From an uncultured Hungatella sp. (lineage in GTDB: Bacteria > Bacillota > Clostridia > Lachnospirales > Lachnospiraceae): a DNA stretch of 37,725 bases. Location of the stretch: contig CAMUJH010000038.1 of NCBI GenBank assembly GCA_947089145.1, forward strand, positions 1 through 37,725. The letters are read 5' to 3'. Position numbers and translations under genes: made by a program. Positions 1 through 37,725 of the stretch are shown piece after piece; position 1 is the first letter of the stretch; each line of letters begins with the position of its first letter. Below the pieces are notes generated by a model. It worked only from the letters and a program-made list of their open reading frames with translations. It made no database searches and was not told the origin of the DNA.

Positions 1-373
1 TGAATGTATCAAAATTCTTGTAGTATTGTAGGTCAGTTCCCGCCTCTTCCATTTGTCCAACATAAACCTTCACCGCCAAATAGATTTCTCTCCGGTCAAG
101 GCGATGGCGGGTGCCGTTGATTACCCGCCCTTTTCCCACATAGCCCCGGTAGTACTCGAAGGCTTTAGCTTTGCCACGCTTCTTGGGATAGACGGCATAT
201 ATTTTCTCAAAGTCCTCTTTGTCCTGCTGCAAAGCTGTCTTTGTGTCAGGCTCTGGGGTCTGATTTTCCTCTTTGGGGGTCTCTCGCTCGCCATCAGGAG
301 AGCAAGATAGATTACTGTTATTTGTTAAATATTGTTTCTTTACGAACTTTCGTTCCTGCTGTTTTGTCTTGTG
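1..373 (-). pseudogene. C-terminal fragment of an ICE/phage-type replication protein, cut by the window edge
   Basis: The minus-strand frame is open from a stop at 374-376 to the window edge and encodes about 124 residues with no ATG in a plausible place. The second half contains KIYAVYPKKRGKAKAFEYY followed by a basic stretch and the segment YLAVKVYVGQMEE. This resembles the C-terminal region of replication initiator or replisome-organiser proteins carried by Gram-positive ICEs and prophages; the match is from memory of the family. The frame is closed upstream by TAA, and the neighbouring frame holds another stretch ending near 340, so a frameshifted remnant is more likely than an intact gene. 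No RBS or promoter is visible. The rest of the gene may continue beyond base 1. Confidence 0.45.
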
Positions 374-456
374 TTATCCCTGTTTATATCAATACTGCTA
401 CCAAATAGGCTGCTGTTCTATGGCCGTCCGTTTCTTACTCTCTGTCTATAGCACTT

Positions 457-585
457 TTAATTTCTGGTATTCAGCTTATTTCCCCGGTCAATCCTGCACA
501 GCAAATCATTTTCCTGTTTCCGCAATTCCACCAGATCAGGAGCGGTAATTGTGATGCGCCCGCTGTCAATCATCTTCTGGAACAT
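457..585 (-). pseudogene. 42-residue remnant ORF in decayed mobile-element DNA
   Basis: A short minus-strand ORF begins with MFQKMIDSGRITITAPDLVE and is preceded in frame by a TAG four codons upstream of its ATG. It reads like a piece of a larger, mostly helical protein, and it lies beside the replication-protein fragment. I do not recognise the parent family. There is no convincing RBS, and it is probably not expressed as a functional gene. The stretch 1-740 otherwise holds no intact gene. Confidence 0.3.
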
Positions 586-621
586 ATACCGCTTCTAAAC
601 AATTTAAGTTTGTCACAAGAC

Positions 622-653
622 TAAAAAGCGCCTGCAAAGATTGCAGACGCCTT
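622..653 (-). terminator. Rho-independent terminator of the truncated gene at 741-1364
   Basis: On the minus strand, GCGTCTGCAA and TTGCAGGCGC form a 10-bp stem (one G-T wobble) with a 3-base loop, followed by TTTTTAG. It lies about 90 bases past the stop of the minus-strand gene at 741-1364. Confidence 0.75.
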
Positions 654-740
654 AAAATACGATATAATGGAATTATCCCTCTTGATACGAAGATCCAGGG
701 AACGTTTTTCGCTGTGTTTTATCTAATGCGCCATACTCTT

Positions 741-1364
741 TTAGGCATGAAATAATTCTTTTTCAAGGCTTATTACTTCCTCAATAGATATTCCTGGAAC
801 ATACTCGGCAATTTGCTTGGCAGAAAAATTTCCAGAACTTATCATTATTTTAGCTGTATTCATGGCTTGTCTTTTTTCCGTTTCCTTTCTTACCTTCTCC
901 TCAGTTTCCTTTCTTACCTTCTCAGTCGCCTCTCCCACTTTTTCATGCTTAAAAAGCTTTCTCATCTGTTCCTTCCCCAGCTTGTCTGATAGAGCTTTCA
1001 GCCATATATGGCTCTCATCGCTTAGTTCTCCTGTAACGATAATCTGAGTCGGAAATAAGACCTTATCCAATACATAATAAACTCCTGGATACGGCCTTCC
1101 AATCCCAATGCCGTGATCCGCAAAGTAGCGAAATAATCCCTCTGGTTTCCCCTCCCTGACAATGGATACGGTAATATCATCTGCCTTCCTCTCGTCTACG
1201 GTATCCCCATATGCTTTATATAAACTGGCATAAGCACCTGTCTTAAAAAATGTATCAATATTCAGATGATCGTCATGTTTTGGAAATGCGGTTGTTACCG
1301 CTTCCAGATTATTAAGATCTGTTCCCAATATCCATTTACATAAGTCTCCTGCATGGTCAGGCAT
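741..1364 (-). CDS. N-terminally truncated Rpn/PD-(D/E)XK transposase-like protein
   Basis: This encodes 207 residues. Residues 1-130 include MPDHAGDLCKWILGTD and YPGVYYVLDKVLFPTQIIVTG, as in a widespread clostridial protein of unclear function that often carries wrong metabolic names. The C-terminus has a charged coiled coil (two copies of KVRKETE, encoded by a 24-bp direct repeat near 893-941) and then SAKQIAEYVPGISIEEVISL, like the tail of Rpn-family proteins. Full members begin about 80-100 residues earlier. Here the frame closes with TGA at 1389-1391, and the first ATG starts one base after the MATE stop. This suggests that the 5' part, including the nuclease core, was lost and the remainder now sits as a tail on the MATE transcript. 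It has its own terminator. Family assignment is moderate; truncation is inferred from usual family length. Confidence 0.55.
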   Translation of the reverse strand: MPDHAGDLCKWILGTDLNNLEAVTTAFPKHDDHLNIDTFFKTGAYASLYKAYGDTVDERKADDITVSIVREGKPEGLFRYFADHGIGIGRPYPGVYYVLDKVLFPTQIIVTGELSDESHIWLKALSDKLGKEQMRKLFKHEKVGEATEKVRKETEEKVRKETEKRQAMNTAKIMISSGNFSAKQIAEYVPGISIEEVISLEKELFHA

Positions 1365-1365
1365 T

Positions 1366-2724
1366 TTAAAAATCTCTCGTAATATTTTTCAGCCATCTAT
1401 AGCTTTTGTAATGCCTGTAAATAAAAGGCATCTTCACAAATTCATCCAGGCAGATAAGAAAATAAACGGTCAGCGGAGGCAGCCTCAGCACAAAAGCGCT
1501 AAAAAATCCCAGCGGAACCGAAAAGAGCCACATGTCTATCACGTCACAGACAAATCCCCACCGGGAATCGCCGCCGGATCGGAAAATGCCGCATATGATC
1601 GTGGTATTCATTGCCTGTCCCAGAACATAGTACATATTTATGTAGAGCATTCCGCTTAAATATCCCCTGGCCGCATCTGACAGATCAGCCAGGTTCATAA
1701 ACACTGGGCGCAGAAGAAAAATCAAAAGCCCTCCCACAATGCCGCTTGCAAAAGTAATCCTGCAGAACCGGGACGCATCCGCCTTTACGCTTTCCATACG
1801 GCCCTCGCCGATGGCCTTGCCCAAAAGTATGGCGCCCGCATTGGCAAGTCCGAAGCACACCACGGTGCCCAGATTCCTTGCCACAATCACCACGGCGTTG
1901 GCAGCCACCATATCGCTTCCCAGATGTCCCATAATAACGGAATACATAGAAAAAGCCAGTCCCCAGGACACCTCATTGCCAAAAGCTGGAAGAGAATACT
2001 TCATAAAATCCTGGAAAAGGACTTTGTTGTGGCGCACCAGAAGGCCTGGCCGGAAACGAATAACCGGAAAGCGGCAGGCATCCGCCATGCAGATGGCAAG
2101 CTCCACGCCCCGGGCAATGGCAGTGGCCAAAGCAACGCCTATGATTCCCATCTGAGGAAGCCCGAAAAGGCCAAAAATAAATACTCCATTCAGGACAATA
2201 TTTAAAATCAGGGCAGACGCATTGGTAAAGGTAGCAAAGACAACACGCTCAATGGAGCGCATGGTGCATAAGTATACCTGGGAAATGCTCATAAAAAGAT
2301 AGGAAACCCCTACGATCCTCAGATAGGGCATACCGGCCTCAATCAGCTCCTGCTCTGATGTAAAAATCATCATCAGCACCTGCGGGAAAAAACATGCCAT
2401 GACGAAAAAGAACGCGGAAACAGGAATAGACAGCCTCATGCCGATTCCCATAATCTCCTCAATGGTCCTGGTATCCTTTTTCCCCCAGTACTGAGCGGCC
2501 AGCATGCCGATGCCTGAGGATATGCCGGCATACACCAGATTCAGGATAAACATAATCTGGCTGGCCAGGGAGCCGGCGGAAAGCGCCGTCTGGTTTACCC
2601 ATCCCAGCATAATCACGTCAGCAGAACTGACTGCGGCAGTAATCAGATTTTGGATCACAATGGGAAATGCCAGACGGAACATGTCCCTGTAAAATGAAGA
2701 TGCTTTTTTTGCTGTGCTGCACAT
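1366..2724 (-). CDS. MATE family multidrug/cation efflux protein
   Basis: This 452-residue integral membrane protein has about 12 hydrophobic segments. Features typical of the MATE family include LAFPIVIQNLITAAVSSADVI at the N-terminus (TM1) and the repeated half near residues 235-260 (YSLPAFGNEVSWGL). Family members extrude cationic drugs or metabolites in exchange for Na+ or H+; the substrate cannot be read from sequence. I place the start at 2724 because AAAGGA lies 8 bases upstream. A longer open frame runs to 3162, but it is antisense to the divergent MFS gene and not plausible. A 7-bp inverted repeat sits just upstream of the RBS. The C-terminal residues (KNITRDF) directly abut the truncated Rpn-like remnant, so the last codons may have been altered by the junction. 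Confidence 0.88.
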   Translation of the reverse strand: MCSTAKKASSFYRDMFRLAFPIVIQNLITAAVSSADVIMLGWVNQTALSAGSLASQIMFILNLVYAGISSGIGMLAAQYWGKKDTRTIEEIMGIGMRLSIPVSAFFFVMACFFPQVLMMIFTSEQELIEAGMPYLRIVGVSYLFMSISQVYLCTMRSIERVVFATFTNASALILNIVLNGVFIFGLFGLPQMGIIGVALATAIARGVELAICMADACRFPVIRFRPGLLVRHNKVLFQDFMKYSLPAFGNEVSWGLAFSMYSVIMGHLGSDMVAANAVVIVARNLGTVVCFGLANAGAILLGKAIGEGRMESVKADASRFCRITFASGIVGGLLIFLLRPVFMNLADLSDAARGYLSGMLYINMYYVLGQAMNTTIICGIFRSGGDSRWGFVCDVIDMWLFSVPLGFFSAFVLRLPPLTVYFLICLDEFVKMPFIYRHYKSYRWLKNITRDF

Positions 2725-2744
2725 AGAAAATTCCTTTCTCTTTC

Positions 2745-2766
2745 CTGCCTGCATGTTGACAGGCAG
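2745..2766. promoter_or_regulatory. Perfect inverted repeat upstream of the MATE start
   Basis: CTGCCTG and CAGGCAG are separated by 8 bases and lie about 20 bases before the MATE ATG. The repeat is not followed by a T-run on either strand, so it is not a terminator. A repressor operator or a 5'-UTR hairpin masking the RBS are both possible. Confidence 0.35.
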
Positions 2767-2867
2767 AAAGGCGTTCTTTTTGTATGTCATAACGGCCCAA
2801 AAGCTATGGAACCTCTGTATCCCGGCAGCATTGGGCTGTAATGGCATAAGGCTGCGGCAAAATACAG

Positions 2868-2895
2868 TTGCAAATCCATTTTCAAGTGATATAAT
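2868..2895 (+). promoter_or_regulatory. Sigma-A-type promoter for the MFS transporter
   Basis: TTGCAA at 2868-2873 and a perfect TATAAT at 2890-2895 are separated by 16 bases. They lie 30 bases upstream of the MFS start codon, with GGGGAGG between. Confidence 0.7.
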
Positions 2896-2925
2896 GGCAG
2901 ACAAAAACAAAGGGGAGGCATTGTC

Positions 2926-4107
2926 ATGAAAAATGACTATCAAAAGACCATCTATGCCTGTTTTGCAGGCTACATCGTTCAGGCTGTAGTAAACAATTTT
3001 GTACCGCTGCTGTTTATCACCTTTGAAACCGTCTACCACATTCCTCTGCAGCAAATTACCATGCTGATCACCATCAATTTTGCGGTCCAGCTTCTGGTGG
3101 ATCTGCTGTCTGCAGGTTTTGTCGATAAAATCGGCTACCGGGCTTCCATTGTCATAGCCCATTTATTTGCTGCAGCCGGATTAGGGGCTTTGACGATTCT
3201 TCCGGGATTATGTTCTGATCCGTTTGCAGGCCTTCTGACGGCTGTCATCCTTTACGCTGTAGGCGGCGGGCTGATTGAGGTGCTTATCAGCCCCATTATG
3301 GAAAGCTGTCCCACAGAGAACAAGGAAAAAGCCATGAGCCTGCTGCACTCCTTTTATTGCTGGGGCCATGTAGGAGTAGTGCTGATTTCCACTGCATTTT
3401 TTCAGATATGCGGCATTGAAAACTGGAAGGCACTGACTCTGCTGTGGATCTTGATCCCCGCAGCCAATGGCCTTATGTTTTTAAAAGTCCCCATGGCTCC
3501 TTTGACAGAGGGCGGAAAGCCTGGAATGTCCATAGCCGCTTTATTTAAAGAGAATGTGTTCTGGGTTTTGATGCTGATGATGATGTGCGCAGGAGCCAGC
3601 GAGCAGTCCGTAAGCCAGTGGGCCTCAACCTTTGCCGAAAAGGGCCTGGGCGTAACCAAGACTCTGGGCGATCTGGCCGGGCCTATGGCATTTGCCGTTC
3701 TTATGGGAAGCTCCCGGGCATTTTACGGGAAATACGGCCATAAGATAAATCTGGACCGCTTTATGCTTGGCAGCAGCGCCTTGTGCGTTCTCTCCTACTT
3801 ATGTGTCTCCCTGGCGCCTTCCCCTATGCTGTCCCTGGCAGGGTGTGCCCTCTGCGGGCTGTCAGTGGGCATCATGTGGCCCGGAAGCTTCAGCAAGGCC
3901 TCTGCTCTCATGAAACATGGCGGTACCGCCATGTTCGCCCTTCTGGCCCTGGCAGGCGACGTGGGATGTTCCGTCGGGCCTACCCTGGTAGGATATGTCT
4001 CCGCCGCTGCCTCCGGCAATCTGAAGGCCGGAATCCTTGCTGCCATTGCCTTTCCGCTGCTGCTGATTCTGGGGATGGCGCTGCTCGGGAAATCGGCCCG
4101 CTCCTAA
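2926..4107 (+). CDS. Major facilitator superfamily transporter (fucose permease-like)
   Basis: This 393-residue protein has about 12 hydrophobic helices. The loop between helices 2 and 3 reads GFVDKIGYRASIVIAH, a form of the MFS motif A (G-x-x-x-D-x-x-G-x-R). Other family-like features are VGGGLIEVLISPIMESCPTENK in helix 4 and the following loop, and a central break near residues 195-210. This layout fits the FucP/GalP-like subgroup common in Clostridia, but the substrate is unknown. The start is supported by GGGGAGG eight bases upstream and by the promoter at 2868-2895. The gene is divergent from MATE and convergent with ylxM: the two stop codons overlap (TAA 4105-4107, TAG on the other strand 4104-4106), and no terminator lies between them. 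Confidence 0.85.
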   Translation: MKNDYQKTIYACFAGYIVQAVVNNFVPLLFITFETVYHIPLQQITMLITINFAVQLLVDLLSAGFVDKIGYRASIVIAHLFAAAGLGALTILPGLCSDPFAGLLTAVILYAVGGGLIEVLISPIMESCPTENKEKAMSLLHSFYCWGHVGVVLISTAFFQICGIENWKALTLLWILIPAANGLMFLKVPMAPLTEGGKPGMSIAALFKENVFWVLMLMMMCAGASEQSVSQWASTFAEKGLGVTKTLGDLAGPMAFAVLMGSSRAFYGKYGHKINLDRFMLGSSALCVLSYLCVSLAPSPMLSLAGCALCGLSVGIMWPGSFSKASALMKHGGTAMFALLALAGDVGCSVGPTLVGYVSAAASGNLKAGILAAIAFPLLLILGMALLGKSARS

Positions 4108-4445
4108 ATTTCTGTAATCTTCCCGGCTGTTTCCCTTGCCTTCTCCAGCAAAGCCTCCTCCCGCTTCTCCTGGTACTCATCCAACAGGTGTTCAATCCGT
4201 TCTGCCAGCTGTTTTGTCACCTGAAATTTCTCCGCCAGGCGAAGCTTTTTCTCATATTCTTCCAATATCCTGTCACACCGCCGTACCAGATCGTGGACTC
4301 CCTGACGGGTAATGCCCTTCTCCTGGGCGATCTCGCTTAAAGATAAATCGTGGAACACCACGTCCTCATAAATTTGACGCTGGTGCTCTGTTAAAAGTTC
4401 TCCGTAAAAGTCGTATAAAAGTCCCTGCCAAACAATCTTTTCCAT
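4104..4445 (-). CDS. ylxM: YlxM/p13-type SRP-associated helix-turn-helix protein
   Basis: From MEKIVWQ this encodes 113 residues, the usual size for YlxM (UPF0122). The pattern LYDFYGELLTEHQRQIYEDV, then LSLSEIAQEKGITRQGVHD (a sigma-70 region 4-like helix-turn-helix), then a charged C-terminal coiled coil, is diagnostic. The family stimulates the signal recognition particle GTPase and is normally encoded beside ffh; here ffh is absent and the gene stands alone. Two ATGs are possible (4451 and 4445). GGTGATG favours 4445, and a strong promoter at 4462-4490 would put the transcript start only about 10 bases upstream, so the 5' leader is very short. The longer frame to 4523 would include the promoter and hairpin and is rejected. 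The 3' end overlaps the convergent MFS stop. Confidence 0.88.
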   Translation of the reverse strand: MEKIVWQGLLYDFYGELLTEHQRQIYEDVVFHDLSLSEIAQEKGITRQGVHDLVRRCDRILEEYEKKLRLAEKFQVTKQLAERIEHLLDEYQEKREEALLEKARETAGKITEI

Positions 4446-4461
4446 TTTCATCACCAATGTC

Positions 4462-4490
4462 AGCATATCGAAAATCCATCCAAGTGTCAA
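4462..4490 (-). promoter_or_regulatory. Promoter of ylxM
   Basis: On the minus strand a perfect TTGACA (4485-4490) is followed after 17 bases by TATGCT (4462-4467). The expected start site is near 4455, giving a nearly leaderless ylxM mRNA. Confidence 0.7.
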
Positions 4491-4501
4491 GGAAAATAAA
4501 A

Positions 4502-4525
4502 AAGTGTGCGTCTTGACGCACACTT
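4502..4525 (-). terminator. Terminator of the CarD operon
   Basis: AAGTGTGCGTC and GACGCACACTT form a perfect 11-bp stem with a 2-base loop. On the minus strand it is followed by TTTTTTATTTT, just before the ylxM promoter. Confidence 0.8.
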
Positions 4526-4630
4526 GCGCCGGAGCGCAGCTGCGGCAGCAGTCATTTTCCTTTGCGCGGAGTGCGCATCCTCGCAGAGCGTTTTTATTTC
4601 ATAGGACGCAATTTCCTATGAAATTAAAAA
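4525..4630. repeat. Cluster of small hairpins between CarD and ylxM
   Basis: Three further inverted repeats follow one another: TGCGC-CGGA-GCGCA (4525-4538), TGCGC-GGAGT-GCGCA (about 4563-4577), and an 11-bp perfect stem ATTTCATAGGA/TCCTATGAAAT (4596-4606 and 4614-4624). The last can be extended by five A-T pairs with one bulged base. It has T-runs inside the stem rather than after it, so it is not a standard terminator. The composite resembles intergenic repeats I associate with Lachnospiraceae genomes; that link is recollection, not a search. Confidence 0.5.
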
Positions 4631-4669
4631 GAGAAAGCCACGCTTGTCCTGGCCTTCTCCCGCTTCATG

Positions 4670-5191
4670 CTACCCTTCCGGAATCTCTTCCCGCTCTTCA
4701 ATCCGTTTTGTAATAAACCGCTCCACATCTTCCGCCGGAATCTCCAGAGGGATGGACAATTCCCTGTATAAGTTCTCCTTGGCTTTCTTTAAATATCTTT
4801 CATCTACCTCTGTCAGCCGTTTTCCCCGGGCCATCCGATCCTTTTTCCGAAAATGCAGTGTCTTAATAATGCCGATCCACTCCCGGCAGTCACAGGTTTT
4901 TAATGCCTCTTTATATCTGGATTCCCTCTGCTTGTCATCTGCGATCCGCAGCTGATCCATATCCCGGATTCCGTCAATAAGCCTGTAAGCCTCTTCTCTT
5001 GACATAATCGGCCTTAAAACGCTTTTATTGCCCTCAACAGGCGTCATGATCCTGCTTCCTGCAACCCCCACTGGTTCCAGAACATAGTACAGCTTTTCCC
5101 TTCCTCCTTCCTCCGCAGACATAACCGTAATATCCCTTACCCGGCACACGCCGGTGGTGCCATAAACAATATACTCTCCTTTGCCAAACAA
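4670..5191 (-). CDS. CarD family transcriptional regulator
   Basis: This encodes about 173 residues. The N-terminal Tudor-like RNA-polymerase interaction domain is clear (GEYIVYGTTGVCRVRDI, then YYVLEP and SRIMTPVEGN). A helical C-terminal domain follows, with many charged residues and an L-Y-x-E-L-S-I-P-L motif typical of the family. CarD binds the RNA polymerase beta subunit and stabilises or modulates promoter open complexes. The first ATG (5200) directly abuts the AGAAAGG ribosome site with no spacing. The in-frame TTG at 5191 lies nine bases from it and gives the family-typical start M-F-G-K-G-E, so I choose TTG. The gene follows the small ORF at 5213-5431 with a short gap and shares its promoter at 5462-5491. 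Confidence 0.88.
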   Translation of the reverse strand: MFGKGEYIVYGTTGVCRVRDITVMSAEEGGREKLYYVLEPVGVAGSRIMTPVEGNKSVLRPIMSREEAYRLIDGIRDMDQLRIADDKQRESRYKEALKTCDCREWIGIIKTLHFRKKDRMARGKRLTEVDERYLKKAKENLYRELSIPLEIPAEDVERFITKRIEEREEIPEG

Positions 5192-5212
5192 TGTTCTCAT
5201 CCTTTCTTCTAG

Positions 5213-5431
5213 TCAGTCAATGTAGCCGTTAACAGGATATGAATTATATTGCTTTCGTATTTTTATGACAATTGCTCCGTCCTCTTCCTGGATCTTCTCC
5301 TCGATCTCATACGTTGTCCCGCTCTTATCCAGTTTCCTGCAGTAGAGCCTTAAATCCTCCTGCGGATTCGCATCATGGCAGGTATCAAATCTTATGGTCT
5401 GCAGCAGACATGCACTGGCAATTCTTCTCAT
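5213..5431 (-). CDS. Small conserved Lachnospiraceae-type protein of unknown function
   Basis: A 72-residue protein starts MRRIASACLLQTIRFD and ends with a polar region (YEIEEKIQEEDGAIVIKIRKQYN). I recognise the pattern as a small hypothetical protein common in Lachnospiraceae but know no function. The start at 5431 is set by GGAGG seven bases upstream; the open frame reaches 5452 but without a better site. It is the first gene of a two-gene unit with CarD, ending about 20 bases before the CarD start codon, and may belong to the same regulatory function. There is no signal peptide or membrane helix. Confidence 0.7.
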   Translation of the reverse strand: MRRIASACLLQTIRFDTCHDANPQEDLRLYCRKLDKSGTTYEIEEKIQEEDGAIVIKIRKQYNSYPVNGYID

Positions 5432-5461
5432 AAAAGTTCCTCCATTTCTCATTATGCCTTT

Positions 5462-5491
5462 ATTTTAGCACTTTATTCAGAAAAATGTCAG
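5462..5491 (-). promoter_or_regulatory. Promoter of the small ORF and CarD unit
   Basis: On the minus strand CTGACA (5486-5491) and TAAAAT (5462-5467) are separated by 18 bases, about 30 bases upstream of the ATG at 5431. Confidence 0.6.
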
Positions 5492-5593
5492 TATTTTTTT
5501 GAAGTGTTGCTCAATTTTGTGGATTTTCCTAAGATCACATGCGCAGTTTCTTGTGCATCTTTTACAATCCAAGCCTATTTCCAAAAAACTGCC

Positions 5594-6253
5594 CTATCCC
5601 TGCCTTCCAAGAAGAATCTCCCCCAGCTCCTCCACGGTGGCCGCCGTCCTGCACACCCCGGCCCCTTCCAGTTCCTCCCTGCTTCCATACCCATATAAAA
5701 CTCCCACACAGTCCATACCGTTTTCCCCTGCCCCGATGGCATCATGCTCCCTGTCTCCCACCATCACTGCCCCTGACACATCCTCAATCCCCGCAGTTTC
5801 AAGAGCATAGGCAATCACTTCCCCCTTTTTCACCCTTTTTTCATCCATGCTGGCGCCGCATACAAAATCAAAATATCCGTCCAGATGAAAATGCTCCAGA
5901 ATCTGCACCGCAAACTTCTCAGGCTTAGAGGTGGCTACCACAAGAATCTTTCCCTTTGCCTTCAGCTTCCTAAGCATCTCTTCAATGCCGTCATACACCT
6001 GGTTTTCAAAAATCCCGGTGACTGCAAAGTATTCCCGGTACCTGCCAATGGCTTCCTGAGCCCTGTCTTCCGGAAAATCGTAGTACTTCATGAAGCTTTC
6101 CTTTAAAGGCGGCCCGATAAAAGGGCACAGCGCCCTTAGATCCGGTTCCTCAATCCCATAAGATTTCAAGGCGTACTGCACAGACCTGGTGATCCCTTCC
6201 ATCGGGTCAGTCAGCGTTCCGTCAAGGTCAAACAATATGTACTCTCTCTCCAT
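5594..6253 (-). CDS. HAD-IA phosphatase, phosphoglycolate phosphatase-like
   Basis: This 219-residue enzyme has haloacid dehalogenase motif I at residues 8-13 (FDLDGT, nucleophile D9, general acid D11), a helical cap at about 18-80, motif II in VVATSKP (T/S), motif III Lys in the EKRVKKGE segment and motif IV VMVGDREHD. The arrangement matches the Gph/PGP subfamily, which hydrolyses small phosphate esters such as 2-phosphoglycolate; the true substrate is not readable. The start at 6253 follows GGAGAGGAGG. An upstream extension to 6328 would translate through the pckA terminator and is rejected. No separate promoter is obvious, so expression may be by read-through from pckA. Confidence 0.85.
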   Translation of the reverse strand: MEREYILFDLDGTLTDPMEGITRSVQYALKSYGIEEPDLRALCPFIGPPLKESFMKYYDFPEDRAQEAIGRYREYFAVTGIFENQVYDGIEEMLRKLKAKGKILVVATSKPEKFAVQILEHFHLDGYFDFVCGASMDEKRVKKGEVIAYALETAGIEDVSGAVMVGDREHDAIGAGENGMDCVGVLYGYGSREELEGAGVCRTAATVEELGEILLGRQG

Positions 6254-6284
6254 TCCTGCCTCCTCTCCTTTTTTCTGAATTTGC

Positions 6285-6311
6285 CAAAAGGACGCAGCTG
6301 TTGCTGCGTCC
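6285..6311 (-). terminator. Terminator after pckA
   Basis: GGACGCAGC and GCTGCGTCC form a perfect 9-bp stem with a 4-base loop, followed on the minus strand by TTTTGG. The short T-run suggests partial read-through into the HAD gene. Confidence 0.65.
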
Positions 6312-6332
6312 CCCTTATTTGTCAACAAATAA

Positions 6333-8030
6333 CTAATTTAATTCGGCTACCACTTTCTTAAGAGCCTCCAAAGCATCATCAGGAAGCTTGTCATATCCCT
6401 CTTTTGCCTTTGCAAACTCCTCGATCTCATTGACACGGTCATTCATACGTGCCTTCAGCTGACCTACATACTCCGGATCATTCATATCCGGCACAAAGCC
6501 CTCCCAGTCAAGAATCTCAATATCAGAGAACGGTCCCCACTGATGGAACTTGGCTGTCCCCTCTACAATAGCCTCCAGAATGCCCAGGGTATCAGCCGGT
6601 TTTACCTTCTTGCCCATAAAATCGCCGGTGTTGACAATATAGCAGTCAACGTCCTTCTCTTCCACCAGCTTTTTAAACTTCTCATAGTCATTGGCCAGAG
6701 GATAAGTCCTGAACGGGTTGGCATAAGGAACCACAACCAGCTTGTTGGGGTCTACGCCGGGAGCCAGACGCTCTGCGGAAGAACGCTTGGTAGCCAGAGT
6801 CGCACCCATAACCGATGCCAGGGAAGCGCCCTTTAACTTCACTACCGGCGGAATGGTGGGATCTTTCATGATCCAGAAAATAGCGTTTACCGGAGCATCG
6901 ATCTTGTCCACCCGGTTAGGCGACCACAGCTTTGACTTAATGGCGCGGCCGTTGCCGTTGCGGATGTCCTCGGTTACCAGCTGAATCTTGCCCTCCTCGT
7001 CCAGAGTCGCGGAGCAGTTCTGGGCAGTAAGAAGATATTTGTTATCTGCGCACCCTGTAGGATAATCGGCAGTCTTGTCAAAATACGTAGGCTCCAGGGC
7101 GATGGATGCACAGGTATCCGTGTTAATGATAAACGCGTCGTCGTGCAGAACCTTAATCTCATACTTGCCGCCGTGCTTTGCATGAGTCAGCGTAGACTTT
7201 CCGGAACCTGACAGGCCGTATACGGAAGCCACATACTTCTTTCCGCCCGGAAGCAGGTACTCTTTCTGTCCGCCGTGGCAGGAAGCATAGCCGTTGCGGT
7301 TGGCAATGGCCCAGGCCATGGTCAAAGTGCCCTTCTTGTGCTCGCCGAAATATCTCATGCCCAGGATGCAGGCGCAGTTAGTCTCCGTGTTAAAGTAGCA
7401 TAAAGTCTTCTTCTGCGGGTCAGACAGGCAGTCCAGAGAAACATTGGGACGGTCGGAACCTGTCCACTGAGGATCAGAGAAAATGAAAATATCCGCTTCT
7501 TTGCCATCGCCTACGGGCTTGGAATTCTTGTACATCTTCACATACTCATCAGACATATACTGGAAGTTCAGCATCCAGTTATACATGATGTTTTCCTCGC
7601 CCTCAGGAATCAGAAGGTGTGCCTTTACCATGAATTCCGGATCAAGGCCTACAAAAACCTCTGCATGGTACATGGTTTTCCAGCGGGACTCATAGACAGC
7701 ATCCATGGCCACCCTGTCAAGGGCTGCACAGTTAACCCCTGGCTCGCCGGCAATGCGGCGGGCAGTTGCATAGCGACCGGTGATAGCTCCGTCGTTGAAT
7801 AAAAGAACCTTGGCGTCCTTCTCAAGGCCGAATTCCTCACCTCTATATACAGGCATGTCCGTAACAACCGTTCCCGGAGAATTCTTTGCTAACTCATAAG
7901 CCTCTTTCAAGGTATTTACCTTAACGACATTGTTCCCATAAAATGCAGCTTCAATGATAGATCTGGTGGTGGAAAAGCCCGGCTTCCCTAAGCCGATCTC
8001 GCTAATCGGGTAATAAGCTTTTGTTGACAT
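6333..8030 (-). CDS. pckA: Phosphoenolpyruvate carboxykinase (ATP)
   Basis: This 565-residue cytosolic enzyme interconverts oxaloacetate and PEP with ATP/ADP. The kinase P-loop is at residues 272-280 (GLSGSGKST), the metal-binding HDDAF at about 296-300, and the substrate-binding segment GRYATARR at about 85-92. Length is slightly above the usual 530-540 for ATP-type enzymes and fits the longer clostridial branch. In fermenting anaerobes it often works in the carboxylating direction, fixing CO2 and making ATP; that role is inferred. The start is fixed by AAGGAGG seven bases upstream, and a near-consensus promoter lies at 8072-8100. The gene is monocistronic apart from possible read-through into the HAD phosphatase. 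Confidence 0.97.
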   Translation of the reverse strand: MSTKAYYPISEIGLGKPGFSTTRSIIEAAFYGNNVVKVNTLKEAYELAKNSPGTVVTDMPVYRGEEFGLEKDAKVLLFNDGAITGRYATARRIAGEPGVNCAALDRVAMDAVYESRWKTMYHAEVFVGLDPEFMVKAHLLIPEGEENIMYNWMLNFQYMSDEYVKMYKNSKPVGDGKEADIFIFSDPQWTGSDRPNVSLDCLSDPQKKTLCYFNTETNCACILGMRYFGEHKKGTLTMAWAIANRNGYASCHGGQKEYLLPGGKKYVASVYGLSGSGKSTLTHAKHGGKYEIKVLHDDAFIINTDTCASIALEPTYFDKTADYPTGCADNKYLLTAQNCSATLDEEGKIQLVTEDIRNGNGRAIKSKLWSPNRVDKIDAPVNAIFWIMKDPTIPPVVKLKGASLASVMGATLATKRSSAERLAPGVDPNKLVVVPYANPFRTYPLANDYEKFKKLVEEKDVDCYIVNTGDFMGKKVKPADTLGILEAIVEGTAKFHQWGPFSDIEILDWEGFVPDMNDPEYVGQLKARMNDRVNEIEEFAKAKEGYDKLPDDALEALKKVVAELN

Positions 8031-8071
8031 GATAATCCTCCTTAATTATGAAAAAACAAAAATTCCATTTC

Positions 8072-8100
8072 ATTATCTCACTTTGTGAAGAAAAAGTCAA
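8072..8100 (-). promoter_or_regulatory. Promoter of pckA
   Basis: On the minus strand TTGACT (8095-8100), 17 bases, then GATAAT (8072-8077). The leader to the start codon is about 35 bases. Confidence 0.75.
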
Positions 8101-8179
8101 TGAAATTTTTTCCAGACGTCCAATATGGTTTCCTTACGATTCTTGCAAGCCAGCAGGGCAGACAAAGCCGGATTCACTA

Positions 8180-9214
8180 TTAACGGCCGGTTCCGGCAAG
8201 CGGCTCCATGCATACCAGCCGGATGTCCTTCAGCGCGCGGACTCCCGTCTGAGCTTTCAGGCATTCCCCCTCCGGCTCTCTCCCCAAAGCCCACATTACT
8301 AGCGCATAGGGCAGATGCAGCCCTGCCGCATGGCTGAATGGATATCCCCCTCCAAATCTGGCATTCATCTCCAGCACGTAATACGTCCCGTCCTCCTCCA
8401 GGATATCCACATCAAGGTTCCCCCGATGGCGCACAAGGGCGGACAGGCTTCTTCCCAGGTCTTCCAGCCAGGGAATCTCCACAGTCTCCGCCTCGTCCGT
8501 CTCCCCTGCCCGCATGGCTCCTTTTCGCTTAACCACCACAGTGCAGAAGCGTCCCTCCAAATCATTGACCACGTCCAGCCCCAGCTCTTCCCCCCTGATC
8601 TCCTCCTGAATAATCACGTTGGCCCTGTCTTTGGCCGCCTCATATTTTAAGTAGCTCTCCCCAATCTCCCGCCGGATCTTTCTGTCCAGAATCAAAAGCT
8701 CCTGCTCATCATCTGCCTGGTACACGGACAGGGACCCCATCCCCCACCGCGGCTTCAGTATAAACGGATAAGCGGCTGTTCCTTTCCTCACTTCCTCCAC
8801 TGCGTCTGCGGCATCCAGCCAGCTTCTCGGCGTCTTGATATTTTCTTTTGCCAGGGCTTTATAAGTCTTCCACTTGTCATTGCATATTTCCACAGCCTGG
8901 GCGTCTGCCGTCACCACGATGGTTCCCTGGCTCTCAAATCTCTCCCTGGCAGCGGCAAGTACCGGAAGGTCGATATCAAAAAGAGGAATCAAAAGCCTGA
9001 TTTCCCATTTTCTGCAGTAATCAAGCAGAAACGGAATATATTCCTGGCTGTAAATCAAAGGGGTTACCGCTGTTTGGTCCGCCGCAAAAAAAGCGGGGCT
9101 CACTTTGCTGTTGGCCGCATGGACCAAGCCCGGCTCGCCTGCCATCCTAAGAGCCTCCTTAAAATATTCCACCAGATACGTCCGCCGTCCTGCGCTTGTA
9201 AGCAATATATTCAT
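8180..9214 (-). CDS. ATP-grasp ligase (short carbamoyl-phosphate-synthase-like) of an envelope operon
   Basis: This encodes 344 residues: an N-terminal pre-ATP-grasp Rossmann half (residues 1-110, MNILLTSAGRRTYLVEYF), then an ATP-grasp core with ILKPRWGMGS (152-161), the charged IIQEEIRGEELGLDVV segment (201-216) and the metal-binding EMNARFGGGYP (282-292). Proteins of this type join a carboxylate to an amine or thiol using ATP. Relatives occur in capsule and exopolysaccharide clusters, where they may add amino-acid groups to sugars. Here the gene is third in an operon with a flippase and a glycosyltransferase and overlaps the latter by 4 bases, which supports an envelope-glycan role. The acceptor is unknown. 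A role in soluble amino-acid ligation is the alternative. Confidence 0.82.
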   Translation of the reverse strand: MNILLTSAGRRTYLVEYFKEALRMAGEPGLVHAANSKVSPAFFAADQTAVTPLIYSQEYIPFLLDYCRKWEIRLLIPLFDIDLPVLAAARERFESQGTIVVTADAQAVEICNDKWKTYKALAKENIKTPRSWLDAADAVEEVRKGTAAYPFILKPRWGMGSLSVYQADDEQELLILDRKIRREIGESYLKYEAAKDRANVIIQEEIRGEELGLDVVNDLEGRFCTVVVKRKGAMRAGETDEAETVEIPWLEDLGRSLSALVRHRGNLDVDILEEDGTYYVLEMNARFGGGYPFSHAAGLHLPYALVMWALGREPEGECLKAQTGVRALKDIRLVCMEPLAGTGR

Positions 9215-10281
9215 TTCCTCTGTCTCCTTGTTCTTTCCGCTATTACGGCGAGCCCCTTATATATCTGCGGCAGCCTGGCCTCCAGACAGATATAAAAACG
9301 GGTGCGGCCTGTCAGTTCCCTGAAATATCTTCGGTATTTCCTGCTAAGGACCGCATCATAATGCCTGGTATTTACCTTGGTCAAAAACCAGATCCTCCTG
9401 GCAGCGCTTTTTGCCGCCTGATGAAACCGTCTGTCAGTGGCGCGGTCAAAGGCTTTATAGGTCTGCCTCATGTCTTCCCGGTATTTTTTCTGCCTGGCTT
9501 CATAATCCCCCCGCTTTCCCTCTGCAGTCCAGGAAGATGCCCCGCCCACGCGGTACACGCTCATGTCCTTATCCAGGTAGTAGCCGTATCCCGAAGCAGC
9601 CGCCATCAGCTGCAGCGGCGTATCTCCAACCGGGCATTTTGTATAGTAAGACGGCAGGCTTTTCACCATTTTTGTCCGAAATACCATGGACGCAGTGGGA
9701 TACCCGCAGCTTTTGTCTATAATCTCTTCTGGAAGCACCACCCGCTCTTTCCTGTAAGGCCGCATCCGCTTGTCCGACCTGGAGCCATCCACAGTAAGGA
9801 TTCTGGCGCTGTGGAAGCACAGGCTGCAGTCCGGATGCCTTTCCATATAATCCACCTGGGTCTGAAGCTTCTCCACGTCCGTCCAGTAATCGTCACCCTC
9901 GCACATGGCAATATATTTCCCCCTTGCCCTTGGAAAATTAAATGCCCCGCTGGGGTTGGTAATTCCCCTGGAATACTGATTCTCTGTCTGCAGAATAGGC
10001 TTTATTATATGGGGATACCGTTTCTGGTAGCTTCGCACAATGTCCGCCGTCCCATCTGTGGAGGCGTCATCATAAACAAGGACTTCATATGGAAATGAAA
10101 CCTTCTGCTTCAAAAATCCGTCCAGCGCCTTGCTTATATAAGGCCTATGATTATAAGTAAGGCAGCAAATGCTTACCAACGGCTCTTTCTCCGCCTTGCC
10201 TGCCATGTGTGTTCTGTCGCTCTCACTGCCCATCCGTTTTTGTCTCCCTTCCTCTGCTCTGTCCTGAACCTTTTCAGCCAT
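9211..10281 (-). CDS. Family 2 (GT-A) glycosyltransferase
   Basis: This 356-residue protein has a GT2 fold. Its nucleotide-binding strand is LVSICCLTYN (35-44), followed by VYDDASTDGT (69-78, first acidic motif) and CEGDDYWTD (127-135, the DxD-type motif). A C-terminal helical, very basic tail from about 265 (many R/K) may contact membrane phospholipid. It would move a sugar from a nucleotide donor to a lipid-linked or surface acceptor on the inner face of the membrane. It overlaps the flippase gene by 8 bases upstream and the ATP-grasp gene by 4 bases downstream, so the three are translationally coupled. GGGGAAG precedes the chosen ATG at 10281. An internal ATG at residue 26 is a weaker alternative. 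Confidence 0.9.
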   Translation of the reverse strand: MAEKVQDRAEEGRQKRMGSESDRTHMAGKAEKEPLVSICCLTYNHRPYISKALDGFLKQKVSFPYEVLVYDDASTDGTADIVRSYQKRYPHIIKPILQTENQYSRGITNPSGAFNFPRARGKYIAMCEGDDYWTDVEKLQTQVDYMERHPDCSLCFHSARILTVDGSRSDKRMRPYRKERVVLPEEIIDKSCGYPTASMVFRTKMVKSLPSYYTKCPVGDTPLQLMAAASGYGYYLDKDMSVYRVGGASSWTAEGKRGDYEARQKKYREDMRQTYKAFDRATDRRFHQAAKSAARRIWFLTKVNTRHYDAVLSRKYRRYFRELTGRTRFYICLEARLPQIYKGLAVIAERTRRQRK

Positions 10282-11722
10282 TGCGCTTCCCCGTTTTCCC
10301 CGGCCCTTTTATAAGCCCCATCACATCCTCAAAACTCTCCAGCCGAAACGCCGCTGCCAGCAGCACATAGATTCCCGCGCCGCATATTACCTGAATCCCA
10401 AGCTTTATCCACGGGCTCCCAGGCAGCATTAGCCCAAGCCCGTACACTGCTGCGCCCATGGCCAAAGACGCTGCTGCTGACGGCAGGATATCCGCCCATT
10501 GGCTGAAAATCCCATATCCCAACAGCTTTTTATTAGGCCATGCATTGACAAATGTAGTCAGAAAATCCAGTCCTGCCTTAATGGATATGAGCACCAGGGG
10601 CCCGAACCAAATCCCCACCCCAAGGCCCATAAGCCCCATAGCCTTTTTCACAATCTCCAGTTTGAGAAACATATCGCTGCGTCCTGCCGCATTAATAGCC
10701 TGAAGGTTGGTAATGTGAATGGGCCAGAAAGAATATGCCACGCACATGATCCGAAGATAGGGCACGCAGGCCATCCACTTTTCCCCTAAAAGGGCCATCA
10801 CCAGGGTATCCGCCACGGCGCACAGGCCAAACAGCATGGGAAGCACCAGAAAGGAACTGAGCCTTACCGCCCTGCGCAGCATATGCCTCATAGCTTGTGC
10901 ATCCCCCTGCCTGGAAGAAAATGCCGGCAGAAGCACAGACTGAATGGCAGCTCCCAGGTTGCTGACAATCAGCTTGGGAAACTGCTCCCCCCGGTTGTAA
11001 ATCCCCAGCACCTCCTCATTATATATCTTTCCCATAATCAGGCCGTATAAATTGTTAAACAGCGTGTCAATAAGAGAAGCTGCCAGAAGCTTCCATCCAA
11101 ACCCCAAAAGTTCCCTGATGCTTTTCCATGCAAATAAAAAAGCCGGCTTCCAGGACACGGTAACAAACAAAACCAGCATCAGCGACACATAGTAAGTCAG
11201 CTGCTGCCCCACCATGGCCCACACTCCAAAGCCTTCATAAGCCATATAGATACTGACAATTCCCGAAATCACCGAAGCCGCAAATGTGGACAAAAACACT
11301 CCTTTAAACTCCATCTGCCTGGACACCCAGGCTGTCTGCACGGAAATCACTGCCCCGGGAAACAAGACAAGGGCCAGTACCCTGACAATCTTTAAAAGAT
11401 CTTCTATCTCATAAAAATCCGCAATCTGCGGGGCCAGCCCCCAGAGAATGCCGTACATGGCCAAAGCTGCTCCAAGGCTGAAATAACACACTGACGAAAA
11501 GTCGGTTTCATCCGCCTTCTGCCTCTGAATAAGCGCTGTGCTGAACCCGTTCTGAACGATCACGTTGGCAATGGTAATAAAAATCATGATAATGCCCACT
11601 GTGCCGTACTCTGAGCGGGTCAGAAGCCTTGCCAGTATGATGGCCACCACAAACTGAATGCCCTGAGAACCGCCGTTCTCCAGGATCTTCCAGAACAATC
11701 CTGCAATCACTTTCTGCTTCAT
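10274..11722 (-). CDS. Polysaccharide flippase of the MOP superfamily (Wzx/TuaB-like)
   Basis: This 482-residue membrane protein has about 12-14 helices. The N-terminal pattern LFWKILENGGSQGIQFVVAI followed by ILARLLTRSEYGTVGII is typical of the O-antigen/teichuronic-acid flippase family, which moves lipid-linked glycans across the membrane. The start at 11722 follows CAGGAGAC; the frame extends to 11779, but that would place the start next to the -10 element. It is the first gene of the three-gene operon driven by the promoter at 11778-11806. No polymerase or initiating phosphoglycosyl transferase is encoded nearby, so the substrate must be made from genes elsewhere. Confidence 0.9.
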   Translation of the reverse strand: MKQKVIAGLFWKILENGGSQGIQFVVAIILARLLTRSEYGTVGIIMIFITIANVIVQNGFSTALIQRQKADETDFSSVCYFSLGAALAMYGILWGLAPQIADFYEIEDLLKIVRVLALVLFPGAVISVQTAWVSRQMEFKGVFLSTFAASVISGIVSIYMAYEGFGVWAMVGQQLTYYVSLMLVLFVTVSWKPAFLFAWKSIRELLGFGWKLLAASLIDTLFNNLYGLIMGKIYNEEVLGIYNRGEQFPKLIVSNLGAAIQSVLLPAFSSRQGDAQAMRHMLRRAVRLSSFLVLPMLFGLCAVADTLVMALLGEKWMACVPYLRIMCVAYSFWPIHITNLQAINAAGRSDMFLKLEIVKKAMGLMGLGVGIWFGPLVLISIKAGLDFLTTFVNAWPNKKLLGYGIFSQWADILPSAAASLAMGAAVYGLGLMLPGSPWIKLGIQVICGAGIYVLLAAAFRLESFEDVMGLIKGPGKTGKRNG

Positions 11723-11777
11723 AGTTTGTCTCCTGAAGTATAACATAATTCTTACATTTCCCTTGCCAATACCTTTC

Positions 11778-11806
11778 ATTTTACATGATTCCCCAAAAAA
11801 TGTAAA
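11778..11806 (-). promoter_or_regulatory. Promoter of the flippase operon
   Basis: On the minus strand TTTACA (11801-11806), 17 bases, TAAAAT (11778-11783). It lies in the 154-bp divergent gap shared with the L,D-transpeptidase gene. Confidence 0.65.
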
Positions 11807-11876
11807 TCCTATATGGCTTTTTTCGCCTAAATGTGATAAATTAACACAGGAAACTATTGTTTAGGAGGTTTTTTGT

Positions 11877-13268
11877 ATGAAAAAAACAAGGAAAATGCAG
11901 CTGACTTTGCTGTTGACCGGCGTCATGGCATTTAACAGCGCCTTATGTTCCCTTGCGGCGAATAATGTCGGCCCCGGCTTTGACCCAAAGCTTAATCCTG
12001 ATATGCAGGAAGAAACCACGGCTGCAACCGAAGAGAATAACCAGACGTCAGAACCCGATACAACAGGGGTCGAAACCAGCAGCACTCAGCCGGCTGTAGG
12101 GGTTCTGCAGCAGCCCCGTCTGCAGACCACGGTGCTTTTAAGCGAACACCAGTGGTCCCAGCCATTTGTCAATGATCAGTGGTGCGATGCCGGAGATCAG
12201 ACCTTTTACTCCATCTCCATTTTTATGGAAAATGCCGTAGGCAATATCCTCTACCGGGCTTACACGACTACCAATGGCTGGACAAACTGGGTTATGAACG
12301 GCCAGCAGACCAACATCCCTGCGGATTATGCCCCCATTGAGGCGATTCAGGTCCGTTTCAGCGGTGCTGCAGGCAACAATCACGACATTTATTACACCGG
12401 CCTTTTTGCAGACGGAACCCAGACCGGATGGGGCAAAAACGGCGCCACGGTAGGGTCCATGAACAAGGGCATGCCTTTAAAGGCTTTCCGTCTGGCGTTC
12501 TTCCGCAAGGGCGATACGCCTGATGTGGATTTTACCAATCCCGTAATATCCGAACATGCCGACGGCATCCAGGTTATTGACGGAGTTCTCCGGTATATTC
12601 ACGGCGACGGCTCCAACTTTACCGGATGGGGCTGGCAGGGCAATGACCGCTACTATTTTGTTGACTCTTATCCTGTAACCGGCTGGCAGTACATAGACGG
12701 CTACAAATATTATTTTGCCGAAGACGGAAAACTGGTTCAGGATCTGGAGCCTCTCATCGGCGCCAACGGCCCCTTCCTCCTTCGGATCAATAAGGAGATG
12801 AACACCACCACGGTCTATGTTCAGGACGGAGGCAACGGATATATTATCCCGTTAAAATCCTTCTTATGTTCCTGCGGCGACGACACTCCTATAGGCACCT
12901 TCCGCACGCCGGAAAAATACCGCTGGCGTCTTATGAACAGCGGCGTATCCTGTCAGTACGCCACCAGGCTTGGTTCGGGGTTAAGCTTCCTGTTCCACTC
13001 CATTATCTATGACAGGGCGGATGTTAACACAATGTGGCCTGAGACTTACAACTATCTGGGCGTGGCCCGCTCCGCAGGCTGCATCCGTTTTTCCTCGGGA
13101 GACGCCAAGTGGATTTATGACAATTGTCCTATCGGCACCACGGTGGAGGTATACCAGTCTTTGATTCCTGGTCCCTATGAAAGACCTGCCATTGAAGCGG
13201 TGATTCCAAACGACCAGCATTGGGACCCTACAGATCCTGTGGCTGTCGCACAGTTTGGACAGCAGTAA
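11877..13268 (+). CDS. Secreted L,D-transpeptidase with ChW and cell-wall-binding repeats
   Basis: This encodes 463 residues. A signal peptide (residues 1-28, cleavage near SLAA) is followed by a Thr/Ser/Glu-rich linker (40-85). Two ChW-type repeats (about 108-163 and 168-210) each hold a G-W-x-x-W or G-W-G-x-N-G core, and two short aromatic repeats (about 248-285, GWQYIDGYKYYF) resemble choline/cell-wall-binding repeats. The C-terminal YkuD domain (295-428) has H374 and the catalytic motif RSAGCIR with C402. The usual SHGC is SAGC here. Such enzymes make 3-3 peptidoglycan cross-links outside the cell. TTTAGGAGG precedes the ATG. The gene is monocistronic, with a shared bidirectional terminator, and sits opposite the flippase operon. 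Confidence 0.9.
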   Translation: MKKTRKMQLTLLLTGVMAFNSALCSLAANNVGPGFDPKLNPDMQEETTAATEENNQTSEPDTTGVETSSTQPAVGVLQQPRLQTTVLLSEHQWSQPFVNDQWCDAGDQTFYSISIFMENAVGNILYRAYTTTNGWTNWVMNGQQTNIPADYAPIEAIQVRFSGAAGNNHDIYYTGLFADGTQTGWGKNGATVGSMNKGMPLKAFRLAFFRKGDTPDVDFTNPVISEHADGIQVIDGVLRYIHGDGSNFTGWGWQGNDRYYFVDSYPVTGWQYIDGYKYYFAEDGKLVQDLEPLIGANGPFLLRINKEMNTTTVYVQDGGNGYIIPLKSFLCSCGDDTPIGTFRTPEKYRWRLMNSGVSCQYATRLGSGLSFLFHSIIYDRADVNTMWPETYNYLGVARSAGCIRFSSGDAKWIYDNCPIGTTVEVYQSLIPGPYERPAIEAVIPNDQHWDPTDPVAVAQFGQQ

Positions 13269-13290
13269 GAATCTGATCTGCAGATTTTAA

Positions 13291-13324
13291 AAGAGCCGGA
13301 AAGCAGCAGCTTTCCAGCTCTTTT
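13291..13324. terminator. Bidirectional terminator between the L,D-transpeptidase and GT39 genes
   Basis: AGAGC-C-GGAAAGC and GCTTTCC-A-GCTCT form a 12-bp stem with one mismatch. TTTTGC follows on the plus strand and TTTTAAAA on the minus strand. It serves two convergent genes. Confidence 0.8.
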
Positions 13325-13341
13325 GCTTGTCCAAACAGGCT

Positions 13342-14979
13342 CTAAGGCGCCATTGTCAGCACATAGGTTTCTGACAGTACATTGGAATACAGGAATCGGT
13401 ATCCCTCTGCCCCTGTCTCTTCCTTAAGCTTTTCCATCACTTCCCCGCTGTCATATCCGCTGCTCCAGAACTCACTGGTATCCACATACACCACCAGACC
13501 GTCTTTCGTATCCTTTCCCTTAAGGATCTCCTGAATCTGTTCAATCTTTTCCTCAGGCATAACATACAGCCCCTGAAATCTTGAAAGCTCCATAAGATCC
13601 TGAGTCAGCGGCGCATTCTCATAGTTGTCAATATACAGGCAGTACAGATCCCTGTATCCCTCCGCCAGCCGCACCCGCTCCTCATTCTCCGGAAAAAGAT
13701 ACCTGACATATCCCCGGCTAAACCCGTTCAAATACAAGGCTCCCACAAGCGCCAGAATTCCCGCCTGTACAAATTTCAGCGCCCTTGTTTTGCCAAAGCC
13801 CCAGCCTGTGACTTTCCTGACAGCCCACACGGCCAATATGCAGAGCAAAGGATAAAGATTGTAGATATATCTGACCCCGGTAACCACTGCCGCCATAGAT
13901 ACAGCCAGAAAAGACAGAACCCACACCAGCATCAGGGCTGCTGCCATGCGGTCGCAGCAGCTGATTTGGCCTGCCTCCCCTTTCGGTTTTTCCCTACCTT
14001 TTTTGAACCTTCTCCACAGACACCAGGCCGCCGTCAAAGCTGCCGCCGCTGCTGCCTGCCGGATTCTCCCTGAAAAGAAATCCATATTAATATCCGAGAT
14101 ATATGAAATCAGATTCCTGGCAATCACTGCGCCGTTCATAAAATTGTTCCGCGTCTCGTTAGCCACAAACTCGTCTGTCCTGGTCAGCTGAGTAATGCAT
14201 GCAGGGTACGCCGCAGCCATCAGCCCCACGCTTCCCAGAAGGGCCGCGCTGTACACGGCGGCTTCTTTCCATCTGCGTTTCCAAAGCTTCCAGAGAACAT
14301 AAACCGCTGAAAGGAAAAAAGCTATAAAGACAAAATAATACTGGGTCAGAAGCCCTGAAAACGTGACGGCGCAAATGAGAAAAAGCCGCTTTAAGCTTTG
14401 CCCCTCCTTTGCCATCTTCACATGAAGATACACAGTAACCATAGTAAAAAAGGTCATCATCATATACATGCGGATATAGATCGCCGTACTCAGCCCTCCT
14501 GGGGATAGCCCCCACACTGCCATGGCCGCCGCCGCTCCCCTGTCATCTTCCATAAGCGTCCTGGCGGTGAGAAATATCATAACCAGGCATCCTCCGTAGA
14601 AAAACACATTCAGCATAATTCCCTGCCACTTACTTTGGATATCCGGCATAAAGGAGCATATGGTGTGCAGGATCATATAGTACAAAGGCGGGTGCACGTC
14701 CTGGGTCTGATTATAATATACGGAATGGTAGGCAAACTGCTGGCCTTCCTGGACAGTCATGTAATCATGAAATTCTTCCCCTGAAATCCACCGTTCAAAC
14801 ACATCATAAGATGCCACAAAAGGCTTGTAATATCCGTTTGCCAGCCCCCAGGAATAGATTTCATCAATAAAATACCCTTTTTTCTGCCCTGCAAAGAAAA
14901 GGAGCACCAGAATCTGGGCTCCTATGACGGCTGCAGCCAGCCAGCCGGCTTTTCCATGCTTTTTTCTGTTCATCTCCAT
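13342..14979 (-). CDS. GT39-like polytopic membrane glycosyltransferase
   Basis: This 545-residue protein has about 11 hydrophobic helices. After the first helix comes GYFIDEIYSWGLANG (acidic D-E in the first extracytoplasmic loop, the usual catalytic site in GT-C enzymes). HPPLYYMILH follows at about 105-115, a hallmark of PMT/ArnT-type (GT39/GT83) proteins that use polyprenyl-phosphate sugars. The C-terminal 110 residues are soluble and probably outside the cell. It is likely to glycosylate a surface protein or glycan. The start at 14979 follows GGGGAGG; the frame extends to 15012 without a better site. It lies 108 bases after the PLP enzyme gene and could be the last gene of the long minus-strand unit, with a half repeat in the gap. 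Confidence 0.82.
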   Translation of the reverse strand: MEMNRKKHGKAGWLAAAVIGAQILVLLFFAGQKKGYFIDEIYSWGLANGYYKPFVASYDVFERWISGEEFHDYMTVQEGQQFAYHSVYYNQTQDVHPPLYYMILHTICSFMPDIQSKWQGIMLNVFFYGGCLVMIFLTARTLMEDDRGAAAAMAVWGLSPGGLSTAIYIRMYMMMTFFTMVTVYLHVKMAKEGQSLKRLFLICAVTFSGLLTQYYFVFIAFFLSAVYVLWKLWKRRWKEAAVYSAALLGSVGLMAAAYPACITQLTRTDEFVANETRNNFMNGAVIARNLISYISDINMDFFSGRIRQAAAAAALTAAWCLWRRFKKGREKPKGEAGQISCCDRMAAALMLVWVLSFLAVSMAAVVTGVRYIYNLYPLLCILAVWAVRKVTGWGFGKTRALKFVQAGILALVGALYLNGFSRGYVRYLFPENEERVRLAEGYRDLYCLYIDNYENAPLTQDLMELSRFQGLYVMPEEKIEQIQEILKGKDTKDGLVVYVDTSEFWSSGYDSGEVMEKLKEETGAEGYRFLYSNVLSETYVLTMAP

Positions 14980-15040
14980 GTTATTGCCTCCCCATGAAAA
15001 CCCGGATGTCATTTCTTGTCAACTGTAAAAATATCGAATC

Positions 15041-15083
15041 CCTGCGCACGGGCGGCGGTGCACCCCCAGCCGGGCGCACAAAG
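15041..15083 (-). repeat. Right-half copy of the 99-bp coding-compatible repeat
   Basis: The plus-strand segment CCCCAGCCGGGCGCA and the preceding GGCGGCG match the right part of the full copy at 34054-34152. On the minus strand it reads CAPGWGCTAA in the same frame as HAPGWGRAA in the full copy. It lies directly after the stop codon of the PLP enzyme gene (stop at 15088-15090). Confidence 0.65.
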
Positions 15084-15087
15084 GTTT

Positions 15088-16038
15088 TCATGAACCGTTT
15101 TCTGCCTGTTTTCCGCTGAGATAATCGAAATACAGCGGCAGGCCCCCTGTGTGGATAAACAGCACCCTTTCGTCTCCAGTCCCGTATTGTTTAAGCCATT
15201 TTTGCATCCCTGCATAGGCTTTTCCCGTATAAACCGGATCAAGGGCAATGCCGTGGCGTCCCATCATCTCTTCTATTACGTCCTCTATAGAAGAATCATA
15301 AAGCCCATAGCCTCCGCACCGATAATCCGTCTCAAAGCGGATCGCTTCATTCCCCTCCCCGGCATACCTTCTGACAGCTTCCATTCCTCTGTCCTTATCC
15401 CTGGCTACAGAGATTCCGATGATCTCTTCCTCTCCCCCGGCTTCCCTCTTTCCTGCCACAAGTCCGCCCTGGGTCATGCCTGTGCCGCTGGCATGGAAAA
15501 TATGAGTCAGCTTCACGCCGCTGTCTTTCTCCCATCTGCCTATTTCGTGGTATGCCTTCCGGTATGCCTGCCTGGCTGCGAGCTCATTGCCTGTCCCATA
15601 TTGGTTTCCATACAGGTAATATGGGCGATGCCCTTTCTTTTTCAGTTCCTCTAAAACCTGCGCCACCGTTTCCGCCACATGGCTTTTTTTGCATACAGCC
15701 AGCTGTGCGCCTGTACGCTCTGCAATCTGTCTGTTAAAGGTCTTGCTTGATGCGCCTTCTTCTTCAGAAACAAGTATCAGGCAGGGAATATCCCTGCTTT
15801 TACACAATCCAGCCATGGTCCGGTTTAAATTTGACCCAGGGCTTCCGTAGGAAACCATAAAGTCTCCGCCCTTTTGTTCCATGTCCTCCAGAAAAGCCAT
15901 GCCGATCCTGCACTTATTTCCCCCGAAGGAAAATCCCAGCAGGTCATCCCGCTTCATAAAAATGTCCTGGCCGCCTGGGAGCCTGCCTAAATATTGAACA
16001 GGCGTAGGCTCCAAAAGCAGTTCTTTCCTCATTATCAT
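15088..16038 (-). CDS. PLP-dependent D-cysteine desulfhydrase / ACC deaminase family enzyme
   Basis: This 316-residue fold-type II PLP enzyme has the Schiff-base lysine in FSFGGNKCRIG (about residues 36-46), preceded by the family signature FMKRDDLLG. Further family features are YGSPGSNLNRTMAG, the phosphate-binding HASGTGMTQGGL region and a C-terminal HTGG. Family members release H2S and pyruvate from D-cysteine, deaminate 1-aminocyclopropane-1-carboxylate, or act on other D-amino acids; sequence alone does not decide. The start at 16038 follows GAGGGGA; an extension to 16164 would overlap the upstream gene and lacks family similarity. It follows the flavodiiron gene after 67 bases. Confidence 0.85.
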   Translation of the reverse strand: MIMRKELLLEPTPVQYLGRLPGGQDIFMKRDDLLGFSFGGNKCRIGMAFLEDMEQKGGDFMVSYGSPGSNLNRTMAGLCKSRDIPCLILVSEEEGASSKTFNRQIAERTGAQLAVCKKSHVAETVAQVLEELKKKGHRPYYLYGNQYGTGNELAARQAYRKAYHEIGRWEKDSGVKLTHIFHASGTGMTQGGLVAGKREAGGEEEIIGISVARDKDRGMEAVRRYAGEGNEAIRFETDYRCGGYGLYDSSIEDVIEEMMGRHGIALDPVYTGKAYAGMQKWLKQYGTGDERVLFIHTGGLPLYFDYLSGKQAENGS

Positions 16039-16105
16039 GGTTCTTTCCCCTCTCTCGGGATGTGCCCCCTGCCTAAAATCCTGTCTCCGTAAGATTTTGG
16101 GGCTG

Positions 16106-17278
16106 TTATTCACCCTGTGCCAGCTGGTCTGCCAGCTGTCCCATAGCCTCCCTGCTGCCGGCATCCAGCGCAGAGCGGATGGTTACCGCCGGTTCTGCCA
16201 CTTTGATCTGTTTCATACCTTCAAACATGGTCCGCATAGTCTTTGCCGCCAGGGGAGCCCATGATCCGTTCTCCACAAGCCCCACGGTCCTCTTCTGGTA
16301 ATTCTTAGCCCTGAGATGGTGCAGGAAGCTTTCCATAGCCGGAAACAGCCCGCCGTCATAAGTCGCTGACGCCGCCGCCATGCGGTCATAGTAAAATGCC
16401 TTTCTCACTGCATAGGACACGTCCGTTCTGGTCAGATCCACAACCTCTACCTGGGTTTCGCCTCTGTCTTTCAGCATCTGAGCCAGCTCCTCTGCCGCCC
16501 TGGCCGTATTGCCGTGGATAGAAGCGCAGGCGATCATGACTCCGTGCGCTTCTGCCTCATAGCTGCTCCACTTGTTGTATTTTTCAAGGTAGAATCCCAG
16601 ATTCTCTTTCAGCACCGGCCCGTGAAGCGGGCAGATCATCCTGATATCCAGCCCTGCGGCCTTTTTCAGCAGCGCCTGAACCTGAATTCCGTATTTCCCC
16701 ACAATATTCAGATAATATCTGGCTGCCTCCTCACTCCATTGTTCCTCCAGCCCGGAATCGGTTCCAAAGGTGCCGAAGCCGTCAGCGGAAAATAGTATTT
16801 TTTCTGTCTGCTCATAGGTTACCATAACCTCCGGCCAGTGAACCATAGGAGCCATAAAAAACTGCAGCGTGTGGCGTCCCAAAGGCAGGGTGTCGCCTTC
16901 CTTCACCACCAGGCTTCTGCCCTCCATGTCCATATCAAAAAACTGCCTGATCATGGGAAATGTCTTGGCATTTCCCACGATCACCGCCTCGGGGTGAAGC
17001 TTGGCAAACCGGGCAATATTCGCCCCGTGGTCAGGCTCCATATGGGAGACTACCAGATAGTCCGCCTTTCTTCCCCCCAGAACCTTCTCTACCCTGGCAA
17101 GCCACTGATCCGTTCCCCGTGCATCTACCGTGTCCATTACAGCAGTCTTTTCATCCAGGATCACATAGGAATTGTAAGTAACCCCGTCCGGTACAGGATA
17201 CTGGCTTTCAAATAAATCCAGATCCGGATCTGCCACGCCTGCATATTGAACCGCTTCTGTCACTTCATATTTATCCAT
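16106..17278 (-). CDS. fprA: Flavodiiron protein (A-type flavoprotein; O2/NO reductase)
   Basis: This 390-residue cytosolic protein has a metallo-beta-lactamase-like domain (1-245) with the diiron ligands H79-x-E81-x-D83-H84 in SHMEPDHG, then H147, D166 and H219 (CPLHG). All usual ligand positions are filled. A flavodoxin domain (246-390) has the FMN loop SIHGNTARAAEE. In anaerobes such proteins reduce O2 to water or NO to N2O using electrons from rubredoxin. No rubredoxin domain is fused and none is encoded in the window. The start at 17278 (MDKYE) is set by GGAGG; five upstream codons are the ribosome site itself. It lies after the ABC exporter genes across a 119-base gap that contains a half copy of the 99-bp repeat. 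Confidence 0.95.
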   Translation of the reverse strand: MDKYEVTEAVQYAGVADPDLDLFESQYPVPDGVTYNSYVILDEKTAVMDTVDARGTDQWLARVEKVLGGRKADYLVVSHMEPDHGANIARFAKLHPEAVIVGNAKTFPMIRQFFDMDMEGRSLVVKEGDTLPLGRHTLQFFMAPMVHWPEVMVTYEQTEKILFSADGFGTFGTDSGLEEQWSEEAARYYLNIVGKYGIQVQALLKKAAGLDIRMICPLHGPVLKENLGFYLEKYNKWSSYEAEAHGVMIACASIHGNTARAAEELAQMLKDRGETQVEVVDLTRTDVSYAVRKAFYYDRMAAASATYDGGLFPAMESFLHHLRAKNYQKRTVGLVENGSWAPLAAKTMRTMFEGMKQIKVAEPAVTIRSALDAGSREAMGQLADQLAQGE

Positions 17279-17320
17279 GTTTTTTTCCTCCATTTTTTAT
17301 ATCTTCTCTTTTTACTATAA

Positions 17321-17375
17321 AAAATCCCGCCGCTCATTAAACGGCATGCATTCTGGGATGCCGAATGCGCCCGTA
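17321..17375 (-). repeat. Left-half copy of the 99-bp coding-compatible repeat
   Basis: The plus-strand core GGCATGCATTCTGGGATGCC aligns with the same positions of the full copies. On the minus strand it reads [15 protein letters not shown] in the shared frame before reaching a TAG. Similarity stops at about the middle of the full element. It lies 22 bases after the stop of the exporter gene at 17398. Confidence 0.75.
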
Positions 17376-17397
17376 AAGCCCTGTTTTCTATCTCCGG

Positions 17398-19245
17398 TCA
17401 TGTACCCGCAAACTGGCTGTTGTACAGCCGGGCATAAAACCCGCCTTTTTGCAGCAGTGCTTCATGATTCCCCTGCTCCACAATATGCCCGTCCCTCATA
17501 ACCAGGATCATGTCCGCCTCCTTTATGGTGGACAGGCGGTGGGCCACAATAAAGCTGGTTCTCCCTTCCATCATCTTGGCAAATGCCTTCTGTATCCGGA
17601 TCTCGGTCCTGGTATCAATGGACGATGTGGCCTCGTCAAGTATCAGCATAGGCGGAAGGCACAGCATAACCCTGGCAATGCACAGAAGCTGCTTCTGCCC
17701 CTGGGATAAGTTTCCCCCGTCCTCGGAAATTACCGTGTCATACCCTTTTGGCATGCGCTTAATAAAGCTGTGGGCATGGGCTTCCTTTGCCGCCTGAATA
17801 ATCTCCTCCTCAGACGCATCCTGTTTTCCATAGGCTATATTGTCCCGGATAGTTCCTGACTTCAGCCATGTTTCCTGAAGAACCATGCCATAATTGGCCC
17901 GCAGGCTCTTTCTGGTCATATGGCGGATATCAACCCCGTCCACCTTCACGCACCCTGAGTCCACGTCGTAAAACCGCATAAGCAGATTGATCACCGTGCT
18001 TTTTCCGCACCCTGTAGGTCCCACGATGGCGATCCTCTGCCCCGGCTTTACCTGCAGGTTAAAGTCTTCGATCAAAGGCACCTGCGGGTTGTAAGAAAAA
18101 TACACATGTTCCAGCCCAACGTTTCCCCGGGCATCCTCAAGCTCCACCGCGTCGCCATCCTCCGGCTTTAAAGGCTCCTGATCAATAAGGGCAAACACTC
18201 TTGCTGCCGATGCCAGTGCATTCTGCAGCTCTGTCACCACACCGGAGATCTCGTTAAACGGCTTGGTGTACTGGTTGGCATAGCTTAAAAAGCTGGACAG
18301 CTTCCCGACGGAAAGCAGCCCGTTAACCGCTGCATAAGCCCCTGTTACGCCTACGCTGGCATACACCAGCCCGTTTACAAACCGCGTTGCCGGATTGGTA
18401 ATGGAGGAAAAAAACGTGGCCTGCAGGCTGTAGCCCCGGAGCCTTTCATTGATCTCCTCAAAGCGCCTCCCGGCGTCTTCCTCATAGCCAAATGCCTGAA
18501 CCACCTTCTGGCTGCCCAGCATCTCGTCAATAAGCCCGGTCAGCTCCCCCCTGGTTTCCGACTGGCGCTTAAACATCGCATACGTTTTCCTGGCAATATA
18601 GCTTGCCACCAGCAGTGACACCGGGGTCACACAGACCACTACCAGGGCAATCCAGGCATTTACATAAAACATAAAGCCCAAGGTTCCCAAAATGGTCAGC
18701 ACGCCGGTAAAAAGCTGGGTAAAACCCATTAAAAGCCCGTCTGAAAACTGATCGATATCTGCAATAATACGGCTGATAATATCTCCTGACGGGTGGGAAT
18801 CAATATACTTAAGGGGAAGGTTCTCCAAATGGCCAAATGCCTTGGTTCGGATATCCTCCACCACGTGGTAGGTTATCTTATTGTTTATATGGTTCATCAG
18901 CCATTGGGACACTGCCGTAATGGATATCACGGCGGCCATTTTCCACAAAACCGCCTTCAGCCTTTCAAAGTCCACATTTCCCGCTTCTATAATCAGATCC
19001 ACCCCGTCGCCAATAAGAATCGGGGCATAGAGCGTAGTCACAACCGTAACCGCTGCCAGGCACAGAGACAGAAGGACTCCCCATTTGTAATGGCCTATAT
19101 AGTCAAGTATCCTCTTTACTATGAAAGTCTGACGCCCATTAGGCGGCATGCATTCCGGGATGCCAAGTGTGCCCGCCTGGCTTTCATGCGCAGCGGTGCC
19201 TCCCCTTCCGGACGCATGGGGATTTATGGTTGACTTATTCTTCAT
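17398..19245 (-). CDS. ABC exporter half-transporter, catalytic subunit, with an in-frame repeat insertion
   Basis: This 615-residue half-transporter has six membrane helices (about 55-325) and an ABC domain with Walker A GPTGCGKST (409-417), signature LSQGQ (513-517) and Walker B LILDE with catalytic E538. It pairs with the product of 19242-21002 to form a TM287/288- or LmrCD-like heterodimer. The intact glutamate marks this as the hydrolysing partner. The start at 19245 is fixed by GGAGGAGG and by the ATGA overlap with the upstream gene. Residues 9-41 are encoded exactly by the 99-bp repeat and precede RILDYIGHYKWG, where relatives normally begin. The family is usually about 575-600 residues. 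No other ATG with an RBS lies after the repeat. Confidence 0.93.
   Translation of the reverse strand: MKNKSTINPHASGRGGTAAHESQAGTLGIPECMPPNGRQTFIVKRILDYIGHYKWGVLLSLCLAAVTVVTTLYAPILIGDGVDLIIEAGNVDFERLKAVLWKMAAVISITAVSQWLMNHINNKITYHVVEDIRTKAFGHLENLPLKYIDSHPSGDIISRIIADIDQFSDGLLMGFTQLFTGVLTILGTLGFMFYVNAWIALVVVCVTPVSLLVASYIARKTYAMFKRQSETRGELTGLIDEMLGSQKVVQAFGYEEDAGRRFEEINERLRGYSLQATFFSSITNPATRFVNGLVYASVGVTGAYAAVNGLLSVGKLSSFLSYANQYTKPFNEISGVVTELQNALASAARVFALIDQEPLKPEDGDAVELEDARGNVGLEHVYFSYNPQVPLIEDFNLQVKPGQRIAIVGPTGCGKSTVINLLMRFYDVDSGCVKVDGVDIRHMTRKSLRANYGMVLQETWLKSGTIRDNIAYGKQDASEEEIIQAAKEAHAHSFIKRMPKGYDTVISEDGGNLSQGQKQLLCIARVMLCLPPMLILDEATSSIDTRTEIRIQKAFAKMMEGRTSFIVAHRLSTIKEADMILVMRDGHIVEQGNHEALLQKGGFYARLYNSQFAGT
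19123..19221 (-). repeat. Full copy of the 99-bp repeat, inside a coding sequence
   Basis: It aligns without gaps to 34054-34152 over 99 bases with about 19 differences by hand count. The length is a multiple of three, and it is translated in frame as residues 9-41 of the ABC exporter subunit ([32 protein letters not shown]). A GGCAT/ATGCC inverted repeat is kept in all left-half copies. Confidence 0.85.
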
Positions 19246-21002
19246 TGTGCCACCTCCTCCTTTGACAGCTGGGACAGACAGATTTCCCGATAAACCTGAC
19301 AATTTTCCAACAGCTCCTGATGTTTTCCAAGTCCAACCAGCTTTCCGTCGTCCAGCACCAGAATCTGATCTGCGTTCTTAATGGTAGTGGCCCGCTGGGA
19401 TACCATAAACACCGTCATATCTTTTGTGTCCTCACGGATGGCTTTCCGCAGAGCCGCATCTGTGGCAAAATCCAGGGCTGAGGCGCTGTCGTCCAGTATC
19501 AGGATCTCCGGCTGCCGCACCAGGGCCCTTGCAATGGTAAGCCGCTGTTTCTGGCCGCCGGAAAGGTTTTTCCCTCCCTGCTCAATCATCAGGTCCAGTC
19601 CCTGTTCCTTGCTCATTACCACTTCAGCGGCCTGGGCCGTATCTAAAGCCCTATGGATCTCCTGATCCGTGGCATCCTTTTTTCCCCATTTCATATTGTC
19701 CCGAAGGCTGCCTTTAAAAAGGACCGCTTTCTGAGGCACTATCCCGATTTTGCTCCTAAGGCCAGAAAGGGAATAATCCCTTACATCCACCCCGTCCACC
19801 AAAACCGCCCCCTTGGCGGCATCATAAAATCTAGGGATCAGGTTTACCAGCGAAGTCTTTCCGGAACCGGTTCCGCCAATAATGCCGATGGTCTGTCCCT
19901 TCATGGCTGAGAATGAAATCCGGCTTAAGGAAGGTTCTTTTGCCCCGGCATAGTAAAAATCCAGGTTCCTAAACTCCACTTTTGGAACTGCTTCACTTCC
20001 TGTCGCAGACGGCATCGGTCCGCTGCCATTATAAGCATCCCCGCTTTTTTCCACTATGGTGCTTTTCAGGGCAAAAATCCCGCTGATGCGGTTTGCGCAG
20101 GCCAGTGCCTTGGAAATGCTGATAATCAGGTTGGCCAGCTTCACCAGCTCCACCAGGATCTGAGACATGTAGTTAACCAGGGCCACCACCTCTCCCTGGG
20201 TGATAACGCCCTCTTCCACCTGCCATGCCCCGGTCCAGATGAGAACGATAATCGCCCCATTGATGAGCACATAGGTAACCGGGTTCATCAGGGCGGATAT
20301 CTTGCCCACAAACACCTGGAGCCGCACAAGGGTATCATTTTCCTGACCGAACTTGGCAGTTTCATCCTCCTGCCGATTAAAAGCCCTGACCACCCTTGCC
20401 CCCAAAAGGTTTTCTCTGGTGATAAGGAGCACCTGATCCAGCTGCTTCTGAACCTTCCTATATAAAGGCATGGTGATCAGCATAACTCCAAACACCACGA
20501 TGGAAAGCAGGGGAATGGCCACCGCAAAAATCAAAGCCGCCTTCACATTGATGGTAAATGCCATAATCATGGCACCGAACACAATAAACGGCGATCGGAG
20601 AAACAGCCTCAGGGTAAGGTTGATCCCGGCCTGCACCTGGTTTACGTCGCTGGTCATGCGGGTTACCAAAGTGGATGTCCCCGCCGTGTCAATCTCATTG
20701 TAAGACAAGGTGTTAATGTGCCGGAACAGATCGCCTCTCAGCCTTGTTCCAATGCCCACGGCTGCCTTTGCCGAAAAATACTGGGCTGTCAGAGAACAGG
20801 CAAGTCCCACGATCCCAAGAAGCACCAGGATTCCGCCTCTTCCCAGAATATATCCCATATCCCGGCTCTTAATACCCGTATCAATAATCTGCGCCATGAC
20901 AAGGGGCACAAAAAGCTCAAAGCTGGCCTCCAGAAGCTTAAAAAGAGGCCCTAAAATACTTTCAAGTTTATAATCCTTAAAGTATTTCAACAGATTTCTC
21001 AT
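19242..21002 (-). CDS. ABC exporter half-transporter with a degenerate ATP site
   Basis: This 586-residue half-transporter has a six-helix membrane domain (about 15-310) and an ABC domain with Walker A GGTGSGKT (376-383) and canonical signature LSGGQ (480-484). In its Walker B, LILDDSASALD, aspartate D505 replaces the catalytic glutamate. This is the pattern of the non-hydrolysing subunit in heterodimeric exporters (TM287, BmrC, LmrC), which export drugs, peptides or lipids. It overlaps the TrkA-type gene by 4 bases at its start, with GGAGG just before, and the partner gene by 4 bases at its end. The substrate is unknown. Confidence 0.94.
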   Translation of the reverse strand: MRNLLKYFKDYKLESILGPLFKLLEASFELFVPLVMAQIIDTGIKSRDMGYILGRGGILVLLGIVGLACSLTAQYFSAKAAVGIGTRLRGDLFRHINTLSYNEIDTAGTSTLVTRMTSDVNQVQAGINLTLRLFLRSPFIVFGAMIMAFTINVKAALIFAVAIPLLSIVVFGVMLITMPLYRKVQKQLDQVLLITRENLLGARVVRAFNRQEDETAKFGQENDTLVRLQVFVGKISALMNPVTYVLINGAIIVLIWTGAWQVEEGVITQGEVVALVNYMSQILVELVKLANLIISISKALACANRISGIFALKSTIVEKSGDAYNGSGPMPSATGSEAVPKVEFRNLDFYYAGAKEPSLSRISFSAMKGQTIGIIGGTGSGKTSLVNLIPRFYDAAKGAVLVDGVDVRDYSLSGLRSKIGIVPQKAVLFKGSLRDNMKWGKKDATDQEIHRALDTAQAAEVVMSKEQGLDLMIEQGGKNLSGGQKQRLTIARALVRQPEILILDDSASALDFATDAALRKAIREDTKDMTVFMVSQRATTIKNADQILVLDDGKLVGLGKHQELLENCQVYREICLSQLSKEEVAQ

Positions 21003-21652
21003 TTCATGTCCTCCAGCAATTTGTCAATGTCCACTTTCTTTCCGATTACCATCATGTGGTCATCAGACCGGATAATATAGTCTGCCGGAGGCATCAGGTT
21101 GGCCTCCCCGTTTCTCTTGGTTCCTAAAACGCTTACATGGTGCCTGTTGCGGATGTCTGACTCCCGCAGGCTCTTTCCCACCCACTGAGGAAGCGGCGGC
21201 GTTTCGTAGATGGAGTATTCGTCCGTCAGTTCAATATAGTCAAACACATGGTTCGCGCTGTACCGCACCGCCATCTTCTCCGCAATGTCCCTGTCCGGGT
21301 AGATGACTTCGTCGGCTCCGTTGCGCAGCAGAAACTTGGCATGGATATCCCGGTTGGCCTTGCTGACCACGTACCGGCCTCCCAGCTCCTTCACCATGCT
21401 GGTAATCTCCAGGCTGCTCTGGAAATTGGTTCCGATACAGATAAAGCAGATGTCAAAATTGTCGATTCCAAGGCTCCTTAATACGCTTTCATTGGTACAG
21501 TCCCCGATCTTCGCGCTGACCACATAGGGCAGCATTTCCTCCAGATTTTCCTCCACCTCGTCCACGATCATGATCTGGTTGCCCAGATCCGCCAGGTTTT
21601 TGCACAGATGGCGGCCGAACCGCCCCAGTCCGATAATTAAAATTGATTTCAT
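20999..21652 (-). CDS. KtrA/TrkA-type potassium channel regulatory subunit
   Basis: This 217-residue protein has an N-terminal RCK Rossmann domain with GLGRFGRHLCKNLA (residues 8-21) and the acidic end of strand 2 at IVDE (about 34), followed by GDCTNE. The C-terminal RCK_C domain runs from about 140. These subunits form octameric rings that gate KtrB in response to ATP/ADP or NAD(H), and RCK_C domains may bind c-di-AMP. The gene lies 16 bases after its membrane partner, with AGGAGG upstream, and overlaps the next exporter gene by 4 bases. The coupling to an exporter is unusual but may reflect only operon packing. Confidence 0.93.
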   Translation of the reverse strand: MKSILIIGLGRFGRHLCKNLADLGNQIMIVDEVEENLEEMLPYVVSAKIGDCTNESVLRSLGIDNFDICFICIGTNFQSSLEITSMVKELGGRYVVSKANRDIHAKFLLRNGADEVIYPDRDIAEKMAVRYSANHVFDYIELTDEYSIYETPPLPQWVGKSLRESDIRNRHHVSVLGTKRNGEANLMPPADYIIRSDDHMMVIGKKVDIDKLLEDMK

Positions 21653-21668
21653 AACTCATTTCCTCCTG

Positions 21669-23033
21669 CTATCCTACATTGATTCTCTCCACAGGGTTCT
21701 GCACCCTGATAAGCCTTTTCTGCTGGGTAAATGCCAGCGCAAAGGACATGCTTCCGATCCTGCCGCAGTACATCAGAAGCGCCACCAGAAACTTAGAAAC
21801 CGGTACCAGATCTCTGGTGACTCCTGTAGTCATTCCAGCCGTCCCAATGGCGGAAAAGGTTTCAAACAGGGTATCTGACAGCGGCAGAGGCTGAATCCCC
21901 ATAATAATCAGGGAAACCGTCAGCGCCAGAAACAGATTGATGACAAACACGGAACTGGCCTGCTTGATCACGTCGTCCTCCAGCCTCCGCCCCATAATAT
22001 TAACGCCGTAAGTCCTCTGGATGCTGGCATACACATAGAGAAGGAGCACGGCAATGGTGGTGGTCTTTACCCCGCCTGCCGTAGAGCCGGGGCTTCCCCC
22101 GATAAACATCAGGATAATGGTCAAAAATTTGCTTCCGTCTGTCAGCGCACCTGTATCTATGGTGTTAAACCCTGCGGTCCTGGCCGTCACGGAGCTGAAC
22201 AGGGAGGTCAGCACTTTCCCGCTAAAGCTCATGTCAGCCATCAGGTTGTCCTTTTCCAAAAAATAGAATGCCAGCCCGCCGCCAAACACCAGGACCGCAG
22301 TGACAATCAGAACGATTTTTGTCTGGAGAAGATATTTCCGAACCTGAAGCTTATGTCTGCTCAAGTCGTCCCATACAATGAATCCTGCGCCGCCGATAAT
22401 GATCAGGGACATGATCACCAGGTTTACCAGCCAGTCGTCATAATAGCCTGACAGGGAATTGTAAGGCTGCTGATGGCCCATAAGGTCAAACCCTGCATTG
22501 CAGAATGCTGACACTGCATGGAACACGCTGTAGAAAATCCCTCTCCACAAGCCATACTGAGGGACAAACCGGATAGCCAGAAGCAGCGCCCCCGTCCCCT
22601 CAAAGATGGCCGTTCCCTTAATGATCTTCTTGGTCAGCCTGACCACGCCGCCGATCTGCAGGGCGCTGGTGCTTTCCTGCATCAGCCCCCGCTCCCTTAA
22701 GCCGATCCGCCGCCTGAGCAAAATGGACAAAAACACGCCGATGGTAATAAAACCCAGTCCCCCGATCTGGATCAGCGCAATGATCACGATCTGCCCCATA
22801 AGGCTCCACTGGGTCCAGGTATCCGCCACCACAAGCCCTGTCACGCAGGAAGCGCTGGTAGCCGTAAACAAAGCCCCCAGAAAATCCATGCCCTGCCTGC
22901 TTTTGCTGGATACAGGCAGCATTAAAAGCAGGGTTCCTGCCATAATCAGCAGGAAAAATCCGAATGCGATAAACTGAGTCTGGCTTAACCCCCGCTTTTT
23001 CTCGGATCTCCCCGGCCTTTTCTTCTGTTTCAT
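21669..23033 (-). CDS. KtrB/TrkH-type potassium uptake channel subunit
   Basis: This 454-residue membrane protein has four M1-P-M2 repeats. The four selectivity-filter loops are visible: SASCVTGL (about 60-67), SAFCNAGFD, TARTAGFNT and AIGTAGMTTG. Each has the conserved glycine, as in Na+-dependent KtrB. The basic N-terminus (KQKKRPGRSEKKRG) is typical. The start at 23033 follows GGGGGAGAG; a longer frame to 23114 would overlap the upstream permease gene. It lies 22 bases after znuB. It takes up K+ together with the product of the next gene. Confidence 0.94.
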   Translation of the reverse strand: MKQKKRPGRSEKKRGLSQTQFIAFGFFLLIMAGTLLLMLPVSSKSRQGMDFLGALFTATSASCVTGLVVADTWTQWSLMGQIVIIALIQIGGLGFITIGVFLSILLRRRIGLRERGLMQESTSALQIGGVVRLTKKIIKGTAIFEGTGALLLAIRFVPQYGLWRGIFYSVFHAVSAFCNAGFDLMGHQQPYNSLSGYYDDWLVNLVIMSLIIIGGAGFIVWDDLSRHKLQVRKYLLQTKIVLIVTAVLVFGGGLAFYFLEKDNLMADMSFSGKVLTSLFSSVTARTAGFNTIDTGALTDGSKFLTIILMFIGGSPGSTAGGVKTTTIAVLLLYVYASIQRTYGVNIMGRRLEDDVIKQASSVFVINLFLALTVSLIIMGIQPLPLSDTLFETFSAIGTAGMTTGVTRDLVPVSKFLVALLMYCGRIGSMSFALAFTQQKRLIRVQNPVERINVG

Positions 23034-23055
23034 AATCGTCTCTCCCCCTTTTTCC

Positions 23056-23889
23056 TTACTTGTGTTTTCCAGCCAGAAAAGCGCCAATGCGCTGCGCAGC
23101 CCAAAACGCCGCAAATGCCCCCAGATTTGCCAGCACCACGCTGGCGCCGGCCGGCGTGGAAAAACGGTAGGATGCCGCCATGCCCAAGCAGAAGCAGATC
23201 ACTGCCACAATCCCTGATGACCACACCACCGCCCGGAAGCTTTTAAACACCTGCATGGATGTCAGCGCCGGGAAAATAATCAGGCTGGAAATCATCATGG
23301 CCCCCATCATCTGCATGCCCAGCACAATGGTTATCGCTGTCAGCACCGCTATGATCACATTGTACGCAGACACGTTTACCCCAGTGGCCCTGGCAAAGCT
23401 CTCGTCAAACGTCACGGCGAAAACCCTGTCATAGCAAAACACAAACAGCGCCAGAACCACAGCCGAAAGCGCGGCAGACAGCCTTACATCCCATGGGCTC
23501 ATGGCCAGAATGCTGCCGAACATGTAGCTGCTTACATCTGTAGTCATTCCCGTAGTCAGGGAGGTAACCACAATCCCCGCCGCAAGGGAGCCTGCGGAAA
23601 TCATGGCAATGGCTGCATCACTTTTTATTTTTCCGTTTTCTGTAATGCGAAGCAGGAAAAAAGCCGCAAGAACCACCACCGGAACAGACACGGCAAGAGG
23701 TGCCCACCCCATGGCCACAGCTATGGAAAGGGCGCCAAAGGACACATGGGACAGCCCGTCCCCAATCATGGAATACCGTTTCAGCACCAGGCTGACTCCC
23801 AGAAGAGCCGCGCATAAAGAAATCAGAATCCCTCCTGCCAGCGCCCGCACTAAAAACGGATAGGACAGCATTTCCCCAATCATCTTCAT
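23056..23889 (-). CDS. znuB: Zinc/manganese ABC transporter permease (ZnuB family)
   Basis: This 277-residue protein has about eight helices. It carries the ABC-3 family signatures VSLVLKRYSMIGDGLSHVSFG (residues 32-52) and the later SLIIFPALTS, which contacts the ATPase. It forms the membrane channel for metal delivered by the lipoprotein encoded at 24593-25633. The start at 23889 follows GGAGG and overlaps the ATPase gene stop by 4 bases. It could transport Mn rather than Zn; the His-rich loop in the binding protein favours Zn. Confidence 0.92.
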   Translation of the reverse strand: MKMIGEMLSYPFLVRALAGGILISLCAALLGVSLVLKRYSMIGDGLSHVSFGALSIAVAMGWAPLAVSVPVVVLAAFFLLRITENGKIKSDAAIAMISAGSLAAGIVVTSLTTGMTTDVSSYMFGSILAMSPWDVRLSAALSAVVLALFVFCYDRVFAVTFDESFARATGVNVSAYNVIIAVLTAITIVLGMQMMGAMMISSLIIFPALTSMQVFKSFRAVVWSSGIVAVICFCLGMAASYRFSTPAGASVVLANLGAFAAFWAAQRIGAFLAGKHK

Positions 23890-24596
23890 ACTATCCCGCC
23901 TCCTAAAAATTCCTGCCCTGCCTTGGTCCTGCCGTATTCTTCCGGGCTTCCGTAAAACACGACGCTCTGGTGCAGGTGCAGGATCTTGTTGGCCTGGCCC
24001 ACAATGTTGGCCATGTCATGGGATACCATAAGAATGGCGATCCCTTCTTCTCTGTTAAGATGTCTGATGAGCCTGTAGAAGTCCTGAATGGCCTGCGGGT
24101 CAAGCCCTGTTACCGGCTCGTCCAGAATCAGCATTTTCCCCGCTGCGCACAAAGCCCTGGCTATCAGCACCCTCTGCTGCTGTCCGCCGGAAAGTTCCCG
24201 GTAACAGCGCTTTTCCAGTTCCAGGATGCCAAGCCGCTTCATGGCCTGCTTCGCCATGTCTTTTTCTTCCCTGGAGTAAAAGGGCCTGTTCCCCCGGCGG
24301 TTTAGGGCACCGGACAAAACCACCTCTCTCACGGAAGCAGGAAAATCCTTCTGGGCCGCTGTCTGCTGGGGAAGGTAGCCAATGCCTGTCTTTCTAAGTT
24401 CTTCTGCCACCACAAGGCTCCCGCCTGTAGGAGATAACAGCCCTAAAAGCCCTTTTACCAGCGTGCTTTTGCCCGAGCCGTTGGCTCCTACCACGCAGAA
24501 ATAGTCGCCCTCCTCCACTTCCATGGTCAGATCAATGACCGCATCATGGTTTTCATATCCAAAATCCACATGGCTGCATGTAATCAGTGAACTCAT
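23886..24596 (-). CDS. znuC: Zinc ABC transporter ATPase (ZnuC family)
   Basis: This 236-residue ATPase has Walker A GANGSGKST (about residues 38-46), a Q-loop in GYLPQQ, signature LSGGQQQR, Walker B MLILDEPVTGLD and switch histidine VSHD. All catalytic residues are present. It overlaps the binding-protein gene by 4 bases upstream and the permease gene by 4 bases downstream, so the three are coupled. The order A-C-B is usual for this importer in Firmicutes. Confidence 0.94.
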   Translation of the reverse strand: MSSLITCSHVDFGYENHDAVIDLTMEVEEGDYFCVVGANGSGKSTLVKGLLGLLSPTGGSLVVAEELRKTGIGYLPQQTAAQKDFPASVREVVLSGALNRRGNRPFYSREEKDMAKQAMKRLGILELEKRCYRELSGGQQQRVLIARALCAAGKMLILDEPVTGLDPQAIQDFYRLIRHLNREEGIAILMVSHDMANIVGQANKILHLHQSVVFYGSPEEYGRTKAGQEFLGGGIV

Positions 24597-25633
24597 TCGT
24601 CCAATCCTTTTCTTAAATTTTCCACATTCTGCTTCATTAAATCCACATAGGTAATGCCCTGCTCAAATTCCCTTCTGGTAACATTGTGGCAGGAGTGGAG
24701 AAGCAAAGGTATAGCCCCTGTCTCCTCCCCTATGATCTCGGCCACCCGGCTGCTGCTCAATTCCAAGTAGTAGACCACGGGGATCTGTTCCTCCCTTACT
24801 TTGTCTATAAGGTAGGCAATGGTTCTGGCGCTGGGCTCTGTGTCAGTGCTGCATCCGGTAAATGCTGCCCGGTATTCAAATCCGTATTCATCAGCCAGAT
24901 ACCGGAATGGAAATTTATTTCCCACAACAATCAGGTTCCTTTTCCTGTTGTCTGCCACCTGCATAAATTCCTGGTGAAGCTTTGTCAGCTGGCTCTGATA
25001 TTGCTCTTTTCTTTCCTGGTATTCCTTCTGGTGAACCGGGTCTTTTTCTGCCAGCACCTGTGCAATTACTTCCGTAAATTTTATGGCATGAACCGGGGAG
25101 GTCCAGATATGCTCATCGTATTCAATCTCGTCTTCATAGCTGTCATGGTCATGGAAAACCGCAGAGCCGCCTTCACCGCTGGGGCCATGTTCCTCATGAT
25201 CATGGCTGCTTTGTTCCTCCATGCCTTCCACTGTCTCTTCTTCCACTGCATCCACGTAATCCATCATGGTTACCACGGTTATGCCCGACTGGTCCACTGC
25301 CTCAAGTACCTGGCCTACCCAGTGCTCCATGGCTCCTCCGTTGCAGATCACCACGTCCGCCTCCTGAATCTTTTTCATATCTGCCGGAGTCGGCTCAAAA
25401 GAGTGGCTGTCCATGCCTGCCGGGACGATCAATTCCAAGTCTATCATATTTCCGCCAATTTGTCTTGTAAAATCATAATAGGGAAATAAGGTTGCCGCTA
25501 CCTTCAATGGCTCCCTCTCCCCGCCCTCCGGCCTTTGCCCCATTTCGGAACTGCCAATCCAGGCATGGCAGCCTGCCAGAGCCAGAGTTCCTGACACGGC
25601 TGCCGCAAAAACAAATCTTTTTACTTTGCCCAT
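24593..25633 (-). CDS. znuA: Zinc-binding lipoprotein of the ABC importer (ZnuA/AdcA-like)
   Basis: This 346-residue protein has a lipobox LALAGC with lipid-anchored C22. Metal ligands visible are H77 (DSHSFEP) and H175 (DEHIWTSP). A His/Asp-rich flexible loop (143-165, with HDHEEHG and FHDHD) is a zinc-acquisition mark. The third classical histidine is not found: the matching segment reads GNKFPFRYLADEYG (N239/K240). A late HSCHN (313-317) may supply a ligand instead; I associate this form with clostridial homologues. The RBS AGGAG lies only 3 bases before the ATG, which is close. It follows the CcdA-TlpA gene by 26 bases. Confidence 0.9.
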   Translation of the reverse strand: MGKVKRFVFAAAVSGTLALAGCHAWIGSSEMGQRPEGGEREPLKVAATLFPYYDFTRQIGGNMIDLELIVPAGMDSHSFEPTPADMKKIQEADVVICNGGAMEHWVGQVLEAVDQSGITVVTMMDYVDAVEEETVEGMEEQSSHDHEEHGPSGEGGSAVFHDHDSYEDEIEYDEHIWTSPVHAIKFTEVIAQVLAEKDPVHQKEYQERKEQYQSQLTKLHQEFMQVADNRKRNLIVVGNKFPFRYLADEYGFEYRAAFTGCSTDTEPSARTIAYLIDKVREEQIPVVYYLELSSSRVAEIIGEETGAIPLLLHSCHNVTRREFEQGITYVDLMKQNVENLRKGLDE

Positions 25634-25659
25634 ACGCTCCTCTTTGTCAAAAAAGGCTG

Positions 25660-27006
25660 TTACTGTCTCCGTTTCCCTTCCATTGTCTGCCTGACAATGT
25701 CCTTCATCATGTCATAGGAAAGCTGTCCAGACGCATAGCCGAACACATTACCCTCTTTGTCGATCATGAACGTGGTAGGGTAGGAATAAATCTGATATTC
25801 CTCAAACAGTTCCCAGTCCGTATCCATAAGCACAGGATAAGTATATCCGTTTTCCTCCAAAAATGCAGCAATCTCTTCCCTGGACTTTTCATTTCCCATA
25901 TCAGGCCCTGCCACGCCAAGTACAATCAGGGCTTCTTCTCCTTCTGTGTCATACTCTTCATACAGCTTCTGGATGTCCGGCAGCTCCGCCCTGCAGGGAG
26001 GACACCAGGTAGCCCAGAAATTCAGGAACACGGTCTTGCCTTTGTAGTCCTCCAGTTTGTGCAGATTGCCGTACTGGTCCTCCAGCTCAAAAGCAGGGGC
26101 AGGAATTTTGTTTTCCTCTTTTTCCTGTTCTTCCTGCTCTTCACTGGTCTGGCTGGCGCCGTCCTGTGAAGTCTCTTTTTCATTTTCTTCACTTGGGCCG
26201 CCTTCGGCTTTTGGGCCTGGCTCCCCGCCGTACTGCGTTGTCCCCGGGCTTATCTCCGATTGGTTTTTTGGAGCGTCAAACTGGGACAGATAGCTGGTAA
26301 TCCCGTTCATTTTTCCGGTAAACATCAAAATCCCCAAAACTACCAGCAGAATGCCGCCAAGCTTTACGGTATAGTTCACCACGCCCATGTGCTTTTTAAA
26401 CAGTTCCAGCAGGGATGTGGTAAAAAATCCGGCAGCCAGAAAAGGAAGGACAAATCCCAGCGTATAAACTCCTATAAGGAGAAATCCCGCATTTCTGGTG
26501 CTGGCTGTGGCTGCCATGAGAAGCACGCTTGCCAGCGCCGGCCCTACGCAGGGAGTCCAGGCAAAGCTGAAGGTAAAGCCCATGACAAATGCCACCCACG
26601 GCGACATGGCCGCCTTGTCAAGGCAAAAAGGCAGCCGCCTCTCCTTGCCCAGAATCCCTGAGCTGCCAAACACGCCCAGCTGATACAGGCCAAATAATGC
26701 CACCAAAATGCCGCCAAGTCTTGCAAACATTGCCTGACTGTTTCTGAAAAAGGCGCCGACAGCATTTACCCCCAGCCCCAGAATGAAAAATGCGGAGCTG
26801 ATCCCCAATACAAAACAGACAGTGTGGATCATAACCTTGCTGCGCTGATAATAAATCCTTCCGTCTTCCCCCCTTTGGGCTGTTCCGCCTGAAAGATACC
26901 CGATATACAGTGGTAAAATCGGCAGGACGCAGGGTGAAAAAAAGCTTAAGATCCCCTGCAGGAACACGGTTGCTGCAGGTACGCTTACATCTAAAGAAAA
27001 TCCCAT
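25660..27006 (-). CDS. CcdA membrane thiol transporter fused to a TlpA/ResA thioredoxin domain
   Basis: This 448-residue fusion begins with a CcdA/DsbD-gamma membrane domain (1-235, six helices) with the two active cysteines C26 (FFSPCVLP) and C153 (AWTPCVGP). A Glu/Ser-rich linker (245-300) is followed by a thioredoxin-like domain (300-448) with the redox pair in ATWCPPC (C335, C338) and cis-proline in SYPTT. The membrane part passes electrons from cytosolic thioredoxin to the external domain, which reduces disulfides outside the cell. Fusing both parts makes a self-contained relay. GGAGG lies 10 bases before the ATG. It is the first gene before the zinc importer; both act at the outer membrane face, and metal-thiol protection is a possible link. 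Confidence 0.94.
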   Translation of the reverse strand: MGFSLDVSVPAATVFLQGILSFFSPCVLPILPLYIGYLSGGTAQRGEDGRIYYQRSKVMIHTVCFVLGISSAFFILGLGVNAVGAFFRNSQAMFARLGGILVALFGLYQLGVFGSSGILGKERRLPFCLDKAAMSPWVAFVMGFTFSFAWTPCVGPALASVLLMAATASTRNAGFLLIGVYTLGFVLPFLAAGFFTTSLLELFKKHMGVVNYTVKLGGILLVVLGILMFTGKMNGITSYLSQFDAPKNQSEISPGTTQYGGEPGPKAEGGPSEENEKETSQDGASQTSEEQEEQEKEENKIPAPAFELEDQYGNLHKLEDYKGKTVFLNFWATWCPPCRAELPDIQKLYEEYDTEGEEALIVLGVAGPDMGNEKSREEIAAFLEENGYTYPVLMDTDWELFEEYQIYSYPTTFMIDKEGNVFGYASGQLSYDMMKDIVRQTMEGKRRQ

Positions 27007-27029
27007 ATATTGCCAACCTCCGTCTGCAC

Positions 27030-27066
27030 AAAAAACCCGGGGCCTATAAAAGTCCCAGGTTTTTCA
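27030..27066 (-). terminator. Terminator overlapping the end of the Cof-type phosphatase gene
   Basis: AAAAACC-T-GGG and CCC-GGGTTTTTT pair around a short loop, with one wobble and one mismatch. The last codons and stop of the phosphatase gene lie inside the stem, and the T-run follows on the minus strand. Confidence 0.6.
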
Positions 27067-27838
27067 TAGCGTATTCGATTCCGTCTTCTTCGACGGTTTT
27101 TGTCATAAATGTGGCATACTGTTCCAGAACGGCGTCATGTTTTCCCATGAGAACCGCATTCTCGGCATACTGAAAGCAGGCCAGATCATTGCTGCTGTCC
27201 CCAAACACATAGGCGTCGCTTTTGGGTATTGCCAGCCGGTTTAACACCATGTCAATGGCTGTTGCCTTGCTGCAGCCTGCGGGCACGCACTCATAGAAAT
27301 CACCGCCCCTGTCAATGACCTGGATATCCGGCTTTAAAAAGGCGAAAAAGCCCTCCCTGTCACTGTATTCGTCGGCACAGACGCAGAATTTGTCAAATTC
27401 ATAGCAGTCATCCTCCCAGGTAAGGGGGCTGCCTCCTGCCTGCCGCACATGCTCCTTCAGGCTCCTGATCAGAGGCATACGGGAATCCCCCTTTTGAAAG
27501 TAGCAGCTTTCCACGCCTTCCAAAACTCCGTCAAGGCCGTATTCCACAATGGCCCTCTTTATGGCAGCCCCTCTCTCATGGGGAATGCTTCTGGAATGGA
27601 TCACCTGGCCGTGAATCTGCAGATAGGTACCGCAGCCGCACAGATATCCGTCTGCCTCTTCCCCGATTACGGGAAAGACAGGTTTCATTCCCCCTAAGGT
27701 TCTGCCGGAGTTAATAAAAACAAGGTTGCCCTTTTTCCTGGTTTCGAAAAGGGCCATCCTGGCGCTGTTTGGCATCAGCCCTGTAATTTCGCTGACCAGA
27801 GTTCCGTCTATATCAAAAAATAGCGCTTTTCTGCCCAT
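27044..27838 (-). CDS. Cof-type HAD-IIB hydrolase
   Basis: This 264-residue enzyme has motif I FFDIDGTL (nucleophile D9, acid D11), motif II INSGRT, an alpha/beta cap domain (about 85-185), the motif III lysine in CSKATAI, and motif IV VFGDSSNDLACF near residue 210. Cof-type enzymes dephosphorylate sugar phosphates, flavin precursors or PLP; the substrate is open. The ATG lies 5 bases after the stop of the lipoprotein gene, with AGGAG overlapping that stop. The two form an operon ended by the terminator at 27030-27066. Confidence 0.9.
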   Translation of the reverse strand: MGRKALFFDIDGTLVSEITGLMPNSARMALFETRKKGNLVFINSGRTLGGMKPVFPVIGEEADGYLCGCGTYLQIHGQVIHSRSIPHERGAAIKRAIVEYGLDGVLEGVESCYFQKGDSRMPLIRSLKEHVRQAGGSPLTWEDDCYEFDKFCVCADEYSDREGFFAFLKPDIQVIDRGGDFYECVPAGCSKATAIDMVLNRLAIPKSDAYVFGDSSNDLACFQYAENAVLMGKHDAVLEQYATFMTKTVEEDGIEYAMKNLGLL

Positions 27839-27843
27839 GGCTC

Positions 27844-28956
27844 CTAGCTTTCCGCAACTGCATTGTCCACAATAAAGTTTACTACCTTCATCCGCAGGGC
27901 AGACTCATGGACAATGTCCTCGCTGTAGTTCTCAATCAGATCCGCCACATTATCATAGCCGTTGGACAAGGCTACTTCCTGCATATCCGCATCTTCTACA
28001 GTCAGGTTTTCTGCTTCTGCAATGGCATTTATTACGGCTCTTATTCTGCATTCTTCTTTTGCCATCTCCATCAGCCACTCTTCAAACTCTTCGGTTTCCA
28101 TCCCGAAAAAGCTGCTGATAACGGTTTCCGTATCTACTCCGTACATCTGGGCCATGTCCTCGCAGCTTTGGTACTGCTCGTCATAGTATGCCTGTACCGC
28201 CTCCTCGGAAACGTTCACCTCGCTGTCTGTGACCACCTTCTGCAGCAGATCAGCCATCTTCTGGTTCTCCGCCTCAAGCCTGGCCATCTCCTCCAGGTCT
28301 TCCCGGATGGCCTTTCTGTACTCGTCCACAGTTGCGTATGAGGTGTTTTCCTTGATAAAATCATCGTTCAGTTCAGAATCCACAGACTCCTGCACCTTAT
28401 TTACCGTCACCTCAAACACCACATCCTGGCCTGCCAGCTCCTCGCTGAAATACTGCTCCGGAAATGTCAGGTTCAAGTCGATCTTCTGGCCTGCCTTTGT
28501 GCCGATAAGCCCGTCTTCAAAGCCGTCAATAAAGGAGCCTGAACCCAGAGTCAGATCATATCCGCTGTCTGTCCCCCCTTCAAAGGCCTCGCCGTCTTTT
28601 TTCCCCACATAGTCAATATTTACTATGTCGCCTGCCTTGGCTTCCCGGTCTACTTCCTTCAGCGTGGGATTTGCTGCTACCAGGGCCTGGATCTCCGCAT
28701 CCACTTCCTCATCGGTTATCTCTTCGGAAGCCGGCTTGTAAGACACGCCCTTGTATTCTGCCAGGGTTACTACCTCTCCCGGATTTAGCGAAGCGGAACT
28801 TACATCGGCGGAAGACCCTGATTCTGCAGATGTGGCAGTCTCCTCTGATGAACTGGATTCTGTCCCTGCCGAACCGGATTCTGTCTTTGCGGAGCAACCG
28901 GATACCAGCACCGCAGCCATAAGGCCGCAAATGCAGATTTTTAAGCTTTTTTTCAT
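27844..28956 (-). CDS. Trigger-factor-like FKBP peptidyl-prolyl isomerase lipoprotein
   Basis: This 370-residue protein has a lipoprotein signal with lipobox VSGC (C21), then a Ser/Glu/Thr-rich linker to about 65. An FKBP-type isomerase domain follows (about 105-195; NIDYVGKKDGEAFEGG, GSGSFIDGFEDGLIG, FPEQY). The C-terminal helical domain (about 200-370) is like that of trigger factor. The ribosome-binding N-terminal domain of trigger factor is missing and replaced by the export signal. It likely folds secreted proteins at the outer membrane face, like PrsA. The start at 28956 is chosen from GGGAAGG and the signal peptide; an extension to 29046 is not credible. It shares an operon with the Cof phosphatase. 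Confidence 0.9.
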   Translation of the reverse strand: MKKSLKICICGLMAAVLVSGCSAKTESGSAGTESSSSEETATSAESGSSADVSSASLNPGEVVTLAEYKGVSYKPASEEITDEEVDAEIQALVAANPTLKEVDREAKAGDIVNIDYVGKKDGEAFEGGTDSGYDLTLGSGSFIDGFEDGLIGTKAGQKIDLNLTFPEQYFSEELAGQDVVFEVTVNKVQESVDSELNDDFIKENTSYATVDEYRKAIREDLEEMARLEAENQKMADLLQKVVTDSEVNVSEEAVQAYYDEQYQSCEDMAQMYGVDTETVISSFFGMETEEFEEWLMEMAKEECRIRAVINAIAEAENLTVEDADMQEVALSNGYDNVADLIENYSEDIVHESALRMKVVNFIVDNAVAES

Positions 28957-29023
28957 TTTCCTTCCCTTTTCTTTCTCTGCTATAGTTTTCGTTTCCTTCG
29001 TGGAGCGCAAAGGCTCAGGACAG

Positions 29024-29032
29024 AGTATAGCA
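29024..29032 (-). promoter_or_regulatory. Extended -10 promoter element of the lipoprotein operon
   Basis: On the minus strand TGCTATACT fits an extended -10 (TGn plus TATACT), about 68 bases upstream of the start. The -35 position is poor, as is common for extended -10 promoters. Confidence 0.5.
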
Positions 29033-29128
29033 CATTCCCAAGGCAAATAAAAGGGGTTGCGGCAAGTTCACAAAAAATTCAGAATCCGGTAAGCCCCATT
29101 TTAAGTACGTTTTCACCGTTCCGTCCCA

Positions 29129-29254
29129 TCAATCTTTTGGGGCCGCCCTCCTGGTTCCCGGAAAAACCGCCGCCCCGTAAGCCATTTCCAATGATGTCCC
29201 GCCGAAAAGCAGCAAAAATCCGCCGCACAAAAACGCCATGGCAACAGCCACCAT
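29129..29254 (-). CDS. Possible 41-residue membrane peptide
   Basis: A short ORF starts MVAVAMAFLCGGFLLLFGG, one hydrophobic helix, and ends with a basic tail. GGAGGTG lies about 11 bases upstream. An overlapping frame of 65 residues with the same ribosome site (29079-29263) is Gly/Arg-rich and less protein-like. I recognise neither. The region 28957-29613 holds only this, the remnant below, and the two promoters. Confidence 0.25.
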   Translation of the reverse strand: MVAVAMAFLCGGFLLLFGGTSLEMAYGAAVFPGTRRAAPKD

Positions 29255-29272
29255 CCATTTCGCACCTCCGAG

Positions 29273-29416
29273 TCACATTTTTTTCAGGCTGTACAGCAGG
29301 TAATCCAGACAGTCAATTTCCTTTTGTCCTTTATGAATACGATCAAGCAGCGCCTGTCTGTGCCTGGCAAGAATAGGCACCATGTCCATGTACCGTCCGT
29401 CTTTCATAAGGCTCAT
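29273..29416 (-). pseudogene. Possible C-terminal remnant of a MerR-type regulator
   Basis: A 47-residue ORF begins MSLMKDGRYMDMVPILARHR and ends DCLDYLLYSLKKM. The pattern of H-x-x-x-L-x-x-x-I-x-x-x-Q-K-x-I-x-x-L-D-Y is typical of the dimerisation helix at the C-terminus of MerR-family regulators. No DNA-binding domain precedes it, although the frame stays open for a further 30 or so codons with no MerR similarity. GGAG lies six bases before the ATG. It may be a decayed regulator; a free-standing small protein is less likely. Confidence 0.35.
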
Positions 29417-29582
29417 ACATCTCCGGGGGTTAATTGAAATCCTTACTGCAACAATGAAATTGTAAATGCAGCGCTTTTTCAGGGCAGTTGCCCTTTTTCT
29501 TGCTTTTTTTCCTCTGTCGCTGTAAAATCACCTTAAAGAATGGCAGCACAGGGGGCGGACTGCATTTTCTATTCTAAAATGG

Positions 29583-29588
29583 TATAAT
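29583..29588 (+). promoter_or_regulatory. -10 element for the LysR gene
   Basis: A perfect TATAAT lies 25 bases before the TTG start. The -35 position (CTGCAT, 29560-29565) is weak, which suggests help from an activator or autoregulation. Confidence 0.55.
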
Positions 29589-29613
29589 CATTCCCGCAAA
29601 GGAGGAATCTTAT

Positions 29614-30510
29614 TTGGACATTCGCGTACTGCAGTATTTCCTGGCCGTCGCAAGGGAGGAAAGCATAACAAAAGCCGCCGATACACTCCGCATGACTCAG
29701 CCGCCTCTCTCCAGGCAGTTAAAAGATCTGGAACAGGAACTTGGCAAGCAGCTTCTCATCCGGGGAAGCAAAAAGGTAACTTTAACTGAAGACGGCATGC
29801 TGCTTAGGAAAAGAGCCGAAGAACTGGTTGACTTGATGGAGAAGACAAAGGCAGAACTGGCTGCCTCCGATGAAAATATCAACGGAGACATCTATATCGG
29901 CTGCGGGGAGACGGAAGCCATTTCCTTTCTGGCCCGGTCAGCCCGGAATTTACAGGAAAAGCATCCTTTCATCCACTACCATATTTACAGCGGCGATGCA
30001 GAGCGCGTCATGGAACGGCTGGACAAAGGGCTTATTGACTTCGGCCTTTTAGTGGGGGATACGGACATGGCCAAATATGACTACATAAAGCTTCCCGTAA
30101 AAGATCAGTGGGGCGTCTTAATGCGCAGGGACGCCATTTTGGCCAAAAAACAGGTCATTTGCCCAGAGGATCTGCAGGACAAGCCGCTGATTCTCTCCCA
30201 TCAGTCTTCCGTAAACAGCGAAATGTTTTCCTGGCTGAAAGCGGACAGATCCAAACTGAACATTGTTGCCACCTATGATCTGATCTACAATGCCGCCCAG
30301 TTTGTAAAGAAGGGATTCGGGTATGTGATCACTTTGGATAAGCTTGTCAGTACGGATGGAGACAGCTCTTTCTGTTTCCGTCCTCTTTCTCCTGCCATGG
30401 AAGCAGAGCTGCACATTGTATGGAAAAAATATCAGATCCTCTCAAGAGCCTCAGGCGCATTCCTGAAGCAGCTGCAAAAAGAGTTTACGGAACAGGCCAA
30501 TGTCATTTAG
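29614..30510 (+). CDS. LysR family transcriptional regulator
   Basis: This 298-residue protein has an N-terminal winged helix-turn-helix (residues 1-60; MDIRVLQYFLAVAREESITKAADTL, then QPPLSRQLKDLE) and a co-inducer-binding domain (about 90-295). The start is TTG, supported by AAAGGAGG nine bases upstream and by the family-typical first residues. It lies upstream of and parallel to the aldo/keto reductase and glucosidase genes, and may regulate them; the inducer is unknown. Its last codons (FTEQANVI) and stop lie in the left arm of a foldback repeat. After the repeat a similar stretch reads DITEQAGDLE and a stop, so the original C-terminus may have been a few residues different. Confidence 0.92.
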   Translation: MDIRVLQYFLAVAREESITKAADTLRMTQPPLSRQLKDLEQELGKQLLIRGSKKVTLTEDGMLLRKRAEELVDLMEKTKAELAASDENINGDIYIGCGETEAISFLARSARNLQEKHPFIHYHIYSGDAERVMERLDKGLIDFGLLVGDTDMAKYDYIKLPVKDQWGVLMRRDAILAKKQVICPEDLQDKPLILSHQSSVNSEMFSWLKADRSKLNIVATYDLIYNAAQFVKKGFGYVITLDKLVSTDGDSSFCFRPLSPAMEAELHIVWKKYQILSRASGAFLKQLQKEFTEQANVI

Positions 30511-30676
30511 TTAAGGTTTCCGCAGGCCCCAAGGGCACCATCTCCTGTCAGGGTTCAGAATTGCCAAACGTTCCGAAGAGCCCGAAAAACAGGTCTCTTC
30601 TCCACGGCATTAATTCACCCTGACAGGAGATGGTGCCCTTGGGGCAAAAGCAGAATTCGCTTATCTAAATGACATT
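30499..30676. repeat. 178-bp foldback (MITE-like) element at the end of the LysR gene
   Basis: Outer arms of 12 bp (30499-30510 and 30665-30676) and inner arms of 28 bp (30526-30553 and 30618-30645) are perfect inverted repeats, with a central loop of about 64 bases. The inner arms read GCCCCAAGGGCACCATCTCC and its complement at the ends. The direct repeats ACGGAACAGGC (30487-30497) and ACAGAACAGGC (30677-30687) lie immediately outside. No ORF is encoded. It could also act as a very strong terminator or RNA-processing site, but there is no T-run. Confidence 0.75.
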
Positions 30677-30768
30677 ACAGAACAGGCTGGTGATTTGGAA
30701 TAGTTATCCGCGGAAGCGGCGTGCCAGATCATACCAAAAAGGTATGGGCTGCCGGACAAAAGAAGTAT

Positions 30769-30797
30769 TTTACTTCCCCAATTATTTTTAGTACAAT
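30769..30797 (+). promoter_or_regulatory. Promoter of the aldo/keto reductase operon
   Basis: TTTACT (30769-30774), 17 bases, TACAAT (30792-30797). The gap from the LysR stop to the next gene is 325 bases and otherwise contains only the foldback element. Confidence 0.65.
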
Positions 30798-30835
30798 GGC
30801 ATCACATTAAAAACGATGATTGGAGGCAGGAACCT

Positions 30836-31966
30836 ATGATCTACAGAAAATTTAAAGAGTTAGAATTGTCCGCCCTTGGAATGGGCGCCATGCGTCTCCC
30901 GGTTATTGACGGCAATGACGGGATGATCGACGAGGCTGCGGCAGAGAAAATGGTAGCCTACGCCATGGAAAAGGGCATTAACTATTATGACACGGCCTGG
31001 GGCTACCACGGAGGGCAGTCAGAGCTTGTCATGGGGAGGCTTTTGAAGCCTTATGCCCGCAAGGATTTCTGTCTCGCCACAAAGTTCCCTGGTTATGATC
31101 TTTCCAATATGGACAAGGCTCCGTCCATCTTTGAAGAGCAGTTAAGGAAATGCCAGGTGGAATACTTTGATTTCTATCTGTTCCACAATGTGTGCGAGAT
31201 GAATATTGACGCTTACCTGGATGAAAAATACGGCATCCACTCCTACCTGATGGATCAGAAGAAGGAGGGGCGTATCCGCCATCTGGGCTTCTCCGCTCAC
31301 GGCAGCGCAGAAGTGATGAAGCGGTTCTTAGATGCCTACGGCAGAGATATGGAATTCTGCCAGATTCAGCTTAATTATCTGGATTGGTCTTTCCAGGATG
31401 CCAGGGCAAAAGTAGAGCTTTTAAAGGACTATGGCATTCCTGTGTGGGTCATGGAACCGCTGCGGGGCGGCCGCCTGGCTTCTCTGCCGGAAGAACATGC
31501 CCAGACCCTTAAAAATCTCAGGCCTGAGGAAACGGTTCCGGCATGGGCATTCCGGTTCTTACAGACCCTTCCGGAAGTGGCTGTAACCCTTTCCGGCATG
31601 TCCAGCTTCCAGCAGTTAAAGGAAAATATTGAAACGTTCCAGGAGGAAAAGCCTCTTGACCAGGAAGAAATGAAAACGCTTCTGAACATAGCCGGCAAAA
31701 TGCTGGAAAAAAAGGTTCTTCCCTGTACCGCATGCAGATACTGTACCTCCCACTGCCCTAAAGGGCTGGATATCCCGTCTCTGCTGGCCTTGTACAACGA
31801 ACACTGCTTTACACAGGGCGGCTTTATTGCGCCTATGGCTATGATGGCTCTGCCAGAGGAAAAACGGCCTGCGGCCTGTATCGGCTGCAGAAGCTGCGAG
31901 GCGGTATGCCCTCAGCAGATTAAAATCTCCGAGGCCATGAAAGATTTTTCAGAAAAAATCAGATAA
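30836..31966 (+). CDS. Aldo/keto reductase with a C-terminal 2x[4Fe-4S] ferredoxin domain
   Basis: This 376-residue protein has an AKR TIM barrel (1-280) with the catalytic tetrad D52, Y57, K83 and H117 visible (YYDTAWGYHGG, ATKFPG, LFHN). The C-terminal domain holds two four-cysteine clusters, C297/C300/C303/C307 and C348/C351/C354/C358, each ending in Cys-Pro, as in bacterial ferredoxin-type iron-sulfur proteins. Such proteins are common in anaerobes and probably couple carbonyl reduction to ferredoxin-like electron flow; the substrate is unknown. GGAGG precedes the ATG by nine bases. The glucosidase gene follows after 15 bases, so sugar-derived aldehydes or glycosides are plausible substrates. 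Confidence 0.92.
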   Translation: MIYRKFKELELSALGMGAMRLPVIDGNDGMIDEAAAEKMVAYAMEKGINYYDTAWGYHGGQSELVMGRLLKPYARKDFCLATKFPGYDLSNMDKAPSIFEEQLRKCQVEYFDFYLFHNVCEMNIDAYLDEKYGIHSYLMDQKKEGRIRHLGFSAHGSAEVMKRFLDAYGRDMEFCQIQLNYLDWSFQDARAKVELLKDYGIPVWVMEPLRGGRLASLPEEHAQTLKNLRPEETVPAWAFRFLQTLPEVAVTLSGMSSFQQLKENIETFQEEKPLDQEEMKTLLNIAGKMLEKKVLPCTACRYCTSHCPKGLDIPSLLALYNEHCFTQGGFIAPMAMMALPEEKRPAACIGCRSCEAVCPQQIKISEAMKDFSEKIR

Positions 31967-33451
<1,485 letters not shown>

Positions 33452-33484
33452 TGCAAGAAAGATTCCGGTAGTACATCATAAAAG

Positions 33485-33517
33485 CAGAGTGTATAGACTG
33501 GTTTTCTATACACTCTG
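33485..33517. terminator. Bidirectional hairpin terminator between the glucosidase and dtd genes
   Basis: CAGAGTGTATAG and CTATACACTCTG form a perfect 12-bp stem with a 9-base loop. The flanking T-runs are weak on both strands (ACTCTGTATT and CTTTTATG), so efficiency is uncertain. Confidence 0.55.
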
Positions 33518-33579
33518 ACTCTGTATTCCTATTGTGTTGTGACTGTGCTATTGACCCTTTCGTTGGCAGACAGCATTCT

Positions 33580-34032
33580 TCAAATAAATTCATTATGGCT
33601 GTCCAGCATCAGTGTAAAAGGTCCGTCGTTGACCAGTGACACTTCCATATAAGCGCCGAATATGCCCTGCTCTACCCGTTTTGCGTACAATCTGCACCTT
33701 TCTACCGCATATTGATAAAGCTCCTTGGCCATTTGGGGAGAACCGGCTTTTATAAAACTTGGGCGGTTGCCTTTCCTGCAGTCTGCATACAAGGTAAACT
33801 GGCTTACCACCAGTATCTCCCCTTCCACATCTGCCAGAGACAGATTGGTTTTTCCGTTTTCGTCCTGGAAAATCCTCAGCTTGCAGATTTTGTCAATCAT
33901 CCTGTCAGCAATCTGCCTGGTATCTTCTTCCTCCACCCCCAGAAGTATCAGGTATCCCGGTCCGATGGAGCCTGCAATCTGTCCTTCTGCAAAAACCTTC
34001 GCCTCTTTTACTCTCTGCAATACCACTCTCAT
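33580..34032 (-). CDS. dtd: D-aminoacyl-tRNA deacylase
   Basis: This 150-residue protein is the usual length for DTD. It starts [13 protein letters not shown] and carries the catalytic SQFTLYAD and the cross-subunit NDGPFTLML segment that recognises D-aminoacyl groups through a Gly-cisPro turn. It frees tRNA from mis-attached D-amino acids and glycine. The start at 34032 follows GAGGAGGG. A longer open frame to 34182 reads through the 99-bp repeat and part of the upstream gene and has no ribosome site. It lies 121 bases after the GDPD gene, and the gap is filled mainly by the repeat. Confidence 0.96.
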
Positions 34033-34053
34033 TTTATCCCTCCTCGTTACTTT

Positions 34054-34152
34054 AAAAGTCCGCCGCCGATTAGGCGGCATGCATTCAGGTATGCCAAATG
34101 CACCCGCCAGACTTTCATGTGTGGCGGCGCGTCCCCAGCCGGGCGCATGGGG
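34054..34152 (-). repeat. Full copy of the 99-bp coding-compatible repeat, intergenic
   Basis: It fills the gap between the GDPD and dtd genes and begins directly after the GDPD stop codon. It is gap-free against 19123-19221 with about 80% identity. On the minus strand its frame reads [17 protein letters not shown] and [16 protein letters not shown]. Inverted repeats include CCGCC-GATTA-GGCGG and GGCAT/ATGCC. Confidence 0.85.
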
Positions 34153-34153
34153 T

Positions 34154-35950
34154 TTACTTAAGCAGCGCCCGCACATACCCAAGAAGGTTCTCTGTACCTT
34201 CCTCCCGGTATAAAATTTCCCTTGCGAAAACCGGCATGTCCGTAATCACATTATCCACAGCCAGGACCCGCATCCGTTCCAGTTCCGCCCTATCATTGAC
34301 TGTCCAGGCATGAACGCTTTTCCCTTCCTCATGGGCCAGGGTTACCAGGCTTTCGGTTATAAACCCTGAGCGGATGCTGATCACGTCAATCTCTTCATTT
34401 CTATAGTAATCCCCGTAAGCCGCAGGAAGAATATAGCCTGTGCGGATATTGGGATTTATACTCTTTATTTGTCTTAAGCATTCCATGTTCGTGCAGGTAA
34501 TGATGCACTGATCCTCCATCTCGTGCTCTTCTACCAGGCGGCAGACTTTTTGAGGCAGCGAACTTTCCGTTCCCGCATACTTTATCTCAATGTTCAGATT
34601 CAGCCGGCCTTTGGCATACTCCATGGCTTCTGTCAGCGTAGGAATCGGTTCCCCTGCGTACTCCTCTGAAAACCAGCTTCCCACCTCCACTTCCCTTAAT
34701 TCCTCTAAAGTCATATCTGATATTTCCATGGCGATGCCTGACACCCGGCGCAAATTTTCATCGTGACAGAGGACTGCTGCGCCGTCCTTTGTCTCCTGTA
34801 CATCGATCTCTGCCCAATCAGCCATCTCTTCCACTGCCGCCATCAAAGCTGCCATGGTATTTTCCGGCGCGGACTTTGAGCTGCCTCTGTGGGCCGTGAT
34901 CTCTGTCTGCACCACAAAGGAACTGGATAAGAAGCTGCCGTTGCAGGCGCTGTCAATAAGGCCGGCTCCTGTTATAATGCCTGCCCCAGCCAGAAAAAGC
35001 AGGCCGTTTTTCCGGCTCAGGAATGCTGTCCCAGTGTCAAAAAAGTGCTGCCTGCCTATTCTATTTTTTCCGTACCGATAATACTGCACCGTCAGATCCG
35101 CAAAATAGAACAGGCTTGCAGCCATGCTTGCCAGGGCCATAATGCTCCACTCCGCCCAGTCTGCCGCCCGCAGAAGAAATGCGAATTCCAGATCCTGCCT
35201 GACAAAAAGCACTGCCGCCAAAGCCATAATAGCCACCATCGCCACATAACATGCCCCGGCGCCGGCCGCAATAAGAAGCTGGGGAAGAACGATTCGGACT
35301 ATTATCCCCGCCTCCCTTCCTCTTAATAGTTCTACGCTGTCTCTTTTGCTGTCATAATAAAATTTCTGTTCTGTCATGCACCCATGGAATACAAAATAAG
35401 AAGGAATGACAGCGGCGATGCAGATGCACACAAAAAGAAATGCCCCGCCCCACAGAAATGGATTGGCGGACATTTCCTCAATAACAAAGTTTACTGGTTT
35501 CACATGGGTCAGGGTCCTGTACAAATAGAAAATGTTCATAAGAAAAAAATCCGCAGCAGCAACTGCAAAAAGACGGAAGTTCTTTCTCGCCAGCTGTTCT
35601 TTTGTGCTTCGGATTCCCGCAGAAAGAATCTGGAGAGCCGGCATCTTTAGAGAATACACGGCTCCTGAATAGGCCGCCACCAGTCCTCCCGCCTCCACCG
35701 CAAGAAGCAAAAGCCCCGCAAGAACAAGCACGAAAAACACGGGAAGCGTCCAGGGGCTTAACAGAACCTTCCCCGCATTTTCCAGAGTTAAATAGCTGTA
35801 CCCTGCCCTGCCCAGAGAAAACCTTATGCCGGCATTCAGAAGCTGCAGATAGATGCAGGAAGCTGCCAGCCGGTATCCTATATGAAACGTCAGCAGATTT
35901 TTGCTGTTAAACCGGATGATTTCGCTTGTGTCGTGTAATAGAAGCCTCAT
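34154..35950 (-). CDS. Membrane glycerophosphoryl diester phosphodiesterase
   Basis: This 598-residue protein has a membrane domain with about seven or eight helices (1-345), followed by a GDPD catalytic domain (350-598) facing out. Active-site features are [12 protein letters not shown] (general acid His and Arg), [10 protein letters not shown] (metal-binding Glu-Asp), CHDENL (second His) and NLNIEIK. It hydrolyses glycerophosphodiesters, or possibly the glycerol-phosphate chain of lipoteichoic acid. The ATG directly follows the stop of the alarmone synthetase gene, so they are coupled. The 3' end abuts the 99-bp repeat, and the last codon-stop pair (AAG TAA) is at the element edge, so insertion may have changed the very C-terminus. 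Confidence 0.92.
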
Positions 35951-36607
35951 TTATGTCATTCCCCGCTGTTCCCTGTGGCTGTTCCACTCCAAAATATCCT
36001 GATTCAGCGAATACATTTTGGCATCCAGCATATCTACCATATCTGCGCAGGCTTTCAATTCCTGCTGCAGATATGCAGGGCCTTCTCCCTCAAATTTATA
36101 ATAAATCTTATGCTCTAAACTGGCCCAGAAATCCATGGCTACGGTCCGTATCTGGATTTCCACTTTCGTCTCCACAGGACCATCGGAGAGATATACCGGG
36201 ATTGTGACTACCATGTGGTAGCTTTTATATCCATTTGGTTTCGGATTTTTTATATAGTCTTTGACATACAGCACTGTTACGTCCCTTTGCCTGGATATCA
36301 TATCGGCAATCTGATAGATATCCGAGGTAAAGGAACAGATAATGCGGATTCCGGCAATATCGCTTAACTTTTCTGTCATATTGGAAACCGTCACCTCGTA
36401 TTTGTGGCGCTTCATCTTTTTGACAATGCTTTCTGCCGTCTTTAGTCTGGATTTTACGTGCTCAATGGGCGTGTAATTGTAAATGTGCACAAACTCGTTG
36501 TTCAGGATCTCGATTTTTACATTGATCTCCTTTAATGCTGAGTTGTACAGAAACATTAATGAATTCCACTGCTCCAGCTGGTCATACGTCTTGGGGATAT
36601 TAGCCAT
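35951..36607 (-). CDS. Small alarmone synthetase ((p)ppGpp synthetase, RelQ/YjbM-like)
   Basis: This 218-residue protein has a single RelA/SpoT synthetase domain: DIAGIRIICSF (83-93), KPNGYKSYH (123-131) and EIQIRTVAMDFWASLEHKI (150-168). There are no hydrolase or TGS domains, as in SAS1-type enzymes. It makes pppGpp/ppGpp from GTP/GDP and ATP in response to envelope or nutrient stress and is usually controlled at transcription. A C-terminal helix follows as in RelQ tetramers. It lies directly before the GDPD gene (TAA-ATG touching), which may link alarmone output to membrane phosphodiester turnover; that link is inference. The RBS is CAGAAGGAGGAT. Confidence 0.93.
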   Translation of the reverse strand: MANIPKTYDQLEQWNSLMFLYNSALKEINVKIEILNNEFVHIYNYTPIEHVKSRLKTAESIVKKMKRHKYEVTVSNMTEKLSDIAGIRIICSFTSDIYQIADMISRQRDVTVLYVKDYIKNPKPNGYKSYHMVVTIPVYLSDGPVETKVEIQIRTVAMDFWASLEHKIYYKFEGEGPAYLQQELKACADMVDMLDAKMYSLNQDILEWNSHREQRGMT

Positions 36608-36660
36608 CCTATCCTCCTTCTGTTATGCCTGTGTCAAGGAAGCGTGCTGATGCACACGCA

Positions 36661-36685
36661 GATCCCGGCCGGCAGGCCGGGGATG
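36661..36685. other. GC-rich hairpin after the S1-domain gene
   Basis: GATCCCGGCC and GGCCGGGGAT pair with one bulge around GGCA, six bases downstream of the S1 gene stop. There is no T-run, so termination is uncertain. Confidence 0.35.
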
Positions 36686-36690
36686 CTGTA

Positions 36691-37485
36691 TTATAGTTTC
36701 AGCCCTTTCAGCAGTGCGCCCAGGCCGGTGGAAACTTCCCCTGAACTTTTGTATTCGAAACGGGCTGGAGTCTCTTCCTCTTCTTTGTCTTCCAGGCCTT
36801 TCATGGTCAGGCTGATTTTGCCGTTTTCTACGGAACGTATCTTTACTTTTACCTGCTGGCCTTCTTTCAATACAACGCCGGGGTGCTTAATTCTCTGGCT
36901 GCTGATCTGGGAAACATGAAGCAGGCCGGATACGCCGCCTTCCAGATTTACAAATGCACCGTAATCTTTCAGGCTGTCTACTGTCCCTTCTACAATGTCT
37001 CCTGCTTTATAGGAAGCGATCTTTTTCTGGCGTTCTTCGTCTCTGCGCTCTTTTAACAGTTCTCTGGCTGAGAGAACAAGACGCTTTTTCTCCGGATCTG
37101 CAGTGATGACATAGGCTTCGATGTATTTGCCAATCCAGTCTTCCAGTTTTTCTACATATTCTAAGGAGATCTGGGATGCTGGAATAAATGCCTGAATTTC
37201 GTTTAAATATGCAATGGCTCCGCCTTTTACAATCTCTTTGATCTTTACTTTTACCACGGTCTTGTCTGCCTGCATCTGACGGAGTTCCTGCCACTTTTCT
37301 GCGTTGGGGGAGCCTTCGGGTACATAGGTCTGGCTGCGGCGCTCATCGAATGCTTTGTAGGATTCTTCTAGTTCGCTGGCATAGTCAGCCATGGATTCGG
37401 CAGGGGCTGCGCCTGACTCGGCGGCTTCCTGGGATGCTGGTGCTTCGGTGGTGAGTACTTCTTCGTTTCTTAATTCTTCGCTCAT
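36691..37485 (-). CDS. S1-domain RNA-binding protein (ribosomal protein S1-like)
   Basis: This 264-residue protein has an acidic, Ala/Glu-rich N-terminus (1-70), then two S1 OB-fold domains. The first (about 73-145) is divergent, with VKVKIKEIVKGGAIAYLNEI and AFIPASQIS. The second (about 162-232) is canonical: GDIVEGTVDSLKDYGAFVNL and GLLHVSQIS. A short tail follows. It binds single-stranded RNA and may assist translation or RNA decay; it is shorter than true ribosomal S1 (four to six domains). GGGAGG precedes the ATG by nine bases. The upstream region is GC-rich and includes the 47-bp tandem repeat, and no clear promoter is visible between them. Confidence 0.9.
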   Translation of the reverse strand: MSEELRNEEVLTTEAPASQEAAESGAAPAESMADYASELEESYKAFDERRSQTYVPEGSPNAEKWQELRQMQADKTVVKVKIKEIVKGGAIAYLNEIQAFIPASQISLEYVEKLEDWIGKYIEAYVITADPEKKRLVLSARELLKERRDEERQKKIASYKAGDIVEGTVDSLKDYGAFVNLEGGVSGLLHVSQISSQRIKHPGVVLKEGQQVKVKIRSVENGKISLTMKGLEDKEEEETPARFEYKSSGEVSTGLGALLKGLKL

Positions 37486-37588
37486 GTTATTGGGCCTCCC
37501 TGTAGTTATTTTTGTTTGGTGTTTTTGTAGGGAATGATGATGCCTGGCTGGCTCTTTGGTGTTTTTTTGGGGGGCGGGGGCTTCGGGT

Positions 37589-37716
37589 GAAGGACTTCGG
37601 GCTCGCTTCGCCTCGCTTGGGGAGGCGCTTCGCTTGAAGGACTTCGGGCTCGCTTCGCCTCGCTTGGGGAGGCGCTTCGCTTGAAGGACTTCGGGCTCGC
37701 TTCGCCTCGCTTGGGG
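37589..37716. repeat. 47-bp tandem repeat, 2.7 copies, at the right edge of the window
   Basis: Units start at 37589, 37636 and 37683 and are identical where they overlap. Each starts GAAGGACTTCGGGCTCGC and has an internal CTTCGC/GCTTCG-rich pattern. The third unit breaks off into GGCGGGG nine bases before the window end. The track lies about 100 bases upstream of the S1 gene and has no spacer-like variation. Confidence 0.92.
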
Positions 37717-37725
37717 GGCGGGGTT

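Follow-up and report, generated by a model that had tools for sequence, protein, structure and literature searches.

Rickettsia palindromic elements (RPEs), as described in excerpts of two articles, are 105–146 bp long and occur both between genes and as in-frame copies within them, where they form an extra segment in conserved proteins; one RPE-carrying product (Gmk) was shown to be translated and active, and the elements are tabled with 12-bp terminal inverted repeats (PMC2229807, PMC10969869). ERIC, YPAL (RU-2), RU-3, and the 107-bp Correia element have open frames that are fused in frame to other open reading frames (ORFs), and the same excerpted source tables ERIC, Correia, and RU-3 with terminal inverted repeats and gives proteobacteria as the hosts (PMC2229807). 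The BOX element of Streptococcus pneumoniae is modular, reaches more than 500 bp, and gives a stop codon at the extreme 3′ end in 36 of 58 overlapping coding sequences; gene-end overlaps and ORFs consisting mainly of BOX are what the excerpted report describes, not internal in-frame inserts (PMC3049150). REP sequences are put at 20–40 bp in an extract of a further article (PMC3733652).

The repeat analyzed here comes from Lachnospiraceae, and we found no description of such a repeat in the literature (open-licence PMC articles). Compared by description, it resembles RPEs in its size range and in having both intergenic and in-frame intragenic copies. It differs from them in lacking terminal inverted repeats, in its interleaved internal helices, in its excess at stop codons, and in its host. 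A sequence-only reading of the locus had likened it to RPEs, and the likeness stands for its behavior but not for its ends: when the outer 25 nt of the two consensus ends are compared, no complementary run is longer than 4, and 4 is also the value that shuffled ends give most often. Because terminal inverted repeats are lacking, we do not file the repeat as an RPE or as a MITE, from which it differs in the same way. Its in-frame fusion to ORFs, again compared by description, is shared with ERIC, YPAL, RU-3, and Correia; unlike ERIC, RU-3, and Correia, it has no terminal inverted repeats and its host is not proteobacterial. With BOX it shares, by the same kind of comparison, a Firmicute host and stop-codon overlap, and it departs from BOX in its internal in-frame inserts. 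Like REP sequences, which are palindromic, it is high-copy and interspersed, but at about 105 nt it is much longer than 20–40 bp.

An in-frame repeat copy within an ABC exporter gene

The window, that is, the whole stretch of DNA analyzed (37,725 nt), encodes a half exporter next to its partner subunit. The features of the interrupted gene are as follows.

17398..19245, minus strand: ABC exporter subunit gene (half exporter, 615 aa; Pfam ABC_membrane and ABC_tran), carrying the in-frame insertion
19242..21002, minus strand: partner ABC exporter subunit gene, with a TGA that overlaps the interrupted gene's ATG
~19117..19224, minus strand: repeat-copy insertion together with the TAAA common to both junctions; 108 nt, residues 8–43, NPHASG...TFIV
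19224..19226, minus strand: 5′ TAA at the insertion site, out of frame (xTA-Axx)
19116..19118, minus strand: 3′ TAA of the insertion site, placed from the sequence and the empty site in G010

The exporter ORF is open right through the repeat copy (translation of 17398–19245, minus strand), which is matched by the repeat profile with E 2.3e-27. In G010, the nearest genome compared, the empty site reads ACCATAAAG, and the protein runs MKNKSTI-KRILDYIG where the window has MKNKSTI-(36 residues)-KRILDYIG. Both flanks match at 90.8% nucleotide identity: 15884–19118 over 3240 aligned positions with 30 gap positions, and 19223–20790 over 1568 nt with no gaps. In G010 itself these two stretches overlap by 4 nt (TAAA); the insertion is therefore 108 nt, or 36 codons, with limits that are ambiguous by those 4 nt. 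The sequence-only reading had placed a repeat of 99 nt (33 codons) at residues 9–41. A real repeat copy does lie there in frame, but it spans residues 8–43. It had also held that the length is a multiple of three, that no stop is introduced, and that the element seems to have entered the gene without breaking its frame; the length of 108 nt, the open ORF, and the empty G010 site with matching flanks bear this out. Its observation is thus partly confirmed, and its interpretation is supported.

A clean gap in homologues had been predicted, and the repeat is absent from the exporter N terminus in all 20 same-genus orthologues that were read. A motif placed 21 of the 28 loci tried, namely these 20 plus the gene in the window itself; it failed to place the remaining seven (L063–L069; 40%–66% identity), which were left out of the count. 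Named relatives of the protein are mostly from Lachnospiraceae. The length of the N-terminal tail differs greatly among orthologues, which lends some color to the idea that the extra residues belong to an ancient, variable tail of these exporters and merely resemble the repeat; orthologues in G014, G004, G011, G018, and G009 do have long tails rich in Lys and Ala. These tails are, however, unlike the repeat, and G010 aligns on either side of the 108 nt and lacks these alone. The variable-tail reading is in effect refuted, and we give it a negligible probability. The long Lys/Ala-rich tails of orthologues L053, L054, L056, L058, and L061 look like an independent expansion of the same tail.

Translation would begin upstream of the insert. 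The start codon is the ATG at 19245, which overlaps the TGA of the upstream gene and has the strongest Shine-Dalgarno pairing (−17.0 kcal/mol) among the 1481 ATGs in the window, with no other as strong; the strong ribosome site and ATGA coupling noted earlier are therefore confirmed. The claim that no usable start precedes RILDYIG needs qualification: the stretch from the insert to RILDYIG has no in-frame ATG, GTG, or TTG, yet codon 33, within the insert, is an in-frame ATG. The repeat might accordingly donate a new start, with most of the inserted peptide never made. This ATG falls within the conserved TGCATGCC of the repeat, and a start there would leave a tail of 11 residues before K44, close to the seven of G010. 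Against this, its ribosome site is average (−3.5 kcal/mol, a value that 44% of window ATGs equal or exceed) beside the −17.0 kcal/mol of the upstream ATG, in close orthologues that lack the insert the equivalent upstream position is occupied by ATG or GTG, and the idea is inapplicable to two other genes, described below, in which the inserts are internal. We regard translation mostly from codon 33 as improbable, and the insert peptide is presumably made.

The insert precedes the conserved membrane domain, since phmmer matches to solved exporters start at residue 39 (3qf4_B), 42 (5mkk_A), 43 (2hyd_A), or later (residue 62 for the best-scoring chain, 9x46_B) and the Pfam match for the membrane domain begins at residue 58. 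The known topology of such exporters would make the N-terminal tail cytosolic. The exporter probably still works with the insert in place.

Copies in the window and spread of the family

Further traces of the repeat lie elsewhere in the window, with the following features.

34046..34158 (profile match 34048–34155), minus strand: second repeat copy, between the GDPD and D-aminoacyl-tRNA deacylase genes
34154..34156, minus strand: TAA stop codon of the GDPD gene, within the 5′ end of the second copy; the window reads ...LLK-TAA followed by ACCCCATG
34154..35950, minus strand: glycerophosphodiester phosphodiesterase family gene (Pfam GDPD, GPDPase_memb), upstream of the second copy
33580..34032, minus strand: D-aminoacyl-tRNA deacylase gene (Pfam Tyr_Deacylase), downstream of the second copy
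17314..17412, minus strand: decayed, incomplete copy that overlaps both the exporter gene's end and the spacer after it (profile E 5.2e-12, model positions 20–111)
15047..15087, minus strand: weak fragment, 5′ third of the repeat (profile E 0.003, model positions 3–43)

The two main copies had been taken as exactly identical; they are only 81% identical over 115 nt (19110–19224 versus 34041–34155). The second was described as intergenic. It does lie between two genes, but the TAA that stops the GDPD gene falls within its 5′ end. In G010 the GDPD gene likewise ends in ...LLK-TAA, without the repeat; the downstream spacer differs, and only the 5′ junction of this copy is clean. In the place of the decayed copy G010 has a shorter, more decayed stretch, and that copy may be older than the split from G010. 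Two other repetitive features of the window are separate from these copies: a palindromic feature at 30526–30645, distinct from the repeat, with 40-nt inverted arms 40 nt apart that are 88% complementary, and, near the contig end (37572–37716), three tandem copies of a G+C-rich 47-nt unit.

With the window copy as query, 43 places were found in its own genome (itself included); a profile built from 32 copies gave 113 own-genome matches at E ≤ 0.01. Eight of 26 genus genomes have the repeat at E ≤ 0.001, with 107 copies in the own genome, 121 in G010, 44 in G016, 38 in G006, nine each in G003 and G015, three in G024, and two in G005; the other 18 gave no match. Across the family, 11 of 299 genomes (a draw of about one per genus, own genome included) have it at E ≤ 1e-4. 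This survey scored 12 candidates per genome, so that its counts are floors and its absences are not firm.

The window comes from a draft genome (127 contigs, 87.4% complete, 3.45% contaminated), and repeats can mislead assemblers; an artefact of assembly or binning was weighed for this reason. Most own-genome copies are 75%–89% identical to the window copy, too different to collapse, the exporter flanks on both sides match the same G010 locus, and two other insertions lie at different loci, one of them in another genome. We consider an artefact very unlikely.

No phage or plasmid record (50,697 and 72,556, respectively) matched copy L002 at E ≤ 0.01, and no exact 22-mer of a repeat copy was found in IMG/VR. 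A known Rfam RNA was rejected, as none of 4227 covariance models gave a gathering match in the window; searches of five and six loci at relaxed thresholds gave four sub-gathering matches, all outside the repeat. Head-to-tail arrays with a spacing of about 109 nt occur at G010:C117:6293–6620 (L321), own C27:6327–6546 (L032), and G016:C20:31523–31851. A copy lies just upstream of the same putative gene, which we take to be dxs, in L009 (own C16:56122–56223) and in L312 (G010:C181), perhaps a shared older insertion.

Other genes with in-frame copies of the repeat

In-frame copies in other genes, which the earlier reading had proposed to seek, were found. Across 84 own-genome copies, a scan of all six frames sought open frames no shorter than 130 codons. 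Two genes emerged in addition to the exporter, with the repeat in the same frame in each. The first encodes a DUF1835-DUF3658 protein (L017:1082–2104), with a 36-residue insert between its Pfam domains (64–163 and 231–329); homologues in G015 and G003 are uninterrupted at the insert point, and the G003 copy carries stops. The second is a bacterial sugar transferase gene (L003:859–1638), in which the C-terminal tail appears to come from the repeat; a relative in G010 with 66% identity matches it as far as residue 211.

A translated-repeat search covered six genomes, and further cases were taken from among the matches listed. A lipoprotein of G015 has 35 inserted residues, and its relatives in the own genome (C89) and in G003 are uninterrupted there. 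The own C89 homologue (L330/L332), which is without the repeat, has a stop and apparent frameshifts. Three candidates were added: a G003 gene with a repeat-derived C-terminal tail, a G010 C-terminal tail that reads about 19 repeat residues and then stops, and a Cas-like protein of G006 that carries the repeat (TIGR02221, below its cut-off). There are thus three insertions with homologues that lack them, one C-terminal tail with a shorter relative, and three candidates; the four cases beyond the exporter, DUF1835-DUF3658, and lipoprotein genes are weaker. The placement ahead of a membrane domain noted by the sequence-only reading holds for the exporter, but insertions in other genes also fall outside cytosolic N-terminal tails.

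All seven cases read the repeat in one frame, which for the four outside the own genome is partly so by construction, the query having been in that frame. Among 17 loci read from queries in two other frames, none was a convincing case. Long frames in other readings, in these 17 fetched loci and the 84 own copies, look like 5′ leaders or spurious antisense frames; their rejection is a judgement from translations, among the matches listed and for frames of at least about 130 codons. The consensus itself would account for the single frame. Of its three sense phases only xTA-Axx leaves the element open, one being the TAA stop and another meeting a stop inside the element. The consensus is open in one antisense frame as well; among the copies scanned, no antisense coding insertion was seen.

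The inserts in the exporter, DUF1835-DUF3658, and lipoprotein genes are 108, 108, and 105 nt long. Among the 73 copies whose TAA-to-TAA unit could be measured, its length is 108 nt in 21, 109 nt in 25, and a multiple of three in only 28, so that the translated copies are a frame-keeping subset. We suggest that selection removes out-of-frame insertions. The in-frame insertion is real, is wider than first stated, and belongs to a family with a likely landing rule. The exporter is, to the base, an example from a Clostridia lineage of a dispersed repeat turned into protein sequence; two more genes add to it, and segments of about 36 residues of this type in proteins of this group may be repeat-derived, a point of caution for annotation.

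Landing sites, orientation, and structure

Many copies carry GTAAACC at the 5′ end, with AGTAA at the 3′ end. Among the 73 full-length copies of the own genome, a 5′ TAA is present in 38 and absent from 35 by a test that uses whichever TAA comes first within 13 nt (and that misses the GDPD copy of the window). An ORF of at least 150 codons ends in frame at this TAA in 13 of the 38, compared with two in each of the other phases (binomial p 3.4e-4); as a control, 90 of the 3935 other TAAs that these loci contain end such an ORF in frame. A wider set of 93 copies gave 22 in frame at the stop and two and six in the other phases, but some of its loci were chosen for long frames and it is biased, so that the own-genome test is the one relied on. 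ORF counts come from a simple ORF caller. A stop codon is the commonest recognizable gene-linked position of the repeat.

MIRU elements are 77–101 bp long, co-directional with operon genes, and located at stop/start overlaps, where they target DTGA in translational-coupling sites. The Lachnospiraceae repeat is similarly co-directional with its neighbors: among 72 own-genome copies with enough flank to be scored, 35 lie in sense and eight in antisense between two co-directional ORFs (p 4e-5). It is unlike MIRU in its target, with an excess at TAA and an exporter insertion about 17 nt past the ATGA overlap.

Direct repeats were seen at two junctions, TAAA in the exporter (relative to G010) and AAC in the lipoprotein. 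The lipoprotein empty site is GTGAAC in both relatives, which goes against a strict TAA rule, and that of the DUF1835-DUF3658 gene is too diverged to read. When 48 of 132 copies were pooled to test for matching flanks, the excess was small: the best 4-mer on the expected diagonal was observed 14 times versus 10.5 expected, and the largest single excess lay off that diagonal. The 3–4 nt shared at junctions could be microhomology rather than target duplication.

We think it probable that the repeat is a small (about 105 nt), directional, non-autonomous mobile element that inserts at TAA(A)-like targets and is translated when it lands as xTA-Axx and keeps the frame. Insertion relative to G010, the open frame, membership of a repeat family, the stop-codon excess, and the orientation bias are observed; mobility itself we infer. 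A family spreading patchily through Lachnospiraceae would, on inserting at a TAA(A)-like target, leave TAA-like sequence at both ends. Where the TAA is the stop codon of a gene, insertion would be harmless because the stop is kept. Where it lies out of frame inside a gene (xTA-Axx), the sense strand would be open through the whole element, and a unit length that is a multiple of three would let the ribosome read it as an insert of 35–36 residues. In the exporter, the element would have entered a tolerant N-terminal tail just ahead of the membrane domain. The TAA rule predicts both the landing places and the frame used, and many pairs of empty and filled sites among related species are in prospect.

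Structure was assessed by counting over a structure that we named, interleaved helices included, in an alignment of 46 copies from eight genera (of 94 listed, each of the 21 belonging to other genera and 25 of the 73 belonging to the own genus). Three helices were counted, ATGCGCCC/GGGCGCAT, GAAAGT/ACTTTC, and GCCGCC/GGCGGC, the first two of which interleave as a pseudoknot. Helix cells were paired in 91.7% of cases and in 38.7%–47.6% when the structure was slid, a control that favors the structure, which was drawn from the same sequences. Both partners had changed in seven pairs, a number that 4 of 500 shuffles attained (shuffle mean 2.9), and double changes occupied 20 cells (shuffle mean 4.0, with 0 of 500 as high), counts that related copies inflate. 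The interleaved helices covary across genera. The RNAalifold covariation term was weak (−0.21 for 39 own-genome copies and −0.25 for the wider alignment), and the window copy alone folded no better than shuffles (z 0.15, nested folds only).

Covariation of the helices across eight genera, the sense orientation, and the placement at stop codons would also suit an element kept for a function, as a structured RNA that acts on mRNA processing or translation from gene ends or from between co-directional genes. Copies inside genes would then be by-products, and this reading is compatible with mobility. The repeat has no match in 18 of the 26 genus genomes, however, the window copy alone folds no better than shuffles, and the structure may serve mobility instead. 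We consider retention for such a function rather unlikely. Returning to the mobile element, we advance with some reserve, as a possibility, that this is a directional, stop-docking Lachnospiraceae family in which the pseudoknot is a mobile or regulatory form (single-stranded DNA or RNA) that is integrated at TAA. If so, one target rule would lie behind both the stop-codon seats and the single translated frame, and the family would be a recurrent source of ready-made protein extension.

A last observation concerns an antisense copy, L306 (G010:C12), in which the next gene seems to take its ribosome site from the repeat end CGCATGGAGGGTAAT.
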